Part shown: positions 1-64,000 of the stretch, piece after piece
Position numbering within the stretch: position 1 is the stretch's first letter
How the letters are laid out: every line of letters begins with the position of its first letter
Assembly: GCA_021405325.1 (NCBI GenBank)
Contig: QWII01000048.1
Coordinates: 33,476-97,475 of the forward strand
From: Caldilinea sp. CFX5
GTDB taxonomy: Bacteria; Chloroflexota; Anaerolineae; Caldilineales; Caldilineaceae
Reading direction: 5' to 3'
DNA: 64,000 nt
Notes under the pieces: generated by a model
The model's input: only the letters and a program-made list of their open reading frames with translations
What the model was told of the DNA's origin: nothing
Database searches by the model: none
Made by a program: the position numbers and the translations under genes

Positions 1-2
1 AC

Positions 3-413
3 GATTTTATGCAACAACATGGCTTGCCGGTCGATCCAGACTTGATTGTCGAGGTTCCCTACGAGCTGGCGCAGGGCTATGCCGCGGCCCAGCAATTGTT
101 AACGAGGGCTACACCGCCGACGGCGATCTTTGCCGGCAACGATCTGCTTGCCATCGGGGCCATGCACGCGGCCCATGAGCAAGGGATTGCCATTCCGGCC
201 GCGCTATCGATCATCGGGCTGGATGATATTCCCGCCGCGGCGATGACCTTGCCAGGGTTGACAACGGTGGCGAAGCCGAAATATACGATTGGACAACAGG
301 CAGCGACCTTTCTGCTGGAACGGTTGGCCGGCACAGCCCCAGCGGACGCGCGACGGCTTCTGCTGCCTTGCCAGTTGGTGGTGCGCGGTTCGACGGCAGC
401 ACCACCGGCGTGA
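3..413 (+). CDS. LacI-family transcriptional regulator, C-terminal part (5' end outside window)
   Basis: This is the C-terminal third of a LacI/GalR-type sugar-responsive repressor; the reading frame is already open at the window edge, so the DNA-binding part lies upstream. The visible part carries the typical effector-domain run AIFAGNDLLAIGAMHAAHEQG followed by SIIGLDDIPAAAM and LTTVAKP. LacI proteins bind an operator until a sugar or nucleoside ligand releases them. It lies just ahead of an ADP-ribosylglycohydrolase gene and a sugar ABC importer on the same strand, so it probably controls that cluster (inference). Confidence 0.88.
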   Translation, partial: DFMQQHGLPVDPDLIVEVPYELAQGYAAAQQLLTRATPPTAIFAGNDLLAIGAMHAAHEQGIAIPAALSIIGLDDIPAAAMTLPGLTTVAKPKYTIGQQAATFLLERLAGTAPADARRLLLPCQLVVRGSTAAPPA

Positions 414-446
414 ACAACGACAACGAATTGGGGGAGTAACGAAGGC

Positions 447-1430
447 ATGATCACACGGCAACAATTAGCTGCGGATCGAGAACGCTGTCGAGCGAAGGCA
501 GTGGGCTGTTTGTTGGGACTGGCAGTGGGGGACGCGCTAGGGGATCTGGGGCGCAACCAGGAACATCGCCTGCGCTATGGTATTGCCACCGAAGTGACCG
601 CCGCCGCCAAGAGTACCGATGACACCGAGTTTGCCCTGTTGACGGCGCGCACCATCCTCGATCATGGTGGTGATGTGACTACGGCGGCGGTTGTGCAATC
701 ATGGCGCAAGTACATTCTGGATCTGGGGGGCGTCTTTGAGCGCGGGGGCAAGCCCCAATATGGCGCGGTCGCCAATTTGCGCCGTGGGCTACTGCCGCCG
801 CTCTCCGGCATTGACAATGTACAAAACGATGATGACGGTGCCGCTATGCGGATTGCACCTATCGGCATTCTCTGCGCCGGGGAACCGGAACGCGCCGCCG
901 CCTTGGCCCAACTTGAAGCGCAGATCAGCCATGATCGCGACGGCATCTGGGCGGCGCAAGCGGTAGCCGCCAGCGTCGCCGTTGCGCTGGTGGATGGCAC
1001 GGTTGATGAGATCATCGCCGCTGGTTTACGTCACATCCCGGAAAACAGTTGGTTAGGGCGCACAATGGCGCGGGCCATGACCATCTGCGATGAAGCGGGC
1101 AGCATCGAAAACGCTTGGCTCCCCTTGCATGATGATTTGTGGACGCCCGTCCATTCGGTCAGCCCGGAAGCCATTCCCCAAGCCTATGCTGTCTTCCGCC
1201 TCACCGGGGGTGATTTTCACAAGGGCATGTTCTGGGGCTGTAACTTTGGCCGCGACGCCGATACGATTGGCGCAGTCATCGGCGCCCTCTGTGGCGCCCG
1301 GCATGGCAACAGCGTCATCCCCGCCGCCTGGGCCGAAAAGGTGCGCCGCCCCGCCGGCGTCTGTCTACGCTTTGCTGCCCAGGAGGATGTCGTGGATGTT
1401 GGCGAACAGTTGGCCGCATATATTCGGTAA
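447..1430 (+). CDS. ADP-ribosylglycohydrolase family protein (copy 1 of 3)
   Basis: Family enzymes (DraG, ARH3) remove alpha-linked ADP-ribose using two metal ions. The 327-residue protein has the N-terminal GDALG (28-32), the metal-binding TDDT (57-60) and the C-terminal RDADTIGA (from residue 269), so all expected metal ligands are present. ATG follows a purine-rich stretch (GAAGG, 441-445). It sits 33 bp after the LacI-type gene and upstream of a sugar ABC importer. Because no ADP-ribosyltransferase is visible, a small-molecule ribosyl substrate is as likely as a protein substrate. Two divergent paralogues lie at 6968 and 10848. Confidence 0.9.
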   Translation: MITRQQLAADRERCRAKAVGCLLGLAVGDALGDLGRNQEHRLRYGIATEVTAAAKSTDDTEFALLTARTILDHGGDVTTAAVVQSWRKYILDLGGVFERGGKPQYGAVANLRRGLLPPLSGIDNVQNDDDGAAMRIAPIGILCAGEPERAAALAQLEAQISHDRDGIWAAQAVAASVAVALVDGTVDEIIAAGLRHIPENSWLGRTMARAMTICDEAGSIENAWLPLHDDLWTPVHSVSPEAIPQAYAVFRLTGGDFHKGMFWGCNFGRDADTIGAVIGALCGARHGNSVIPAAWAEKVRRPAGVCLRFAAQEDVVDVGEQLAAYIR

Positions 1431-1477
1431 GCTGTACATCGACTTAATGTTCTTCAATCATCGTAACCGTGATTTTA

Positions 1478-1930
1478 ATGACTAACAATACAACCAACAA
1501 GCATAGCGAATCAGAGCGGATTGTTTTAAAACGCTCACTTGATGGTTTAGGTTATAGTATTGGTAGCGGTGCTGTTCTGATTTTGATAGCTGCGTTATTT
1601 AGCTTCAGGCAAGCGTCGTTTCTATTCGGCTGTCTCATCCTAGCATCATTGTTGATACTTCCTGTGGCTTATCTGCATATTTTACGGGATGATGAGCCAA
1701 AGCTCATTATGGATGAGAAGGGTATTTATGCCAAAGATGTCGGTCAATTTACCTGGGAAAGCATTCGAGAGGTTTGGCCCGAATATTACCGTGGGGTTTG
1801 TATGCTTGTGTTAAAACTCAAAGATAACGAACACTATCGGTTGCCTATATCATCGCTAACCATGCAACCTGACGATATTCGGTATTATGTTGAGAAGCAG
1901 ATCGCCAAATACACGGAAGAACCCCGATAG
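1478..1930 (+). CDS. Small membrane protein, STM3941-like
   Basis: About 150 residues: a short polar N-terminus, two adjacent hydrophobic segments (about residues 20-65) and a soluble C-terminal part (PKLIMDEKGIYAKDVGQFTWESI) that looks like the PH-like domain of STM3941-type proteins. Function unknown. A GTG at 1469 is in frame, but ATG 1478 is preferred. The gene is visibly richer in A+T than its neighbours, which suggests acquisition from elsewhere. It separates ARH copy 1 from the ABC importer and need not belong to either. Confidence 0.65.
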   Translation: MTNNTTNKHSESERIVLKRSLDGLGYSIGSGAVLILIAALFSFRQASFLFGCLILASLLILPVAYLHILRDDEPKLIMDEKGIYAKDVGQFTWESIREVWPEYYRGVCMLVLKLKDNEHYRLPISSLTMQPDDIRYYVEKQIAKYTEEPR

Positions 1931-2010
1931 CACAACCATATTCTGCATGTTATAACGGCTGTTTGGAATCGTGTTCAACATTTCCATTGCACCTTTTATA
2001 GGAGGAATCT

Positions 2011-3360
2011 ATGAGCAGCAAGCTATCGCGTCGTCAATTTTTAAAAGCCGCCGGTGTTAGCGCCACGGGTTTAGCGTTGGTCGCCTGTGCGCCGATTGGT
2101 CAAGCGCCATCCGGCGCGGAGGGGAGCGCCCCCGCCGCCGATGTGGTGGAGATCGACTGGTGGACCGTGGCCGGCGCTGATGTCGGCACGGAGGAGGATC
2201 AACGGGCCTGGGTCGATGCCTTCCATGCCAGCGAGGCCAGCCAGGGTGTGCGGGTCAACGCCACCTTCCTGCCCGATGATGGCTATTCGGAAAAGATGAC
2301 CACCGTCCTCGGCACCGGCGCTGGTCTGCCCGATGTCGCCACCTTCTGGAGCGCCGACTGGTTCCCGCAAGCCACCGACCTGACCAGTTTCCTCGAACGC
2401 GATGGCGTGGATATTGACATGTACTCCAAGATTCACTTCGATACCCGCTGCCGCTTTGGCGACCAGATTATCGGCCTGCCGGTCGGCGTCGGCGCCACCA
2501 TGTATTTCTACAACGCCACTCTCTTTGAAGAAAAAGGGTTGACGACGCCGGAGTGGGGCTACACCATGCAACAGTGGATGGCCGACGCCCAGCAACTCAG
2601 CGCCCCCGACAAGAAGATCTTTGGCGCCGCCATGCCCACCCGTGTCTGGCGTGGCGAGTTTTTCGCCTTTGGCGCCCGCCCCTTTGATGACGAGGGCAAG
2701 GTGGTCGATGGCTTTATGAATGGCCCCAAGACCCAAGCCGCTTTTGAGTTTATGCACGACCTAGCGAAGTCCGGGGCCACACCGACCTATGCCGAATTCC
2801 AGGCGTTGCAAACCGAAGGCACCGGCCCGATTGATCTCTTCAACACCGGTCGGCTGGGCTTTGCTGGGTTGAACAACGGCCAGTTCAGGCGCGTCGATGA
2901 AGCGGGCGTGAAATTTGGCTTGGTGCATAATCCCCAGGTTGAAGGCGAAGAGGTGATCACCAACGGCTGGACGCTACAACTGGGCATCCCCAAAGGCAGC
3001 CAGAAACAGGAAGGCGCCTGGCAATGGCTCAAGTGGATGACCGGCATGGAGGGCCAGCGGTTCCTGCAAGCGCGCGACAACGGCTACACCGCCAACATCC
3101 CTGCGCTCTGGGAAGAACACCCGGCCAAAGAAGACCCCCGCGTCCAGTTCTTCTTTGAGATCCTCAAGACGAAGCAAGTCTGGGAATTTTCCGGGCGCTT
3201 CCCCTATTTCGGCAAAGTCACCCGCCTCTGCCAGGATCTCTACGACCAGATCTACCTGGGCGACATCGAAAAAGCCGCCATCAAACCGGCGTTGGATGCG
3301 CTAGTCGCCCAAGCGCAGGAAATCGTGGACACCGAGCGGAAAGCGTTGGGTCTGGCTTAA
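2011..3360 (+). CDS. Sugar ABC transporter substrate-binding lipoprotein (family 1)
   Basis: Extracellular solute-binding protein that captures a sugar and hands it to the permeases encoded next. The N-terminus carries a twin-arginine motif (SRRQFLK, 6-12), a hydrophobic stretch and a lipobox ending at Cys26 (LVAC), so export through Tat followed by lipid anchoring is expected. Its 449 residues fit the MalE/UgpB-like class, and the C-terminal part contains the usual AWQWLKWMTG segment. A good ribosome-binding site (AGGAGG, about 2001) precedes ATG 2011. The substrate cannot be read from sequence. Confidence 0.92.
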   Translation: MSSKLSRRQFLKAAGVSATGLALVACAPIGQAPSGAEGSAPAADVVEIDWWTVAGADVGTEEDQRAWVDAFHASEASQGVRVNATFLPDDGYSEKMTTVLGTGAGLPDVATFWSADWFPQATDLTSFLERDGVDIDMYSKIHFDTRCRFGDQIIGLPVGVGATMYFYNATLFEEKGLTTPEWGYTMQQWMADAQQLSAPDKKIFGAAMPTRVWRGEFFAFGARPFDDEGKVVDGFMNGPKTQAAFEFMHDLAKSGATPTYAEFQALQTEGTGPIDLFNTGRLGFAGLNNGQFRRVDEAGVKFGLVHNPQVEGEEVITNGWTLQLGIPKGSQKQEGAWQWLKWMTGMEGQRFLQARDNGYTANIPALWEEHPAKEDPRVQFFFEILKTKQVWEFSGRFPYFGKVTRLCQDLYDQIYLGDIEKAAIKPALDALVAQAQEIVDTERKALGLA

Positions 3361-3363
3361 TAC

Positions 3364-3474
3364 CTGACAAGGTGACAAGGTGAAGGGGTGACAAGTCAGG
3401 TTGATGCTACGATGAATGTTCCCCATTAACGATCACCCTGTCACCCTGTCACCCTGTCACCTTGTCATCTTCTG
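3364..3474. repeat. Intergenic inverted repeat built of tandem variants
   Basis: The left arm repeats GACAAGGTG and GGTGACAAG variants just after the binding-protein stop. The right arm repeats CACCCTGTCACC three times and ends CACCTTGTCA. The transcript would form a long imperfect hairpin between binding-protein and permease genes. There is no T-tract, so it may stabilise or partly terminate the mRNA. Confidence 0.75.
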
Positions 3475-3481
3475 GAGTTCT

Positions 3482-4378
3482 ATGCGTCCGGCAACACGCG
3501 AAGCCATCGAAGGTTATATCGGCATCAGCCCGTGGTTGATTGGCTTTCTGCTCTTCACCTTGGGGCCGTTTGTCGCGTCCTTTGTCCTCAGTTTTAGCGA
3601 CTGGCGGATTACGGTTGCGCCGACGTGGGTGGGGACGGACAACTATGTGCGCATCTTTACCAAAGATCCCGATTTCTACCAGTCGCTCAAAGTGACCTTT
3701 ACCTATGTAGCGCTGTCGCTGCCGATCAACCTGGCGGCGGGGTTGGGGTTGTCGTTGCTGCTCAATCATCAGTTGTTTGGCATACGCGGCTTTCGCACCT
3801 TGTTCTACCTGCCGGTAGTACTCTCCGGCGTCTCGGTGGCGTTGATGTGGGCCTGGCTGCTCAACCCGGAATATGGTGTGGTCAATACGCTCTTGGCCGC
3901 TGTGGGCATCACGGGGCCGCAATGGTTTTGGAGTCCAACCTGGGCCTTGCCGAGCGTGGTCTTGATGAGCCTGTGGCGGGTCGGCGGCGGTGCGATTATT
4001 TACCTGGCTGGCCTGCAAAACATCCCGCCCCATCTCTACGAAGCGGCGGAGATCGATGGGGCCAGTCGCTGGGCGCGGTTGCGGCATATCACCTTGCCCA
4101 TGCTCACGCCAACGATCTTCTTTCAACTAGTGATGGAACTGATCGACGCCTTTCAGGTCTTTACCGCCGTCTATGTGATCACCGGGGGCGGGCCGGTGCG
4201 CTCGACGCTTTTCTACATGTACCTGATCTTCCGCACGGCCTTCCAGGATTTTGACATGGGCTATGCTTCGGCACTGGCTTGGATTATGGCGGTGATCATC
4301 ATGATCTTCACGGCGCTGGTCTTCCGTAGTTCGCCGCTCTGGGTCTATTATGAAGCCGAAGGGCGAGGGAACCGCTAA
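3482..4378 (+). CDS. Sugar ABC transporter permease, MalF/UgpA type
   Basis: Inner-membrane permease of about 298 residues with six predicted membrane segments. It has the cytoplasmic ATPase-contact loop EAAEIDGASRWARLRHI typical of the family. ATG 3482 is preferred over an upstream in-frame ATG (3416) because the extra residues would be translated from the CACCCTGT repeat. It overlaps the next permease gene by one base (TAATG), so the two are translationally coupled. No ATPase gene follows; such systems often share an MsmK-like ATPase encoded elsewhere. Confidence 0.9.
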   Translation: MRPATREAIEGYIGISPWLIGFLLFTLGPFVASFVLSFSDWRITVAPTWVGTDNYVRIFTKDPDFYQSLKVTFTYVALSLPINLAAGLGLSLLLNHQLFGIRGFRTLFYLPVVLSGVSVALMWAWLLNPEYGVVNTLLAAVGITGPQWFWSPTWALPSVVLMSLWRVGGGAIIYLAGLQNIPPHLYEAAEIDGASRWARLRHITLPMLTPTIFFQLVMELIDAFQVFTAVYVITGGGPVRSTLFYMYLIFRTAFQDFDMGYASALAWIMAVIIMIFTALVFRSSPLWVYYEAEGRGNR

Positions 4379-5268
4379 TGGCTGTCCAATCTTCGACGGC
4401 GCAGTTGACCGTCAAAACGCCGTTGCTGGCCTCGCGCACCTGGTCGCGCCGGCTGAACCATCTGCTTGTCTTCCTGGCGTTGGTAGTTCTGGCGATCTTG
4501 ATGATCATCATCCCGATTGGCTGGATGGTGATTACGGCGCTCAAGGAGCCGCAGCAGATCTTTGCCTGGCCGCCGGTCTACTGGCCTGACCCCATCCGCT
4601 GGCAGAATTTTACTGATGTGCTGACGCAGATTCCCTTTGTGCGCTATGCCGGTAACTCGTTCTTGATTGCCTTTATGAACATTATCGGGCGGCTGTTGTC
4701 CTGTACACTGGTCGCCTATTCGTTCGCCCGACTGCGCTTTCCGGGGCGGAATTTGCTCTTTATGTTGCTGCTCTCGACCCTGATGATCCCCGGTCAGGTG
4801 ACGCTCTTGCCCCAGTTTGTGCTTTTTAACTGGCTGGGCTGGGTGGGCAGTTACCTGCCGTTGATTGTGCCGTCGTTTTTTGGCAACGCCTTTTTTATCT
4901 TTCTCATGCGCCAGTATATTTTGACCATTCCGCGCGACCTCGACGAAGCGGCGCGCATCGACGGCGCCTCAACCTGGGGCGTCTTCCGGCGCATCATCCT
5001 GCCCCTCTGTGTGCCGCCAATGATGGTGATCGCGGTGTTGACCTTTTTGTGGACCTGGAATGAATTTCTCGACCCGCTCATCTACATCAGCGACTATGAC
5101 GCCTATACGATCCAGTTAGGGTTGAACATGCTCAAGGGGCGCTACAATATCCAGTGGAATTTGATCATGGCCGGCTCGTTGATTGGGGTGCTGCCGCCGT
5201 TGCTGCTCTATTTTGTAGCGCAAAAACATTTGATCGGCGGGATCGCCAGTGTGGGGATTAAGGGATAG
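4378..5268 (+). CDS. Sugar ABC transporter permease, MalG/UgpE type
   Basis: Second permease of the importer, 296 residues, with six membrane segments and the loop EAARIDGASTWGVFRRI. The first membrane segment (about 28-50) follows a 27-residue cytoplasmic tail, as usual for MalG-like subunits. Its start codon overlaps the preceding stop. With the binding protein at 2011 and the permease at 3482 it forms a carbohydrate importer without an encoded ATPase. Confidence 0.9.
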   Translation: MAVQSSTAQLTVKTPLLASRTWSRRLNHLLVFLALVVLAILMIIIPIGWMVITALKEPQQIFAWPPVYWPDPIRWQNFTDVLTQIPFVRYAGNSFLIAFMNIIGRLLSCTLVAYSFARLRFPGRNLLFMLLLSTLMIPGQVTLLPQFVLFNWLGWVGSYLPLIVPSFFGNAFFIFLMRQYILTIPRDLDEAARIDGASTWGVFRRIILPLCVPPMMVIAVLTFLWTWNEFLDPLIYISDYDAYTIQLGLNMLKGRYNIQWNLIMAGSLIGVLPPLLLYFVAQKHLIGGIASVGIKG

Positions 5269-5344
5269 TCATGCTGCCTTAGGAGAGCGCCCCGGTGACA
5301 GTGACAAGCGCAAGTTGACATTTAGCTGCACTTATGCCAAAATG

Positions 5345-5384
5345 TTATACAGGTTGTATAAGTTGTCTGATCTGTATAGATACA
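5345..5384 (+). promoter_or_regulatory. Operator-like inverted repeats before a toxin-antitoxin pair
   Basis: Two short inverted repeats lie just upstream of the antitoxin gene: TTATAC/GTATAA (5345-5350 and 5356-5361) and TGTAT/ATACA (5373-5384). Repeated TATAC/GTATA half-sites are what a Phd/YefM dimer usually binds for autoregulation. A TTGACA at 5315-5320 may be the -35 box, but no well-spaced -10 is clear. Confidence 0.5.
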
Positions 5385-5394
5385 AAGGTAAATT

Positions 5395-5655
5395 ATGACT
5401 GTCAAAACAATTAAGAGCGAAGAGGCGCGGAGCAAAATGCGCGATATTTTGGATGACGTGACGGCTGGTCGCGAGGTTGTGATTGAGCGCTATAACAAAC
5501 CGGTGGGCGTGATCATTCCCCATGCGCTTTGGCAACGCTTCAAGAAATTACAGCGTGAGGAGATTGCCCGTATTCGGCAGGAGATGGATGCAGGGAACTA
5601 TCGGACATGGGATGAGGTAAAGACCGAATTGCAAGCAGAAGGCATTTTGCCGTGA
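5395..5655 (+). CDS. Antitoxin, Phd/YefM family
   Basis: An 86-residue protein starting MTVKTIKSEEARSKMRDILD and containing REVVIERYNKPVGVIIP, the usual Phd/YefM N-terminal DNA-binding fold. The C-terminal part is charged and should wrap the toxin. It overlaps the toxin start by four bases (GTGA), the common arrangement for such pairs. The repeats at 5345-5384 are its likely operator. Confidence 0.88.
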   Translation: MTVKTIKSEEARSKMRDILDDVTAGREVVIERYNKPVGVIIPHALWQRFKKLQREEIARIRQEMDAGNYRTWDEVKTELQAEGILP

Positions 5656-5891
5656 GATGGGAGTTACGCTTAAGCCGCGAGGCTATCGCTGCCTTGTATC
5701 GACTTGACCGTAATATTGCTCGTAATGTATCCGCCGCGTTAGATGAGATGTCCATTGATCCTGCTCTGGCGAATTTACAAGCGGATGAGGATGATCCCAG
5801 TCTTTATTGGCTTGCCGTCGAGGGTGATGTAACCATTCGCTTAGAAATTCTTGACGAACGCCATGCGATCCGGATTGTCAGGATTGATTAG
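5652..5891 (+). CDS. RelE/ParE-superfamily toxin
   Basis: A 79-residue basic protein read from GTG 5652. It shows the RelE/ParE pattern: WELRLSREAIAALYRLD at the N-terminus, a central YWLAVEGDVTIRLEI strand region and a final HAIRIVRID. Family members cleave ribosome-bound mRNA or poison gyrase; which applies cannot be told here. It is translationally coupled to the antitoxin, and the next gene begins inside its 3' end. Confidence 0.85.
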   Translation: MRWELRLSREAIAALYRLDRNIARNVSAALDEMSIDPALANLQADEDDPSLYWLAVEGDVTIRLEILDERHAIRIVRID

Positions 5892-6864
5892 ACGCCTTAT
5901 TCCCAAGCCTCTGACCATCAACTACCGTTATCTAGGATTGGTCGCCAGTTTTTGTGCGCTGACACTTTTCCTCTGGCGTAATTGCCAGATCCCAGAAGAA
6001 TCATTTGTCGCGATGACACCCCGGCGCGCCTTTGGCGCAGCCGTGTTACATGATCAGGTTTACGTTGTCGGTGGCTGGAATGGCGCCGCGAGCCAACTCG
6101 ATCTAGTCGAGGTGTTTGACCCGGCTGCACATCAATGGGCGAGGGCCGCCCCATTACAGGTTGCCCGTAGCCAACATGCGGTAATCGCCGTGGATGAGCA
6201 ACTGTGGGCGATTGGCGGTTGGAGCGCCGACCACGGATTGGTGAGCGCCGTCGAACGGTTTTCAGTGGCGCAAGGCGACTGGACAATTGTAACGCACCTG
6301 CCGATGCCACGGCGGGAACCGGGCGCAGCGCATTTCAAGCAATGGCTAGTGGTCGCCGGCGGTTTTGATGGCAGCAGTGACGCTGATCTCGATGGCTACA
6401 GCAACCGAGTTGAAGCGTATGATCTCGACCAGGGAAGCTGGCGGCGGTTAGCGAATCTGGCTGTGCCGCGCCGCGGTTTGGCGCTGGTGGCGGCGGATGA
6501 GCGCCTTTTTGCCCTTGGCGGTTACACGGCGGAAGGCGGCTTTACCAATATCGTGGAAGAGTACGACGCCGCGCGGAATCGCTGGGTGCAGCTACCTTGG
6601 GCCATTGCCCCCCGCACCTGGGTCGCGCCGGTGGTGATCGACGGGGCAATCCTGCTGGCCGGTGGCTATAACCAGAGCGGGTTTCTGGGGTTGGTCGAAC
6701 GGATCGATCCCCACACCGGTCAATTGTGTCACCCGCCACCGTTACAGACGCCCCGTTCCTGGTTTGCCCTGGCGCCAACAACGATTGGGCTGTTGGCGCT
6801 GGGCGGGGAAACAGCGGATGGCTTTACCGGCAACAGCGAGCTGGTTGCGACCAACTGTGAGTAG
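5863..6864 (+). CDS. Kelch-repeat beta-propeller protein, membrane-anchored or secreted
   Basis: About 333 residues: a hydrophobic N-terminal segment (LGLVASFCALTLFLW) then five to six kelch motifs with GG pairs (VYVVGGWNG, LWAIGGWSA, LVVAGGFDG, LFALGGYTA, ILLAGGYNQ, LLALGGETA). Each is followed by a conserved W a few dozen residues later. This predicts a beta-propeller outside the membrane. ATG 5863 would overlap the toxin gene by 29 bases; a later start just before the hydrophobic segment is also possible. Substrate and function are unknown. Confidence 0.82.
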   Translation: MRSGLSGLIRRLIPKPLTINYRYLGLVASFCALTLFLWRNCQIPEESFVAMTPRRAFGAAVLHDQVYVVGGWNGAASQLDLVEVFDPAAHQWARAAPLQVARSQHAVIAVDEQLWAIGGWSADHGLVSAVERFSVAQGDWTIVTHLPMPRREPGAAHFKQWLVVAGGFDGSSDADLDGYSNRVEAYDLDQGSWRRLANLAVPRRGLALVAADERLFALGGYTAEGGFTNIVEEYDAARNRWVQLPWAIAPRTWVAPVVIDGAILLAGGYNQSGFLGLVERIDPHTGQLCHPPPLQTPRSWFALAPTTIGLLALGGETADGFTGNSELVATNCE

Positions 6865-6884
6865 TTTCGCACAAGATTAATAAC

Positions 6885-6947
6885 GACTAAACACAGAAAG
6901 AAGAAACACAGAAAAATGCTCCGTGTTCTTTCGCTCCATGTTTAGTC
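6885..6947. repeat. Intergenic hairpin after kelch gene
   Basis: GACTAAACA (6885-6893) pairs perfectly with TGTTTAGTC (6939-6947), with further partial pairing inside (AACAC with GTGTT). It separates the kelch gene from ARH copy 2 and lacks a T-tract. Confidence 0.65.
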
Positions 6948-6967
6948 TCTTAGCGTAGGATAGCGAT

Positions 6968-7951
6968 ATGAGTGAGATAGAGGATCGATTACGGCGCGCA
7001 CGGGGCGCATTGGTTGGCGTGGCCATTGGTGACGCGATGGGTGCGCCGGTGGAGGGCCGTTCTGCCGCCGAGATTCGCCAGAGCTATGGCCGCATCACCG
7101 ACTTTCTCAGTAACGACGCCGTTGGCACCGATGACACCGATTTTACCCTCTTTAACGCCCACCTGTTGCTGACCTATGGCGCTGCGATTACGCTGGAACA
7201 AGTAGAGGCGGAGTGGCGCCACCGGCTGTTGAGCGGCCAATGGTTCTACCGCCCTGGCGGCTTTAGCGATGTCGTTTCGACGCGCAACCTGGCTACCGGT
7301 CTTCATGCCCCGCAGTCGGGCGCCTTTGGTCATCAGATGTGGAGCGACGGCGTGGCAATGGCGATCAGCCCTGCCGGCATCCTTGCCGCTGGTCGGCCTG
7401 AACTGGCGGCGCAACTGGCCGTCACCCTGGGTAGCGTCTCCAATGGGCGGGATGGCGTTTGGGCGGCGCAAGCAGTGGCAGCGGCGGTTGCCGTGGCGAT
7501 GGTGGGCGCTTCGCCACAGGAGATGTTGGCAACGGCGTTAGCGATGATTCCGCCTGATTCGTGGACCAGCCGTGCGCTACAACGGGCCAACGCGATCAGC
7601 AAACAATTTTCGGCGGATCTTGATACTGCCCTGCAACAGTTGAGCGATGAGATTGTCGTGGCCTGGTGGCCGTGGGCCGATCTGGTGACGGAAGCCGTAC
7701 CGCTGGCCTTTGGTGCGTTTCTGGCGACCAATGGCGACTTTCGCCGCGCCGTCCCTGCCGGGGTCAGCCTGGGGCGCGATGCCGACACGATTGGCGCTAT
7801 TGTCGGCAGCCTGGCCGGCGCTTATGGTGGTCGCAACGCCATTCCCGATGCCTGGGCCAGCCGGGTGCAGGTTTCTACTGGCAAGTGCATCGGCTTTGTC
7901 GCCGGCCAGTCGATTGAAACCGTGGCGGAACAGCTTGTCAACAAAAGCTAA
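6968..7951 (+). CDS. ADP-ribosylglycohydrolase family protein (copy 2 of 3)
   Basis: 327 residues with all hallmark metal ligands: GDAMG (21-25), TDDT (54-57) and RDADTIGA (from residue 270). It is clearly divergent from copy 1 although the lengths are equal. It stands directly upstream of the citDE fusion, citF and ARH copy 3 on the same strand, with only a REP-like triple hairpin in the 90-bp gap. This placement makes a role connected with citrate lyase or its ribosyl-containing cofactor worth considering (inference). ATG 6968 follows AGGATAG. Confidence 0.9.
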   Translation: MSEIEDRLRRARGALVGVAIGDAMGAPVEGRSAAEIRQSYGRITDFLSNDAVGTDDTDFTLFNAHLLLTYGAAITLEQVEAEWRHRLLSGQWFYRPGGFSDVVSTRNLATGLHAPQSGAFGHQMWSDGVAMAISPAGILAAGRPELAAQLAVTLGSVSNGRDGVWAAQAVAAAVAVAMVGASPQEMLATALAMIPPDSWTSRALQRANAISKQFSADLDTALQQLSDEIVVAWWPWADLVTEAVPLAFGAFLATNGDFRRAVPAGVSLGRDADTIGAIVGSLAGAYGGRNAIPDAWASRVQVSTGKCIGFVAGQSIETVAEQLVNKS

Positions 7952-7966
7952 CTATTGCTGGTTCCT

Positions 7967-8024
7967 CACGCTTCGCGTGGGGACGCAGAGCGTCCAACCT
8001 GCATTCCGCCGCCGAGCGGCGGAA
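7967..8024. repeat. REP-like triple hairpin between ARH copy 2 and citDE
   Basis: Three consecutive perfect short hairpins: CACGC-ttc-GCGTG (7967-7979), GGACGC-aga-GCGTCC (7981-7995) and TTCCGCCGC-cga-GCGGCGGAA (8004-8024). Similar GGGACGCAGAGCGTCC modules are familiar as dispersed REP-like palindromes in many bacterial phyla. It may act as an mRNA processing or stability element inside the operon. Confidence 0.75.
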
Positions 8025-8041
8025 CGAGAAGGGGAAAAACG

Positions 8042-9199
8042 ATGGGGGTAGCCAGTGCCGGTATGCACGGCGGCGATGTGCGTTCAGATTGTTGGGTGCA
8101 AGTCGAAGAGACAACAGGTCGGACGGAAATTCAGTTGACCAGCCGGGTGGCAGCGCTCTATGGGGAGTCAATTCGGACACTAACGCGTGAAACGTTAGCA
8201 ATGCTTGGCGCAACGAACCTGTCTGTAACAATGGATGATAGCGGCGCATTGCCGTACACCTTGCTGGCGCGCATTGAAGCCGCTGTCTTACGTTTGCGCC
8301 CAACAACAACTGCCACCGTTCTCCCTCCCATTAACCCAATCACCCAATATCCCACCACTCGCCACCGCTTGCGCCGTTCGCGCCTTTATCTGCCGGGCAA
8401 CACCCCCAAGTTTTTTATCAATGCCGGTCTGCATCGCCCCGACGCCGTGATTCTAGATTTGGAAGATTCGGTGGCAGCGACAGAAAAAGATGCGGCGCGG
8501 TTACTGGTGCGCAATGCGTTGCGGGTGGTCAACTTTTATGGCGCTGAGAAGATGGTGCGGGTCAATGCGCTGCCGGCTGGCTTGGATGATATGCGTCTGC
8601 TGGCCCCGCATGGGGTGCATGTTTTTCTCTTGCCCAAAACGGAAAAGGTTGATGACGTGGTGGCCGCTGATCGCCTGCTCACCGAACTGGGGGTCGATTG
8701 CTTTTTGATCCCGCTCCTGGAGAGCGCCAAAGGGGTGTTGCAAGCCTGGTCAATTGCCACGGCCTCCCCACGGGTGGTGGCGCTGGCGATTGGGTTGGAA
8801 GATTACACTGCCGATCTCGGTGCGCAACGCACCGCTGAAGGGCGGGAAAGTCTGTGGGCGCGCAGTCAGGTGGTCAATGCGGCGCGGGCTACCGGGGTGC
8901 AAGCGCTCAGTTCCGTCTTCGCCAACATCGACGACCAGGCCGCGTTGTTAGCCTGGGCCAGGGCGGAACGGGGGCTAGGCTTTGAAGGCATCGGCTGTCT
9001 GCATCCGCGACAGGTGGCCGTCACCCATCAAGCCTTTGCGCCGACAGCAGAAGAAGTAGGAAGGGCGCAGCGAATAATGACCGCTTATACGGCGGCGCTG
9101 GCGGCCGGCCAGGGTGTGACCAGTGTCGATGGCATGATGATCGATGCCCCGGTGGTGGCACGGGCAGAAAGAATTATCAAGGCCGCTGAAAAGCCCTAA
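8042..9199 (+). CDS. citE: Citrate lyase gamma-beta fusion (CitD acyl carrier domain + CitE)
   Basis: Residues 1-86 resemble the CitD acyl carrier subunit (QLTSRVAALYGESIR, MDDSGALPYTLLARIEAAVLR). Residues about 107-385 are CitE, the citryl lyase subunit (RSRLYLPGN, DAVILDLEDSV, VALAIGLEDYTADLG), and a proline/threonine linker joins them. By alignment with CitD, Ser15 (RSDCW) is the probable attachment site of the phosphoribosyl-dephospho-CoA group. CitE cleaves the citryl thioester to oxaloacetate. ATG 8042 with GAGAAGGGG upstream is preferred over TTG 7955, which would translate the REP hairpins. Separate citD and citE genes are usual, so the fusion is notable. The CitD call is moderate because that part is divergent. 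Confidence 0.82.
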   Translation: MGVASAGMHGGDVRSDCWVQVEETTGRTEIQLTSRVAALYGESIRTLTRETLAMLGATNLSVTMDDSGALPYTLLARIEAAVLRLRPTTTATVLPPINPITQYPTTRHRLRRSRLYLPGNTPKFFINAGLHRPDAVILDLEDSVAATEKDAARLLVRNALRVVNFYGAEKMVRVNALPAGLDDMRLLAPHGVHVFLLPKTEKVDDVVAADRLLTELGVDCFLIPLLESAKGVLQAWSIATASPRVVALAIGLEDYTADLGAQRTAEGRESLWARSQVVNAARATGVQALSSVFANIDDQAALLAWARAERGLGFEGIGCLHPRQVAVTHQAFAPTAEEVGRAQRIMTAYTAALAAGQGVTSVDGMMIDAPVVARAERIIKAAEKP

Positions 9200-9294
9200 C
9201 GTCAATTTCGCCGAGCGGTTGGCCAACCATCTTCCTAGAAGATTGGCTTGTCGCCGCTGGTCTTTCTTGATCAACCAATAAGTTAATAGCGCTT

Positions 9295-10851
9295 ATGCAC
9301 GATCTAACCGAAAACGACGCCGGTCGTCTGGTTCCCACCCAAGTCAATGGGCGCACCTTTATACCGTATCAGGGCGTGGGCAAAGTCATCCCACAGGGCC
9401 GCAAGATTGGTCCACCGCTTCGCTCCTGCGCCCATTACCCGGCGGATGGCAACAAAGTTGTCCCGACATTGGTCGAAGCTTTACAACGTGCTGGTTTACG
9501 TGATGGTATGACCCTCTCGTCGCACCACCATTTTCGCGATGGCGATCTGCTTATGGCGCAGGTCTTTGCCGCGGCGGCGGCGTTGGGGGTGCGCGACCTG
9601 GTCTGGCAGCCGTCGGCCACCTTTCCCTGTCATGCCCCGTTTACTGCCTACATGGAAAGTGGGCTGTTGCACCACATTGAAGGCAGCCTCAATGGCCCAC
9701 TGGGGCGCTATGCGTCGCTGGGCAAGATGCCGGGGTCGGCGGTTTTGCGTTCACATGGCGGGCGCTACCGGGCGCTGCAAGATGGTGATGTTCATGTCGA
9801 TCTAGCGATCATCGCCGCCCCAGCCGCTGATCCATTTGGCAATAGTTCGGGCGTGCTTGGCCCTAGCGCTTGTGGCCCGCTAGGCTTTGCCCTGGTCGAC
9901 GCCCAATATGCCGACCAGGTGATTGTCGCCACCGATCATCTGGTCCCCTTTCCCTGCTACCCCTGGCACATTCAAGGCAACCATGTCGATCAAGTTGTCG
10001 TGCTGGAACGTATCGGCGACCCCAAGCGCATTGTCTCCGGCACGACCCAACTGACCCGTTCGCCCGATCATCTGCTGATTGCCGAATATGCCGCTCGGTT
10101 TGTCCAGGAAAGCGGCATTATGCGTCCGGGTTTTTCTTTTCAGGCCGGGGCTGGCGGCATTAGTCTGGCCTTTACTGTGTACCTGGCTGAACGGATGCGG
10201 GAGGCCGGGGTCAAAGCGCGTTTTATCCGCGGCGGCAGCACCCGCTATCTGGTGGAAATGTTGGAAAGCGGCCTGACCGACTACATCCTTGATGGGCAAA
10301 GCTTTGATCTCGATGGCGTGCGCTCGCTGCGCGATCATCCCCATCACCTCGACACCAGCCCCTTTACCAGCTACAATTACCACGGCAAGGGCAACTTTGC
10401 CGCCCTGGTCGATTGTGTGGTCTTGGGCGCGACCGAGGTGGATCTCGACTTTAATGCCAATGTCGTCACCCATTCGGACGGCACGATTCACCACGGCATC
10501 GGCGGCTGGCAGGATACGCTCTTTGCCGGTTGCACCATTTTGACCGTCCCCACCTTCCGCGACCGCGTGCCGATCATCCGTGACCGGGTGACAACGCTCT
10601 GTGGGCCGGGGGAGTTGATCGATGTGGTGGTCACGGAGCGTGGCATTGCGATCAATCCCCTACGCACCGATTTGCTTGACGCTATGCAGGGGTCACGACT
10701 GCCTCTGCGCACGCTGGCGGAACTCAAAGCCGAAGCCGAGGCGATCTGTGGCGGTGCGCCGGCTGCGCCGCCGACGACTGATCAGGTCGTCGGTGTGGTC
10801 ACTTGGGTGGATGGCACAATTCTCGATAGTATACGACAGGTAGGCTTATGA
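9295..10851 (+). CDS. citF: Citrate lyase alpha subunit (citrate:ACP transferase)
   Basis: CitF moves the acetyl group from the acyl carrier domain to citrate, giving citryl-ACP for CitE. The 518-residue length fits. The family hallmarks include TLSSHHHFRDGD near residue 74, the SSGVLGPSACGPLG segment, and SHGGRYRA. It follows citDE by 95 bp and overlaps ARH copy 3 by four bases (ATGA). The accessory genes citC, citG and citX, needed to make and load the prosthetic group in classical systems, are not visible in the window. Confidence 0.93.
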   Translation: MHDLTENDAGRLVPTQVNGRTFIPYQGVGKVIPQGRKIGPPLRSCAHYPADGNKVVPTLVEALQRAGLRDGMTLSSHHHFRDGDLLMAQVFAAAAALGVRDLVWQPSATFPCHAPFTAYMESGLLHHIEGSLNGPLGRYASLGKMPGSAVLRSHGGRYRALQDGDVHVDLAIIAAPAADPFGNSSGVLGPSACGPLGFALVDAQYADQVIVATDHLVPFPCYPWHIQGNHVDQVVVLERIGDPKRIVSGTTQLTRSPDHLLIAEYAARFVQESGIMRPGFSFQAGAGGISLAFTVYLAERMREAGVKARFIRGGSTRYLVEMLESGLTDYILDGQSFDLDGVRSLRDHPHHLDTSPFTSYNYHGKGNFAALVDCVVLGATEVDLDFNANVVTHSDGTIHHGIGGWQDTLFAGCTILTVPTFRDRVPIIRDRVTTLCGPGELIDVVVTERGIAINPLRTDLLDAMQGSRLPLRTLAELKAEAEAICGGAPAAPPTTDQVVGVVTWVDGTILDSIRQVGL

Positions 10852-11903
10852 ATACAGAGTTTGAACGTTATCAACGCTATTATGGCGCACTCCTTGGTCT
10901 GGCCTATGGCGACGCCATTGGCTTTCCGGCGCTCTTTCACCGCACCTTTCAATTCCCCGAAAAGCGGCGCGAGTTTTTGTGGCGCACCAATCGCGACCTG
11001 GCGCGCCAGCGGATCATCCGCCTGACTCTGCCCTATACCCACCGCCTGGAACCGGCTACACTCGAACCCTTCCCCACCGACGACACCGAGTATGCCGTCT
11101 TTACGGCGCAAACATTATTGGCCGCCTCAGGTAGCCCCACATTAGACACCTTTGTGACCGCCTGGCAGACACGCATCTTGCCCTGTGCTGATCAAGTCCT
11201 GACCGGCTTCTCCGAACGCGCCGCCATTGAAAATTTACGGCGTGGATTGCAGCCACCCATCACCGGCAATGACAACCCGCAGCACTATGATGATTCCGCT
11301 TGTGCGCGGGCTGTGGCGGTTGGTCTCTACTGTGCCGGTAACGCAGAAGCAGCGGCGGCTTTGGCGGCGTTGGATGCCCAGGTGACCAATGCCGAAGATG
11401 GCGTCTACGCTGCGCAGGTGATGGCAGTCGCCATTACCTTACTGGCAACCGGGCAGGCGCTCCAACCAGCACTGCAACAGGCGCGTCAATTTATCCCGCC
11501 GGATAGTTGGCTGGCGCGTGGGAATGCCATTGCGCTGGCTTGCTTGCAAGAAGCGACCGGCCAGCAGGATCTGCTCTTGTTGTTGGGCAAGCGGCTCATC
11601 AACACCGTCTACTCCTACGGCAATGCCGCGCCAGAGACCTTGCCGGCGGCTTTTGCATTGCTGGAAGCCTGTCGTGGTGATCTACAACAGGCGGTGCTGC
11701 TGGCGAATGCCCTGCCCAAAGCGGCTGATTCATTGCCGGCGCTGGTCGGCGCGTTGTGTGGCGCGTATCAGGGGGCGGGCAGTTTGAGTCCACTGTGGCA
11801 GGCGCAACTCAATGGTTGCCGTGGGCTTTGTCTGCCCTTTGTGGCGGATGTCCATCTGGATCAAGTGGCGCAACAGTTGGTGAATCGCGTAATTCCTGAT
11901 TAG
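10848..11903 (+). CDS. ADP-ribosylglycohydrolase family protein (copy 3), degenerate metal site
   Basis: A 351-residue paralogue whose start overlaps the citF stop, so it is translated with citF. GDAIG (21-25) and TDDT (77-80) are kept, and an extra segment of about 20 residues precedes TDDT. The C-terminal metal motif reads PKAADSLPAL (290-299), where copies 1 and 2 read GRDADTIGAV. The first metal-binding Asp is therefore Ala292, Thr is Ser295, and only Asp294 remains. Catalysis is probably weakened or lost, or the protein now binds rather than cleaves. Overall homology to the family is clear. Confidence 0.86.
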   Translation: MNTEFERYQRYYGALLGLAYGDAIGFPALFHRTFQFPEKRREFLWRTNRDLARQRIIRLTLPYTHRLEPATLEPFPTDDTEYAVFTAQTLLAASGSPTLDTFVTAWQTRILPCADQVLTGFSERAAIENLRRGLQPPITGNDNPQHYDDSACARAVAVGLYCAGNAEAAAALAALDAQVTNAEDGVYAAQVMAVAITLLATGQALQPALQQARQFIPPDSWLARGNAIALACLQEATGQQDLLLLLGKRLINTVYSYGNAAPETLPAAFALLEACRGDLQQAVLLANALPKAADSLPALVGALCGAYQGAGSLSPLWQAQLNGCRGLCLPFVADVHLDQVAQQLVNRVIPD

Positions 11904-12012
11904 CTTCGCCTGACTGCCAAAAAGGTCGTTTGACGATTAGATAATCCCAGGGTATGATCGATTTTGTCAGGTGGCAATCGTTGCCGGAGGCATAGCGAAG
12001 GAAACAGCTTTG

Positions 12013-12231
12013 ATGACACCACAAGTAGGTTGGCAGGTTGCAGTTGACTTATACGTCGCCGAAGCCGTGAGTTTAGGCCGTGCCGCCGAAATCTCCGGTT
12101 TACCGACTGTTGTCTTTATGGAAACCCTGCACAATCAAGGCATTTCACTCGTTACCGCTCAATCAACAGAAGTGCAAAAGGTAAGACGAAAGGCATTAAT
12201 TCATGCCGGTTTCAACCTCCCTGGCCCTTAG
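12013..12231 (+). CDS. UPF0175-family small protein
   Basis: 72 residues from ATG 12013, preceded by GAAGGAAA (11997-12004); a longer GTG start at 11971 is less likely. The motif LYVAEAVSLGRAAEISGLPTVVFMETLHNQGI matches the UPF0175 pattern, a short helix-turn-helix-like protein often found as the antitoxin partner of PIN-like toxins. No toxin gene follows here, since the next gene is an oxidoreductase, so it is either solitary or a remnant of a pair. Confidence 0.75.
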   Translation: MTPQVGWQVAVDLYVAEAVSLGRAAEISGLPTVVFMETLHNQGISLVTAQSTEVQKVRRKALIHAGFNLPGP

Positions 12232-12278
12232 TAGCGCTCTTGCCGATTTCATTCAAACGATTTCAAGGAGGCATCACG

Positions 12279-13838
12279 GTGAGCTATGATACGATTATCA
12301 TTGGGGCCGGTGCGGCGGGGGCCATTCTGGCTGCACGCTTGACGGAAGATTCGACGCGTTCGGTTTTGCTCTTGGAAGCGGGGCCGGATTTCCCCAACAG
12401 CGCCGATCTGCCGGAGGAGATTCGCTATCAATATAGCAAACCGGGCAACCTGTGGGGCCGCGCCTTTGGGCCAACGACCAAGTATGGTTGGGGCTATATG
12501 GCGACCCGCACCCCGGTGGCGGAACCGATGTTTGTCCCCCGCGGCAAGATCATGGGCGGCTCGACGGCGGTGAATGCCACGATCTTTTTCCGGGGCATCC
12601 CCGAAGATTACGACGACTGGGCTGCGCAAGGCAACGACCGCTGGAGCTACAGCGAACTGCTCCCCTTCTTCTGCAAAAATGAGCGCGATCTGGATTTCCA
12701 GAATGAGTATCACGGCAACGACGGCCCCATTCCCGCCTGGCGTTTCCCGCGTGAGGTGTGGACAGCGGAGAGCGTCGCCTTCGATGAAGCGTGTCGCACC
12801 GCTGGTTATCCCGCCTGTCCTGACCATAATGCACCAGACGCCACCGGTGTCGGCCCGCTGGCGCATAACAATGTTGATGGCATTCGCTGGAGTACGGCGT
12901 TGGGCTATCTCGACCCGGCACGCCAGCGGCCCAACCTCACCATTCAGGCTGATTCGTTGGTGCATCGGGTTTTGTTTGACGGCCACCGGGCGACGGGTGT
13001 ATTGGTTGAACACCAGGGTGCGCTATCGACGATCCACGCCGATGAAATTATTGTGAGCGCCGGCGCTATCGCCTCGCCCCACCTGCTGCTTCACTCCGGC
13101 GTTGGTCCGGCGGATGATCTGCGCCGGCTAGGCATCGACGTGGTGCAAGATCTGCCGGGCGTGGGCCAGAATCTGCGCGACCATCCGCAAGTACTCTTTG
13201 TGCTACGCACCAAGCCGGAAGTGCCGGTGAGTTGGCTCGATCCGCGGCTCAACCTGGCCTTGACCTATACCGCCAGCGGCTCTCATCTGCGCAATGATAT
13301 GATCCTGATCCCCAGCGCCAATGCCACCGAGGGGGGCGTGACCAGTGAAGCGCCGCCGATTGGCTTCTACATTGTGCCTAGCATCTATCTGGCCGTTGGC
13401 GCTGGTTCGCTACACCTGACCTCGACTGATCCCCATGTCCAACCAGCGTTGAACTACAACTATCTGGCCGAGGAGTTTGATCTGCGCCGGTTGCGCGAAG
13501 CGGTGCGCATCACGGAAGCACTGCTGGCTGATCCCGCGTTCCGCGCCATTGTGGCCGAGCAGATCGCGCCAGCACCGGTCGATCTGGCCTCTGACGCTGC
13601 CCTTGACGCCTGGATGTTGCGCAATGTCACCACCAGTCACCACAGTTCCAGCACTTGCAAAATGGGGCCGGGGTCTGATCCGCTGGCGGTGGTTGACCAG
13701 TTTGGCAAGGTGCATGGTCTGACTGGGTTGCGCGTGGCCGACGCTTCGATCATGCCGGACTGCATTCGCGCCAACACCAATGTGACGACAATGGTGATCG
13801 GTGAACGGCTTGCTGACCTGATTCGCCAGGGCTTTTAA
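12279..13838 (+). CDS. GMC-family FAD-dependent oxidoreductase (choline dehydrogenase-like)
   Basis: About 519 residues from GTG 12279, which has an excellent AAGGAG at 12265-12270. The N-terminus carries the FAD-binding DTIIIGAGAAGAILAARL, then the GMC signature region GKIMGGSTAVNATIFFRG. The C-terminus ends with the second GMC motif ADASIMPDCIRANTNVT and has HHSSSTCKMG near the active-site histidine. Family members oxidise alcohols such as choline, sugars or aromatic alcohols; the substrate here is unknown. The protein has no signal peptide, so it is cytoplasmic. Confidence 0.9.
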   Translation: MSYDTIIIGAGAAGAILAARLTEDSTRSVLLLEAGPDFPNSADLPEEIRYQYSKPGNLWGRAFGPTTKYGWGYMATRTPVAEPMFVPRGKIMGGSTAVNATIFFRGIPEDYDDWAAQGNDRWSYSELLPFFCKNERDLDFQNEYHGNDGPIPAWRFPREVWTAESVAFDEACRTAGYPACPDHNAPDATGVGPLAHNNVDGIRWSTALGYLDPARQRPNLTIQADSLVHRVLFDGHRATGVLVEHQGALSTIHADEIIVSAGAIASPHLLLHSGVGPADDLRRLGIDVVQDLPGVGQNLRDHPQVLFVLRTKPEVPVSWLDPRLNLALTYTASGSHLRNDMILIPSANATEGGVTSEAPPIGFYIVPSIYLAVGAGSLHLTSTDPHVQPALNYNYLAEEFDLRRLREAVRITEALLADPAFRAIVAEQIAPAPVDLASDAALDAWMLRNVTTSHHSSSTCKMGPGSDPLAVVDQFGKVHGLTGLRVADASIMPDCIRANTNVTTMVIGERLADLIRQGF

Positions 13839-13873
13839 GCTAAAACAAGGATGAATTTGTTGACAAAAGGCGC

Positions 13874-13902
13874 TTGACACTTTATCCAGGATAGTGTATA
13901 GT
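13874..13902 (+). promoter_or_regulatory. Strong sigma-70-type promoter for structured RNA
   Basis: TTGACA (13874-13879), a 17-bp spacer and TATAGT (13897-13902) give near-consensus boxes. Transcription should start at about 13909, immediately before the 5' arm of the RNA described at 13909-14067. Confidence 0.8.
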
Positions 13903-13908
13903 AGTGCC

Positions 13909-14067
13909 AACAATAAAAAAGCGCCGCCCCATCGGTGGGTAAACACCGACGCCGGGCGGCTGACCACCCAAATTGTCTGGACAATCTGGATGACTGCGTC
14001 TATTCTACTTCATTTTGCTGATGAGACCAAGAGCGGCAGCCTCCTGCGTGGGGCGGCTGCTTTTTTA
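13909..14067 (+). ncRNA. Candidate structured small RNA, about 160 nt, unknown class
   Basis: The stretch has its own promoter and ends in a GC stem followed by T6 (14061-14066). Its ends pair: CAATAAAAAAGC then GCCGCCCC (13911-13930) match GGGGCGGC-t-GCTTTTTTATTG (14050-14070) with one bulged base. Inside lie a hairpin GCCGCCC/GGGCGGC (13923-13929, 13954-13960) with a nested TCGGTG/CACCGA, and a small ATTGTC/GACAAT hairpin (13972-13985). GCAGCC/GGCTGC at the 3' end can form a separate terminator. The 5' GCCGCCC can thus choose between two partners. The next gene has its own -10, so this looks free-standing. No match to a known family is claimed. Confidence 0.68.
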
Positions 14068-14082
14068 TTGGGTCAATATTTG

Positions 14083-14091
14083 TGGTATACT
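14083..14091 (+). promoter_or_regulatory. Extended -10 promoter for Rpn-type gene
   Basis: TGGTATACT (14083-14091) is an extended -10 with no good -35. Transcription would begin three or four bases before ATG 14102, giving a nearly leaderless mRNA. Confidence 0.55.
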
Positions 14092-14101
14092 TTGAGGTAC
14101 G

Positions 14102-15178
14102 ATGAGCGAAAAGATTGTCAATCCACACGATGCGTTTTTTAAGCAATATATGGGCCATGCGGTTGCCGCTGCCGATTTCTTGCGTCACCACTTGCCGCCG
14201 GCTGTGGCAATGGCGCTCGATCTGGGCCAATTACACCTGGAAAAAGACTCGTTTGTTGATGAAAAGTTGCGCAGCAACTTTAGCGACCTGCTCTACCGCA
14301 CCGTGACAAATGATGGCACGCCAGTCGCAGTTGCGTTGCTGCTGGAACACAAAAGCTATGTTGACCAGTGGGTCGGCTTTCAAGTGTTAAAATACGTTGA
14401 ACGGTATTGGGAGCAGCAGTTACAGGAAAGCGGGAAACTTTTGCCGGTTGTGCCGGTTGTCGTCTATCATGGTGTAGAAAATTGGACGGTTGCCACCCGC
14501 TTTGCCCGGAAACTGGAGGGGTTGAAAGATCCTAATGCGCCGTTGAATCAGACGGTTGGCCGCTATACACCTGATTTTGAATATCATCTGGTCAACCTGA
14601 CTCAGCTTTCCGATGAGGAAATTCGGGGCGCCGTGATAACCCGGCTCTTTGTCCTCGTGCTTAAGCACATCTTTGAGCCAGAGTTGGGTGGGCGGTTGGA
14701 TGAGATTTTAGCATTGGCTGCCGAAGTGATAAGTCTTTCCAGTGGCATGGCGATCGTAGCCGCCTTGTTGCGCTACATTGCCCGCTCTGCAGTGGATGTA
14801 AAGCAAGAAACGGTGACTCAGAAGTTGTTAGAAGTGTTACCTAAAGAGGGAGGCGTTCTTATGCAAACAATGGCCGAAGCCTGGATCGAGGAAGGCAAAG
14901 TGATTGGCCTGAAGAAGGGTCGTGAAGAAGGCCGTGAAGAAGGCCGTGAAGAAGGCAAGGTCGAGGAGCGGATCGAGTTGATTATCCGCCTCTTACGCCG
15001 CCGCTTCCACCCGACCGAAGAGACGCTCCAAACCATTGCCCAGCAATTGACCCAGATTCAGCAGGAGGCAGTCTTGAGCCGGCTTGTCGATCTGGCGTTG
15101 GATGTGCTTGTTTTGCCCGATTTTATGAACCAGGTGCAAGCGCTCTTACCGGCAGCCGCCGTTGCCGATCAGGCATAA
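14102..15178 (+). CDS. Rpn-family recombination-promoting nuclease/putative transposase (1 of 3)
   Basis: 358 residues of the PD-(D/E)XK nuclease superfamily. The core reads SDLLYR (Asp62) and LLLEHKS (Glu82-Lys84), typical of Rpn/YhgA-like proteins, which cut DNA and promote RecA-independent recombination in E. coli. The C-terminal part has a short repeat GREEGREEGREEG (about 278-290) before a helical DUF4351-like end (LIIRLLRRRF...). Such in-frame EG repeats are common in this family and can change length. The gene is preceded by the structured RNA at 13909. Confidence 0.85.
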   Translation: MSEKIVNPHDAFFKQYMGHAVAAADFLRHHLPPAVAMALDLGQLHLEKDSFVDEKLRSNFSDLLYRTVTNDGTPVAVALLLEHKSYVDQWVGFQVLKYVERYWEQQLQESGKLLPVVPVVVYHGVENWTVATRFARKLEGLKDPNAPLNQTVGRYTPDFEYHLVNLTQLSDEEIRGAVITRLFVLVLKHIFEPELGGRLDEILALAAEVISLSSGMAIVAALLRYIARSAVDVKQETVTQKLLEVLPKEGGVLMQTMAEAWIEEGKVIGLKKGREEGREEGREEGKVEERIELIIRLLRRRFHPTEETLQTIAQQLTQIQQEAVLSRLVDLALDVLVLPDFMNQVQALLPAAAVADQA

Positions 15179-15212
15179 GCCGTCGCCGATCAGGGATAAG
15201 CCGTCAGGGTCT

Positions 15213-17522
15213 TTACCTTGGTTGTTGCGCCTGGGCAGCCAGGCGTTCCATCATCTGCAAGAGCCGTTCGTTATCATGGTCTTCGGGCAGAAAATAGGCC
15301 GTGTCATCGGTTGCCAACGGGCCGTCGCCGGCATAGGTGCGCAGGGCGTCTTCATCCATAATCCAGTAGGCGCGCAGCAGGGTCGCCGGGCCAAGATCGG
15401 TGGTCAGGGTCGGTTGGTCGGCGGCTTGCTGTAAAAGGGCGCGCAACCCTTCCTCGGTTAAGCGGGTCGGCGTTGCCACCAGGGTGGTGTGCGAACCGCC
15501 GGTGTACCAGAGGGTGGCGTGGGGAAAGACCGCTTGAAAGGTGCGCAGAATCTCCTGATACTCCGGTTCCAACAGGTTGTGAAAGGGCAACCACTGGACA
15601 AAGACGCCATCCGCACGCAACCTTGCCCGCACACTCTGGTAAAACTCTTGGGTAAAGAGCGCCCAACTGCTGCTGTTGACTGGATGGGTGGCGTCGGTGG
15701 TGATAATGTCGTAGGTCAAGGGCGTCTGTAACAGAAAATTGCGCCCATCCTCTACATGAATCTGCAAACGAGGATTGCGCAGCACATTATAGTTCTCAAT
15801 CCAGTAGAGTTCAGCGGCGGCAAATTGTTCCGCCGAAAGATCGACGGCGTCAATATGGGGGATGCCGTGGCTGGCGAGGGAGCCGGTCGCCACGCCGTTG
15901 CCAAAACTGAGCATGAGCGCCTGTTGCGCATCTGGTTTCAGAATCGCCGGGAGATGCCCAAGCAGCCGGAAGGCCAGCATACTCACCTCATCGGTCGGCA
16001 CCTCAATGCGCCCGTTGACAAAGGAGATTTTGAAATTATGCTCCGGCACCTCAAAGACGGCCACTGTCGTCTCGACACCCTCTTCATAAAAGACCATCTG
16101 CTCGGTCGGCTCTGAGCGGAAGCCCAAATAGTAACCAGCCGGCAAGAGGGCAAACAACAGCAAACCAACGCCAACCCCGGCAAAGTTGAACAGCGGATTT
16201 TGCTTCGACGGGCTTAGTGGTTTTGACCAGAGCAAGTAAGCGCCCAGCCCCAAGTTAGTTAACGCCAGCAGTGCACCACTATTCTGTAAACCAAGCAACG
16301 GAATCAGCACAAAACCGGTAAGCAACGCGCCAGCGACACCCCCGGCCGTGTTATAAGCGCTCAACAAGCCAACCTGCGTGGCGGCCCGTTCGGCTTGCTC
16401 TTGGGTATAGAGGCTGATCGCCACAGGAAAGAGCAGACCGATCAAAATCGTAGGCAGCAAGAGGGTCAAGAAGCCGAGCAGGAACTCGAAGTAGATAACG
16501 TTGGTGAGCGAATAAACCCCAAAGGCATCTTCCAGGGTCAACGCCGGCAGGCGGGCAAAGACAAAGAGTGTGCCGAACGCGGCAAGACCAATGGCGCTCT
16601 GGATATAGGCAAAGTCGGCCACGGTCACCCGGCGATTGCGCATCCACCACGCACCGATCCACCCGCCGATGGTCAAGCCGGCGAGAAAGGTTGCCAACAT
16701 AATCGAGAACGAGAAAACTGCATTCAGCGTAAAGATCGCCAACACCCGCGCCCAGACAATCTCATAGCCCAGCGCAACAAAGCCGGAGAGGGCGTAGGCC
16801 CAGAGGAGAAACCCCTCCCTAACCCTCCCCAGCTTGGGGAGGGAACTGGCGCTCCTTGCCCTAACAGGAGGTTGGGAGGGGGTGACTTGATCCTCATGAG
16901 TTGGTTTGTCAAAAGCTTGACCTACTGCCAACACGAGTAAGGCAGCCAGCAGATTCAGCCCGACGGCGCTCCAACTGGTGGTGTAGACGCCGAGGGTGCG
17001 CAGGAGGAAGAGGCCGGTCAGGGCGCAGGCGAGCGCGGCCCCCAACGTGTCCGCTGCGTAGAGCCGCCCCACATCGCCGCCGACCGTGCCGGGGCGAGCG
17101 ATGACTTTGGTCAACAAGGGCAAGGTTGCGCCCATCAAGATTGTCGCCGGGGTCAGCAACAGCAGGGCAAAGAGGATGCGCACCGGGAGCAAGAGCCAAG
17201 GGCCGGCAATGTCCTGTTGCACCAGCGTGGCATAGAGCGGCATAATCGCTTTTAGCCCATACGGCACCCCAAAGCCACAGAAGGCAATTCCTACTTGTAA
17301 TAAACCGAAGAGACGAAGCGGTCGATTGATGGTTGCCGCCCGGCGTCCCAACCAATAGCTGCCCAGCGCCATGCCCCCCATAAAAGCGGCCAGCACAATG
17401 CTATAGGCGTAGACGCTGACGCCAAAGACCAATGTCGCCTGGCGCACCCAGGTCACCTGGTAGATAAGCGCAGCCGCGCCGGTAAGAAAGAAAACGATAA
17501 GGAGTAAGAAGCGGCGCATCAT
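15213..17522 (-). CDS. Fused multi-pass membrane protein with spermidine synthase-like domain
   Basis: 769 residues. Residues 1-210 and about 240-480 hold two sets of membrane segments resembling a transporter-like scaffold. Residues about 490-740 form a spermidine-synthase-like Rossmann domain (ALMLSFGNGVATGSL, DAVDLSAEQFAAAELY, YDIITTDATHPVNSS). Such fusions are widespread; their substrates are mostly unknown. The loop joining the two membrane halves (about residues 213-237, VTPSQPPVRARSASSLPKLG) is encoded by a dispersed palindromic repeat inserted in frame at 16811-16884. A catalytic aspartate in DATHP is kept, so aminopropyl or methyl transfer is possible but unproven. Confidence 0.85.
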   Translation of the reverse strand: MMRRFLLLIVFFLTGAAALIYQVTWVRQATLVFGVSVYAYSIVLAAFMGGMALGSYWLGRRAATINRPLRLFGLLQVGIAFCGFGVPYGLKAIMPLYATLVQQDIAGPWLLLPVRILFALLLLTPATILMGATLPLLTKVIARPGTVGGDVGRLYAADTLGAALACALTGLFLLRTLGVYTTSWSAVGLNLLAALLVLAVGQAFDKPTHEDQVTPSQPPVRARSASSLPKLGRVREGFLLWAYALSGFVALGYEIVWARVLAIFTLNAVFSFSIMLATFLAGLTIGGWIGAWWMRNRRVTVADFAYIQSAIGLAAFGTLFVFARLPALTLEDAFGVYSLTNVIYFEFLLGFLTLLLPTILIGLLFPVAISLYTQEQAERAATQVGLLSAYNTAGGVAGALLTGFVLIPLLGLQNSGALLALTNLGLGAYLLWSKPLSPSKQNPLFNFAGVGVGLLLFALLPAGYYLGFRSEPTEQMVFYEEGVETTVAVFEVPEHNFKISFVNGRIEVPTDEVSMLAFRLLGHLPAILKPDAQQALMLSFGNGVATGSLASHGIPHIDAVDLSAEQFAAAELYWIENYNVLRNPRLQIHVEDGRNFLLQTPLTYDIITTDATHPVNSSSWALFTQEFYQSVRARLRADGVFVQWLPFHNLLEPEYQEILRTFQAVFPHATLWYTGGSHTTLVATPTRLTEEGLRALLQQAADQPTLTTDLGPATLLRAYWIMDEDALRTYAGDGPLATDDTAYFLPEDHDNERLLQMMERLAAQAQQPR
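16811..16884. repeat. Dispersed palindromic element inserted in frame in a coding sequence
   Basis: The outer arms ACCCCTCCCTAACC and GGTTGGGAGGGGGT pair imperfectly, and an inner perfect hairpin CCCTCCCCA-gct-TGGGGAGGG (16824-16844) sits within. The same TCCCTAACC.../GGTTAGGGAGGGG ends occur at 27849-28007. Read on the minus strand it encodes the proline/arginine-rich loop of the spermidine-synthase-like protein without breaking the frame. Confidence 0.78.
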
Positions 17523-17560
17523 GGGTATGGGTTCCGTAAGCTGTTTTTTTCTGTTGCAGA

Positions 17561-17601
17561 TTTAGTCTGCCCATCATACCATCACCGGTGGGCTGACTAA
17601 A
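17561..17601. repeat. Inverted repeat between divergent genes
   Basis: TTTAGTCTGCCCA (17561-17573) and TGGGCTGACTAAA (17589-17601) form a 13-bp stem with one mismatch. It lies between the divergent starts at 17522 and 17715 and could be a regulatory site or an element of the local hairpin population. Confidence 0.6.
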
Positions 17602-17621
17602 AAGTTTGACCGGCATAAGTA

Positions 17622-17649
17622 TTGACACGCCATTTACGTATGGTATCAT
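17622..17649 (+). promoter_or_regulatory. Sigma-70-type promoter for Rpn-type gene
   Basis: TTGACA (17622-17627), 16-bp spacer, TATCAT (17644-17649). The predicted start near 17656 leaves a 60-nt leader before ATG 17715. Confidence 0.7.
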
Positions 17650-17714
17650 AGCATCAAAACAAACCCATTGGCTGATCAATTCCGGCCAAGGCAAAGTGCT
17701 GAAGGAAGAGCAAC

Positions 17715-18695
17715 ATGGCAACCCCGCGTGGTGATTATGACAGTCCGTGGAAAGACGTTTTGGAACGCTTTTTGCCCCAGTTCATCGCCTTCTTTTTTCC
17801 AACCATTGATGGCGACATTGACTGGCAGCAAGGGTATCAATTTCTGGACAAAGAGTTGCAGCAAGTGGTGCGTGAAGCGGAGATTGGTCGCCACACAGTG
17901 GACAAATTGGTCAAGGTCACGCTCAAGGAAGGTAACGATGTCTGGCTGCTGATCCATATCGAAGTGCAAAGCCAGGTTGATCCAACCTTTGCCCGTCGCA
18001 CCTTTGTGGCCAATTATCGCCTCTTTGATCGCTACAGTAAAGAGGTGATCAGTTTGGGCATCCTGGCTGACGAAGATACCGATTGGCGACCGGACAATTA
18101 TGGCTATGGCCGCTGGGGCAGTGAGATGCGGCTGCACTTTCCAACCGTGAAGTTGTTGGACTACGCGACGCAATGGGAGGCATTGGAACAAAACCCTAAC
18201 CCGTTTGCTGTCGTCGTTATGGCGCATATCAAAACCCAGGCAACACGCGGCAAGGCCCAAGCGCGTCTACGCTGGAAGATAAATTTGCTCAAAGGACTCT
18301 ACCAGCGGGGCTACAAACGCAAAGATGTGCTGGAATTGCTACGCTTTATCGACTGGATTATGGCGTTGCCACCACGTATGGAACGCAGCTTTTGGCAAGA
18401 GGTGCATAAGATTGAGGAGGCAGACAAAGTGCGTTACGTCATGAGCATCGAACGAATCGCTATGCAAGACGGTATCGAGCAAGGCATCGAGCAAGGCATT
18501 GAACAGGGGAGCCTTGCAACCGCGCGCGCGAATGTACTAGATATTTTGCATCTACGGTTTCAAGCAGTGCCGGCAGAATTAGTCGAGCAAATCAACGCGC
18601 TAACTAACCTGGAGCAGCTAAAAACACTGTTACGATCAGCAGCGACAGCCGGCACGCTGGAAGAGTTTGAACAGGTTGCCGAAACGCTATCATAA
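17715..18695 (+). CDS. Rpn/DUF4351-type PD-(D/E)XK protein (2 of 3)
   Basis: 326 residues related to Rpn/transposase-associated nucleases but distant from the copy at 14102. The putative nuclease core has Asp63 (TVDKLVKV) and the strand LLIHIEVQSQ, where Glu83-x-Gln85 replaces the more usual E-x-K. This occurs in several PD-(D/E)XK subfamilies. Near the C-terminus a short repeat GIEQGIEQGIEQG is followed by a DUF4351-like helical end. It is transcribed from its own promoter and is convergent with the acyl-CoA dehydrogenase, with 16 bp between the stops. Confidence 0.8.
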   Translation: MATPRGDYDSPWKDVLERFLPQFIAFFFPTIDGDIDWQQGYQFLDKELQQVVREAEIGRHTVDKLVKVTLKEGNDVWLLIHIEVQSQVDPTFARRTFVANYRLFDRYSKEVISLGILADEDTDWRPDNYGYGRWGSEMRLHFPTVKLLDYATQWEALEQNPNPFAVVVMAHIKTQATRGKAQARLRWKINLLKGLYQRGYKRKDVLELLRFIDWIMALPPRMERSFWQEVHKIEEADKVRYVMSIERIAMQDGIEQGIEQGIEQGSLATARANVLDILHLRFQAVPAELVEQINALTNLEQLKTLLRSAATAGTLEEFEQVAETLS

Positions 18696-18711
18696 GCGTT
18701 CGACAAGCTTT

Positions 18712-19869
18712 TTAATACGACCGTGGCAAGCCCAACAGATGCTGCGCCACATAGGAAAGCACCAAATTGGTCGAGATCGGCGCGACCTGATAGAGGCGCG
18801 TCTCGCGAAATTTGCGTTCAATGTCATATTCGGTGGCAAAGGCAAAGCCGCCAAAGGTTTGCATGGTGGCGTTGGCCGCTTCCCAGGCGGCGTCAGCCGC
18901 CAGCAATTTTGCCATGTTGGCCTCAGCGCCACAAGGCTTGCCGGCATCAAAGAGCGCTGCCGCTTCAAAGCGCATGAGATCGGCGGCGCGCAAATTGACA
19001 TAAGACCGCGCCAGCGGAAACTGAATGCCCTGATTCTGGCCGATGGGCCGGTCGAAGACTACCCGTTCCTTGGCATAGGTCGCGGCCCGCTCGACAAACC
19101 AGTAGCCGTCGCCAATCGACTCGGCGGCGATCAAGATGCGCTCGGCATTTAGCCCGTCCAACAGGTAACGAAAGCCCTTGCCCTCTTCGCCAATCCGATT
19201 TTCTGCCGGCACGACCAGGTTATCAAAAAAGACCTGCGCCGTGTGATGATTGATCATGGTCGGTATTGGCTGAATCGTCACCCCGTTGCCCACCGCTGTT
19301 CGCAGGTCAAGCAGGAAAATCGACAGCCCCTCTGTGCGTTTACTCACCTCTTCCAGCGGCGTCGTGCGGGCCAGCAACAACATTAGATCCGAATGGGCTA
19401 CCCGCGATGTCCAAATTTTCTGGCCGTTGATCACATAGTGGTCGCCCTGGCGTACCGCCGCCGTGCGAATGCGCGTCGTATCGCTGCCGGCATCCGGCTC
19501 GGTGACGCCAAAGGCTTGTAGACGCAACTTACCCGCCGCGATCTGTGGTAGATACGCCGCCTTTTGCGCTGGCGAACCATAGCGCAAGAGCGTCCCCATA
19601 ATATACATCTGGGCATGACAAGCCCCCGCGTTGCCGCCGCTACGGTTGATCTCCTCCAAAATAACCGACGCTTCCGTCAAGCTGCTGCCGCCGCCGCCAT
19701 ATTCTTCGGGAATGAGCGCCGCCAGATAACCGGACTTGGTCATCGCCTGGACAAACTCTTCCGGGTAGGCACGGGCCGCATCGACGGTTTGCCAGTAGCT
19801 ATTGGGAAAGGTGGCGCAGAGGCGACGCACATGAAAACGGAGGTCGTCAAACGCGGCTTGGTCAATCAT
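18712..19869 (-). CDS. Acyl-CoA dehydrogenase
   Basis: 385 residues with the standard acyl-CoA dehydrogenase architecture. It has the FAD/substrate segment LQAFGVTEPDAGSDTTRIRT, GQKIWTSRVAHSDLMLLLART in the middle domain, and the C-terminal helical YDIERKFRETRLYQVAPISTN. It would introduce an alpha-beta double bond into an acyl-CoA and pass electrons to ETF. It follows the fumarase beta gene by only six bases on the same strand, so the three genes are co-transcribed. The joint role may be oxidation of a branched or dicarboxylic acid (inference). Confidence 0.9.
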   Translation of the reverse strand: MIDQAAFDDLRFHVRRLCATFPNSYWQTVDAARAYPEEFVQAMTKSGYLAALIPEEYGGGGSSLTEASVILEEINRSGGNAGACHAQMYIMGTLLRYGSPAQKAAYLPQIAAGKLRLQAFGVTEPDAGSDTTRIRTAAVRQGDHYVINGQKIWTSRVAHSDLMLLLARTTPLEEVSKRTEGLSIFLLDLRTAVGNGVTIQPIPTMINHHTAQVFFDNLVVPAENRIGEEGKGFRYLLDGLNAERILIAAESIGDGYWFVERAATYAKERVVFDRPIGQNQGIQFPLARSYVNLRAADLMRFEAAALFDAGKPCGAEANMAKLLAADAAWEAANATMQTFGGFAFATEYDIERKFRETRLYQVAPISTNLVLSYVAQHLLGLPRSY

Positions 19870-19875
19870 GAAAAA

Positions 19876-20409
19876 TCACTTTCCTGCTCGTTGTTCATAC
19901 GCGTCGCCGCCATACAGGTCATGGACGACGATTACCGGGAAGCGATCAAAGACCAGTTCAAAAATCGCCTCCGGCCCCAGGTCAGCATAAGCCACCACCC
20001 GGCTCGCCGTAATTTGCCGCGCCAGCAACGCCGCCGCCCCGCCCACTGCCGCGCAATAAATCGCGCCATAGTCCAGCAGCGCCGCCTTGACTTCTGTTGA
20101 CCGGTAGCCTTTGCCGATAAAACCCTTCACCCCTTGCGCCAGCAACGGAATGGTATAAGGATCCATCCGCCCACTGGTGGTTGGCCCCGCCGGCCCGATC
20201 ACCTGCCCCGCTTTAGCCGGCGCTGGCCCAACATAATAGATCATCTGCCCTGCCAGGTCAACCGGCAACGCCTCACCCCGCGCCAACGCTGCCGTCATCC
20301 GCTGATGCGCCGCATCTCGCGCCCCATAGACCACCCCGCTGATCTGCACCAGATCCCCGGCCCGCAACCCAGCTATCGTCTTCACCTGTAAAGGCGTCGT
20401 CACATCCAT
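19876..20409 (-). CDS. Class I fumarate hydratase (or tartrate dehydratase) beta subunit
   Basis: 177 residues of the C-terminal/beta type of class I Fe-S hydro-lyases. Visible hallmarks are LRAGDLVQISGVVYGARDAAH, YYVGPAPAK, and GPTTSGRMDPYTIPLLAQG, a segment shared by fumarase and L-tartrate dehydratase beta subunits. It needs the alpha subunit encoded just upstream (20441-21280), 31 bp away. Which hydroxy-acid is the true substrate cannot be decided from sequence. Confidence 0.9.
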   Translation of the reverse strand: MDVTTPLQVKTIAGLRAGDLVQISGVVYGARDAAHQRMTAALARGEALPVDLAGQMIYYVGPAPAKAGQVIGPAGPTTSGRMDPYTIPLLAQGVKGFIGKGYRSTEVKAALLDYGAIYCAAVGGAAALLARQITASRVVAYADLGPEAIFELVFDRFPVIVVHDLYGGDAYEQRAGK

Positions 20410-20440
20410 CCCAACCCCTCTGTCTTCTGATTTCTGGTCT

Positions 20441-21280
20441 TCAAATCTCCACCGTCGCCTGGCGCGGGGCTGAACAATTCAAATTCACCGCGACCGGCAA
20501 GGCGGCGATATGGGTCGCGTAGGCTTCAACATGAACGGCCAGCGCCGTGGTTTGGCCGCCAAAACCTTGCGGCCCGATCCCTAGTGCATTAATGGCCGTC
20601 AACAATTCGGTTTCAAGTTGCGCCAGATGCGCCTGTGGATTAGGTTGACCAATGGGGCGCAGCAGGGCTTGTTTGGCGAGGTGCGCCACGGTATCAAACG
20701 AACCACCCAACCCGACACCCACAATCAAAGGCGGGCAAGCATTCGGCCCGGCCAGTTCAATCGTTTCCAACACAAAGCGTTTGACCCCGGCTACGCCAAC
20801 CGAAGGCGGAAACATCTGCAAGCGGCTCATCAATTCCGCACCAAAGCCCTTCATCAGCGCCGTGATCCGCACCCGGTCGCCGGGGACAAGGTTGTAGTGG
20901 ATGATGGCCGGCGTATTGTCGCCGGTATTCCGGCGCAACAGCGGGTCATCCACCACCGATTTGCGCAAATTTGTATAGGCGTTGCGTACTGCTTCCTGCA
21001 AAGCCGTATTGAGATCACCGCCGGTAAAGTGAACTTCTTGCCCAATATCTAGGTAGAGGAGCGCCATGCCGGTGTCCTGGCAAGTGGGGATCTGTTCGCT
21101 TTGGGCATAGGCGGCATTGTCGAGCAGCATCATGATAATCTGGTTGCCTAACGGTGAACTTTCCTGTCGTTGGGCGCGTTGCATTGCCGTCAGGTAATCG
21201 TGGGGTAATTGATAGGCGGAAGTAGTTAACAGCGTTTGCACGGCTTCGCTGATGGCAGTGACAGGTAAATGACGAATCAT
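20441..21280 (-). CDS. Class I fumarate hydratase (or tartrate dehydratase) alpha subunit
   Basis: 279 residues of the Fe-S catalytic alpha subunit. The three cluster-binding cysteines are recognisable in IPTCQDTGMALL, GPNACPPLIVGVGLGG and NLNCSAPRQATVE. It converts fumarate to malate, or dehydrates tartrate, with the beta subunit encoded downstream. It is the first gene of the alpha-beta-acyl-CoA dehydrogenase operon on the minus strand. Confidence 0.92.
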   Translation of the reverse strand: MIRHLPVTAISEAVQTLLTTSAYQLPHDYLTAMQRAQRQESSPLGNQIIMMLLDNAAYAQSEQIPTCQDTGMALLYLDIGQEVHFTGGDLNTALQEAVRNAYTNLRKSVVDDPLLRRNTGDNTPAIIHYNLVPGDRVRITALMKGFGAELMSRLQMFPPSVGVAGVKRFVLETIELAGPNACPPLIVGVGLGGSFDTVAHLAKQALLRPIGQPNPQAHLAQLETELLTAINALGIGPQGFGGQTTALAVHVEAYATHIAALPVAVNLNCSAPRQATVEI

Positions 21281-21362
21281 AATTCAACAGAAAGGCTAAA
21301 AATTCAGGATACGCTCACTCTATTGTACTGTAGAATGGCAGGGTTGAGAAAAGCAGAACACT

Positions 21363-21433
21363 ACAGCGGATTTAGGTAGCAACGGATGCTTTACCCCCGC
21401 CAGTGAAAATCCGTTTCTACCTAAATCCGTTGT
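21363..21433. repeat. Intergenic hairpin with repeated CGGAT units
   Basis: The 25-base left arm (21363-21387) and right arm (21409-21433) are reverse complements except one position. The left arm holds GCGGATTTAGGTAG followed by AACGGAT, so the CGGAT word is repeated within the arm. It lies upstream of the minus-strand fumarase operon. Confidence 0.78.
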
Positions 21434-21496
21434 TGTGTTCCGTGCGCCCAAACTAACCATAAAACCCTGCTTGCGTATTCATTCCCCTGAGTCAAA

Positions 21497-21525
21497 TTGT
21501 AAAGTTTGCAGAGATGTTGTACAAT
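21497..21525 (+). promoter_or_regulatory. Possible promoter for DUF7662/HTH gene
   Basis: TTGTAA (21497-21502), 17-bp spacer, TACAAT (21520-21525); a TATAAT also occurs a few bases later. Either would serve the gene starting at 21633. Confidence 0.5.
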
Positions 21526-21632
21526 TTGCCTATATAATTTTATGGAAAGAAAACTTGCGACAAACAACGCGCCCAACCAACTGCTTTTAATCGACCGCGC
21601 TGCTTGTTCCGCTTGAACAATGAAACACTCAC

Positions 21633-22112
21633 ATGACACCAAGTAGCAAATATCAGCAACTCTATGAACATCTGCGCCGCCAGGGTGTAGACGAAGTCTC
21701 AATGGGCATTAGTGAAATTGAACAGGTGATCGGAACACGGTTGCCCCCTACGGCCCGCACCCAGCGCGCCTGGTGGAGCAATCGGCGCAAAGGGGCCGTC
21801 CAGGCCAGCGCCTGGGTTTTGGCTGGCTATCACACCACCGAAATCAATCTGGCAGAAGAACGCATCACCTTCCGCAAACCGGGTCGCGTCTACAATGTGC
21901 AACGCGAGGGCGATATTGTCCTGTGGGACGCCGATCTGGTCAAAGCGCTACGCCATTTCATGGGGCTGACCCAATCCGAGTTTGCCCGTGAACTAGGTGT
22001 ACGCCAACCGACCGTCAGCGAATGGGAGACGGGCGCCTACGGGCCGCGCCGTTCCAGTTCCAAGCTGCTGACCCTGGTGGCGGAGCGCGCCGGTTTTACC
22101 TACGACCAATAA
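21633..22112 (+). CDS. DUF7662 protein with C-terminal helix-turn-helix
   Basis: 159 residues in two parts. Residues 1-85 match the DUF7662 pattern (KYQQLYEHLRRQG, ISEIEQVIGTRLPPTAR, RAWWSN, SAWVLAGYHTTEINLAEERITFRK). Residues about 105-150 are an XRE-like helix-turn-helix (ALRHFMGLTQSEFARELGV then RQPTVSEWETG). This combination suggests a DNA-binding regulator whose DUF7662 part senses an unknown signal or partner. It ends just before a perfect intrinsic terminator and has its own promoter, so it is a single-gene unit. Confidence 0.8.
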   Translation: MTPSSKYQQLYEHLRRQGVDEVSMGISEIEQVIGTRLPPTARTQRAWWSNRRKGAVQASAWVLAGYHTTEINLAEERITFRKPGRVYNVQREGDIVLWDADLVKALRHFMGLTQSEFARELGVRQPTVSEWETGAYGPRRSSSKLLTLVAERAGFTYDQ

Positions 22113-22147
22113 GTACGATCAGTAAGCTATTCGTAACCTCTGCTGAT

Positions 22148-22178
22148 GCCAGCCGGGCTTTTTGCGGCTGGCTTTTTT
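22148..22178 (+). terminator. Intrinsic terminator
   Basis: GCCAGCCG (22148-22155) pairs with CGGCTGGC (22165-22172), followed at once by T6 (22173-22178). It closes the DUF7662/HTH gene. Confidence 0.93.
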
Positions 22179-22189
22179 CGTTTTGCCCC

Positions 22190-22218
22190 TTGACAATCTA
22201 CCGTCATCCGTGTATGAT
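22190..22218 (+). promoter_or_regulatory. Strong sigma-70-type promoter for structured leader RNA
   Basis: TTGACA (22190-22195), exactly 17 bp, TATGAT (22213-22218), right after a terminator. Initiation near 22223 would begin with the 5' arm of the RNA at 22223-22386. Confidence 0.82.
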
Positions 22219-22222
22219 ACAT

Positions 22223-22386
22223 GCGCTTACGTATAGGTTGACCCATAAACAGTAGTTCGCAATTCGCTTGAGCGGACAAATCCGGTTTCTGGTAGAAACC
22301 AGGTTTGTGGTTGCGGCCTACTGCTCATTATCGGTTATTCCATACGGAAGCGTATGAGCATGGCTTCAACCACTCGTTGTAAGCGC
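22223..22386 (+). ncRNA. Candidate multibranched structured RNA of unknown class
   Basis: The RNA closes on itself: GCGCTTAC (22223-22230) with GTAAGCGC (22379-22386), then GGTTGA (22236-22241) with TCAACC (22366-22371). Inside, CAGTAG plus CGCAA (22250-22262) pair with TTGCG plus CTACTG (22311-22323). They enclose a CGC/GCG hairpin (22265-22274) and a CAAA...GGTTTC/GAAACC...TTTG hairpin (22277-22307). A further hairpin CATACG-gaag-CGTATG (22341-22356) completes the junction and competes with TGCTCAT/ATGAGCA (22322-22328, 22354-22360). No T-tract follows, so it is more likely the leader of the small ORF at 22445 than a free RNA. Confidence 0.68.
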
Positions 22387-22444
22387 GCTGCCTCATACTG
22401 CCTTCATCCATCACTCATGATCAGCAGAACAAGGAAGGAAACCC

Positions 22445-22636
22445 ATGAACACTGGCGATATGAACGAACTGATCCGCATGTGGGAGCATGTCGAGTTAAC
22501 GGTTGACCAAGCCATCGGTCAACTCATGCTCCACATCCAGGAGCTTACCCAACGGCTCAACACCCTGGAGCGCCGCCTGGAACTCCCCAACCGCCCCAGC
22601 CAATTGCCGGACTCAGGACGGCCTGGCTTATTGTGA
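22445..22636 (+). CDS. Small coiled-coil protein, unknown
   Basis: 63 residues with a good ribosome-binding site (AAGGAAGG) before ATG 22445. Residues about 5-47 are strongly amphipathic with regular hydrophobic spacing (LIRMWEHVELTVDQAIGQL, then IQELTQRLNTLERRLEL), predicting a coiled coil. The tail is proline-rich. I do not recognise the family. It is the first reading frame after the structured RNA and probably its regulated product. Confidence 0.62.
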   Translation: MNTGDMNELIRMWEHVELTVDQAIGQLMLHIQELTQRLNTLERRLELPNRPSQLPDSGRPGLL

Positions 22637-22643
22637 TGGCGTA

Positions 22644-22700
22644 GGTGACAGGCACAGCTTACCATCGTTGCACTCATCAAGCCTGTCTGTGGCTGTCACC
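22644..22700. repeat. Intergenic hairpin after small coiled-coil gene
   Basis: GGTGACAGGCACAG (22644-22657) pairs with CTGTGGCTGTCACC (22687-22700), one mismatch, with a 29-base loop. Confidence 0.7.
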
Positions 22701-22795
22701 CAATTTCTAGTGTTGGAGCGACTAGCTTTTCTTGAACCATATCTGTATAATATTTTGGCTAACTTTCTTTTTCGTAATTATTTGTGAGATGCTTT

Positions 22796-23396
22796 ATGGG
22801 AACAGTTGATGAACTTATCCATACGCTTATTGTTAAAGGGCGCTACGCAACCAATGAGGAAATTCAGCAAATCATTGAATATGTCGCTCAACGACCAATA
22901 GCCACTTACCTCATAAAGATGACTCTTTGGTTACGCCAAGAACTAGTACAGAGCGGCCTAAGTAAGCCAGTAGGTCAGTAGGACAGTAAGTCAGTCACTG
23001 TCTCACTGGCAACTATGGGTTTATTTACGCCGTCGTGTACTAGCAATAAGAGGTGTATCTGTCCCTGCGACAAAATTGCCATCGGCACAAATCCATTTGC
23101 TTAAACGAATTTACTATGATGGTCAGTGGCCGGTTGGAACAACGATTGTACAGTTTGAAACAGATCTACATATTGCAATCCAACATCAAGCTGTTCAACT
23201 CTGGACATACCGATGGATAAATGAACATTTCGTTGGTTTTATGGCGCCTTCTCATGTACGTAATGTGCCAGAGCCAGAAGATTTTATTTTCGTGGCTTAT
23301 AGCGCTGATTATGGTACAATCAAAACGGGCTTTCAAGCTAGTGGTGTTCACACGATTTTTACCGAAGATTTTGAACACCTTGTTCGACATCGGTAG
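22796..23396 (+). pseudogene. Unknown gene apparently split by a short repeat insertion
   Basis: Frame A (22796-22981) reads MGTVDELIHTLIVKG... TLWLRQELVQSGLSKPVGQ and stops. A second frame is open from 22974 to 23396 with no good ATG; it reads LWVYLRRRVLAIRGVSVPATK, then a plausible soluble domain ending FEDLEHLVRHR-like. At the junction (about 22962-23010) lies a run of GTAAGTCAGTAGGTCAGTAG-type repeats with a terminal CCAGT/ACTGG, unlike coding DNA. The simplest reading is one gene of about 170 codons interrupted and frameshifted by the repeat. Alternatively two genes exist, the second starting at TTG 23076. Function unknown. Confidence 0.5.
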
Positions 23397-23407
23397 AGGA
23401 AATGCAT

Positions 23408-23527
23408 ATGGAATTGCAAAACTACTCACCTCGCAAAGTTGATGCGCTATTGACCAACTACGAAGGATTTATCAAGGACTTGCCGGAAGTGGCGGCAGAG
23501 TGGCCCTTGTTGGAAAAAGAAGAATAA
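23408..23527 (+). CDS. Very small unknown protein, 39 residues
   Basis: ATG 23408 follows GAGGA (23396-23400) at proper spacing and opens a 39-codon frame. It begins MELQNYSPRKVDALLTNYEG and ends acidic (WPLLEKEE). It lies in a run of small genes 12 bases after the preceding frame and 21 bases before the next one. The ribosome-binding site and tight spacing support translation; no function is recognised. Confidence 0.5.
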   Translation: MELQNYSPRKVDALLTNYEGFIKDLPEVAAEWPLLEKEE

Positions 23528-23548
23528 AGTCATCATCAGGTGGTATTC

Positions 23549-23818
23549 ATGGAAGTTTGGGGCAAGCGTCGTGTGTTAGGACAACTCTATCTGACAAAGC
23601 AATTGGCGCGTACACAAGAAGCGCACCTGGCTTCCCTGGATCAATTGCTGCTCGAACAGGCCCCTTTGTTGGAACGTTGTTTTGCCTTTACCCTTATGCG
23701 CTTGTTAATTATTTTCCGTTGGGGGACACCCCTGGCCGAGTCCCCGCAATTGGTACGAATTGAAACGGCTGCCACTTCACTCAATCAACTTGCTCAGGCG
23801 CTACCAGTGCCGGCGTAA
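23549..23818 (+). CDS. Unknown protein, about 90 residues
   Basis: MEVWGKRRVLGQLYLTKQLA followed by a helical region (LASLDQLLLEQAPLLERCF) and RLLIIFRWGTPLAES. It appears all-alpha and slightly basic. An in-frame GTG lies at 23540. It is the last of several small unknown genes between the structured RNA and the dehydratase at 23830, 11 bases from the latter. I do not recognise a family. Confidence 0.55.
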   Translation: MEVWGKRRVLGQLYLTKQLARTQEAHLASLDQLLLEQAPLLERCFAFTLMRLLIIFRWGTPLAESPQLVRIETAATSLNQLAQALPVPA

Positions 23819-23829
23819 AAAGGATTTTT

Positions 23830-25008
23830 ATGAAAATTACTGCAATCAAAACGGTGGTTGTCAATGCGCAGATGCGCAACTGGGTCTTTGTTAAAGTCGA
23901 AACCAACGAGCCGGGCTTGTACGGCTGGGGTGAAGCGTCGCTGGAGTGGAAGACGCGCGCCGTCTGTGGTGCGGTCGAGGACTTTGCGCCGATGATCCTG
24001 GGGGAAGACCCGGCACGCATTGAGTTTCTCTACCAGAAGATGTACCGTCAATCCTTCTGGCGCATGGGCGCGATTGGTATGTCGGCCATCTCCGGCATTG
24101 AACAGGCGCTTTGGGACATTCGGGGCAAGGTGTTGGGCCAGCCGGTCTATAACCTGCTCGGCGGCCAGGTGCGCGACCGGGTGCGTATGTACACCCATCT
24201 GGGCGGCGGCGACATGAAGGCCGTCTACGAAACCCAGTGGGGCGATGACTTTAGCAAATTTGCCGAGTTGGCCCAACAGGTGGTGGCGCAAGGCTACACC
24301 GCCGTCAAAGTGCTGATCACCCCGCCGACCGAGACGCTCAACAGCATTGCCGGCTATCGCTACACCGACGGCGCCATGCGCGCCCTGCGCGACGCCGTGG
24401 GCGAAAAGATCGACATTATGATCGACTGTCATGGCCGTCATGCGCTGGCCAACGCGGTGGAATTTTGTCGCGTGCTGGCCCCCTATCGCCCCTACTTTGT
24501 CGAGGAGCCGGTGCCGCCGGAAAATGTCGATGTCATGGCCGAGGTGCGCAAAGCCAGCCCCGTACCGATTGCCACCGGCGAACGCTTGATCACCCGCTAC
24601 CAATTCCGCGAACTCTTTGAAAAGCAGGCGTGCAACATCATTCAGCCTGATCTCTGTCACTGTGGCGGTTTGTGGGAGGCCAAGAAGATCGCGGCGATGG
24701 CCGAAACGTATTACATGGGCGTCGCACCGCACAACCCGCTGGGTCCCGTCGCCAACGCCGCTGCCCTCCATTTCGCCCTGAGTACACCCAACTTCCTCAT
24801 CCAGGAAGATATGCTCACCGATGTCCCCTGGCGCTGGGAGGTGGTGCAACATTCGCTGAAGACCGAGAACGGTTACTGGTTGCCCACCCACGCTCCTGGT
24901 CTCGGCATCGAAGTCAACGAAGCCGCCGCCGCCAAATATCCCTTCCAGCAGGAAGTGATCCACGCCCTTAACATCCGGGCCCATGACAACGCCATTTTGG
25001 ATTGGTAG
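23830..25008 (+). CDS. Mandelate racemase/muconate lactonising-family sugar acid dehydratase
   Basis: 392 residues of the enolase superfamily, closest in style to D-galactonate dehydratase (DgoD-like). The metal-binding acids sit in IMIDCHGRH (Asp), YFVEEPVPP (Glu) and IATGERL (Glu). The catalytic histidine region is GVAPHNPLGPV, and the N-terminal cap reads MKITAIKTVVVNAQM. It would dehydrate an aldonic acid to a 2-keto-3-deoxy acid in sugar catabolism. The exact sugar is uncertain. It could work with the oxidoreductase at 28036 and SDR at 29177. Confidence 0.9.
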   Translation: MKITAIKTVVVNAQMRNWVFVKVETNEPGLYGWGEASLEWKTRAVCGAVEDFAPMILGEDPARIEFLYQKMYRQSFWRMGAIGMSAISGIEQALWDIRGKVLGQPVYNLLGGQVRDRVRMYTHLGGGDMKAVYETQWGDDFSKFAELAQQVVAQGYTAVKVLITPPTETLNSIAGYRYTDGAMRALRDAVGEKIDIMIDCHGRHALANAVEFCRVLAPYRPYFVEEPVPPENVDVMAEVRKASPVPIATGERLITRYQFRELFEKQACNIIQPDLCHCGGLWEAKKIAAMAETYYMGVAPHNPLGPVANAAALHFALSTPNFLIQEDMLTDVPWRWEVVQHSLKTENGYWLPTHAPGLGIEVNEAAAAKYPFQQEVIHALNIRAHDNAILDW

Positions 25009-25029
25009 TTTTCAAAAGCCGTATACATT

Positions 25030-25094
25030 AGAGATTAGGAGATTGAGAGATTAAGAGATTATCAACGACCGAATCTCTCAATCTCCTAATCTCT
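25030..25094. repeat. Perfect 23-bp intergenic hairpin made of GAGATT variants
   Basis: The arms 25030-25052 and 25072-25094 are perfect reverse complements. Each arm is itself a string of three to four AGAGATT/AGGAGATT variants. It follows the dehydratase gene and lacks a T-tract. Confidence 0.9.
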
Positions 25095-25150
25095 AGTCTG
25101 ATCCAGCCAGTTAACTGATCATTGAATCGCCAATTTCCGGGAGATAAGCA

Positions 25151-25912
25151 ATGCTCTTCTGTATCGACATCGGCAATACCAATATCACGCTGGGGCTATA
25201 CGCGGGTGAGACGTTAGGCCCCCATTGGCGGCTTTCCACCGACCATGACCGGATGCCGGATGAGTTTGCCATGCAGTTGATGGCGCTCTTCACCTATGCC
25301 AACCTTTCGGCGGCGGATGTCGATGGCATTGCGCTAGCCTCGGTGGTGCCGCCGTTGACCGGCAAATGGGTGGAGGTTTGTCGCACCTACCTGGGCTGCG
25401 AACCGCTGGTGGTGGATGCGAATACCACGACCGGCATTCGCATTCTCTATGATAACCCGCAGGCGGTCGGGGCGGATCGCCTGGTCGATGCCGTGGCGGC
25501 CTATCGGCTCTATGGCGGGCCGGCCTGTGTCGTCGATTTTGGCACAGCCACCACCTTTGACGCCATTACCGCCACCGGCGATTACCTGGGCGGGGCGATT
25601 GTCCCCGGCATCGGCATCTCGGCGGATGCGCTCTTCCAACGGGCGGCCAAGTTGCCCAAAGTGGAAATCGCGCGTCCCCCGACTGCCATTGGTCGCAACA
25701 CTGTTCATGCGATGCAATCCGGTCTGCTCTTTGGCTATGTCGGCCTGGTAGAAGGGATGGTGGCCCGTTTCCGTAACGAACTGGGGCCAGAGATGAAGGT
25801 CATCGGCACCGGCGGGCTGGCGAACATTATTGCCCAGGAGACGACCGTCATCGAACACATTGCCCCCTGGCTGACGCTGGATGGGCTGCGTATGGTCTAT
25901 GCCATGAATTAA
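25151..25912 (+). CDS. coaX: Type III pantothenate kinase
   Basis: 253 residues; phosphorylates pantothenate, the first step of CoA synthesis. The phosphate-binding DIGNTNITLGLY is at residues 5-16, then TTTGIRILYDNP, GADRLVDAVAAY and DFGTATTFDAI, all hallmarks of CoaX. CoaX enzymes require a monovalent cation and are not feedback-inhibited by CoA. The next gene on the strand is coaBC, so pantothenate phosphorylation and the two following steps are encoded together. Confidence 0.95.
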   Translation: MLFCIDIGNTNITLGLYAGETLGPHWRLSTDHDRMPDEFAMQLMALFTYANLSAADVDGIALASVVPPLTGKWVEVCRTYLGCEPLVVDANTTTGIRILYDNPQAVGADRLVDAVAAYRLYGGPACVVDFGTATTFDAITATGDYLGGAIVPGIGISADALFQRAAKLPKVEIARPPTAIGRNTVHAMQSGLLFGYVGLVEGMVARFRNELGPEMKVIGTGGLANIIAQETTVIEHIAPWLTLDGLRMVYAMN

Positions 25913-25924
25913 ACAACGGATTTG

Positions 25925-25990
25925 GGAAGGAACGGATTTGTTTCTTTCATCACTGCCGTTACTATGCCCTACATCAAATCCGTTCCTTCC
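25925..25990. repeat. Intergenic hairpin with repeated CGGATTTG/GGAAGGAACGG words
   Basis: GGAAGGAACGGATTTG (25925-25940) pairs perfectly with CAAATCCGTTCCTTCC (25975-25990). AACGGATTTG occurs twice on the left side. A second palindromic stretch, GGGGCGCCC-like, follows to about 26034. Confidence 0.82.
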
Positions 25991-26067
25991 GGGGCGCCCA
26001 TTGGGCCCCGTTGTAGTGTTGTGGGGCGCCCTGGTAATGTTGAATCCTATATCAATAAGAGCCTTTC

Positions 26068-27291
26068 ATGCCCATGAATCCACTGCTGAACAAACGCGTT
26101 GTTCTTGGCGTCAGCGGCAGCATTGCCTGCTACAAAAGCGCCGACCTTGCCAGCAAATTGACGCAGACCGGCGCCAAAGTCGATGTGATTCTGACCCAAG
26201 CGGCCACCCAATTTATCACGCCGCTGACCTTCCAAGCAGTCACCGGCCGGCGCGCCTATACCGACGCTGACCTGTGGGGGCAGGAGGCGCACGTTCTCCA
26301 TGTCGGGTTGGCGCACGGCGCTGATCTGCTCGTGATCGCTCCCGCCACAGCCAACACCCTGGCGAAACTGGCGCAGGGGACAAGTGATGATCTGCTCAGT
26401 GTTACGGCGCTGGCCGCTACCTGTCCGCTGCTGTTGGCCCCGGCCATGGATGGCGGCATGTTCAGCCATCCGGCCACCCAGGCCAATCTACGCCTGTTGG
26501 TGGAACGGGGCGCGCTTGTGGTCGGGCCGGAGGAAGGGCATCTGGCCTCCGGGCTGGTGGCGCGCGGCCGGATGAGTGAACCGTTAACACTCTTGGGCGC
26601 CATCCGCCAACGACTGGCACAAAGCGGCCCCTTGCAGGGACGCAAAGTTGTCGTGACCGCCGGCGGCACACGCGAGGCGATTGACCCGGTGCGTTTTCTC
26701 TCCAATCACTCGTCGGGCAAACAGGGCTATGCTGTGGCGCAGGCGGCGGCAGATGCCGGTGGCGCCGTCGTGTTGATCACAACCACCACGGCTTTGCCCA
26801 CACCGGCTGGTGTCCGCCGTGTCGATGTTAACTCGGCCCAGGAGATGTTGCGCGCCGTATTGCATGAAAGCGCTGATGCTGATGTGTTGATTATGGCGGC
26901 GGCGGTGGCCGATTTTCGCCCGGCGCAGGTTGCCGCCCAGAAGATTAAAAAGCAGGGCAACGACGTGCCGACCATCGAACTGGTGCGCAACCCTGATATT
27001 TTGCTGGAAGTGGCCCGCCAACGGCAAGCCGGCGCCCGGCCCAGGGTCGTCGTTGGCTTTGCCGCCGAGACGGAAAACGTATTGCAGAATGCCCAGACCA
27101 AGCTTACGCAAAAGGGGCTGAACTTCCTGGTCGCCAATGATGTGAGCGCCAGCGATGCCGGTTTTGCCGTTGATACCAACCGGGTGACGTTGTTGGGGGC
27201 TGATGGCACAGTCGAAACCTTGCCCCTCATGACCAAAGCGGCGGTAGCCGAGAAGATCGTGGAAAAAGTAGTCAACCTCATGGCGCGCTAA
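26068..27291 (+). CDS. coaBC: Bifunctional phosphopantothenoylcysteine synthetase/decarboxylase
   Basis: 407 residues. The N-terminal CoaC flavoprotein half carries GVSGSIACYKSADLASKL, HVGLAHGADLLVIAPATANT and PAMDGGMF. The last replaces the classical PxMNxxMW with Asp for Asn and Phe for Trp, a variant I have seen in other phyla. The C-terminal CoaB half has TAGGTREAIDPVRFLSNHSSG, MAAAVADFRP and a Lys-containing end. It makes phosphopantothenoylcysteine and decarboxylates it to 4'-phosphopantetheine. An in-frame Met three codons in (26074) is an alternative start. Confidence 0.94.
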   Translation: MPMNPLLNKRVVLGVSGSIACYKSADLASKLTQTGAKVDVILTQAATQFITPLTFQAVTGRRAYTDADLWGQEAHVLHVGLAHGADLLVIAPATANTLAKLAQGTSDDLLSVTALAATCPLLLAPAMDGGMFSHPATQANLRLLVERGALVVGPEEGHLASGLVARGRMSEPLTLLGAIRQRLAQSGPLQGRKVVVTAGGTREAIDPVRFLSNHSSGKQGYAVAQAAADAGGAVVLITTTTALPTPAGVRRVDVNSAQEMLRAVLHESADADVLIMAAAVADFRPAQVAAQKIKKQGNDVPTIELVRNPDILLEVARQRQAGARPRVVVGFAAETENVLQNAQTKLTQKGLNFLVANDVSASDAGFAVDTNRVTLLGADGTVETLPLMTKAAVAEKIVEKVVNLMAR

Positions 27292-27295
27292 TGTG

Positions 27296-27326
27296 ACAGT
27301 AGCGGCAAAACATGGTACGCTACTGT
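27296..27326 (+). terminator. Hairpin after coaBC
   Basis: ACAGTAGCG (27296-27304) pairs perfectly with CGCTACTGT (27318-27326), directly after the coaBC stop. No T-run follows, so it may be a weak terminator or an mRNA 3'-end stabiliser. Confidence 0.6.
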
Positions 27327-27365
27327 TCAGACCGTTGGTTCGTTGATCGGCTTTTGTAAAACTTT

Positions 27366-27749
27366 ATGTTGATTCCCAATGCTGTCTATCGCTTTAACCG
27401 CACTGACAAACTCACCTATTATCAAGCGGCGCGCACCCCGGCCGGCATTGACTATCTGTCGCCCATCAGTATTGATGGCTCCGAACTGGTAAGTCGCCAT
27501 CCCAGTGGTCGCGACTACATCATCCTCTATTTTGTCACCAAAGAGGGCGCGTTGGCTGCCGGCGGCTATTGGCTCGATACCGAAGAACCCTTTGATCACG
27601 TTTATGTAACGGATGCCACGGTCGCTGATCTGGATTTGGTGGCCGAAGAGCTGGCGGCCCTGCCAGCGGTGGATCGCCGCCTTGATGATGTCTTACACCG
27701 TCATGAAATTCAACTGGACATGGCGGTGTGGGGCAGCCTCTTGCAATAA
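27366..27749 (+). CDS. Unknown soluble protein, 127 residues
   Basis: An intact frame starting MLIPNAVYRFNRTDKLTYYQ. It has regular beta-strand-like stretches (YIILYFVTKEGALAAGGYWLD, FDHVYVTDATVADLDL) and an acidic C-terminal half. Codon use resembles the neighbouring genes. I do not recognise a family. It lies between coaBC and a dispersed repeat cluster, with no strong ribosome-binding site visible. Confidence 0.6.
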   Translation: MLIPNAVYRFNRTDKLTYYQAARTPAGIDYLSPISIDGSELVSRHPSGRDYIILYFVTKEGALAAGGYWLDTEEPFDHVYVTDATVADLDLVAEELAALPAVDRRLDDVLHRHEIQLDMAVWGSLLQ

Positions 27750-27848
27750 TCACGCACTTCGGCTACTATTCAACTATTGCACCTCCATGTAGGCAAGGTA
27801 AGACAAACCCGCGCCTACTTATCTTAATATTCGACAAGATAGCGAATG

Positions 27849-28007
27849 AACCCCCTCCTAACCGTTCGGCTGAGGCTCACGGCGAAGCCTCCCCCTGCTA
27901 AGGGGAGGGACGGTCGAGCGCACAGCAGTTCTTCCTTTCCTCAGAGGGGGGACGGTCAAGCGCACAACGGTTCCCTCCCTTCTCAGGGGAGGGTTAGGGA
28001 GGGGTTC
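27849..28007. repeat. Dispersed CCCTCCC/GGGAGGG palindromic repeat cluster
   Basis: The outer arms GAACCCCCTCCTAACC (27849-27864) and GGTTAGGGAGGGGTTC (27992-28007) pair with a small mismatch. Between them is a tandem duplication of about 44 bases, marked by GGACGGTCGAGCGCACAGCAG and GGACGGTCAAGCGCACAACGG, each copy ending in a small GGGG-rich hairpin. The right end is homologous to the element at 16811-16884. Confidence 0.82.
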
Positions 28008-28035
28008 CTCGTTATCCGAAATGCAAGGAGCTTTT

Positions 28036-29079
28036 ATGGGGATTCGTGTTGGTATCTTGGGTTGTGGCAAAATTGCCCGGCTGCACACCCAAGGGTACAA
28101 AGCTGCGGCGGACGTGGCCCAGGTGATGGTCTGTTGCGACGAGTATAATATCGACCTGGCGCGTGCCACAGCCCAGGAGTTTGGGGCTGACGCCACCAGC
28201 CGTTGGCAGGATGTAATCGAGCGCGCCGACGTGGACGCCATTTCCATCTGTCTGCCGCCCTATCAACATGCCGAGATTGCGCTGGCGGCGGCTGCTGCCG
28301 GCAAGCATGTGCTGGTCGAAAAGCCGATGGCAATGAATTTGGCCGAATGCAAGACGATGGTCGCCGCCGCCAAAGCCGCCGGCACGGTCTTGATGGTGGG
28401 TCAGAACCAGCGCTTCCAGCCGGAGCATGTGAAGATCAAAGAGTTGCTGGATCGCAATGCCATCGGTCGCATTGTGGCCCTGCGTTTTGACTGCAACCAG
28501 TTTGTCAAATACATGTACCCGCCCGATAGCTGGATCTTTGACAAGGCCAAGTCCGGCGGCGGCATGGTGGCGCAGACTGCGGTGCACAAGATCGACCTCA
28601 TGCGCCATTTCTTTGGCGAGGTCAAAGAGGTATCGGCCTTTAATGGCTACACCGGCCTGAACGCCGGCTACCAACCGGGCGGCAACGAAGACATCGCTAC
28701 CTTCCTCATGACCTTTGAGAGCGGCATCATTGGCGAAGCTTTCTATCTCTTCGCTGCGCACAAAACGCCAATCCCCACCATGACCAGCGAGTTGACCATC
28801 TTCTACGGCGAAAAGGGCGTCATCCACAACGTGTTGGGCTGGCACATCTACAGCACCGAAATCCCCGAATACAGTGGCGGCCTGACCAAACTGGAGATCC
28901 ACACCTACCCCTACGTCGATTCAGTGGTGGCCGAAGTGCGTCACTTCCTCGATTGCATTGGAAGCGGCCAGGAACCAATCACCTCCGGTCGCAACAACTT
29001 AGGTACGATGGCCGTGATCGACGCCATCTATCAGTCGGCGGAAACAAAAACGGTTGTACAGGTTGAAAAAACACAATAG
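28036..29079 (+). CDS. Gfo/Idh/MocA-family NAD(P)-dependent oxidoreductase
   Basis: About 347 residues. ATG 28036 has AAGGAG (28025-28030) upstream; an earlier in-frame ATG (28021) is less likely. The Rossmann fold reads VGILGCGKIARLHTQGYK, the family motif is LVEKPMAMNLAEC, and the C-terminal alpha/beta substrate domain follows. Members oxidise or epimerise sugars, inositols or related polyols. With the dehydratase at 23830 and SDR at 29177 it suggests degradation of a sugar or sugar acid (inference). Confidence 0.9.
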   Translation: MGIRVGILGCGKIARLHTQGYKAAADVAQVMVCCDEYNIDLARATAQEFGADATSRWQDVIERADVDAISICLPPYQHAEIALAAAAAGKHVLVEKPMAMNLAECKTMVAAAKAAGTVLMVGQNQRFQPEHVKIKELLDRNAIGRIVALRFDCNQFVKYMYPPDSWIFDKAKSGGGMVAQTAVHKIDLMRHFFGEVKEVSAFNGYTGLNAGYQPGGNEDIATFLMTFESGIIGEAFYLFAAHKTPIPTMTSELTIFYGEKGVIHNVLGWHIYSTEIPEYSGGLTKLEIHTYPYVDSVVAEVRHFLDCIGSGQEPITSGRNNLGTMAVIDAIYQSAETKTVVQVEKTQ

Positions 29080-29147
29080 GTGATTGGGTCATTGGGTGAT
29101 TTTGCGCCCATAGGGCACCCGCTCAATCACCCAATGACCCAATCACC
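29079..29147. repeat. Perfect 23-bp intergenic hairpin made of ATTGGGT variants
   Basis: The arms 29079-29101 and 29125-29147 are perfect reverse complements. Each is a tandem of GATTGGGT/CATTGGGT units. It lies between the oxidoreductase stop and the SDR gene. Confidence 0.9.
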
Positions 29148-29176
29148 CAATCTCTTCACGAAACAGGGAGCAAACC

Positions 29177-29947
29177 ATGAGCAAATCAGTCAATTTTGAT
29201 CTCACCGGCAAGGTGATGATTGTCACCGGGGCCAGCAAAGGCATTGGCAAGGCGATCGCGCTGGCGGCGGCGGAATGGGGGGCCGATCTGGCCCTGGGCA
29301 ACCGCAACATTGCCGATGCGGAGGAAGTGGCGGCGGCCTGTCGGGCAATGGGGCGACGCGTCGAGGTCTGGGAACTGGATGTCGCCAAAGTTGCCAGCAT
29401 CAACGCGTTTGTCGATAAAACAATGGAAGCCTTTGGTCGCATTGATGTGTTGGTTAACAACGCTGGTTACAATGCCCCTAAACCTGCGCTGGATTATACC
29501 GAAGAAGAATTTGACTATATCTCGGATGTCAACTTTAAAGGCGCGTTCTTTATGTCTACGGCAGTTGCCCGCAAAATGATTGCTGCCCAGACGGAAGGCA
29601 GCATCATCACGATTAGTTCACAGGTGGGGGTTGTCGGCGGACCGGAACGTACCCCTTATGCCTCTGCCAAGGGTGCAGTCGGTCAGTTCACGCGTTCACT
29701 GGCCGGTGAATGGGCCAAATACAAGATTACCATCAACGCGGTTGCACCTACATTTACGCGTACACCGCTTTGGGACCGGGTAATTCAAACAAATCCTGCT
29801 TTTGCCAAAAACCTGGAAAAGGTTCCAATGGGTCGCCCAGCCGAGCCGTCCGAGATCGCCGGCGCGGTTATCTATCTGGCCTCGCCTGCGGCGCGTATGG
29901 TGACAGGGCAGGTCATCTGTGTCGATGGTGGCTTTACAGCGGTTTAG
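29177..29947 (+). CDS. Short-chain dehydrogenase/reductase
   Basis: 256 residues of the classical SDR type: cofactor motif TGASKGIG (residues 17-24), NNAG in VLVNNAGYN, catalytic Ser/Tyr/Lys in ITISSQVGVVGGPERTPYASAKG, and the C-terminal GQVICVDGGFTAV. Such enzymes interconvert alcohols and ketones, often in sugar acid or fatty acid metabolism. It follows the Gfo/Idh/MocA gene by about 97 bp, separated by the hairpin at 29079-29147. Confidence 0.92.
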   Translation: MSKSVNFDLTGKVMIVTGASKGIGKAIALAAAEWGADLALGNRNIADAEEVAAACRAMGRRVEVWELDVAKVASINAFVDKTMEAFGRIDVLVNNAGYNAPKPALDYTEEEFDYISDVNFKGAFFMSTAVARKMIAAQTEGSIITISSQVGVVGGPERTPYASAKGAVGQFTRSLAGEWAKYKITINAVAPTFTRTPLWDRVIQTNPAFAKNLEKVPMGRPAEPSEIAGAVIYLASPAARMVTGQVICVDGGFTAV

Positions 29948-29976
29948 ACGTTCCACTGAATTAGTAAGAACCATTG

Positions 29977-30038
29977 ATAGTGGATAGTAGAGATTGGCTA
30001 TTGCGTTTCAAGAATAGTCAATCTCTACTATCCACTAT
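29977..30038. repeat. Perfect 20-bp intergenic hairpin made of GATAGT variants
   Basis: ATAGTGGATAGTAGAGATTG (29977-29996) pairs perfectly with its reverse complement at 30019-30038. The arm repeats ATAGT twice. It sits between the SDR and Nudix genes. Confidence 0.9.
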
Positions 30039-30060
30039 TTGTTTATGAAGGGAAAGCGTC

Positions 30061-31071
30061 ATGCCCATTTCCAATTACCTCTATGGCCTACGCCAAAAAG
30101 TCGGCAACGCCCTGATCTTGCAACCCGCCGTTACCATGATCTGTCACGATGACGAAGGGCGAGTACTCTTGGCGCGCCATCAGGATTACGACCAGTGGGC
30201 GTTGCCAGGGGGCGGCATCGATCCGGGCGAGACGCCGGCCGATGCCGCGGTGCGCGAGCTGTGGGAAGAAACTGGTCTGCTGGTCGAGCCGGTGCATGTT
30301 CAGGGCGTTTACGGCGGCCCGGCTTTTTATTCGGTCTATCCCAATGGCGACCAGATTGCCTCGGTCGATACGGTCTTTGTCTGCCGTGTCGTTGGTGGGC
30401 AGATGGCCGCCGATCAAGAGGAGATCAACGAACTGCGCTACTTTACCCCAGCGGAACTAGCCGCATTGTCGTTCGCACCGTGGGTACAGATTGTTCTCGC
30501 TGATCTGGCTAAGGGTCAGGCGCAAGGCTGTTTTCAAGCGCCAACCTGGCAGCCGCCGCCGGATGGGGTGCGCAAAGGCGGGATGTCGGACTATGTGCGT
30601 GAACTGCGCCAGCAGATCGGTCATGATCTGTTGCTGCTGCCAGGGGTAGGCGCGTTGGTCTTTGATGAACAAGGGCGGTTACTCTTACAACAACGCACCG
30701 ATAGCCAACGGTGGTCAGTGCCGGTGGGAGGCATGGACCCGTATGAAACGCCGGCTGATGCGGTGTTGCGTGAAATTTGGGAAGAGACCGGCATTCTGGC
30801 CGAACCGGTGCGGTTGTTCGGGATCTATGGCGGCCCCCGTTCGCACACCACCCACCCCAATGGCGACCAGACTGCCTCAACCTTTACCGCTTTTGTTTGC
30901 CGGGCGCTTACCAATACACCGACGCCAGACGGGATCGAGTCGATGGCGACTGGTTTCTTCCCCGTGGCCGAAGCCATAACAATGCTTCCTTCACACTGGC
31001 GGCAACGGTTGGCGTTTGCTTTGTCGAGTCAAGACGGTGTCCAATTCGAGCCGGCGACCTGGCGTCCGTAA
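30061..31071 (+). CDS. Protein with two tandem Nudix hydrolase domains
   Basis: 336 residues comprising two homologous halves. Each contains a full Nudix box: about residues 51-73 (GGIDPGETPADAAVREL then WEETG) and about 223-245 (GGMDPYETPADAVLREI then WEETG). Both halves start YxxxLRQxxGxxLLLxPGV/AV and end with a similar VYGGP/IYGGP plus HPNGDQ segment. Internal duplication and fusion is the simplest origin. Nudix enzymes hydrolyse nucleoside diphosphate-linked compounds. Both sites keep the Glu residues that bind metal, so both may act. Confidence 0.9.
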   Translation: MPISNYLYGLRQKVGNALILQPAVTMICHDDEGRVLLARHQDYDQWALPGGGIDPGETPADAAVRELWEETGLLVEPVHVQGVYGGPAFYSVYPNGDQIASVDTVFVCRVVGGQMAADQEEINELRYFTPAELAALSFAPWVQIVLADLAKGQAQGCFQAPTWQPPPDGVRKGGMSDYVRELRQQIGHDLLLLPGVGALVFDEQGRLLLQQRTDSQRWSVPVGGMDPYETPADAVLREIWEETGILAEPVRLFGIYGGPRSHTTHPNGDQTASTFTAFVCRALTNTPTPDGIESMATGFFPVAEAITMLPSHWRQRLAFALSSQDGVQFEPATWRP

Positions 31072-31206
31072 ACGCGCAATTTTTTATGCCGCTAGATTGA
31101 CAATGGCTGTTTGCCTATGATAGACTTTTGCTGTCTTGTTGTAGACGAGACAGTGTACTCATTTTTTTAGAAAGTTTGCCAAAGCTTCTACTTATGCCAA
31201 ACTTAG

Positions 31207-31347
31207 AATTTCTGCTGATGGCTAGAACAAGCGCCCGCTCTTTGACCCAGGGAGTAGTGCGCCTTGTTGCCGGCAGAAATTGGATGACGGCATAGCAATT
31301 CGGTTGTTTCATCGCCGCGGCGCATCCCTGATGCCCGCGGTTTTTTT
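31207..31347 (+). promoter_or_regulatory. Structured leader with intrinsic terminator upstream of MFS gene
   Basis: An outer helix AATTTCTGC (31207-31215)/GCAGAAATT (31273-31281) encloses AACAAGCGC (31226-31234)/GCGCCTTGTT (31259-31268). It is followed by a strong terminator: CCGCGG-c-GCATC (31315-31326) pairs with GATGC-CCGCGG (31330-31340) before T7 (31341-31347). The MFS gene begins 115 bases later, so transcription attenuation (riboswitch-like or uORF-based) is plausible. The alternative is termination of an upstream or small transcript. No ligand class is recognised. Confidence 0.6.
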
Positions 31348-31461
31348 ATTGGCGCGGCCTTGTTCTCTCAACAGGGCAGCGCTGGTTAATGACAAAAAAC
31401 GCGGGCAAAGAGCAGAATGGCTCCGGCTCGCGTTTTTTATTGTTAATCAAGGACGGTTTTT

Positions 31462-32817
31462 ATGTTGCATACAAAAGCGAATGGCTTTCGCATTTTCTCG
31501 ATTATCTGGTTTGGTCAGTTGGTCTCGCTCTTTGGCACAGCGATGACCCGGTTTGCCCTCCTGATTTGGGCCTATCAGCAGACAGGTGCGGCCACCACGC
31601 TGGCGCTGCTTGGCTTTTTCGCCTGGTTGCCCTTTATTGTGGTCAGTCCGCTGGCCGGTGTGCTGGTCGATCGTTTTGACCGGCGCAAGATCATGATCCT
31701 GGCCGATCTAGGTGCTGGCGTCAGCACGATTGGTGTCTTGCTTTTGCTGGTGAGCGGTCAGTTGGAAATCTGGCATCTCTTTGTCCTGGAAGCGGCAGCC
31801 AGCTTTTGCGAAGCATTCCAGACACCGGCCTATACCGCACTCAGTAGCACCCTGCTCGACAAAGCCTCCTATGCTCGCGCCAGTGGGATGCGGTCGTTGG
31901 CCGGCGAATCTTCGCAGATTATTGCGCCGGTGGGCGCTGGCCTGCTCTTGGGGTTGATTGGTTTGGAAGGTATTCTGATCATCGACATCACCACTTTTGT
32001 CATTGCAATGGTGACAATGGCGATTGTCCGCCTGCCGGCTACAAAGCTAACCCTAACCCACGAAGCCGACACTCCCTTTGGGCAGCAACTCACCTTTGGC
32101 TTTCGCTACATCTTCCAGCGACCGGGGCTGGTTGGCTTGCTGGTGGTCTTTATGGGGATTAACCTGTGCGCGGCGCTCACCTACTACTCGATCTTGCCGG
32201 CTATGATCCTGGCGCGCACGGGCGGTAATGAAGTGGCGTTGAGCATTGTCCAGGCCATGTTGGGCGTCGGCGGGGTGCTGGGCGGGATTGTGGTCAGTGT
32301 ACGTGGGTTGCCACGACGGAAGATTCATGCGATCTTTGGTTTTGCCGCTGTCTCCTTTGTCCTGGGTGACTTGTTGCTGGCGGTAGGACGGAGCGTGCCG
32401 GGTTGGGCTACGGCGGCGGTGTTGGGCGCGTTCTTTATCCCCTTTATCGTCGCCGGGGATCGCTTCATCTGGCAGACCAAGGTGGCCCCGGCGCTACAGG
32501 GGCGGATCTTTTCCGTACAAGCGATGTTGCGCAATTGTTCCTTTCCCGTCGGCTACCTGTTGTCCGGCCCCCTGGCAGATCGGCTCTTTGAACCGGCCAT
32601 GCAACCCGGCGGTGCGTGGGCGGCTACCTTTGGTTGGCTCGTAGGAACCGGGCCGGGAGCGGGAATGGCGCTGATGTTTGTCGGCACAGCCGTGCTAGGG
32701 ATGACCATCAGCCTGTGTGGGTATCTGATCCCAGCCGTGCGCAATGTGGAGCAGGATCTGCCCGATCATGAGAGTGAAGCCGTTGTCCATGAGATGGCGC
32801 CAGCGCCAGCCGTTTGA
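31462..32817 (+). CDS. MFS transporter, drug/macrolide efflux-like
   Basis: 451 residues with about twelve membrane segments. The first loop carries the MFS signature region GVLVDRFDRRKIMILAD, and the protein resembles MefA/EntS-like exporters (FRIFSIIWFGQLVSLFGTAMTRFAL at the start). It probably exports a small molecule by proton antiport. It stands alone on the strand and is preceded by the leader with terminator at 31207-31347, which suggests controlled expression, for example by its own substrate. Confidence 0.87.
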   Translation: MLHTKANGFRIFSIIWFGQLVSLFGTAMTRFALLIWAYQQTGAATTLALLGFFAWLPFIVVSPLAGVLVDRFDRRKIMILADLGAGVSTIGVLLLLVSGQLEIWHLFVLEAAASFCEAFQTPAYTALSSTLLDKASYARASGMRSLAGESSQIIAPVGAGLLLGLIGLEGILIIDITTFVIAMVTMAIVRLPATKLTLTHEADTPFGQQLTFGFRYIFQRPGLVGLLVVFMGINLCAALTYYSILPAMILARTGGNEVALSIVQAMLGVGGVLGGIVVSVRGLPRRKIHAIFGFAAVSFVLGDLLLAVGRSVPGWATAAVLGAFFIPFIVAGDRFIWQTKVAPALQGRIFSVQAMLRNCSFPVGYLLSGPLADRLFEPAMQPGGAWAATFGWLVGTGPGAGMALMFVGTAVLGMTISLCGYLIPAVRNVEQDLPDHESEAVVHEMAPAPAV

Positions 32818-32841
32818 GCAATCAAGTCTTAAAAGCCTTGC

Positions 32842-32885
32842 ACAGATGAGGAGTTCGCACGTGGGCGTGCGAACTCCTCATCTGT
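32842..32885 (+). terminator. Perfect 20-bp hairpin with TGGG loop
   Basis: The arms 32842-32861 and 32866-32885 are perfect reverse complements around a four-base loop (TGGG). It directly follows the MFS gene. There is no T-tract, but such a stem will strongly block or pause readthrough. Confidence 0.8.
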
Positions 32886-33026
32886 CGGATGATTCAGCAC
32901 CCGATTTCTTGCAAAGTTGGAAGGTTGACCGGGCTATGGTATGCTTGCTTTTTAATCGGTTAGTCCGACGTAACTTATTTCACCCCAAATCATTCAACCC
33001 ATTCCACCAGCATGAAAGGAAACCCT

Positions 33027-34073
33027 ATGCGACGCCATGCCTTGCGACTGCTGACCCTGCTTGCTCTTTTCACCCTATTGACTGCTTGTGTCGTGCCGCA
33101 AGCCGGTCAAGCCCCTGCCGCTCAACCGGCTGCCGCTGACGGCAAATTGGTTGTCTTTGGCGCCTTTGCCACTGCCATTGAAGAGCCGTGGGACGGCGTG
33201 ATCCATACCGCCCTGCAAAAAGCCCAGGAAGAAGGCGCAATCACCTACAGTTACACCGATGACATCGGCTATGCCGGCGACATGGAGCGTATCTTGCGCG
33301 AAGTGGCCGAGGAGAACAAACCGGCCATCATCTTTGGCGACGCCTTTGGCAACGAGGAAGCGGTACGCCGCGTCGCCGCCGACTACCCGGAGATTGCCTT
33401 TGTCTTTGGTTCCGGCGGCGGGCCAGTTGAGCCGAACTTCTCGGTCTTTGACAACTGGATTCACGAACCGGCCTACCTCTGCGGCATGTTGGCCGGCGGC
33501 TTGACCAAGAGCAACATTATTGGCGTCGTCGGCGGGTTGCCGGTGCCGGAAGTGAACCGCATTGTCAACGCCTTTATTGCCGGCGCCAGAGAAATCAATC
33601 CAGATGTGGAAGTCAAGACGAGCTTTATCAACAGTTGGTTTGACCCTGCCGCCGCCAAAGAAGCCGCCCTGGCCCAAGTCGATGCCGGCGCCGATGTCCT
33701 CTTTGCCGAGCGCTTTGGCGTGATCGAAGCCGCCGCCGAAAACGGTCTCTACGCCTTTGGCAACATGAGCGATCAGACCGCCCTGGCCCCGGAACATGTG
33801 GTCAGCGGCCCGGTCTGGCACATGGAGCCGACGGTGCAATATATCATCAAACAGGTCGCGGCCGGCGCCTACACCGCTCAGGATCTCAAAGATTTCAGCA
33901 TGGTCGCCAAAGGCGGCGCCAGCCTCGCCCCCATCAACGAAGGCGTGACCGGCGGCATCCCCGCTGACCTGCTGGAAAAGGTCAAGGCCAAAGAGGAAGC
34001 GATCAAAGGCGGCCTCTTCCGCGTGGACATCACCGAATCGCAGCCGCCGGCGTCGTCGAAGGCGGGGAATTAA
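33027..34073 (+). CDS. BMP-family nucleoside/nucleobase-binding lipoprotein
   Basis: About 348 residues. It has a basic N-terminus, a hydrophobic stretch and a lipobox with Cys21 (LLTAC), so it is an exported lipoprotein via Sec. The mature part is of the basic membrane protein (BMP/Med) type that binds purine nucleosides in related systems (IFGDAFGNEEAVRR, GVVGGLPVPEVNRIVNAF). ATG 33027 with GAAAGGAAA upstream is chosen over ATG 33012. It is the binding protein for the importer encoded at 34158, 36630 and 37693. Confidence 0.92.
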   Translation: MRRHALRLLTLLALFTLLTACVVPQAGQAPAAQPAAADGKLVVFGAFATAIEEPWDGVIHTALQKAQEEGAITYSYTDDIGYAGDMERILREVAEENKPAIIFGDAFGNEEAVRRVAADYPEIAFVFGSGGGPVEPNFSVFDNWIHEPAYLCGMLAGGLTKSNIIGVVGGLPVPEVNRIVNAFIAGAREINPDVEVKTSFINSWFDPAAAKEAALAQVDAGADVLFAERFGVIEAAAENGLYAFGNMSDQTALAPEHVVSGPVWHMEPTVQYIIKQVAAGAYTAQDLKDFSMVAKGGASLAPINEGVTGGIPADLLEKVKAKEEAIKGGLFRVDITESQPPASSKAGN

Positions 34074-34075
34074 TT

Positions 34076-34144
34076 CGTGATTCGTGCTGCGTGATTTGTC
34101 GCCTTCGACAGGCTCAGGCGACAAATCACGCAGCACGAATCACG
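34076..34144. repeat. Perfect 28-bp hairpin between BMP and ATPase genes
   Basis: The arms 34076-34103 and 34117-34144 are perfect reverse complements around TTCGACAGGCTCA. The arms contain GTGATTCGTG and GCTGCGTGATT, tandem-like GTGATT variants. It lies inside the transport operon, in the 84-bp gap. Confidence 0.9.
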
Positions 34145-34157
34145 CAACACTAACCTT

Positions 34158-35672
34158 ATGTCCATTCCCAATCCCATTCCCGCCGTTGAAATGCGCAACA
34201 TCACCAAGCGTTTTGGCGCGTTGGTGGCGAATGATCGCGTCAATTTTACCCTGCGTCCGGGCGAGATTCATGCCCTGCTGGGGGAAAATGGCGCGGGCAA
34301 AAGCACCTTGATGCGCATTCTCTACGGCCTTTATCACGCTGACGAGGGGACGATTGCGATCCAGGGGCAACCGGTCGCCATTCGTTCGCCCAAGGCGGCG
34401 ATTGCCCACGGTATCGGCATGGTGACGCAACACTTTGCGCTCGCCCAGCCGATGACGGTAACGGAAAATATTATGGTAGGCGCTACGCCAGGTTGGAATT
34501 TCAATCAACGGGCGGCGCAAGCGCTGGTGGCGCAAACGGCGCAACGCTTTGGTATTGATCTCGATCCGGCGGCGCAGGTGCGTCATCTGTCGGTGGGGCA
34601 GCGGCAGCGGGTCGAGATTTTGAAGGCGCTCTACCGTCATGCCAATGTCTTGATTCTGGACGAGCCGACCGCTGTGTTGACGCCGCAAGAGGCCGATCAA
34701 CTCTTTGTCAATCTGCGCCAACTCCAGCAAAACGGGCTGGCGGTCGTCTTTATCAGCCACAAGTTGCACGAGATCATGGCGATCACGGATCGGGTGACGG
34801 TGTTGCGCAGTGGCCGCGTGGTGGACAGCATCGCCACCAAAGACGCGACGCCCCACACTCTGGCCCAGATGATGGTCGGGCGGGAGATGATGGGCGTCAC
34901 CCGCACCAGTCGCACGCAGCAAAGTCAGCCTGTCCTTCGGTTGCAGGGGGTGTCGGCGCTGGATCGGCAAGGCTTGCCGGCGCTCAAGGGCATCACCTTC
35001 ACCATTCAGGCGGGGGAGATTGTCGGGCTGGCTGGTGTATCGGGCAACGGGCAGACCGAATTGGCCGAGGTATTGGACGGCACGCGGCGCTGTACGGCTG
35101 GGCAGATTCACCTGGACGCGGTAGAGATTACCAATGCGTCGCCCCGCCAGGTGATGGCCGCCGGTCTGGGTCGCATTCCCGAAGATCGTCATGCCGCAGT
35201 GGTTGGCGAATTGAGTGTGGCGCAGAATATGGCATTGGAGCATCTGGATGAGTTCGCGCCGGGTGGTCGCCTGAATCACCGCCACATGCGTCGCCACGCC
35301 GAGATGTTGATTGCCGATTATCAGATCAAGGCCAAACCGGAGGATCGGATTCGTACCCTCTCTGGCGGCAATATCCAGAAGGTGATCCTGGCCCGTGTGT
35401 TGGAACGTAATCCGAAGGCGATTGTCGTCGCCCAGCCGACGCGAGGTTTGGATGTGGGCGCAACCGAGTATGTGCGCAACAAGTTGTCCGAACAGCGCAC
35501 CAAAGGCGCCGCCATCCTGCTCATTTCGGAAGATTTGGATGAACTGCTGGCGCTGGCCGATCGGATTGCGGTGATCTATGAGGGCCGCTTGATGGACATC
35601 ATGCCGATTACCGAAGCAACCGAGGAGCGGCTTGGGCTACTGATGGCAGGAGTCAGCGATAGGGCTACATAG
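34158..35672 (+). CDS. Nucleoside ABC transporter ATP-binding protein (double-ATPase type)
   Basis: 504 residues with two ATPase halves, as in RbsA/YufO proteins. The first half is canonical: GENGAGKST, signature LSVGQRQRVEI, Walker B VLILDEPTAVL. The second half has the usual degenerate P-loop GVSGNGQTEL, LSGGNIQKV and VVAQPTRGLD. It energises uptake by the permeases at 36630 and 37693. The operon is interrupted immediately downstream by a small RNA candidate and an antisense DUF3800 gene, so the permeases now lie about 960 bp away. Confidence 0.93.
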   Translation: MSIPNPIPAVEMRNITKRFGALVANDRVNFTLRPGEIHALLGENGAGKSTLMRILYGLYHADEGTIAIQGQPVAIRSPKAAIAHGIGMVTQHFALAQPMTVTENIMVGATPGWNFNQRAAQALVAQTAQRFGIDLDPAAQVRHLSVGQRQRVEILKALYRHANVLILDEPTAVLTPQEADQLFVNLRQLQQNGLAVVFISHKLHEIMAITDRVTVLRSGRVVDSIATKDATPHTLAQMMVGREMMGVTRTSRTQQSQPVLRLQGVSALDRQGLPALKGITFTIQAGEIVGLAGVSGNGQTELAEVLDGTRRCTAGQIHLDAVEITNASPRQVMAAGLGRIPEDRHAAVVGELSVAQNMALEHLDEFAPGGRLNHRHMRRHAEMLIADYQIKAKPEDRIRTLSGGNIQKVILARVLERNPKAIVVAQPTRGLDVGATEYVRNKLSEQRTKGAAILLISEDLDELLALADRIAVIYEGRLMDIMPITEATEERLGLLMAGVSDRAT

Positions 35673-35743
35673 GGGTAAAAACGACAACGAGTTAAGACGC
35701 CGATGTAGCTTGACAAGCCGTTTATTTCTGCATAGAATAAAGG

Positions 35744-35749
35744 TATAAT
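35744..35749 (+). promoter_or_regulatory. -10 box for a small structured RNA
   Basis: A consensus TATAAT (35744-35749) with only a weak TTTATT-like -35. Start near 35756. Confidence 0.5.
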
Positions 35750-35755
35750 AAACCA

Positions 35756-35840
35756 GCTCGTCTGGTTTACTCGCCCTCGGCGACAAGGTAGCCAAGTGAG
35801 GCTGCCTTCCTCTACGGAGGATAGTCGAGGGTGTTTTATT
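35756..35840 (+). ncRNA. Candidate small structured RNA with terminator-like end
   Basis: CCCTCG (35774-35779) pairs with CGAGGG (35826-35831), which is followed by TGTTTTATT. The stem encloses two hairpins: GGTAGCC/GGCTGCC (35787-35793, 35800-35806) and CCTC-tacg-GAGG (35809-35820). This gives a compact three-way junction of about 85 nt. It lies after the ATPase stop and before the antisense DUF3800 gene. It may be an independent RNA or an elaborate terminator for the transport operon. Confidence 0.55.
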
Positions 35841-35847
35841 ACTGGCC

Positions 35848-36447
35848 CTACCGTTGCCAGAGGTCGACCACTTTCTTGGCAAAGGTGTCATAATAACGGC
35901 TTTCTGTTCCCATCACATGCTGCCTGACAGCGCCCACGACCATATCAGCCAATTGCAATCCATCCGTTCGACTGGAGTCTGCACCGATGATCTTCGCAAA
36001 AGTGCGTGACCTACCTACGGTATGGCACGCCTCTGATAAGTGGATGCGCAGCTTCCGGCGCAAATCTGGCGTCGCGCCATCCATGATGAGTACATCGTTG
36101 GCCAGCTCCAGCGCTGTTGAGCGCATGACAAGTTGTGTGGTCATTTCGACTACGAAGTTCACCCCGCGCAAAGTGGTTCCACCTGATACAAGACGAGACT
36201 TGTCTACAACAACCGCACGTACCCGGAATGCAAGTGGGCGCACAGCGTGAAAAAACATCTCTTTTTGTATCACTGTGGTTTTGTGATATTTGAATTCAAA
36301 TGCCGACGGCAGGTGTAGCGCCGCCCGCGTCATTGCCAAGACAGGCAGGGAGGCCTGCTCTGCCAGTTGCACCATAGCCAAAGCAAAATGGCTTGATGAC
36401 CCAGGCGGTGGATCACCTGACTCGTCAAGAAAATAGTATTGTGTCAA
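35848..36447 (-). CDS. DUF3800 domain protein
   Basis: 199 residues starting YYFLDESGD (Asp8, Glu9, Asp12), the signature of DUF3800, a predicted RNase H-like fold. Later acidic residues occur in VVVDKSRLV, VLIMDGATPD and GLQLADMVVGAVRQ. Family members are often near mobile or defence genes, but their reaction is not established. It is antisense to, and splits, the nucleoside ABC operon (ATPase upstream, permeases downstream), which points to insertion by horizontal transfer. Confidence 0.85.
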   Translation of the reverse strand: MTQYYFLDESGDPPPGSSSHFALAMVQLAEQASLPVLAMTRAALHLPSAFEFKYHKTTVIQKEMFFHAVRPLAFRVRAVVVDKSRLVSGGTTLRGVNFVVEMTTQLVMRSTALELANDVLIMDGATPDLRRKLRIHLSEACHTVGRSRTFAKIIGADSSRTDGLQLADMVVGAVRQHVMGTESRYYDTFAKKVVDLWQR

Positions 36448-36629
36448 TGGGTTGATCGATCTAATTATTCACGAGACAAGAAATTAAGCAATTGGTAATG
36501 CTACCTATCATTATAGCATAATTGGTAGCATGAAGGCGAACGAACCGGCTCAATAAGAATATGAGCCAATCGTAAGAGGGAAGCGCAAATGGAGTGGAAC
36601 TATCACCTTCAGAGAAGGGTTAACGGCGC

Positions 36630-37688
36630 ATGATGGCGGGGATACGGATTGAACGCGGGACAGCCCCGGTCTGGCTACGGGCCTTGTTGCCAGTAGCGGC
36701 GGCGCTGTTGACGTTTGTGATTACGGCGGTGTTGGTGCTGTTGGTCAACGCCAACCCGTTGGAGGCGTATTACTATTTTTTGATTGACCCGCTGACCAGC
36801 CGTGTAAAGACACTGGAGGTGCTGGTCAAGGCAACGCCCTTGTTGCTGACCGGCGCAGCGGTGACTTTTGCCTTTGTTGGCGGTTACTGGAACATTGGCG
36901 CTGAGGGGCAACTCTATGCCGGGGCCGTGGCAGCGACGGCGATTGGTTTGCAGGTGGGTAATCTGCCGGCCTGGCTGGCTTTACCGTTGATGTTGATTGG
37001 CGGCTTTCTGGCTGGGGCGCTCTGGGCGTTGACGCCGGCGCTGATGAAAGTGAAGCTGGCGATTGACGAGGTGGTGACGACGCTGCTGCTCAACTCGGTG
37101 GCGCTCTTTGGTGTCAGCGCGCTGCTCAATGGCCCGTGGCGCAACCCGGTCTCCCAGTGGCCGCAGTCGCCCGATATTGCGGCGTCGGCGATCTTTCCCA
37201 AATTGGTGGCGCGCTCACGGCTTCACCTGGGCTTTCTGCTGGCGGTGATTGTTATTCTGCTGCTCTGGTATATTCTTACCCAAACTTCGCTGGGGTTGCG
37301 GATGCGGGCGGTTGGACTGGGCGCAGAGGCGGCGCGCTTTGCCGGCATCAACGTCGAGCGGACGATGTTGACCTCAGCGTTGGTCAGTGGCGGTATTGCC
37401 GGGTTGGCCGGGGTCAATGAAATTGCCGGCATCCACTTCCACTTGATCGACGCCATTTCACCCGGCTTTGGCTACACCGGCATTCTGATCGCCACCTTGG
37501 GATCATTGAGCGCTTGGGGCGTGACCCTGGCGGCGCTCTTTATCGGTTTGATCGACACCGGTGCGCAAACCGTCAGCCGCGCGCTGGGGGTGCCGGTCTA
37601 TCTGGGTGATGTCATTCAGGCGACACTCCTGCTGGTGACGCTGGGGGTATTGTTATTGCAGCGTTACCGGCTGCGCTGGGGGAAGTGA
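36630..37688 (+). CDS. Nucleoside ABC transporter permease 1 (YufP-like)
   Basis: 352 residues, about nine to ten membrane segments, of the BPD_transp_2 type used by branched-chain amino acid, ribose and BMP-type nucleoside importers. Typical stretches are LLLTGAAVTFAFVGGYWNIGAEGQ and GLRMRAVGLGAEAARFAGINV. An alternative start is the second Met (36633). It is followed after four bases by the second permease, so the two are co-translated. It pairs with the BMP protein at 33027. Confidence 0.92.
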   Translation: MMAGIRIERGTAPVWLRALLPVAAALLTFVITAVLVLLVNANPLEAYYYFLIDPLTSRVKTLEVLVKATPLLLTGAAVTFAFVGGYWNIGAEGQLYAGAVAATAIGLQVGNLPAWLALPLMLIGGFLAGALWALTPALMKVKLAIDEVVTTLLLNSVALFGVSALLNGPWRNPVSQWPQSPDIAASAIFPKLVARSRLHLGFLLAVIVILLLWYILTQTSLGLRMRAVGLGAEAARFAGINVERTMLTSALVSGGIAGLAGVNEIAGIHFHLIDAISPGFGYTGILIATLGSLSAWGVTLAALFIGLIDTGAQTVSRALGVPVYLGDVIQATLLLVTLGVLLLQRYRLRWGK

Positions 37689-37692
37689 GCCA

Positions 37693-38640
37693 ATGCAAGA
37701 ACTGCTTTCAACCACTTTCTTGATTGGCTTGCTGGCCGCGACGTTGCGTGTCGCCACGCCCTTGATCTTTGCCACCATCGGTGAGGTCTTTACCGAGCGG
37801 GCCGGGATTTTGAACCTGGGCATTGAGGGCATCATGTTCCTGGGCGCGTTTGTCGGCTTTGCCGTGGCCGCGACCGCCGAGAGCGCAGGTATTGCTGGTT
37901 ATCTCTGGTTAGGCTTGTTGGCGGCCATCGTTAGCGGCTTGCTGATGAGCTTGCTGATGGGCTTTCTGAGCGTGACCCTGGGCGTCAACCAACATGTGGC
38001 TGGGCTGGGGATTACGCTGCTCTGCACCGGGCTATCGCTCTTTGGCTTTCGTCTGGTCTTTGGCGAGCAGGATGTGCTGCCATCGATTGATCCCTTTGGG
38101 CAACTCTCTTTATTGGGAGGTAACCCGATTTTTGGGCCGCTCTTGCAGCAATACTGGCTGACCTATGTCGCTTTTCTGGTGCTGGCGCCGGCAGGGTGGT
38201 GGCTGCTCTATCGTACCAGCTTTGGCCTGGCCGTGCGTACCGTTGGCGAAAACCCGGAAGCGGCGGACGCGGCGGGGGTCAATGTCTTTCGCATTCGCTA
38301 TCTGGCGCTGCTAATTGGCGGGGCGCTGATGGCGGTGGGCGGGGCTTTTCTGTCGCTGGCGCAGTTAGGTGCGTTTACACCGGGGATTATTGCCGGACGG
38401 GGCTGGGTCTGTATTGCGCTGGTCATCTTTGCGCGTTGGAACCCCGTGCGGGCGGTGTGGGGGGCGTTGCTCTTTGGCGGCGTCTTTGCGCTCCAGTTGC
38501 GCTTGCAGACGCAGGGGTTTGATCTGCCCTTTGAATTCTTTTTAGCGTTGCCCTATCTGGTGACGATTATCGCGTTGGTGCTGGCGGGGCGTAATGCAGC
38601 ATATCCAGGTGCTTATTTGAAACCGTATCGACGCGAGTGA
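37693..38640 (+). CDS. Nucleoside ABC transporter permease 2 (YufQ-like)
   Basis: 315 residues, about eight membrane segments. Family-typical are FATIGEVFTERAGILNLGIEG near residue 26 and GLAVRTVGENPEAADAAGV in the cytoplasmic ATPase-contact region. It forms the heteromeric permease with the protein at 36630. The cytosine-deaminase-like gene begins 32 bases later, which supports a nucleobase or nucleoside as the imported substrate. Confidence 0.92.
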   Translation: MQELLSTTFLIGLLAATLRVATPLIFATIGEVFTERAGILNLGIEGIMFLGAFVGFAVAATAESAGIAGYLWLGLLAAIVSGLLMSLLMGFLSVTLGVNQHVAGLGITLLCTGLSLFGFRLVFGEQDVLPSIDPFGQLSLLGGNPIFGPLLQQYWLTYVAFLVLAPAGWWLLYRTSFGLAVRTVGENPEAADAAGVNVFRIRYLALLIGGALMAVGGAFLSLAQLGAFTPGIIAGRGWVCIALVIFARWNPVRAVWGALLFGGVFALQLRLQTQGFDLPFEFFLALPYLVTIIALVLAGRNAAYPGAYLKPYRRE

Positions 38641-38672
38641 AAACAACAACGAAGTGGGGGAGGAACGAATTG

Positions 38673-39110
38673 ATGGACATCTTTATGCAAGCCGCCATTG
38701 AAGAGGCGCAAAAGGGGTTGGCCGAAGGGGGGATTCCCATCGGTTCGGTCTTGGTGATTGATGGGAAAATTGTTGGTCGCGGTCACAACCGGCGGGTGCA
38801 GAAGGGGAGCGCCATTCTCCATGCCGAGATGGATGCGTTAGAGAATGCCGGGCGCTTGACGGCCAAAGATTATCAGCGCGCCGTCCTCTACTCGACCCTC
38901 TCGCCCTGTGATATGTGTAGCGGGACGGCGTTGCTCTACAAAATCCCCAAGGTGGTGATTGGGGAAAATGTCACCTTTCAGGGGCCGGAGGAGTATGTGC
39001 GCTCACGCGGGGTAGAATTGGTCATCCTCAATGACGAAACGTGCATTCAGATGATGCGCGACTTTATTGCAGCGCGGCCGGAATTATGGAATGAGGATAT
39101 TGGGGTTTAG
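38673..39110 (+). CDS. Cytosine deaminase-like nucleobase/nucleoside deaminase
   Basis: 145 residues of the cytidine-deaminase fold. Zinc ligands are His50 (in LHAEMDA), Cys79 and Cys82 (SPCDMC), with Glu52 as proton shuttle. The pattern and length resemble the yeast cytosine deaminase type. ATG 38673 is chosen because GGGGGAGGAAC lies just upstream. Its position as the last gene of the BMP-type importer operon implies that the imported compound is deaminated, probably cytosine or a related nucleobase. Confidence 0.9.
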   Translation: MDIFMQAAIEEAQKGLAEGGIPIGSVLVIDGKIVGRGHNRRVQKGSAILHAEMDALENAGRLTAKDYQRAVLYSTLSPCDMCSGTALLYKIPKVVIGENVTFQGPEEYVRSRGVELVILNDETCIQMMRDFIAARPELWNEDIGV

Positions 39111-39154
39111 GTAGCTATTGAAGTCATATTCTCACTATCTTTCTCTTCAACATA

Positions 39155-39163
39155 TGGTATAAT
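39155..39163 (+). promoter_or_regulatory. Extended -10 promoter for BrnT/BrnA-like pair
   Basis: TGGTATAAT (39155-39163) is an ideal extended -10, with transcription starting a few bases before the AGGAG ribosome-binding site of the toxin gene. Confidence 0.6.
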
Positions 39164-39179
39164 TTCCCAGGAGATGAAT

Positions 39180-39464
39180 ATGCAAATATCCGGGGTTATT
39201 TGGCTGCGAAAGTTTGTTGACAAACTAGCCAGCAAACATGCGGTTGAAACTGAAGAAGTAGAAGAAATTTTTTCCAATCGCCCTCGGTTTCGCCGTGTAG
39301 GCAAAGGTGATATTATTGGTGAGGACGTATATTCAGCAATGGGGCAGACCGATTCAGGTAGGTATCTAACCGTTTTCTTTGTCTATAAACTTGACCGACA
39401 AGCGCTTGTAATCAGCGCCCGTGATATGGAACCGAAGGAACGACGAAATTATGGTAGAAAATAA
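39180..39464 (+). CDS. BrnT-like toxin
   Basis: About 94 residues. The C-terminal pattern ALVISARDMEPKERRNYGRK is the BrnT hallmark (ISAR...RRxY). BrnT is a RelE-fold ribonuclease. The N-terminal part (WLRKFVDKLASKHAVETEEVEEIF) is more divergent than in the second copy at 54539. ATG 39180 at good distance from AGGAG is preferred over 39174. The antitoxin gene overlaps its end by 14 bases. Confidence 0.75.
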   Translation: MQISGVIWLRKFVDKLASKHAVETEEVEEIFSNRPRFRRVGKGDIIGEDVYSAMGQTDSGRYLTVFFVYKLDRQALVISARDMEPKERRNYGRK

Positions 39465-39726
39465 AGAAGTAATAGAACCTATCCCTGAACATTTTGCAAG
39501 CTTAGAGGAGGCCGGCGAATTCTGGGATACGCATGATCTTGGTGATTACTGGGAATTAACAGAAGAAGTAGAATTTGATGTTGCTCTACAGGGCGAACGC
39601 GTCTTGGTTGCGGTAGAACCAACACTTGCTAAAAAGGTGGCCTCAATGGCGCATCGTCGAGGGGTAGCGACGGAGACGTTGATCAATCTTTGGTTAAGTG
39701 AAAAGATTCATGAAATAGCCGCATAA
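39451..39726 (+). CDS. CopG/BrnA-like antitoxin
   Basis: 91 residues from ATG 39451. The segment IPEHFASLEEAGEFWDTHDLGDYWE is typical of CopG-like antitoxins paired with BrnT. The C-terminal VEPTLAKKVASMAHRRGVATETLINLWLSEKI looks like a ribbon-helix-helix DNA-binding part. The gene overlaps the toxin upstream and its end overlaps the convergent ATPase gene by 19 bases. Confidence 0.8.
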   Translation: MVENKEVIEPIPEHFASLEEAGEFWDTHDLGDYWELTEEVEFDVALQGERVLVAVEPTLAKKVASMAHRRGVATETLINLWLSEKIHEIAA

Positions 39727-41117
39727 GTCGGATTTTCCATAAGGGCAGCCGGTTCTACCAATAGCACCCCTTGCTGCTGGGCGACTTCTTGCAAGGCAGG
39801 GGTGAAACCAGCGCGGGCGAAAAGCACATAGGTCAGATGATCCCAAGCCCCTTCTTGTTGGAAAAGAGGGGCTTTGGCTTGCAACTCGGCTAAGATATTC
39901 GTCCCTACAGGTTTGGTACTCCACTTACACTCGCCAAGTAGTGCCGTTCGTGCTTCATCGTTGATAGCAACCACATCAATCTCTGCTTTGGGACTCCACC
40001 AGGAACCAACCCGCTCCGGCAGAAAGGCGAGCGGCAGTTGCCAGATGTAGCGCCGACAGATTTCTTCAAAGATTGCACTGGTAAAATCATCCAGCCTGGG
40101 AACGATTTGCTGTTGTAACACTTGGGCTGCCCGGCCCTCTTCCAGTGCGCTGCGATAGGGATAGACAAAGCGGAACCAGAAACGAAAGAATGGATCACAG
40201 ATGCGGTAGATGCCTTTGCGACTTTTGTGTGGTTGCCGTTCAGTCGCTGGCGTCACCCGTTCGATTAGCCGTAGATCCGCCAACATAGCAAAATAGGGGG
40301 TGATGGCTGAACTGCCGCTGAGACCGGCGGCTTGCGCAATTTCATTCGGACGGGTATTGCCGCGCGCCATTGCTTCCAAAATGGCAAAGTAGACGCGCGG
40401 CTCACGCACCTCTTGCATCAACAAAAAGCGAGCTTCGTCATAAAGATAGGTTTGGGGAGTGAGAATGCGGGTGCGAATGTTTTCCAACAAGGTGCGCTCG
40501 GCGTCAAACTGGCGTAAATAGGCCGGTGTGCCGCCGACAACGGCGTAGGTTGCGATCAACTCATCGACTGGATATGTTGGGAAAAAGTAGGAGATCTTGG
40601 GAAATTCCAGCGGGGTTAAAAGATGCTGACCGGTGCGTCGCCCATAAAGTGGGGCGCGATAGGTCAGCACCTCCCGTTCCATCAAGCTCACATAGGAACC
40701 GCATAAGATCAAAAAGATCTGACTTTGTTTGAGTCGTGTGTCCCAAAGGCGTTGCAACAGCGAGGGAAAGGCCGGATTTGTCTGCGCCAGATAACCGAAT
40801 TCATCCAGAACAACAATCAAGCGTTGCTCCTGGGCTTGTGCGACCAGGTAGGCAAACGCTTCTTCCCAATCCCCAAAGGTCAGAGGGATGCCCAGCCCCA
40901 GAAACGCCTCACTGATGGCGCGTGAAAAGGCTGCAAGTAACGAAGCTTCTGTCCCTAGATCGGCTACAAAGAAGATATGGCGTTTGCCTTCACAAAAGGC
41001 GCGTAATAGTTCGGTCTTCCCGACCCGTCGTCGCCCATAGAGAACAAAGAGCTCCGCTTGGGTTGAACGTTGTCGTTCTTCCAACATGGCTAATTCGCGT
41101 TCACGACCAACAAACAT
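39708..41117 (-). CDS. AAA-type ATPase with DUF234 nuclease-like end
   Basis: 469 residues. P-loop GRRRVGKT at 28-35, Walker B LIVVLDEFGYL, then a winged-helix-like middle (GNTRPNEIAQAAGLSGSS). The C-terminal region of DUF234 type contains a PD-(D/E)XK-like core, EIDVVAINDEARTALLGECKW. Proteins of this ATPase_2/DUF234 class are common in archaea and Chloroflexota; their role is unclear. A perfect 23-bp palindrome touches its start codon. Confidence 0.88.
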   Translation of the reverse strand: MFVGRERELAMLEERQRSTQAELFVLYGRRRVGKTELLRAFCEGKRHIFFVADLGTEASLLAAFSRAISEAFLGLGIPLTFGDWEEAFAYLVAQAQEQRLIVVLDEFGYLAQTNPAFPSLLQRLWDTRLKQSQIFLILCGSYVSLMEREVLTYRAPLYGRRTGQHLLTPLEFPKISYFFPTYPVDELIATYAVVGGTPAYLRQFDAERTLLENIRTRILTPQTYLYDEARFLLMQEVREPRVYFAILEAMARGNTRPNEIAQAAGLSGSSAITPYFAMLADLRLIERVTPATERQPHKSRKGIYRICDPFFRFWFRFVYPYRSALEEGRAAQVLQQQIVPRLDDFTSAIFEEICRRYIWQLPLAFLPERVGSWWSPKAEIDVVAINDEARTALLGECKWSTKPVGTNILAELQAKAPLFQQEGAWDHLTYVLFARAGFTPALQEVAQQQGVLLVEPAALMENPTYAAIS

Positions 41118-41168
41118 AGTATAATCGTCCTTAGTATAATTTACCTTATACTAAGGACGATTATACTA
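41117..41168. repeat. Perfect 23-bp palindrome at ATPase gene start
   Basis: The arms 41117-41139 and 41146-41168 are perfect reverse complements with a six-base spacer (TTTACC). Each arm holds two AGTATAA-like words around CGTCCT, giving four TATACT/AGTATA half-sites. On the minus strand it covers the entire leader and promoter of the ATPase gene, so it could be an operator. Confidence 0.85.
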
Positions 41169-41188
41169 AATGCCTCGTTTTTATGCAA

Positions 41189-41220
41189 GATTGGGCGACA
41201 TATCTTTCTTTAGGCCAATC
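41189..41220 (-). terminator. Possible weak terminator after DMFase-like gene
   Basis: GATTGG (41189-41194) pairs with CCAATC (41215-41220); on the minus strand it is preceded by the stop at 41230 and followed after a few bases by an A-rich (U-poor) run. Weak evidence. Confidence 0.3.
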
Positions 41221-41229
41221 ATAAAAATA

Positions 41230-42771
41230 TTATCCACCCAGTTGTGTCAACACATTACTCGTAATCCGCTGCACCAGTGGGTCGCGATCCAACCCGTAGG
41301 CCCAATCAGCCGTACCCGCGTTGAAAACTGTGCCGCCCCGTTGGAAGATGCCCATCACGGCGTTGCCATGCGCCACTTGCGCTTTGTTTGCCGGCGAATC
41401 ATCGCCAAAGAGGATCGTTGACGTATATTCCAGATCACCCAGGCCGTTGGGGTCATAACTAAGCGGGACAATGCTTTCATTATGCTCAGGCGTGACGGAA
41501 ACCAGATGCGCCGGCGCGGTGGCGAGGATGGTAAAATCCTTGGGTGTGCCATCGCGACCGGTGGGGACAGGCAAGCCATTTTCCAACACAATCTCGCAAC
41601 CGTCCACCTCATAGGCGGCGATGTAGGAACCCAGCCCCAACATATCGCCATAGCGCAGACCAGTGCCGGCAAAGACCCAGTGATCGGGCCGCTGGATGGT
41701 ATAAGCGCCCGACGCGCTCGGCACTGCGCCGCCAAAGCGAATATAGCCGCCACGGCAGAAGCTCAACCCGGTGGTCAAATTTTCGGGTCGGCCAACCAAC
41801 GGATCAGACCAAATACTGGCGAGGCGGGTTTGTTGATCCGTTCCCATCACCGGATCTTTGTCACGCGCCACATATTTGTAGCAGACCATTGTACGCCCGT
41901 CATCCTCGTAGCGCACCTGCCAGTAGACCGCATTGCCGGAGAAGAAAGCGACGTTGCCGCCCCGGTTGACAAAAGCATCCACCCTGTCACGCATCCCCCA
42001 CGACCAATATTCATCATGGCCCACGCTGACCATGAGCCGGTAGTGGTCAAGCAACTGCGGACGAAATTCCAGATCGCTGTTGATCGCATAGTCAAAGTGG
42101 AAACCGTTGTTCTCCGCCCAGCGCACAAAACGTCGCTCCCAGTTGTGCCAGCCGCCCGATGCACTCCATAGCGCAATCTTGTGGTCGCTCAGGTATTGCT
42201 GTAAGCGCTTGTGATCGGGGTCCGGCGCCGGCGTCACATTGGCGTTGCGACCATCAAAGCCATCGGGGTCAATCGGCTTGACCACATAGCCGCGCTCAAG
42301 CGGCCGGGCAAAGGAGACCTTGGGCACGCCGGTGTAGAGACACTCACCGCCCCACTTGTTGTAAGCATTATAGGTATTGGTGCCGAGGACGAGCAGTGTG
42401 TTGGTGTCGCGACCGGGATGCAACGCCCGCAGCACAAAAAAAGCGTGGCTCACCGCCTCCGGCCCCTGTACGCCATCGCCGCGCAGCGTCACTTCGTAAA
42501 AGCCGGAGCGCCACTCCTGAGGAATCGTGAAAGTGAAGGTGACAGCCCAGTTGCAGCCGGTGGCGTAGGCATAGGGTGGCGTCGCTTGTTCCGTGCCTGG
42601 AATGGCGCTGCGCTGCCAGACAACCACCCGTTCAGCGCCGATGCGGGCAATTTCTACCGAAAAGGTCGCAACGCGTGACGAGCAATGAAACGCCACTTCG
42701 TCGCCCGGTTGATAACTCAGGTGGCTGGGATAGCCCTCGACCGCCAGTTTCAGCGTGTTGTATTCGATCAT
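41230..42771 (-). CDS. N,N-dimethylformamidase large subunit-like protein
   Basis: 513 residues. The N-terminal part is an immunoglobulin-like domain (LSYQPGDEVAFHCSS, WRSGFYEVTLRG). The rest resembles the large-subunit C-terminal domain of N,N-dimethylformamidase (VLGTNTYNAYNKWGGECLY, LMVSVGHDEYWSWGMRDRVDAFVNRGGNVAFFSGNAVYWQVR). True DMFase hydrolyses dimethylformamide and needs a small subunit, which is absent, so an amide or related substrate is only suggested. No signal peptide is visible. It probably forms one minus-strand unit with the MFS gene upstream. Confidence 0.82.
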   Translation of the reverse strand: MIEYNTLKLAVEGYPSHLSYQPGDEVAFHCSSRVATFSVEIARIGAERVVVWQRSAIPGTEQATPPYAYATGCNWAVTFTFTIPQEWRSGFYEVTLRGDGVQGPEAVSHAFFVLRALHPGRDTNTLLVLGTNTYNAYNKWGGECLYTGVPKVSFARPLERGYVVKPIDPDGFDGRNANVTPAPDPDHKRLQQYLSDHKIALWSASGGWHNWERRFVRWAENNGFHFDYAINSDLEFRPQLLDHYRLMVSVGHDEYWSWGMRDRVDAFVNRGGNVAFFSGNAVYWQVRYEDDGRTMVCYKYVARDKDPVMGTDQQTRLASIWSDPLVGRPENLTTGLSFCRGGYIRFGGAVPSASGAYTIQRPDHWVFAGTGLRYGDMLGLGSYIAAYEVDGCEIVLENGLPVPTGRDGTPKDFTILATAPAHLVSVTPEHNESIVPLSYDPNGLGDLEYTSTILFGDDSPANKAQVAHGNAVMGIFQRGGTVFNAGTADWAYGLDRDPLVQRITSNVLTQLGG

Positions 42772-42852
42772 AGTCGTTGCCCTTTGTGGATTAGAAACAT
42801 TTCAATAATCAATAATCAATTATTAATTATTAATTGCTAATTGTTAATTGAT

Positions 42853-42935
42853 AGGAGTTACGCAGTTGGACAAGACCTGTCAGGTTTGCGAAACCTGACA
42901 GGTCTCTGGTAGCGCCCGTCAACTGCGTAACTCCT
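42853..42935. repeat. Nested double hairpin between MFS and DMFase-like genes
   Basis: Outer arms AGGAGTTACGCAGTTG (42853-42868) and CAACTGCGTAACTCCT (42920-42935) are perfect. An inner perfect hairpin AGACCTGTCAGGTTT/AAACCTGACAGGTCT occupies 42873-42905. The flanks (42805-42850) are AT-rich repeats of the AATTATTAATTGATAA type. Confidence 0.9.
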
Positions 42936-42947
42936 AATTGATTATTG

Positions 42948-44165
42948 TTAGCCCTTCACCGCCGCTCCGACCGCCAGCGGCGCCGCTACTGGAGTACGCT
43001 TCGCCTGGATATTCGGCAACCACATCACCAACACCGCGGTAATCAACGGCACGACACTCAGGATCAACATGGCAGTGAGTAACCCCAGGTGTTCCGGTTC
43101 CGCCAGCCAGCCGGTGATTTGCAACCCAATGCCCCCCATTGCAAAGACAAAGCCCAACGCCACACCAGAGCCGACGCCCGCATTCTTCGGGAAGAGACTC
43201 TGCGCCATTACCAACATCGGCGGCCAGGCCGCGCCGGAGGCAAAGCCCAAGAGGGGGGCGATCCAAAAGGCGCGCCAGTCGCCTAGCAAAAACATGGCGG
43301 CCATCAACGGCGCCGAGACCAGCATCGAGACGGCCATCACCTTGGCGCCACCAATCCGATCCGCCAACACACCGCCGACCAGGGTGCCAAAGGCCAACAC
43401 AAAGAGCATCAGCGAGGAAAGCGCACTGGCCTGTGCTTTGCTAAAGCCGGCAATATCGACAAAAAATTGGGGTGTAAACGAAGAGAAAGACTGTTGCGAC
43501 ATGGCGCGCAGCGACATGACCAAAATCAGCGCCACCACCGCCGTTGTCGTGAACATGGGGTTCAACTCAATCTTCCAACTGGCCTGTTTCTTCACATCGG
43601 CCTGTTTCTGGGCGCGACCGGTGAGGAAGTAGAGGAAAGGCGCAATCAAGAGGCCGATCAAGCCCAGCACTGCCGTGCCGCGTACGCCCATCCAACCCAA
43701 GATCACCGCTGCCAGGATCGGGCCGACGGCAAAGCCGCCATTCCCCCCCAGCATAAACATGGCAATACCGGCGGACTTTTGCTCGCCGGCCGCAATATTC
43801 GCTCCCGATGCACCTTGCGGGTGAAAGGCCGCCGACCCCAAACCGGCCAGCGTCGAAATCACCACCGCGCTCTCGAAAGTCGGCATGAAACCTACCAACC
43901 CCTGCAAGACCGCCAGCCAGATCAGCCCGCCCACGGCAAACCAGCGTCCACCATAGCGGTCACTCAAATAGCCAAAGATCGGCTGGGTCAACGACGAGGT
44001 CATCTGATAGGCGCCCAGGAGCAGACCGATCTGAATCAAGTTCAACCCCAGCGCATCTTTCAAATACAACCCCACCGCAATCGGCATCGCTCCGGCCAGC
44101 ATATCGACACTAAAATGGCCCAGCGTCAAACTCCACAACGTGACATTTCTTAACAATGATCGCAT
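42948..44165 (-). CDS. MFS transporter, fosmidomycin-resistance (Fsr)-like
   Basis: About 405 residues with twelve membrane segments. The N-terminal segment GHFSVDMLAGAMPIAVGLYLKD and QPIFGYLSDRYGGRW are characteristic of Fsr-like exporters. On the minus strand GAGGAAA lies before ATG 44165, which is preferred over upstream in-frame ATGs to 44204. It likely exports a small antimicrobial or metabolite. It sits upstream of the DMFase-like gene, with a nested hairpin between. Confidence 0.85.
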   Translation of the reverse strand: MRSLLRNVTLWSLTLGHFSVDMLAGAMPIAVGLYLKDALGLNLIQIGLLLGAYQMTSSLTQPIFGYLSDRYGGRWFAVGGLIWLAVLQGLVGFMPTFESAVVISTLAGLGSAAFHPQGASGANIAAGEQKSAGIAMFMLGGNGGFAVGPILAAVILGWMGVRGTAVLGLIGLLIAPFLYFLTGRAQKQADVKKQASWKIELNPMFTTTAVVALILVMSLRAMSQQSFSSFTPQFFVDIAGFSKAQASALSSLMLFVLAFGTLVGGVLADRIGGAKVMAVSMLVSAPLMAAMFLLGDWRAFWIAPLLGFASGAAWPPMLVMAQSLFPKNAGVGSGVALGFVFAMGGIGLQITGWLAEPEHLGLLTAMLILSVVPLITAVLVMWLPNIQAKRTPVAAPLAVGAAVKG

Positions 44166-44189
44166 CGCTTTCCTCATCTTTTGCATGGC

Positions 44190-44275
44190 TAGACAGCAAG
44201 ACAAGAAGACAGGGAGCCAAGAAGCGTTCGAGCTGCTCTTCTTGTCTCCCCATCTTCTGCTCTTCTTGTCTTTTT
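44190..44275. repeat. Intergenic inverted repeat of AGACAAGAAG units
   Basis: AGACAAGAAGA-like words on the left (44191-44220) face GCTCTTCTTGTCT words on the right (two copies, 44234-44276). It lies in the leader of the minus-strand MFS gene. The remaining bases up to 44444 show no gene. Confidence 0.7.
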
Positions 44276-44447
44276 ACCCCATCAACCGTAACAAAATAAC
44301 TCTACATTGGAAACTATATCACATTCCATCGGCCTCGACAAAGCGAGAAAAGTCGGCCAAGCGATCCTTTGTATACTTTTTCACAATTTGTGCGATTTTA
44401 TGAACAGGTATACAATTCCTTCTACCTGTCATTAATCGGAGGGGATG

Positions 44448-45335
44448 ATGAGCGAAGAGATACAGTTTGATGGGTTAGGCGCGTTGCCGCAAATCGATTT
44501 TCTCTATAAGTTGACGCCTGCGCTCTGGCAGCGACCTGATGTAGTAGGACTATGGTTGGAAGGCAGCCTGGCGCGGGGCAATGCCGATCTCTATAGCGAT
44601 GTCGATCTCTATGTCGGCGTCACGCCGGAGACGCTGGACGACTGGCGCAGCCTGGCGCTTGAACCGCTCTTTGGCGACCAATACGCTGCCCATTTCTATT
44701 CAACTTTTGGCGAAAAGTTTTTCGTCTACCATGTTTACCTGACTACCGGCGGTATCTATGATCTGCACATCCAGCCACGCGACCGGGACTTGCCCAAAGC
44801 GCAGCGCTTGATCCTAGCCTGTCGTGATGACGACTACCGCGCCGCCTTGCTGGCCGCCACACCCGACCCCGCTGCTGACCCGGCGTTGCTCTACGCCCCC
44901 CAACCGGTTGACCCCACCATCCTGCCGACCCTGTTGACCACCTTTTGGATGAATGTCGATAAGTCGCGCAAGGTGCTCTATCGCAACCAGGATTTTACGG
45001 CGTACACCGGTCTGCACCTCTTTCGCCACTGGGTTGCCCGCCTGCTCTTTATCGAGCTGACGGGCACCGACTGTGGCGACTTAACCCGCACCACCATCCA
45101 CGGTCTCAAAACCGCTTCGACGGTTTTGGCGCAGGCACTGGGCGTAGAGCTGGGCCAGTTGATGGGCGCGCCCGCCACCAATCGGCAGGAGATCTGGCAG
45201 GCGCAAGAGCGGCTCCACCAGGAAGCCGCCCGCGTGGGACGCGTCCTGGCGGACAAGTACCAGTTCGCCTATCCCGCCGCACTGGAACAGATCGTCCTGC
45301 ACAACTGGCAGGCTTTTCAGCAGGAAACCTTCTAG
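44448..45335 (+). CDS. Nucleotidyltransferase-fold protein
   Basis: 295 residues with the polymerase-beta-like nucleotidyltransferase signature GLWLEGSLARG followed by SDVDLYV (Gly39-Ser40, Asp51, Asp53), which binds NTP and metals. The C-terminal part is helical and substrate-specific. Relatives include aminoglycoside nucleotidyltransferases and Cas- or defence-linked enzymes; none can be assigned. A GGAGGGG ribosome-binding site precedes the ATGATG start (44445/44448). Confidence 0.82.
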   Translation: MSEEIQFDGLGALPQIDFLYKLTPALWQRPDVVGLWLEGSLARGNADLYSDVDLYVGVTPETLDDWRSLALEPLFGDQYAAHFYSTFGEKFFVYHVYLTTGGIYDLHIQPRDRDLPKAQRLILACRDDDYRAALLAATPDPAADPALLYAPQPVDPTILPTLLTTFWMNVDKSRKVLYRNQDFTAYTGLHLFRHWVARLLFIELTGTDCGDLTRTTIHGLKTASTVLAQALGVELGQLMGAPATNRQEIWQAQERLHQEAARVGRVLADKYQFAYPAALEQIVLHNWQAFQQETF

Positions 45336-45361
45336 ATGAGCTTCTAGTAACCCCTCCTGCC

Positions 45362-45399
45362 GGCAACCAGTGGAAGCGTTCCCGTTTCCACTGGTTGCC
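45362..45399 (+). terminator. Perfect 14-bp hairpin after nucleotidyltransferase gene
   Basis: GGCAACCAGTGGAA (45362-45375) pairs perfectly with TTCCACTGGTTGCC (45386-45399), in the gap between convergent genes. No T-tract. Confidence 0.75.
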
Positions 45400-45454
45400 A
45401 GTGACAGGGGAACAAGATCAACTCGTCTATCTGCCCTCTGCCACCCGCTACTCG

Positions 45455-46003
45455 CTACCCACGCGCATAAAAGTAATAGACCGCCGTATAGGGGACACGC
45501 ACTTCTTCATCCACATGGTCGGCGTCACAGCCGGTGGCGGGCGCTTTGCCGCCGACCGTTTCCAGCCGGTGGATGGCGCTCACCTGACCGAAGATCCCGT
45601 CGCCTTCCGTCGATTTGATATCGAGCAACAGCCAGGGAATGGCGTCGGCGTCGGGGGCGTCGGCCCGTTCCTTGACGGCGCCCACCACCTTGCTGCCGTC
45701 GTTGCCCTCCCAGGTCGGGCCGCCATAGTGGGTGCCAATGGTCTGGCCGGCCTGGTCAAAGAGGGCCGCTTCGGGGGCCACAAAGCTCCAGACAAATTTG
45801 CTGGCGTCGGCCTGGTCTGGTTTGCACTGGTAGATCTGCACGCCATCGGCGGGGACAATGTGGGTGAGTTTGTCATCCGCAGTGACCGCCAACGTCGCCG
45901 GAACGGTAGGCGCTTGCAAGGTGGTGCGCGTATCGACGATACAACCGGCCAGAAGCAGGCTCATCCCGGCGAGAACGATCTTGGTGCGAAGTTGCTGAAA
46001 CAT
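45455..46003 (-). CDS. DUF3455 lipoprotein
   Basis: 182 residues: basic N-terminus, hydrophobic stretch, lipobox with Cys21 (LLLAGC). The mature domain is of the DUF3455 type (VQIYQCKPDQAD, FVAPEAALFDQAGQTIGTHYGGPTWEGNDGSKV, AIPWLLLDIKSTEGDGIFGQVSAIHRLET, ATGCDADHVDEEVRVPYTAVYYFY). Function unknown; exported and membrane-anchored. AAGGAG lies just upstream on the minus strand. Confidence 0.88.
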   Translation of the reverse strand: MFQQLRTKIVLAGMSLLLAGCIVDTRTTLQAPTVPATLAVTADDKLTHIVPADGVQIYQCKPDQADASKFVWSFVAPEAALFDQAGQTIGTHYGGPTWEGNDGSKVVGAVKERADAPDADAIPWLLLDIKSTEGDGIFGQVSAIHRLETVGGKAPATGCDADHVDEEVRVPYTAVYYFYARG

Positions 46004-46080
46004 AATTGATCTCCTTTTGCTAATTGATGAAAGTCACAAAAAACTGTAGGGGTTGTAAAACAAGCAATGCTTGGTTAACT

Positions 46081-46158
46081 TGTCCCGTAGGGACGCTTGC
46101 GTTTAGGGCCAGATATTCTCATTTTCCCCTCCCTAAACGCAACCGTCCCTACGGGACA
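46081..46158. repeat. Long intergenic hairpin with palindromic GTCCCGTAGGGAC
   Basis: TGTCCCGTAGGGACG (46081-46095) and TTGCGTTTAGGG (46097-46108) pair with CCCTAAACGCAA (46131-46142) and CGTCCCTACGGGACA (46144-46158), leaving single-base bulges. It lies between the DUF3455 gene and the surface-protein gene on the minus strand. Confidence 0.9.
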
Positions 46159-46169
46159 AAAACGGGCGC

Positions 46170-48368
46170 TTACCGGAGTACAACAGGCAGGTAGAGCGTG
46201 CGACCGGTGAGCTTGACGGTGGCGGGTTGGGCCGGCTGGACGCCCCGCTGCGCCACGGTCAGGGTTGTTTCGACAGCTTGTGCGATCGGCACGCCGCTGC
46301 CGGCGGTCACCTTGAGCGTGTATTGACCAAAGCCGACGCCATCGATCTGCCAGGCGCCGACGGCATCGGTGGTGGCGGTGAAGCTGCTACCGGCTCTGGC
46401 GTCCACCGGCGTCAGGGTGACGAGCAGGCCGCTGACGCCGCTTTCGTCGCCATCGGGCTGGCCGTTGCCATTCTGGTCAGCGAAGACAATGCCCACCACA
46501 CTGGCGGCGTCGGGCGCCGGGAGAACGTGGATCGTCACCGTCGTTGCAGGGGAAGCGGCCTGCCCATCGCTGCTCGTATAGGTGAAGCTGTCCGTGCCGA
46601 TAAAGCCGGCGTTGGGGGTGTAGATCAGGTCGGCGCCAGCCCCGCTCAACACGCCATTGGTCGGGCCGGCCACCACGTTGTAGGTCAGCGCATCGCCCTC
46701 AGCGTCGGTGGCGGCGAGGGTGACGGCCAGCGCACTCTCTTGGCTGGTGGTCAACGTCAGGGCGGCGGCCACCGGCGGTGTGTTACCGGGCAGCACCGTG
46801 ATGTTGACCGTCGCCACCGCCGCGGCGCCTTGCGAATCGACAGCTTGGAACTGGAAGCTGTCGTCGCCCACAAAGTTGGGTTGCGGCGTGTAGAGCAGAT
46901 CCGGGAGTTCGCCGCTCAACGTGCCATGCGCTGGGCCGCTGACCACAGTATAGGTGATGGGGTCATTCTCGGCGTCGGTGGCGGCCAGGGTGACAGCGAC
47001 GTTGTTGTTGCGCGTCGTGCTGATCGACTGGGGCACGGGCGCCGGCGCATCGTTCACCCCAACCACCGTCAGCGTAATGGTCGAGACATTCGAGAAATTC
47101 TGGCCGTCATGGGAACGGAAGGTAAAAGAATCAGTCCCGACAAAATCGACTGTCGGCGTGTAGATGACCGTGTTGGGCGGCTGCCATTCGTAGTCCCCAT
47201 GTTGCGGTCTGTCCAGAAGTTGATAGAACAGTTCATCATTTTCCGGGTCCGTGCAGAGCACTTCAATCGCAATCGACGTCTCTTCGGTGACGACCACGGT
47301 GCGATCCAGCGCCAGCGGCGGCTGACTGGCTGGCACCGGCATAAAGACGATGGAGATTAGCCCGACATTCGACTCATGCTTACCGTCGGTGGTCTTCCAT
47401 CGAATCTGATCACCCGGCACGAAAAAGTCGAATGTGGGGCGGTAGATGGTGTTGTTCTCTTCCAAAACGCCATGTTGCGGCCCCTCGACAATGATAATCG
47501 GGTAGTTGGTGACATCGCTGTCATCCTGGATCTGGTAGACCAAGCGGGAAAAGCCATTGGGGTCAGTGACAACCAGTCTATCCAGCGCAATCGGTATGCC
47601 ATTCGCCGGCTCACCGTCGCCACGGCTGGTCCCCTCGCGAGGCAGAACCGGATCAATCTTGGTACAATGCCGGCCGGCATCGTTAAAACCGGCGGGGCAG
47701 CGGGTAGAACAGCTTGTACCCAAACTATCCAGACCAGCGGGACAGGGCTGGAAGCAGGCAGTGCCGACCCGTTCCATGCCGACCGGGCAACTGCTCGGCG
47801 GCGCGCCTGCCCCACGCACGTAGATGTTCTTCGCAATGAGGTCGAAAGGGAATGACTGGCGACAGAAGGAGCCCATGTCACTGTAGCTACTGGGGCAGCG
47901 TTGCATACAGAGCGGCCCCGACCCGACATGCGTAACAGCGCATTTGGGGTAGCACAAACCGCCTTGCGCCTCCTGATTTGGTGCGCAAGTGGGCGGCGGC
48001 CCGCTCTCCCGCGCACTCTGCTTTTTGAAAATGACTGATGGCCGCGCCCGACAGAGATCGCCGGCAGCCTGATAGCCGCTGGGACACGCCTTGAAACAGG
48101 TCGGTCCGATGCCAGTGAGGCCCTCTTCACAGGGGGGATAACAACGCCTGCCAGACTCTTCCAGCCCCGCCGGGCAGACAAATTGCTGGATCTGGGCATG
48201 GGCAACGTGGTTGGCAATCTGCGTATCAAACCAGGCGCCCAGCCACAAGAACACGGCCAACGTCGCCAACACGGCCAGCGGCTTCAGCGCCAGCCGTAAC
48301 CAGACGCGACACTCCTGCGAAGCGAGGAACTCGCTTACCATCACGAAGGTTGACAATACCTGTTTCAT
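46170..48368 (-). CDS. Large secreted surface protein with Cys-rich triads and cadherin-like repeats
   Basis: 732 residues. A hydrophobic segment (about 29-45) is followed by three regular cysteine-rich triads at 65-106, 128-169 and 194-235, each with three units of the form CPxGxxxxGxxCxxxC. Then come four tandem cadherin-like/Big_9 repeats (each with YTPTVDFVGTDSFTF-like ends). Last is an SdrD/collagen-binding-B-like domain (GIVFADQNGNGQPDGDESGVSG) and the C-terminus LYLPVVLR. It is probably anchored or secreted at the cell surface for adhesion (inference). The terminal YLPVVLR is a motif I associate with Chloroflexota exported proteins. Confidence 0.82.
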   Translation of the reverse strand: MKQVLSTFVMVSEFLASQECRVWLRLALKPLAVLATLAVFLWLGAWFDTQIANHVAHAQIQQFVCPAGLEESGRRCYPPCEEGLTGIGPTCFKACPSGYQAAGDLCRARPSVIFKKQSARESGPPPTCAPNQEAQGGLCYPKCAVTHVGSGPLCMQRCPSSYSDMGSFCRQSFPFDLIAKNIYVRGAGAPPSSCPVGMERVGTACFQPCPAGLDSLGTSCSTRCPAGFNDAGRHCTKIDPVLPREGTSRGDGEPANGIPIALDRLVVTDPNGFSRLVYQIQDDSDVTNYPIIIVEGPQHGVLEENNTIYRPTFDFFVPGDQIRWKTTDGKHESNVGLISIVFMPVPASQPPLALDRTVVVTEETSIAIEVLCTDPENDELFYQLLDRPQHGDYEWQPPNTVIYTPTVDFVGTDSFTFRSHDGQNFSNVSTITLTVVGVNDAPAPVPQSISTTRNNNVAVTLAATDAENDPITYTVVSGPAHGTLSGELPDLLYTPQPNFVGDDSFQFQAVDSQGAAAVATVNITVLPGNTPPVAAALTLTTSQESALAVTLAATDAEGDALTYNVVAGPTNGVLSGAGADLIYTPNAGFIGTDSFTYTSSDGQAASPATTVTIHVLPAPDAASVVGIVFADQNGNGQPDGDESGVSGLLVTLTPVDARAGSSFTATTDAVGAWQIDGVGFGQYTLKVTAGSGVPIAQAVETTLTVAQRGVQPAQPATVKLTGRTLYLPVVLR

Positions 48369-48508
48369 CGGTTTTCTCTTTTCGTTAAACGATAGACTGA
48401 ATTGACTGGACTACCGGTAATCTACGGCGCCAAGCGTTTCGGTGGCGCTTCCAAACCGTTTTTGGGCAATCCCCAGTCACTGCCCGACGCTGGACTACAC
48501 GACTGTGT

Positions 48509-48703
48509 TCAGCGCAACTGCTGCCATAAACAGGCAAACAACTGCGTCAAGCTGGCGAAGTAGAGCGTCTCTTCGCCATTGGCCTTGACCAGCGCCACTC
48601 GCCACGGCTCCCCCTCCTCGCTCCGCCAGATCCGCAGGAGAAAGATGGCGTAACTGTTTTTGTCCTGCATGGTTACCTCGGTTGTTTGCTCTTGTTCTTG
48701 CAC
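48509..48703 (-). CDS. Small unknown protein, 64 residues
   Basis: Starts GTG 48703 with a strong GGAGG nine bases upstream. It reads MQEQEQTTEVTMQDKNSYAI, then FLLRIWRSEEGEPWRVALVKANGEETLYFASL and TQLFACLWQQL. The beta-rich middle with SEEGEPWRVAL suggests a small globular protein. I do not recognise a family. It lies upstream of the surface-protein gene, separated by 140 bp. Confidence 0.65.
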   Translation of the reverse strand: MQEQEQTTEVTMQDKNSYAIFLLRIWRSEEGEPWRVALVKANGEETLYFASLTQLFACLWQQLR

Positions 48704-48835
48704 ACGGCACCCCCTCCTTCAATCTGATTGTCTTTGCTGATTGGGAGTATAGCGGGGTCAGCGTTAGCAACGCGTCAGCACTCGCGAACGGGCTGCTAAC
48801 GGGCGTCATTATTGGGCCACGGCACTACAACGACG

Positions 48836-49035
48836 CTACAACGGATGAGGGCGGGAACAGATAGGTCTGGCGCTCCGACGGCACTACAACGGATGAAGGC
48901 GGGAACGGATCGTTTCGGCAAGAGTGCATGAACCTGAAACCAGCATCTGTCTGCCCAAATGAAGCGCTGTTGTGTTGTCGGCTCGCGCTCCCCAACCAGG
49001 TATCCGTTCCCGCCCCTATCCGTTGTAGTGTGATC
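48836..49035. repeat. Repeated and inverted CTACAACGGAT...GGCGGGAACGGAT elements
   Basis: Two direct copies, at about 48836-48862 and 48881-48911 (CACTACAACGGATGAAGGCG then GGAACGGAT), face one inverted copy at about 49005-49034 (ATCCGTTCCCGCCCC then TATCCGTTGTAGTG). The 500-bp gap 48704-49211 holds no convincing gene; short ATCACGAATCACGAAT-type tandem repeats follow at 49133-49192 just before the regulator. Confidence 0.8.
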
Positions 49036-49211
49036 CCAACCCCACCGACAAAAATGCTAAAAAATTGCTAACTAAAGTTGGTTGTCTACCAATGGGAATT
49101 ATGTTACGTTATCACCATGCGGAAATGGTTTACGAATCACGATTCACGCAACACGAATCACGAATCACGAATTACGAATTACGAATCACGGAGTACAAAA
49201 CGAGGAAGTAG

Positions 49212-52200
49212 ATGGCCCAACTTTGTATCACCCTTTTTGGACCTTTACAAGCCACCCTGGCAGAGACCCCCGTCACCAAGTTTCGTTCGGTCAAAAATCA
49301 GGCGCTCTTTGCCTATCTGGCAATCGAAGCGGAGCGGCCCCACGCCCGCGCCACGCTGACCGGCTTGCTCTGGCCGGAAGAGACGGAAGAGGCGGCCCGC
49401 CAGAATTTGCGCCAGGCGCTCTTTCAACTGCGCACCATTTTAACGCCCAAAGGGGAGAAGGAGAGCGACTTTCTCCTGATCACCCCGACCACCGTCCAAT
49501 TTAACCAGGCCGCCAATCAGTGGGTGGATGTGACCCACTTCACCCGACTGATCGACGCCTGTGAACGCCATGAGCATCGCGACCCCACCCAATGTCAACC
49601 CTGTATGCACCGGCTGGCCCAGGCGGTCGATCTCTATCGCGGCCCGTTGCTGGAAGGGTTATTCGTCGAGCAAAGCCCTGAACTGGAACAGTGGTTGCTG
49701 CTCAAGCGCGAAGCGCTACACCACCAGATGGTGACGGCGCTCCATACACTGGCCGGCTGGCATCTGTCCACCGGCGACCAGAGCGCCGCCTATCGCTTTG
49801 CCCAACGGCAGATCGAACTGGACCCGCTGCGCGAAGAAGCTTATCAACAGGCCATGCGCGCCCTGGCCCAAAGCGGCCAGAGCAGCGAAGCGCTGGCGCT
49901 CTATCTCACCTGTAGCCAACGCCTCTATGATGAACTGGGGGCGACGCCCAACGCCACGACCGAAGCGCTCTTCCAACAGATCAGCAACGCCGACCTGCCC
50001 GCCGCCGACAATAAGCCAGCCACCCCGCGCCCGACCCATAACCTGCCCGCCGCCACCACCACCTTTGTTGGCCGCGAAAAGGAGGTGGCGCGAGTAATGG
50101 AACAGGCGCTCCACCCCAACTGCCGCTTGCTCACCCTGCTGGGCGTGGGCGGTGTGGGCAAAACACGGCTGGCGCTCCAAGCCGCCAACAATCTGGTGGG
50201 CACCTTTGCCGATGGCGTCTGGTTTGTGCCGCTGGCCGGCGTCCAAGCCGCAACCGACCTGGCGACGGCCATCACCACCGCGCTGGGGCTGACCCCACCC
50301 AAAGGCGATCCCACCCAGTTTCTGCTCGATTATCTGGCGAACCGGGAACTGCTGCTGCTGCTGGACAACTTTGAACATCTGACGGCGGGGGCTGACCTGG
50401 TGGCGCAACTGCTGACGCGCGCCCATCGGGTCAAGGCACTTGTTACCTCGCGTGAACGGCTCAATCTGCCGGCTGAGTTGCTCTTTGTGGTTGATGCCTT
50501 GCCCACACCGGAGCAGAGCGAGGAAGGTGCGGTCGATCTACGCGGCTTTAGCAGCATCAAGCTCTTTGCTGAACGGGCGGCCCGTTCGTTGCTGGGCTTT
50601 ACGCTCGATGAGGAGAGTTTGCCGGCGGTGGCAGCGATCTGCCGGGCGGTCAATGGCTTGCCGCTGGGCATTGAGCTGGCCGCCACCTGGGTCGATCAAT
50701 TCACCTGCGCCGAGATCGCCGACTCAATCCTGCGCAACCAGGATTTCCTCCGCACCGGCCAGGAGGATCTCCCCGTGCGTCAACGCAGTCTGCGCGCCGT
50801 CTTTGACCACTCATGGCGACTGCTCAAACCGGCGGAACAGGAGACGCTGGCCAACACCACTGTTTTTCAGGGCACATTTGGCCGCAACGCTGCGCTGGAA
50901 GTGGCGCAAACCACCGTGCCAACGCTGGCCGCGCTGACCAACAAGTCGCTGCTGCGGGTGGTCTCCCCCGGTCGCTATGCCCTGCATGAGGTGGTGCGTC
51001 AATTTGCCGCCGAACAGTTGCGCGACCGCTTTGACGCCGTCGCCGGCCAATGGCGCCATAGTCAATACTATCTGCACTTTGTCGCCGGCTGGGAGGGCAA
51101 GCTCTGGGGGCAGGAGAATAACAGCGCCGCCACCCAGATTATGGGCGAGATTGACAATGTGCGCGCCGCCTGGCGGTGGGCTGCCCAACAACGCCAAGCC
51201 TTGACCCTGCGTGCCAGCCTCAAGGCGTTGGTGCGCTTTTATACCATGGCCGGCTTCTATCGCGAGGCTGTTACCCTGCTGCAACTGGCGCTCGACCACC
51301 TGCCCTTGCCCGCCCCCGCCGCCGACCCCGAACTGGCCGCCCTCCACAGCCGCTTGCTGACGGAGCAGGCGCGGATGCTCTATCATCTGAGCGACTACAG
51401 CGCCAGCGCCACCGCCGCCCAGGCGTCCCTGACCCTGGCCGAAACCTTAGGTGATCTGCTCTTGCAAGCGGCCAGTCTGCGCGCCCTGGCCGACGCCTGG
51501 TATCAACAGAGTGAACGAGAGCGGGCGCAAGCGACGATGGCCGACGCGCTCCGGCTGGCGCAACAAGTGGGTGCGCTGGAACTGGAAGCCGATTGTCAGT
51601 TGGGCTATGGCGACATTTTGATGTATCGGGGCGAACCGGCGGTGGCCGCGGCCCACGAGCGGGCGCTGGCGATCTATCGCCAACTGGGGGATCGTTGCGG
51701 CGAAGCGTGGACGCTCAACAGCATGGGTATTGCCGCCGCCTTTCAGAAACAGTACGCCCCCAGCCAGGGCTATTTTGAGCAGGCCGTGCAGATTTTCCGG
51801 CTGCTCGGCGACCGTCCCAGCACCGGGCGCGCCCTCAACAATCTCGCCGCCATTTTGGTCTTGCAGAAAGAGTATGCCCAGAGCGAACCGATTTTGGTGC
51901 AATCGCTCACCCTGTCGCGCCAGAATGGCTATCGCCTGGGCGAGGTGCAGACCCTCACCAACCTGACTGAGGCGCTGCGGGGTCAGGGCAAACGGGACGA
52001 AGCGCGCCGCTATTGCCAGGACGCGCTAACGCTGGCGCGCAGCCTGGGCCATGTGCGGGGCGAAGGTCTCCAACTGAAAATCCTAGGTGAAATGGCCGGC
52101 GAAGAGGGCGACTTTGCCACCGCCATCACCTTCTTCGAGCAAGCCCTGACCGCCGCCCGCGCCCAGGGCGATCGCTACTACGAAGCGGAACGGCTCTATT

Positions 52201-52373
52201 GCCTGGGGCAGGCACTGCGTCACCTGGGCAATGGGCCGGCGGCCCGCTGTTGCCTCAATGAAGCGCTGACGGTGGCCCGTCAGGTCAACGACGAAGCGAC
52301 GGAAGGCAAGGTGCTGGCGGAGTTGGAATTGCTGGTGGAGATACCGGAGAAAGGACTGGCAGTTATTGCTTAG
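49212..52373 (+). CDS. SARP/BTAD-type transcriptional regulator with NB-ARC and TPR domains
   Basis: 1053 residues. Residues 1-85 are a winged-helix DNA-binding part (LFGPLQATLAETPVTKFRS, LLWPEETEEAARQNLRQAL). Residues about 95-255 form a bacterial transcriptional activation (BTAD) domain. An NB-ARC ATPase follows (GVGGVGKTRLAL, LLLLDNFEH, GLPLGIELAAT), then tetratricopeptide repeats to the end. Such AfsR-like proteins are ATP-controlled activators. GAGGAAG precedes ATG 49212. The target is unknown. Confidence 0.9.
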   Translation: MAQLCITLFGPLQATLAETPVTKFRSVKNQALFAYLAIEAERPHARATLTGLLWPEETEEAARQNLRQALFQLRTILTPKGEKESDFLLITPTTVQFNQAANQWVDVTHFTRLIDACERHEHRDPTQCQPCMHRLAQAVDLYRGPLLEGLFVEQSPELEQWLLLKREALHHQMVTALHTLAGWHLSTGDQSAAYRFAQRQIELDPLREEAYQQAMRALAQSGQSSEALALYLTCSQRLYDELGATPNATTEALFQQISNADLPAADNKPATPRPTHNLPAATTTFVGREKEVARVMEQALHPNCRLLTLLGVGGVGKTRLALQAANNLVGTFADGVWFVPLAGVQAATDLATAITTALGLTPPKGDPTQFLLDYLANRELLLLLDNFEHLTAGADLVAQLLTRAHRVKALVTSRERLNLPAELLFVVDALPTPEQSEEGAVDLRGFSSIKLFAERAARSLLGFTLDEESLPAVAAICRAVNGLPLGIELAATWVDQFTCAEIADSILRNQDFLRTGQEDLPVRQRSLRAVFDHSWRLLKPAEQETLANTTVFQGTFGRNAALEVAQTTVPTLAALTNKSLLRVVSPGRYALHEVVRQFAAEQLRDRFDAVAGQWRHSQYYLHFVAGWEGKLWGQENNSAATQIMGEIDNVRAAWRWAAQQRQALTLRASLKALVRFYTMAGFYREAVTLLQLALDHLPLPAPAADPELAALHSRLLTEQARMLYHLSDYSASATAAQASLTLAETLGDLLLQAASLRALADAWYQQSERERAQATMADALRLAQQVGALELEADCQLGYGDILMYRGEPAVAAAHERALAIYRQLGDRCGEAWTLNSMGIAAAFQKQYAPSQGYFEQAVQIFRLLGDRPSTGRALNNLAAILVLQKEYAQSEPILVQSLTLSRQNGYRLGEVQTLTNLTEALRGQGKRDEARRYCQDALTLARSLGHVRGEGLQLKILGEMAGEEGDFATAITFFEQALTAARAQGDRYYEAERLYCLGQALRHLGNGPAARCCLNEALTVARQVNDEATEGKVLAELELLVEIPEKGLAVIA

Positions 52374-52542
52374 AACTGGCAATTTACTGTCCTGTCAATC
52401 CTAAAACTCAACGTTGAAACGCTCATGATTGTTTTTGTCGGTGTGCTATGGTAAAATGTCAGCGACAACAGGTTCCACCGATGAAAAACAGGTTTTGTCT
52501 CCATGTTGGAGACAACGCCCAATCGAGCAAAATGCAATAAAG

Positions 52543-53571
52543 ATGGCGATCACAGATACGACTGAACCATTTGACGAATCAACCAAAACATTCTACCGTC
52601 ATCTTTTTGAAGAGTGGGGGCTGAAGGTAGAATCTGAATATGAAGTCTTTACCCGAAGCCGCACAATCGATCTGGTCATCGAAGCGCTAGAACCCAATAA
52701 CCCCCGCCTGGCCGAAAGTGTCTTTGCCCATTTCCGTCGGTGGAATATCCTGGAGTTGAAAGGCGTCAATGATCCCTTAACGGTTCTCAACTTTGACCGG
52801 ATCATGATGCGGGCATGGGGGTTACGGGCAACGGAACCAGATGATGAACCGAAGGCCAATGGGGAGCCACAAGCCGAAGAACAGGATAAAAAGTCCCGTG
52901 AGCAAGAACTGTTGCCGAGTCAACGCACCATCACCATCGTCTGTGTCACGCGGCCAACGCGAATTTTGAACTGGTTACAAGATGAGTACAAATTCTATCC
53001 GACCGAGCAGCCGGGTATTTACTACTGTAATGAACGTTTGCAACAGTGGATCATCCACCCATCTGAGTTAGCCCTAATTCCTGGTAACTACCCCTTGTTG
53101 CCTCTGGCCCGTGGGGAAAAGTTGGCGCAATTTGTCGAACTTTGCCTGCGAGAAGGCTTGACAGACTACTTGCAACTGGTGTTAGATGTCGGCATGGCGA
53201 CGGATGCGAATATCATTTGGCAGAAAATTTTGGAGGCAAGACAAATGCGAATGACCATCAAGGAAGAAACTTGGCCCTACATTGATCGCTATTTCAAAGA
53301 AGTCCCTGAAGACCTCTTGAAGATGCCCACGTTCCGTGAGATGTTGAAGGAAAGCGAGCGTGAAGGCGAAAAACGGGGTAGATTGCTCAACCAACATCGC
53401 ACCCTCCTCCGTTTGCTGGAACACAAGTTTGGCCCTGTGCCAACCCCATTGCACCAACAGATTGAAAGCTGCGACGATAGTGCGCAATTAGACCGATGGC
53501 TGGATCAAATCCTGGCGGCGACGGCTCCCGTCACCTTGCTGCCGGTGCATGATGATACTGTTACGGCTTGA
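52543..53571 (+). CDS. Rpn/DUF4351-type PD-(D/E)XK protein (3 of 3)
   Basis: 342 residues from ATG 52543; longer in-frame starts to 52429 exist, but that region is not homologous-looking. The predicted nuclease core has Glu32, Asp43 (RTIDLVIEALE) and Glu71-Leu-Lys73 (NILELKG). The C-terminus is DUF4351-like (LLRLLEHKFGPVPTPLHQQIESC, LDRWLDQIL). A kinked GEKRGRLL linker precedes it. It shares plan, not detailed sequence, with the genes at 14102 and 17715. The antitoxin-like gene follows. Confidence 0.75.
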   Translation: MAITDTTEPFDESTKTFYRHLFEEWGLKVESEYEVFTRSRTIDLVIEALEPNNPRLAESVFAHFRRWNILELKGVNDPLTVLNFDRIMMRAWGLRATEPDDEPKANGEPQAEEQDKKSREQELLPSQRTITIVCVTRPTRILNWLQDEYKFYPTEQPGIYYCNERLQQWIIHPSELALIPGNYPLLPLARGEKLAQFVELCLREGLTDYLQLVLDVGMATDANIIWQKILEARQMRMTIKEETWPYIDRYFKEVPEDLLKMPTFREMLKESEREGEKRGRLLNQHRTLLRLLEHKFGPVPTPLHQQIESCDDSAQLDRWLDQILAATAPVTLLPVHDDTVTA

Positions 53572-53579
53572 ACAAGCCG

Positions 53580-53620
53580 CAGTCCATGCGGAAAGGCGCT
53601 ATTGCTTTCCGCATGGACTG
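53580..53620. repeat. Perfect 16-bp hairpin containing the antitoxin start codon
   Basis: The arms 53580-53595 and 53605-53620 are perfect reverse complements around GCGCTATTG. The right arm includes ATG 53613. It may terminate the preceding gene and also sequester or define the next start. Confidence 0.85.
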
Positions 53621-53873
53621 TTTAGGGATCGACTGTGTTTTGGCCTCACTTAGGTTGCAGGATGGTGACTCAGTTGCCTTGCTCTCCGCACTCCGTATCA
53701 TTGCGCACATCAGAGGCATTTCAACCCTGGCGGCTGAGGTAGGCATGACGCGGCAAGGACTGCAAAAAGCGCTCTCCGCCAACGGCAACCCGCAGTTGGA
53801 TAATGTCAGCGCCATCATGCGCGCGCTGGGGTATCAGTTGGTGCCTCAGCGCATTGAGGTACCTGTCGGTTGA
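53613..53873 (+). CDS. HigA-like addiction-module antidote
   Basis: About 86 residues (ATG 53613; an in-frame TTG at 53568 would add 15). The sequence LQDGDSVALLSALRIIAHIRGISTLAAEVGMTRQGLQKALSANGNPQLDNVSAIMRALGYQLVPQ matches the Xre-like addiction-module antidotes that usually follow a HigB-type toxin. No toxin gene precedes it in this window, since the upstream gene is a Rpn-type protein, so it is an orphan antidote or its toxin is lost. Confidence 0.78.
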   Translation: MDCLGIDCVLASLRLQDGDSVALLSALRIIAHIRGISTLAAEVGMTRQGLQKALSANGNPQLDNVSAIMRALGYQLVPQRIEVPVG

Positions 53874-54198
53874 GGTTGGCAGGGGTTACAGCTTGGATAA
53901 TGACCGGGCGCCATATGGCGCAGCCATGCTCAAACAATTGGCAGAATGCTTGAGCCAAGACTATAGTAATGGCTTTAATTACTATAGTCTAATCCAGATG
54001 GTAAAATTTTATACGACCTTACCCGATGAGAGAATTGTTGCGACACTGTCACAACAATTGATCTGGTCCCATTTTGTTGAACTCATCAAGATTGATGACG
54101 AGATCAAGCACGAATTTTACATCTATCTATGCGCCGATGCCGTCGAACGCTTTGACGGGCCTTTTATTGTCAGATATAAACGACATCGTGAGCGATAG
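53869..54198 (+). pseudogene. Truncated YhcG/DUF1016-type nuclease fragment
   Basis: The frame reads VEVGRGYS...RAPYGAAMLKQLAECLSQDYSNGFNYYSLIQMVKFYTTLPDERIVATLSQQLIWSHF, the N-terminal domain of YhcG-like (DUF1016) proteins, followed by only a short unrelated end. The PDDEXK nuclease domain that should follow is missing. It overlaps the antidote end by five bases and is overlapped by the HTH gene. It is best read as a remnant of a toxin-antitoxin-like or defence gene. Confidence 0.7.
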
Positions 54199-54412
54199 TT
54201 TAGCATACCTAGCCCGCAACCTCAAATATTACCGCGCCCAGTTGGGCTTAACCCAGGTTGAACTCGCCCAAAAATCCGGCGTCAATCGCTCCTATTTAGC
54301 CAGTATCGAAAGCGAAACCCAGCCCAACACCTCGATTAAGACTGTCGAGAAACTAGCAACGGCGTTGGGTGTCACTGTGATTGCGTTGCTCCAGCCGCCC
54401 AGTGAGCGTTAG
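54188..54412 (+). CDS. XRE-family helix-turn-helix protein
   Basis: About 74 residues (GTG 54188; ATG 54137 would give 91). The core LARNLKYYRAQLGLTQVELAQKSGVNRSYLASIESETQPNTSIKTVEKLATALGVTVIALLQ is a standard XRE/Cro-type DNA-binding domain. It overlaps the end of the YhcG fragment and probably belonged to the same broken module. Its start is uncertain because no ribosome-binding site is clear. Confidence 0.78.
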   Translation: MSDSLAYLARNLKYYRAQLGLTQVELAQKSGVNRSYLASIESETQPNTSIKTVEKLATALGVTVIALLQPPSER

Positions 54413-54455
54413 CTTTGCTTCCACTCCGCAATACACCCTCAATGATGGGAGCGGC

Positions 54456-54484
54456 TTGATTTTTGATTATGTTTACGGTATCAT
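54456..54484 (+). promoter_or_regulatory. Promoter for brnTA
   Basis: TTGATT (54456-54461), 17-bp spacer, TATCAT (54479-54484). Transcription would start near 54491, 48 bases before the toxin gene. Confidence 0.65.
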
Positions 54485-54538
54485 AGGGACGGTTAGCATT
54501 TGCATATCATCTTTGCGGTACTGTAGGATTCGTTTGAC

Positions 54539-54820
54539 ATGGCTCTTGAATTTGAGTGGCAGCCAGAGAAAGCTGCCAAGAACCGGCGCAAACACAAGGT
54601 GCTATTTGAAGAGGCTGCAACTGTTTTTGCCGATGAGATGAGCGCCACGCTCTACGACCCCGATCATTCCGATGATGAGGAACGCTTTTTGACCATTGGC
54701 TACTCGAACCGTGGCCGGCTGTTGATTGTTTCTCACACAGGTCGTGGTACGCGCCTACGAATTATTAATGCACGTCCTTTAACACCAAAGGAACGAAGAC
54801 AATATGAAGAAGCTGAATAA
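54539..54820 (+). CDS. brnT: BrnT-family toxin
   Basis: 93 residues with the complete BrnT pattern: FEWQPEKAAKNRRKHKVLFEEAATVFADEMSATLYDPDHSDDEERF, IGYSNRGRLLIVSHT, and IINARPLTPKERRQYEEAE. It is a RelE-fold ribonuclease that inhibits translation and is neutralised by BrnA. It overlaps the antitoxin by 17 bases and follows a clear promoter. It is the more canonical of the two BrnT-like genes in the window. Confidence 0.92.
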   Translation: MALEFEWQPEKAAKNRRKHKVLFEEAATVFADEMSATLYDPDHSDDEERFLTIGYSNRGRLLIVSHTGRGTRLRIINARPLTPKERRQYEEAE

Positions 54821-55049
54821 AACAACCGAATTAGAAGATGAGCTACGTCCTGAATACGATCTGAGTCAGTTATTAAAGCACGCTGTGCGTGGTAAGTACG
54901 CGGCACAGTACAAAGCCGGGACAAATTTAGTCTTGCTTGCGCCCGATGTTGCTGCCGCCTTCCCCGATGAGCAGGCCGTGAATGAGGCGTTACGGTTGGT
55001 CATGCAACTGGCAAAGATTCCTGCTGCGCTACAGAGCAGTGTAAGATAA
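54804..55049 (+). CDS. brnA: BrnA-type antitoxin
   Basis: 81 residues (MKKLNKTTELEDELRPEYDLSQLLKHAVRGKYA... LVLLAPDVAAAFPDEQAVNEALRLVMQLAK). The N-terminal part matches BrnA-like antitoxins (EYDLS, KGKYA). The C-terminal AFPDEQAVNEALR is the ribbon-helix-helix DNA-binding end. Overlap with brnT and a shared promoter support co-expression and autoregulation. Confidence 0.88.
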   Translation: MKKLNKTTELEDELRPEYDLSQLLKHAVRGKYAAQYKAGTNLVLLAPDVAAAFPDEQAVNEALRLVMQLAKIPAALQSSVR

Positions 55050-55051
55050 TC

Positions 55052-55548
55052 GCGCAAACCTCTATATTTCAGGCGATTGGCCGCAACCCGACGCCGCTGC
55101 ACAACCGCTATCTGGTCATGCGCTGGGATTTTTCCGATGTCGCGCCGCACCACAATGTCGATCAGATGCAGCAGAATCTCTTTGATCATATCAATGATCG
55201 CATCAAATTGTTTGCTCAACGCTATGCTGACCTGTTCAAAACCGAAATTGAGATCAGCGACCGCAATGCCATGATCTCCTTTCGCCCTTCTACTTCCTCA
55301 AAAATTTTGAGCGCACCTGCCGTTATCCGCGCCGCTTGCTGGATAGCAATCTCGCGCCAGATTACCAGAAAATTTCCTATATTTCGCACCTGCCCAACGG
55401 TGAACAACTGATCCTTGCTGCGCTCGACGAAGCCAAGCCCCTCAGCGTAACAACCCTGGAAGATCGCTATGGCAAGGTAATACTGCAAATCACGAATCGC
55501 GTGATTACAGAACTACAGAAAGAAAAAGTCGTGAGTATAGGAGCCTGA
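55052..55548 (+). pseudogene. Broken AAA-ATPase-like gene (DUF1703-type) fragment
   Basis: The first frame reads SIFQAIGRNPTPLHNRYLVMRWDFSDV...LFDHINDRIKLFAQRY, the middle of AAA-ATPase-like proteins. It then loses frame near 55285-55310. A second frame carries the continuation, FYFLKNFERTCRYPRRLLDSN...APDYQKISYISHLPNGEQLILAALDEAKPL. The Walker A part and the C-terminal nuclease part are absent. It is therefore a truncated and frameshifted remnant directly after the brnTA pair. Confidence 0.7.
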
Positions 55549-55672
55549 CAGCTCTCACGGTACGCGACCGAGTTTTGCTCACGACACTTACACTGTAACA
55601 GAGATTCCACAACTTGTAAAGCATGAAATTTTATAAGTTTTTCGGAGCTAGGCAATGAGTCAAGGGTAGACA

Positions 55673-55749
55673 GGCCAGACCTCCGGGAAGGGGGCAACTG
55701 TTGGCTTGCAATACGGCGTAGTTCTTGCCCCCTTCCCGGAGGTCTGGCC
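55673..55749. repeat. Perfect 25-bp intergenic hairpin
   Basis: The arms 55673-55697 and 55725-55749 are perfect reverse complements (core GACCTCCGGGAAGGGGGCAA). A further CAGGCC/GGCCTG extension has an inserted GG. The 457-bp gap 55549-56005 holds this and a possible promoter (TATAAT, 55902-55907) for the ABC operon, but no gene. Confidence 0.92.
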
Positions 55750-55901
55750 GGCCTGCGCGTAGTCCCTAATTTTGTTAAAAGAGTTAGATGATAGTACCAA
55801 ACACATAGCGCAGGCCATGAATAGGGCGTTACAGTTGGTCTGGCTGGAAGTGTAAATTTCTATCCAATGTCGCCCAATTTTTCCAAAGCGGCAGGGGCGT
55901 G

Positions 55902-55907
55902 TATAAT
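55902..55907 (+). promoter_or_regulatory. Possible -10 box for sugar ABC operon 2
   Basis: TATAAT (55902-55907) about 100 bases before ATG 56006, with only a weak TTTCCA -35 at 16-bp spacing. Confidence 0.4.
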
Positions 55908-56005
55908 GCCACGACGATGTTGCCGCACCACGAAACTGTGTGAACAGCCCAACCCAGCAACACCACGCCCAACCTCCCAATCGCCTTAACGTAGGAGTTA
56001 TTTCT

Positions 56006-57013
56006 ATGGCTAGCACAGCCTTACCTGCGACCCATGTGGTCGCCAAGCCCAAAGCCCGGTGGAACCGGGCAAAGGTGTATAGCAACGCCTCGTATTTGTT
56101 GATGATTTTGCCGGGCGCGCTTTGGCTCTTTCTCTTTGCCTATCTGCCCATGCCGGGCATCATCATGGCCTTCAAAACCTACAAACTGACCAGACCGCCC
56201 GATGATGCTTGGATTCAAAACCGCTTTATCTATAGCCTGATCAATAGCCCGTGGGTCGGCTTGGAAAACTTTCAATATCTGATTCTGCCCTCCAATCTGA
56301 ATACGACGCTGCTCTACATCCGCAATACGCTGCTCTATAACCTGCTCTTTATGACGGTCGGGTTGGTGCTGGCCGTGACCTTAGCCGTCATCATTTTTGA
56401 GCTGACCAACCGCTTTTGGGCCAAGCTCTATCATTCGATCTTCTTTCTGCCCTATTTTATCTCCTGGATTGTGGTGGCCTATGTCGTCTATGCGTTGGCC
56501 AATTCCAGCGGGATCATCAACAGCACGCTGGCGTCGCTGGGGCTGGGGCCGCTGGAAATTTACAAAGAAAAGGTCTACTGGCCCTTTATCTTTTTGCTGG
56601 CCAATATCTGGAAATATACCGGCAACGGCTCGATCATCTACCTGGCGACCATCACCGGGATTGACCGGGAACTCTACGAAGCCGCCGCGATCGATGGGGC
56701 GGGCAAATGGAAACAGTTTACCCACATTACCTTGCCGCATCTCATTCCGGTCATTGTGTTGTTGCAAATTCTGGCCGTGGGCAATATCTTTGGCTCCGAT
56801 TTTGATATGTTCTACACCCTGCCCGCCGGCGCAGCGCTGGTGAAAGATGTCACCTATACGCTGGATGTCTTTGTCTATAACATGCTGCGCAGCAACCTGC
56901 CGCTGGGCTATCCGGCCGCCGCAGCCTTTTTGCAATCAATTGTCGGCTTTTGTCTCATTCTGCTCACCAACTTTATTGTGCGCAAGACGCGGCCAGACCT
57001 GGCGCTCTTCTAA
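56006..57013 (+). CDS. Sugar ABC transporter permease, LplB type
   Basis: About 335 residues with six membrane segments. It has the ATPase-contact loop YEAAAIDGAGKWKQFTHI and the family-typical FAYLPMPGIIMAFKTYK. ATG 56006 with TAGGAG upstream is preferred over an in-frame ATG at 55940. LplB/LplC-type systems import oligosaccharides or similar. Followed closely by LplC-type and binding-protein genes; no ATPase gene is present. Confidence 0.9.
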   Translation: MASTALPATHVVAKPKARWNRAKVYSNASYLLMILPGALWLFLFAYLPMPGIIMAFKTYKLTRPPDDAWIQNRFIYSLINSPWVGLENFQYLILPSNLNTTLLYIRNTLLYNLLFMTVGLVLAVTLAVIIFELTNRFWAKLYHSIFFLPYFISWIVVAYVVYALANSSGIINSTLASLGLGPLEIYKEKVYWPFIFLLANIWKYTGNGSIIYLATITGIDRELYEAAAIDGAGKWKQFTHITLPHLIPVIVLLQILAVGNIFGSDFDMFYTLPAGAALVKDVTYTLDVFVYNMLRSNLPLGYPAAAAFLQSIVGFCLILLTNFIVRKTRPDLALF

Positions 57014-57034
57014 TAGCGAAAAGGAAAGGTATCT

Positions 57035-57958
57035 ATGGCTTTCGGCTTTCTGGCGAAGAAAAAAGCACGCGATGTCCTGGCTATTGCCCCATCGACAAAT
57101 CTCCTCCTGAATCTGTTCATGGTGATCCTCTGTGCGATCACCTTGTTTCCGATCTATGTCATCGTGATCGCATCACTGACTTCCGAGGCGGCCCTGACCG
57201 CCAACGGCTACCGTTTGTGGCCGGCCGAATTCTCGACCCTGGCCTACAGCTTCCTCTTTGCGCAAGGATCGATCATCATTACGGCCTACCAGAACACGAT
57301 CATTGCCACCCTGGCCGGGACAACCCTTTCGGTGCTGATGGTGGCGTTGTATGCCTACCCCCTTTCGCGTGACAATTTCAAGTTCCGCCGTTTCTTCACC
57401 TTCTATGCCTTTTTCACCATGTTATTTGGCGGCGGTCTGGTGTCGTACTACATGGTGACGCGGCAGATTTTGGGGATTCAAAACAGCCTGTGGGCCTTGT
57501 TCCTGCCCTCGGCCTTTAGTCCCTTTTGGGTCTTGGTCATGCGCACCTTCTACAAAGCCAATGTCCCCAATGAAGTCATCGAATCGGCACGCATTGATGG
57601 GGCGGGCGAATGGCGCATCCTCTTCCAAATTGTCATGCCGCTGGCGATTCCGGGGCTAGCGACGGTGGCGCTCTTTAGTGCGATTGGCATCTGGAACAAC
57701 TTCTTCAACTGCCTGCTGCTGGTCGATGAAGCCCAATATTACAGCCTCCAATTCACCATCTACACCACGCTCAACAATATCCGCTTCTTGTTGGAAAACG
57801 CCGACAAGATGCAAGGCGTGGTCAACGTCAGCGAGCTGCCTTCGCAGACCTTCCGCATGGCGATGGCCGTGGTGACGGTGGGGCCGATTATCTTTGCCTA
57901 TCCTTTCTTCCAGCGCTTTTTTGTCCGTGGGTTGACCATCGGCGCAATCAAAGGATAA
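57035..57958 (+). CDS. Sugar ABC transporter permease, LplC type
   Basis: 307 residues with six membrane segments and the contact loop IESARIDGAGEWRILFQI. PLSRDNFKFRRFFTFYAFFTMLFGGG and LYSLQFTIYTTLNN-like stretches (QYYSLQFTIYTTLNN) are usual for LplC/CarT subunits. It follows the first permease by 21 bp and precedes the binding protein by 53 bp. Confidence 0.9.
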   Translation: MAFGFLAKKKARDVLAIAPSTNLLLNLFMVILCAITLFPIYVIVIASLTSEAALTANGYRLWPAEFSTLAYSFLFAQGSIIITAYQNTIIATLAGTTLSVLMVALYAYPLSRDNFKFRRFFTFYAFFTMLFGGGLVSYYMVTRQILGIQNSLWALFLPSAFSPFWVLVMRTFYKANVPNEVIESARIDGAGEWRILFQIVMPLAIPGLATVALFSAIGIWNNFFNCLLLVDEAQYYSLQFTIYTTLNNIRFLLENADKMQGVVNVSELPSQTFRMAMAVVTVGPIIFAYPFFQRFFVRGLTIGAIKG

Positions 57959-58011
57959 GTAGTCCGGTGTTCCTCAATTATTTCAGGTTAGAACGTAACC
58001 AAGGAGAAACT

Positions 58012-59586
58012 ATGTCAAACGCAATTTCACGTCGTCAATTTATGCAAGTGGCCGCGGTCGGCGCCGTGGGCGGGGTGTTGGTGGCCTGTGCGCCGCCAGG
58101 CGGCGCTGGTGATGCGCCGGCCAACTCGGCGGCCGGCAGTCCGGCGGAAGCATCGATCACGCTCGATTACTTTTGGGTAGGCAACGCCGACACCGATCAG
58201 CGCCCCCTGGTCGAGGACGCAATCAACGCCTATATCGGGCCGCTCCTCGACGCCAAGGTCTCGTTCCATATCATCGGTTGGGGTGATTGGGCCTCCAAAG
58301 CTGTGACCGCGTTGCAAGCGGGTGAAAAGATTGACATCTTTTTTACTGCTGACTGGTGGCACTACATGCAACTGGTCGGTGAAGGGCTGCTGCGCCCCTT
58401 GAACGACGACGATGGCGAATATGGCAACCTGTTGCAGCAGTATGGGCCGGACATTCTGAGCAGCCTGAACCCGGCCTTTATCACCGGCACGCAGGTGGAT
58501 GGCGTCAACTACGCCGTGCCCACCAACAAAGAACTCTGCGTCCCCGAAGGCTTCATCTACAATGTCACCTGGGCCGAACAGATCGGCTTTACACCCGAAG
58601 ACGCCGCGCAGATCAAGACCTGGATGGATCTGGAACCCTGGCTGGAAAAGGCCAAAGCCGCCTACCCCGATGAGTATCCCTATCTCACTGATGGCCGCCC
58701 TGGCTTCATGCCCTGGGTACCCGGCTTTGCCAGTGGGGTGAATGATCTCTGGGTCAGTATGCGCTTTGCCCCCACCTCCGGCGACAGCTTTGATGAGACC
58801 ATCGTCATCCCGGTTGATACCGATTGGTTTAGAGAACACACGGCGGTCATGCGCAAGTGGTATGACAATGGCTGGATTCACCCCGATTCCGGTCTGGACA
58901 CCTTCAACACCGGCGAGTTGATGAATGCCGGCAAGTTCTTCCTGCACCCGCAGCCGCTGAAGGGCAGCAACATCAAGGCGCAGGAATTGGTCAACTCTTC
59001 CGGCAACGCCGATCTGCGCCTGGGCGAGATCTACACCCAGCCCAAGGTCAACATCACCGTCCACTCCGGCGGCTCTATGCTGGCCATCCCCATGTTGTCC
59101 GAACACCCGGTCGAGGCCATGAAGTACATCAACCTCATGCACAGCGACCCCAAGCTGGTCAACCTGATGTTGTTTGGCGTCGAAGGGGTCCACTGGGAAG
59201 CGGAAGCCGATGGGCGGGTGAAGCTGATGGATAACGCCTGGTATAGCGCTCACCCCGGTGCGTGGACGGTCGGCAACACGGCCATTCAAGCGGTCACCAA
59301 CAAAGAAGATCCCCAGAAGAATATCATGTTGCAGGAGTATTCCAAAGATGCCATCAACCATGCCTCGCTCGGGTTCCGCTTCCGCACCGAACCGGTGGCC
59401 GCTGAACTAACGGCGCTGGGCGCGGCCTCCAGCGGCATCTTGCGTGGCCTATTGACTGGCTATATCGACCCTGCCACCGAATTGCAGGCATACCTGGATG
59501 CGCTCAAGGCTGCCGGGCTGGACAAGGTTCGCGACGAAGTCGAAAAGCAATATCTTGACTGGAAAGCGGCTAAGGGCAACGGCTAA
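58012..59586 (+). CDS. Sugar ABC transporter substrate-binding lipoprotein (LplA type)
   Basis: About 524 residues from ATG 58012, with AAGGAGAA upstream. It has a twin-arginine motif SRRQFMQ (6-12) and a lipobox with Cys26 (VLVAC), the same export signal as the binding protein at 2011. The mature protein is longer, as expected for the LplA-like class (VGNADTDQRPLVEDAINAY, MLAIPMLSEHPVEAMKYIN). Substrate unknown. It is the last gene of this importer and is followed by an intrinsic terminator. Confidence 0.92.
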   Translation: MSNAISRRQFMQVAAVGAVGGVLVACAPPGGAGDAPANSAAGSPAEASITLDYFWVGNADTDQRPLVEDAINAYIGPLLDAKVSFHIIGWGDWASKAVTALQAGEKIDIFFTADWWHYMQLVGEGLLRPLNDDDGEYGNLLQQYGPDILSSLNPAFITGTQVDGVNYAVPTNKELCVPEGFIYNVTWAEQIGFTPEDAAQIKTWMDLEPWLEKAKAAYPDEYPYLTDGRPGFMPWVPGFASGVNDLWVSMRFAPTSGDSFDETIVIPVDTDWFREHTAVMRKWYDNGWIHPDSGLDTFNTGELMNAGKFFLHPQPLKGSNIKAQELVNSSGNADLRLGEIYTQPKVNITVHSGGSMLAIPMLSEHPVEAMKYINLMHSDPKLVNLMLFGVEGVHWEAEADGRVKLMDNAWYSAHPGAWTVGNTAIQAVTNKEDPQKNIMLQEYSKDAINHASLGFRFRTEPVAAELTALGAASSGILRGLLTGYIDPATELQAYLDALKAAGLDKVRDEVEKQYLDWKAAKGNG

Positions 59587-59707
59587 CCAAACAGGGGTGA
59601 GTATCAACTCGCCCTAATAGAGAAAACGCATAGACTCCGCACATTCCGTAGGGGCGTCCCCTTGCGGGCGCCCGATGATGCGAAGTTTATTCGGTTTATC
59701 TATAAGA

Positions 59708-59739
59708 AACGGCTGCTCCTGTCGCGGGGCAGCCGTTTT
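59708..59739 (+). terminator. Intrinsic terminator
   Basis: AACGGCTGC (59708-59716) pairs with GCAGCCGTT (59729-59737), continuing into T4. It ends the second sugar ABC operon. An additional GGGGCGTCC/GGGCGCCC-like imperfect stem lies at about 59651-59671. Confidence 0.82.
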
Positions 59740-59802
59740 GATTGGAATGTAGATCAGCTAATGGGGCCGACCAAGAAAGCTGCAAAAATCACAACGCACA
59801 CA

Positions 59803-60351
59803 TCAACCATCAAGTAATGGTGTCATTCCGACGGGCAGCGGCAGTTGAAAGACGTTGATCGTCATCGCCACTAGACTGTAATAGCCCAGCAGTACAGTCA
59901 GCTCGACCACACCCTGTTCGCCAAACTCGCCTACCACCGACTGATAGGTGGCGTCATCCACAAATTTCTGCGTCAACAGTTGACGAGCAAAGTAGAAAAC
60001 GCAGCGTTCGTCAGCCGCCATATGGGGCGGCTCTTGATGCGCACGAATCGCGTCGATGATTGGCGTCGTCAAACCGGCCTTGCGGGCAAACGGTTCGTGG
60101 ATCGACCATTCAAGCTGACAGTCATGATGGCGGGCTGTGACCAGGATCGCCAGTTCGCTCAGGTGTGGCGCCAATGTGGTGCGATAGCGCACAAATTCCC
60201 CCAGCGCTTGAGCGCGGTCGGCCAGTTCTGGACTATACAGCCAAACTGCAAAGGGTCCTGCCGCACTGCCACGCGAGGCGACAATCGCGTCATAAACGCG
60301 TCGTTGCGCCTCACTCATCGTGGCCGGTTGTGGTGTAGAAATTCTCGTCAT
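59803..60351 (-). CDS. Carboxymuconolactone decarboxylase-family protein
   Basis: About 182 residues from ATG 60351 (longer in-frame starts to 60435 exist). The core RRVYDAIVASRGSAAGPFAVWLYSPELADRAQALGEFVRYRTTLAPHLSELAILVTARHHDCQLEWSIHEPFARKAGL fits the CMD/AhpD-like fold. The CxxC of AhpD is absent, so peroxidase activity is unlikely; a lactone or hydrolase-like role is possible. It is the last gene of a minus-strand cluster with a Gfo/Idh/MocA enzyme and a 3-hydroxyacyl-CoA dehydrogenase. Confidence 0.85.
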   Translation of the reverse strand: MTRISTPQPATMSEAQRRVYDAIVASRGSAAGPFAVWLYSPELADRAQALGEFVRYRTTLAPHLSELAILVTARHHDCQLEWSIHEPFARKAGLTTPIIDAIRAHQEPPHMAADERCVFYFARQLLTQKFVDDATYQSVVGEFGEQGVVELTVLLGYYSLVAMTINVFQLPLPVGMTPLLDG

Positions 60352-60451
60352 GTTGTATCCAATCGGTTCGGGGTAGCCAGAAATCCTGAAATCCATGGCG
60401 ATTCTGGGATTTTTAGTCTTACCTCTACAGTCCAATTACGTCCGTGCTCGC

Positions 60452-61501
60452 TCAACCTGCCAGCGGCAGTGTCACGACCTGACCGGCGCGCGCCGACGCC
60501 TGCGCCGCCTGACAGAGTTCCACCGCCGCCCGCCCGTCAGCCCCTGTCACCGCTGGTGTGCGGCCTTCGGCAATCGCAGCGACGAACTCCTGTAAGAGCG
60601 CCGAAAAAGATTCCAGACGCGCAGGATCGGCCGGGTTGCTGAGATCGAGAGGCGGCTGCTGCCAGATATGCTGCCAGCCCTCGTTGTCGGTCATCTCGAA
60701 GGCGCCATAGCCGTCGAGATCCATCAACCCGTTCGCCCCGATCAACTGGGTGCGCAGTGTGCTGTGCGGGAAGATCTGCCCCGGCAGTTCCAGACAAACC
60801 CACAGTTGCGCCAGCACGCCATTGCGAAATTGTATTTGCGCCATCATACTCAAATCGGGCAGCGCCGGGTCACTATCACCGGTGATCTGGGCAAAGATCT
60901 GTTGCGCGTTGCTGCCGGCCAGCCAGCGCACCAGATCGAAGCAGTGGACGCTCCAGCCCATCAACAGCCCGCTGCCATGAGGGTCGCGTGTAAAGGGGTT
61001 GCGTTCGGCCAGCGTGCGGGCAAAGTGCAACGGTTGCACACTCCAATGGCGAATCTGCCGTAAGTCGCCGATCTGATTTTGCACCAACGCCTGTCGCGCC
61101 CGCGCATGGACGCCGCGATAGCGCTGGCTTTGCACCACCATCAACGTGACACCTGCCCGCTCACAGGCATCGATCATCTGGTCGCACTGGGTGATCGTGG
61201 GCGCCATTGGCTTTTCGACCAGGATATGTTTGCCCGCCGCCGCGGCCTGCAACGTCTGTTCACAATGCACCGTTTCGGGCGTGGCGATGACCACGGCTTC
61301 GATATCAGGGCGGGCGACCAGTGCTGCCGGGTTCGGCACATAGACCACGCCATAATCCTGCGCCAGTTGTGCAGCGCGGCTGCCGACGGTCACTGCCGCC
61401 AGCCTGGCGCCAGTTACTCGTCGGCGCAGACACTCGGCATAGGTGCGCGCCATAAACCCTGAACCGACCAGACCGATACTAATCTCCCGATGACTGCCCA
61501 T
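60452..61501 (-). CDS. Gfo/Idh/MocA-family oxidoreductase (second copy)
   Basis: About 349 residues from ATG 61501. Rossmann motif IGLVGSGFMARTYAECL near the N-terminus, then LVEKPMAPTITQCDQMIDACE and the substrate domain with GWSVHCFDLVRWL. It overlaps the 3' end of the upstream dehydrogenase gene by 23 bases, which implies translational coupling. It differs from the copy at 28036 and probably handles another polyol or sugar. Confidence 0.9.
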   Translation of the reverse strand: MGSHREISIGLVGSGFMARTYAECLRRRVTGARLAAVTVGSRAAQLAQDYGVVYVPNPAALVARPDIEAVVIATPETVHCEQTLQAAAAGKHILVEKPMAPTITQCDQMIDACERAGVTLMVVQSQRYRGVHARARQALVQNQIGDLRQIRHWSVQPLHFARTLAERNPFTRDPHGSGLLMGWSVHCFDLVRWLAGSNAQQIFAQITGDSDPALPDLSMMAQIQFRNGVLAQLWVCLELPGQIFPHSTLRTQLIGANGLMDLDGYGAFEMTDNEGWQHIWQQPPLDLSNPADPARLESFSALLQEFVAAIAEGRTPAVTGADGRAAVELCQAAQASARAGQVVTLPLAG

Positions 61502-62465
61502 CACCACCCCCCACCGGTACACCAAAGCCATGCGCCTGCAACCAAGCCCATAGTTCCAACAGCCCAATGTCGCGCCGCCGGATCGTCTCGGCCACCTGCG
61601 CTGGCGTCCAGTCGTAAAAGCCTTTGCCCCGCTTCACACCGAGTTCTCCGGCGGCCACCTTGTCGCGCACCAGTTGGGTTGGCGCACAGTCACGGTTGAG
61701 ATCGGGCAAGAGATAGCTTTGGATCGCCAGCGTCAAGTCCAGGCCACCCAGATCGACTGTCTCCAGCGGACCGAGCAAGGGCATCCGCAAGCCAAAGCTC
61801 AACCGGGCAATGTGATCGACATCTTCCGGCGAGGCAATGCCAGCGGCAACGATAGCGATGGCTTCACGCCGTAGGGCATGTTGCAGCCGATTGCCAACAA
61901 AGCCTGCTACATCCTTGTGCAGCCGCACGGGGTATTTACCCACCGCACACAACAGATCACAGGTGGCATCGACCGTGGTGGGCGCCGTTTCAGCGCCCTT
62001 GGTCACTTCCACTAACGGCACCAGATGGGGCGGATTCCAGAAATGTGCGCCCAAAAAGCGCTCACGTCGGGTCAGCGCCAGCGCCATATCGCCGACGCGA
62101 AAGCTTGAACTGTTGCTGGCGATCAACGCCTCCGGCGCGCAGGCCGCCTCGATCTGGCGCAAGACGGCGTGTTTGACGCTCATTTCCTCAAAGACTGCTT
62201 CGATGATGAAATCAGCCGCACACACGGCGTTGGTGATGTCGCTTACCAAGGTAATGCGATCAGGGACAGCATAAGCCGTCGCCGCATCAATGAAGTCATA
62301 CGTAACGGCCAGTTGCAAATTGTTGTGAATACGGGGCAGGGCTTGCGCCAAGGTGGCCGGGTCAGAATCAGTCAAAGTGACAGGGTAGTTGGCCTGGGCA
62401 AAGAGTTGCGCCAAGCCATGCCCCATCAACCCAGCGCCGATGATAGCAATCTTTTTCGGTTGCAC
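61479..62465 (-). CDS. 3-hydroxyacyl-CoA dehydrogenase-family NAD-dependent enzyme
   Basis: 328 residues. NAD-binding KIAIIGAGLMGHGLAQLFAQ at the N-terminus. The conserved serine-containing ASNSSSFRVGDMA, HFWNPPHLVPLVEVTKG with the catalytic His, and DVAGFVGNRLQHALRREAIAI are all typical. It oxidises 3-hydroxyacyl-CoA or related 3-hydroxy acids. It is upstream of, and overlaps, the Gfo/Idh/MocA gene. Confidence 0.9.
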   Translation of the reverse strand: MQPKKIAIIGAGLMGHGLAQLFAQANYPVTLTDSDPATLAQALPRIHNNLQLAVTYDFIDAATAYAVPDRITLVSDITNAVCAADFIIEAVFEEMSVKHAVLRQIEAACAPEALIASNSSSFRVGDMALALTRRERFLGAHFWNPPHLVPLVEVTKGAETAPTTVDATCDLLCAVGKYPVRLHKDVAGFVGNRLQHALRREAIAIVAAGIASPEDVDHIARLSFGLRMPLLGPLETVDLGGLDLTLAIQSYLLPDLNRDCAPTQLVRDKVAAGELGVKRGKGFYDWTPAQVAETIRRRDIGLLELWAWLQAHGFGVPVGGGDGQSSGD

Positions 62466-62490
62466 GGTTTATCCATTTCTTGTGAAATCG

Positions 62491-62570
62491 TAACTACTAA
62501 CCCCGCTCTGAGCCAGTCCGTGACTGGCGATGGGCTGCCAGTCACGGACTGGCTCAGAGCTTAGTAGTTA
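62491..62570. repeat. Composite perfect hairpin (24-bp plus 10-bp helices)
   Basis: TAACTACTAA (62491-62500) pairs with TTAGTAGTTA (62561-62570), and a 24-bp perfect stem (62505-62528 with 62537-62560) lies within, separated by a small CCCC bulge. The inner arm also contains CCAGTCcgtGACTGG, itself palindromic. It lies between the ceramidase-like and dehydrogenase genes. Confidence 0.93.
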
Positions 62571-62643
62571 TGTGAAATCAAACACCACCTTCACCACCCT
62601 CTCGGTTTTGCTCTCAGCTAGGTGAAATCTCTGTTGCGCCTGG

Positions 62644-63966
62644 TCAAAGGGCAGCCGATGACCGCTCCTCTGATTGTATTTGCTGTAATACATGGCGCGC
62701 CACCGCTTCCGCCACGGTCAACAGCAATTCCCCACTGCCCGGCAGCAGCAGCGATCCCCACGTCTCGTAGCGGTTATCCTGGTAGGCGGCGGCGTGGAGG
62801 ATGTAACGTGGATCGTCATTGCTATAGCCCAGCACATAGGTGGGTGTGGGCGCCAGACGTTGCTGCAAAGCGAGACTCAGTTCCACAAAGGGTTCACCGG
62901 GCAGCCCGATATAGAGCCGCGGCCCGATGGCGAGCGCCTGCACTTCGCTGGCAAAGCTGTCACCCGTCAGGCGTGCTTCGTCAAAGTTGCGCCCCAACCC
63001 CATAAAGGCGCGAAATTGCGCCAACTCGGCAGCCGGGCGCATTGGCAGCGCCACTGGCGAGGCTGTCGCCGCCAATACCAACTCGGTCTGGGTGGCCTCG
63101 GCCTCTTCCACGGCGTGAATCACCTCGCTGGCAAGGATGTGCGCCAGCCGGGTGGCGTTGCGATAGGTGCGCGGATGGGGCAAACCGGCATGCCACGCTT
63201 GACGAAAGACCGGCACCAGGTTCGCCTTTTCGCCCCAGGGATAGGCGACCGGGTTGATGTTGCCCGCCGCGCCATTCAAAAAGAGGGCTACCGCCCCCGG
63301 ATAGAGCCGCTCGACCGCCGCCATCGCCAGCCCCGGCACATCGCCCGAATAGTGCAGGTTGGTGGCGGAAAGCACAATGGGGTGGATGGGGAAGTTGACC
63401 GCGAGCGCCAGCGGGCGATCCTCGGCGTCGGTCACCACCATCACCCCCACTCGCGCCTCAATCGGATCGCCGGGGTCGCGCCGGTTGATCGTGATCTGAT
63501 CAAGCAGGCGATCAGACCAGCCGCAGCGCGCCGGTTGGCGGTTGGCGTGCGCCTGACAGATGGCCGCCACCGCCTGCTGTACGATCGCTGACGTCACTGT
63601 TGGGTCGAGATCATCCGCCCAAAAGAGATCTGGCCCGGAATGGGTGTGGGTGGCGCTTACCAGAATCTGTTCGCCAGGGATGCCTGTGGCTGCGGCGACG
63701 CCCTGCCGCACGGCGGCGGTAAAGCTGGCCGTCACCACAATCAGATCCAGCGCCAGCAGCGCCACTGTCTGCCGGCCATTGGCAAGCACCAAGGCGCGGG
63801 CATAGAGCGGATCAAGCACGCCGTTGGCTGCGCCATTGCGCCCAAAGTAGCCTGACGTATCGGTGGGCGCACCCGCCACCTGCCGGTTTAGGTGAGGATA
63901 CCCCGCCATCGGCAACCCAAGCGGGGGAGTGATTTCGACGCGCGCGGCGCCCGCCAGAAGTGGCAT
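62644..63966 (-). CDS. Neutral/alkaline ceramidase-like N-terminal-domain hydrolase
   Basis: 440 residues of the neutral ceramidase N-terminal domain type. Metal-binding histidines are in ATHTHSGPD and NFPIHPIVL, with GDVPGLAMAAVE and a C-terminal substrate part. True neutral ceramidases have a catalytic serine in NxGDVSPN; here the corresponding segment reads NGAAGNINP. The classical catalytic serine is thus missing and another amide or ester hydrolase activity is likely. No signal peptide is visible; it may be cytoplasmic. It starts near the window edge and may continue an operon to the right. Confidence 0.85.
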   Translation of the reverse strand: MPLLAGAARVEITPPLGLPMAGYPHLNRQVAGAPTDTSGYFGRNGAANGVLDPLYARALVLANGRQTVALLALDLIVVTASFTAAVRQGVAAATGIPGEQILVSATHTHSGPDLFWADDLDPTVTSAIVQQAVAAICQAHANRQPARCGWSDRLLDQITINRRDPGDPIEARVGVMVVTDAEDRPLALAVNFPIHPIVLSATNLHYSGDVPGLAMAAVERLYPGAVALFLNGAAGNINPVAYPWGEKANLVPVFRQAWHAGLPHPRTYRNATRLAHILASEVIHAVEEAEATQTELVLAATASPVALPMRPAAELAQFRAFMGLGRNFDEARLTGDSFASEVQALAIGPRLYIGLPGEPFVELSLALQQRLAPTPTYVLGYSNDDPRYILHAAAYQDNRYETWGSLLLPGSGELLLTVAEAVARHVLQQIQSEERSSAAL

Positions 63967-64000
63967 TGGTTGGGTCTCCTTGTTTACATACAGGACTTAC

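What the first reader, a model, noticed from the sequence alone, without database searches (positions are those of the whole stretch)
22223..22386. Strongly promoted multibranched RNA of unknown class ahead of a small coiled-coil gene
A near-perfect promoter (22190-22218) directly follows a terminator. It starts an RNA whose first and last bases pair (8 bp then 6 bp) and which contains a long internal helix, two or three hairpins and a competing alternative stem (TGCTCAT/ATGAGCA versus CATACG/CGTATG). The first reading frame after it encodes a 63-residue coiled-coil protein. This is the layout of a structured cis-regulatory RNA or a new ncRNA class.
Basis: partly seen in the sequence, partly recalled or inferred. 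Interest (0 to 1): 0.78.

Follow-up and report, generated by a model that had tools for sequence, protein, structure and literature searches.

The report
Repressor-type promoter leader containing dispersed hairpin
The folded stretch is most likely the control region of a conserved two-gene unit (a DNA-binding regulator and a small helical protein), whose folded look comes largely from DNA-binding palindromes and a copy of a scattered hairpin repeat rather than from a new class of RNA.

Summary
The sequence features are real: terminator, near-perfect promoter, a 164-nt fold better than shuffles, a conserved 63-aa gene downstream. The proposed new RNA class is not supported. (1) The stretch is the promoter and leader of a two-gene unit (XRE/HTH gene, promoter, leader, small helical gene); the small gene matches in 44 of 396 genomes of a Chloroflexota class. 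(2) Operator-like palindromes lie at fixed places in these promoters. Their type goes with the HTH recognition-helix residue in 22 of 22 classifiable loci (kinship uncorrected). The "alternative stem" CATACG/CGTATG is such a palindrome, and the closing stem's 5' arm is another. (3) The long central helix (22250-22323) is a copy of a dispersed palindromic repeat common in related genomes. (4) No homologue of the whole fold was found in 46 linked loci. What remains is a moderately significant fold of the rest of the leader (z -3.2 to -4.1), untestable because no DNA of close relatives was reachable. Best reading: an XRE-controlled promoter with a repeat in its leader.

The parts
21633..22112 (+). 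XRE-type regulator gene, 159 aa: N-terminal DUF7662 plus HTH; recognition helix LGVRQPTVSEWE
   Evidence: Pfam DUF7662 54.9 bits and HTH_3 30.7 bits; HTH gene next to the small gene in 40 of 46 loci including the window; helix read
22148..22180 (+). intrinsic terminator-like hairpin and T run after the regulator gene
   Evidence: 8-bp inverted repeat with 9-nt loop (I5) followed by TTTTTT
22190..22218 (+). sigma-70-type promoter TTGACA-17-TATGAT
   Evidence: 11 of 12; 43 of 47 loci including the window score at least 10.5 of 12.5 in a best-of-420-nt scan
22197..22214 (.). O1, weak operator-like palindrome in the promoter spacer (TCTACCGtcatCCGTGTA)
   Evidence: coordinates; 4 of 7 arm pairs, position -28 as in relatives
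22219..22236 (.). O2, operator-like palindrome across the start of the transcript (ACATGCGcttaCGTATAG); its core is the 5' arm of the closing stem
   Evidence: 4 of 7 arm pairs, at -6; other type-B loci have a site at -4 or -5
22250..22323 (+). copy of a dispersed palindromic (REP-like) repeat: the long central helix plus side hairpin
   Evidence: R1 hits in other places; core pattern counts; R2 counts; related copies
22340..22357 (.).
   Evidence: 6 of 7 arm pairs; 43 of 3000 shuffles have as good a site; only exact TACGNNNNCGTAT in 64 kb
22379..22386 (+). GTAAGCGC, 3' arm of the closing stem; inverted copy of the O2 core
   Evidence: I6; marginal against shuffles, p = 0.035
22445..22636 (+). 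63-aa small protein gene (two predicted helices, 3-14 and 20-46)
   Evidence: family of 32 hits; wider family matched in 44 of 396 class genomes; structure model pLDDT 75.6

Best explanation
22190-22444 is the operator-promoter-leader of a conserved two-gene unit. The upstream XRE/HTH protein (21633-22112) most likely binds two or three palindromic sites (O1 in the -35/-10 spacer, O2 at the start site, O3 in the leader) and represses, or switches, a strong promoter that drives the 63-aa helical-hairpin gene. A REP-like dispersed hairpin (22250-22323) sits in the leader between O2 and O3, probably by insertion. The striking RNA fold is then largely a by-product of operator palindromes plus the repeat. 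Shown: the layout, the site positions, membership of the central helix in a dispersed repeat of related genomes, and the conserved protein. Inferred: binding, repression, any looping between sites, and insertion of the repeat.
For: HTH gene next to the small gene in 40 of 46 loci including the window, 36 upstream on the same strand and 4 divergent. The small protein matches at E <= 0.001 in 44 of 396 class genomes, 19 of 56 and 7 of 46 of two orders; the match of G988, counted in the first two, is not of the family (L060). 24 of 45 linked loci (window and L025 left out) hold a palindrome with 5 or more of 7 arm pairs and CGnnnnCG, 1.4 expected. Two geometries: O1 at -27/-28 with O2 at +31 to +46, or O1 at -27 with O2 at -4/-5; the window is the second. 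Site type follows the recognition-helix residue: Q with ACACG-type 9 of 9, P or S with TRCG/CGnAT-type 13 of 13, Fisher p 2e-6. O3 is the only exact TACGNNNNCGTAT in 64 kb and O2 fits with one mismatch. The repeat core RGTTTCTNNNAGAAACY occurs 69 times in 17 of 55 genomes against 3 for the reversed control; model R2 matches in 37 of 56 genomes, up to 87 in one.
Against: With the repeat cut out, the leader still folds better than shuffles (90-nt domain z -4.11; whole leader z -3.20). The inverted O2 copy that closes the fold is in RNA-pairing orientation (p = 0.035). O1 and O2 of the window have only 4 of 7 arm pairs, and sites of that quality are common in shuffles (670 of 3000 shuffles reach the three seen). 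One-mismatch copies of the O3 pattern in the window are no more than chance overall (7 found, 6.8 expected). The site classes were set after seeing the sequences and kinship is uncorrected; 28 of 50 rows had no helix found (17) or neither site type (11, all with Q); by eye, O1 of the window, L029 and L065 carries a CGTGT half although their helices have P or S. L054-L057 and L059 have long leaders that also fold into closed domains. R2 also picks some hairpins of other sequence (L113). The repeat could not be counted in the window's own genome; its core is single in the 64 kb. No binding or transcript data.
Confidence: 0.72

Rival explanations
1. A real structured cis-regulatory leader RNA, specific to this lineage, that controls translation or stability of the 63-aa mRNA (for instance by closing the 5' end), with the repeat as one of its arms.
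For: z -5.55; the rest without the repeat still z -4.11 and -3.20; first 8 nt paired with probability 0.78 against 0.48 in shuffles, 0 of 30 shuffles as high; closed long leaders in L054-L057 and L059.
Against: No homologue of the fold in 46 linked loci; 33 of 47 leaders are only 26-93 nt long; the central arm is a dispersed repeat; only 1 of 55 pairs in the four L054-L057 leaders has a double change, a set too alike to test it; inverted O2 copies are not general in type B (Fisher 0.59 over 18 loci).
Confidence: 0.2
2. An independent small RNA gene (about 165-220 nt) transcribed from the strong promoter.
For: Strong promoter right after a terminator; in 7 of 14 type-A relatives a terminator-like hairpin lies within the leader, 0.7 expected; the scans also list a terminator-like site at 22288-22303 inside the window's repeat hairpin.
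Against: No terminator-like site listed near 22386; ribosome-site-like AAGGAAGG and the conserved ORF follow; no homologue as RNA.
Confidence: 0.05
3. The pair is a toxin-antitoxin or defence-associated module rather than a plain regulator pair (not exclusive of the best explanation).
For: Small two-gene unit with an XRE gene, patchy distribution and several matches in some genomes; XRE/DUF397 pairs were proposed as such (PMC6262351, abstract).
Against: A terminator-like stem and a separate promoter lie between the two genes; the small protein has no match in PADLOC or PHROGs, NCBIfam or above cut-off in Pfam; the HTH protein matches generic HTH models there; XRE/DUF397 Scr1/Scr2 did not behave as one (PMC6262351, abstract).
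Confidence: 0.12

Closest known systems
XRE-DUF397 regulator pairs of Streptomyces (Scr1/Scr2)
   Same: XRE regulator gene next to a gene for a small partner protein (PMC6262351, abstract read)
   Different: Small protein here is a predicted helical hairpin with no Pfam family, with its own promoter and palindromic sites, in Chloroflexota. Homology of the small proteins was not tested
REP palindromic repeats (GTAG-tagged and others)
   Same: 20-40 bp palindromes in high copy; GTAG repeats are reported for Chloroflexi (PMC3733652, start of abstract and one passage seen)
   Different: The core here is a 33-nt hairpin with a 3-nt loop, some copies with an outer CAGTAG...CTACTG stem; no link to a REP transposase was tested
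Autoregulated XRE/cI-type operator regions
   Same: Palindromic sites overlapping -35/-10 and the start site (recalled from general knowledge)
   Different: A further site lies in the transcribed leader, at +115 in the window

Membership tests
Structured cis-regulatory RNA / riboswitch-like class | match to a known RNA family | tested here: not met
   no Rfam match at gathering threshold here; at E up to 10 in 22100-22700, three sub-threshold matches, none overlapping 22223-22386
Structured cis-regulatory RNA / riboswitch-like class | homologues with conserved pairing and compensatory changes | tested here: inconclusive
Structured cis-regulatory RNA / riboswitch-like class | fold better than shuffled sequence | tested here: met
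   z -5.55; whole leader -4.08; overlapping stretch 11th of 319
REP-like dispersed palindromic repeat (22250-22323) | palindromic core of 20-40 bp | tested here: met
   33-nt hairpin, 13 of 15 arm positions complementary, 3-nt loop (I2)
REP-like dispersed palindromic repeat (22250-22323) | many copies per genome | tested here: met
   in related genomes: 69 core matches in 17 of 55, R2 up to 87 per genome; in the window's own genome not testable
REP-like dispersed palindromic repeat (22250-22323) | associated RAYT transposase | not tested
   no search made
XRE-controlled operator-promoter | HTH gene adjacent | tested here: met
   40 of 46 loci
XRE-controlled operator-promoter | palindromic sites in the promoter that go with the recognition helix | tested here: met
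   22 of 22 classifiable loci agree, 28 of 50 rows not classifiable; classes set after the fact, kinship not corrected
XRE-controlled operator-promoter | binding and regulation | not testable with these tools
   needs the bench
Type II toxin-antitoxin | toxin activity of the small protein | not testable with these tools
   no family match

The most novel reading that the evidence does not exclude
Long leaders of this unit have repeatedly and independently evolved closed, multibranched RNA domains (window, L054-L057, L059), and the regulator's palindrome O3, which as RNA is a hairpin, is read both as DNA and as RNA by the same HTH protein, so that the leader is a second layer of control.
Probability: 0.07. 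Interest if true: 0.75.

Novelty: new variant of a known kind. Interest (0 to 1): 0.4.

Why it matters
It shows that a single-genome fold with a good energy score can be assembled from DNA-level features (operator palindromes and a dispersed repeat). It also turns up a regulator and small-protein unit spread through a class of Chloroflexota, with no Pfam or NCBIfam family for the small protein, and with a simple, testable protein-DNA code.

Tried and rejected
Rejected: a known RNA (Rfam; window; 11 relatives). tRNA or tmRNA. Similar DNA in the phage and plasmid collections (no match) and a relative of the protein in viral contigs (none confirmed). A general inverted O2 copy in type-B leaders (of 18 only window, L020 and L024 below p 0.05). 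A solved relative of the small protein by sequence (best E 0.08) or fold (none at E <= 0.001). A PADLOC match for the small protein. Paper searches; no listed paper described this unit by title or abstract, a statement limited to those listings.

Led nowhere: search of the window's own genome (none held); order and class of G012 (one genome, no match); CoaBC-based placement (one search used wrong-strand translations for most rows and is superseded). One search used a faulty pattern for the recognition helix and is superseded.

Rows dropped: L002 (same locus as L001), L003, L019, L060 and L062 (weak hits judged not of the family); also L018 (close copy of L017). L025 was left out of the palindrome and pairing counts (no convincing promoter). 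L064-L067 came later and are not. A2 uses 21 of the 31 rows of A1 plus three distant members. The pattern saw 55, that saw 56 genomes of the same order.

Full report
Observation. The stretch reads as described. A terminator-like stem at 22148-22172 with a T run is followed by TTGACA-N17-TATGAT at 22190-22218 (11 of 12). The 164 nt from 22223 fold at -62.6 kcal/mol with z -5.55, 0 of 200 (z -4.80, 1 of 500). The whole leader has z -4.08; in a tiling of 319 stretches of 220 nt the one from 22201 (z -4.28) ranks 11th. No Rfam family matches it.

The gene downstream. The 63-aa ORF belongs to a real family (32 hits including itself; alignment A1). A profile widened with three distant members (A2) matches at E <= 0.001 in 44 of 396 genomes of one Chloroflexota class (its name is not told, Anaerolineae is my guess), and in 19 of 56 and 7 of 46 genomes of two orders. 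At least one of these, G988, counted, is not of the family. One hit protein bears the source name Caldilineaceae bacterium MAG. The narrower A1 had found 2 of 400 across the phylum, one of them weak, and 4 of 301 in another order, one of them weak. The model shows two helices, 3-14 and 20-46, pLDDT 75.6, with no significant match by fold or sequence.

The unit. In 40 of 46 loci including the window an HTH gene lies next to the small gene, 36 upstream on the same strand and 4 divergent; in the 14 largest gene clusters listed there, downstream genes are shared only by sets of up to five loci. Promoters score at least 10.5 of 12.5 in 43 of 47 loci (best site in 420 nt, so somewhat favoured). In the spacer and near the start site or in the leader lie palindromes of the form CGnnnnCG with paired arms: 24 of 45 linked loci have one with at least 5 of 7 arm pairs, 1.4 expected. 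Type A has sites at -27/-28 and +31 to +46; type B has sites at -27 and -4/-5. The window is type B: O1 22197-22214 and O2 22219-22236, both with 4 of 7 arm pairs, plus O3 22340-22357 with 6 of 7. Site type and recognition helix go together: RQQ (one DQQ) with ACACG-type in 9 of 9, RQP or RQS with TRCG/CGnAT-type in 13 of 13 classifiable loci (Fisher p 2e-6). The other 28 of 50 rows had no helix found by my pattern (17) or neither site type (11, all with Q; by eye 8 of these have a CGTGT half in the spacer). The classes were set after seeing the sequences, kinship was not corrected, and O1 of the window, L029 and L065 carries a CGTGT half despite P or S, so this is support, not proof. The window has RQP, and O2 and O3 are of the matching type. 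O3 is the only exact TACGNNNNCGTAT in 64 kb, though one-mismatch copies are at chance level (7 found, 6.8 expected); 43 of 3000 shuffles of the region hold as good a palindrome as O3.

The central helix. A covariance model of the window RNA alone (R1) finds no homologue in 46 linked loci. In 396 class genomes (strict filters) 20 have a match at E up to 0.1 per genome; the best, 1.5e-5 (about 0.006 over the set), is L068, an intergenic place without the small gene. The shared part is mainly 22250-22323: 46 of 74 positions are the same in the window, L068 and L070. Its core RGTTTCTNNNAGAAACY occurs 69 times in 17 of 55 genomes of an order, against 3 for the reversed control. A model of the three copies (R2) matches in 37 of 56 genomes, up to 87 times in one (at most 88 candidates scored, two best hits are model members, palindromes can count on both strands, and some hits such as L113 have other sequence). 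In 49 linked loci only L043 and L058 have an R2 match. Copies read by eye are mostly 33-nt hairpins with 3-nt loops, several with the outer ...CTACTG end. So the long helix is a REP-like dispersed repeat. Its insertion here is inferred; in the window's 64 kb the core is single, and the own genome is not held.

What remains. Without the repeat the closed domain still folds with z -4.11 (1 of 500; -3.92) and the whole leader with z -3.20. The 3' arm of the closing stem is an inverted O2 copy with p = 0.035; of 18 type-B loci only L020 and L024 also show the like, and the combined test is not significant (0.59; 0.12 for 11 non-redundant loci). Long leaders of L054-L057 and L059 fold into closed domains of their own, but L054-L057 are too alike to test pairing (1 of 55 pairs with a double change). 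Pairing of the first 8 nt is only modestly raised over all loci (11 long leaders 0.68 against 0.47 shuffled; 34 short 0.56 against 0.42). I therefore keep a lineage-specific RNA at 0.2.

Mechanism. Most likely the XRE protein binds O1, O2 and O3 and holds down a strong promoter for the small helical protein, which may in turn act with the regulator, as in the analogous XRE-DUF397 pair, where Scr1 needs Scr2 (PMC6262351, abstract). Binding, repression and partnership are inferred. In 7 of 14 type-A leaders a terminator-like hairpin lies after the promoter (0.7 expected; other leaders 4 of 25, 1.4 expected), so premature termination may add a layer there. In the window the only such site in the leader is inside the repeat hairpin (22288-22303).

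Novelty. Not a new RNA class on this evidence. The small protein has no NCBIfam, PADLOC or PHROGs match and none above cut-off in Pfam, and the unit was not met in the listings of five paper searches. I rate it a new variant of a known kind, interest 0.4.

Noticed in passing
window 35771-35838 (+): Match to Rfam RF02968 DUF3800-IX RNA, 48.5 bits against a gathering score of 36.8.
   Followed up: no
window 42873-42905: Perfect 33-nt hairpin AGAC...GTCT (15-bp arms, 3-nt loop), the same geometry as the dispersed repeat, nested in a larger inverted repeat.
   Followed up: partly
window about 32844, 34090, 41123, 45361, 53580, 55670, 62513: Several long near-perfect inverted repeats in one 64-kb window; nature unknown.
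   Followed up: no
L021, L022, L030, L031, L036, L045, L047 leaders: Terminator-like hairpin with T run right after the promoter; these loci have two operator-like sites.
   Followed up: partly
L054-L057 leaders: Conserved leader of about 200 nt closed by a long 5'-3' stem; by eye, ACGGCCGT recurs there and in L050 and L051 (not counted).
   Followed up: partly
G802, G908, G857: 11, 8 and 7 matches of the small protein family in one genome, many as partial matches in longer frames.
   Followed up: no
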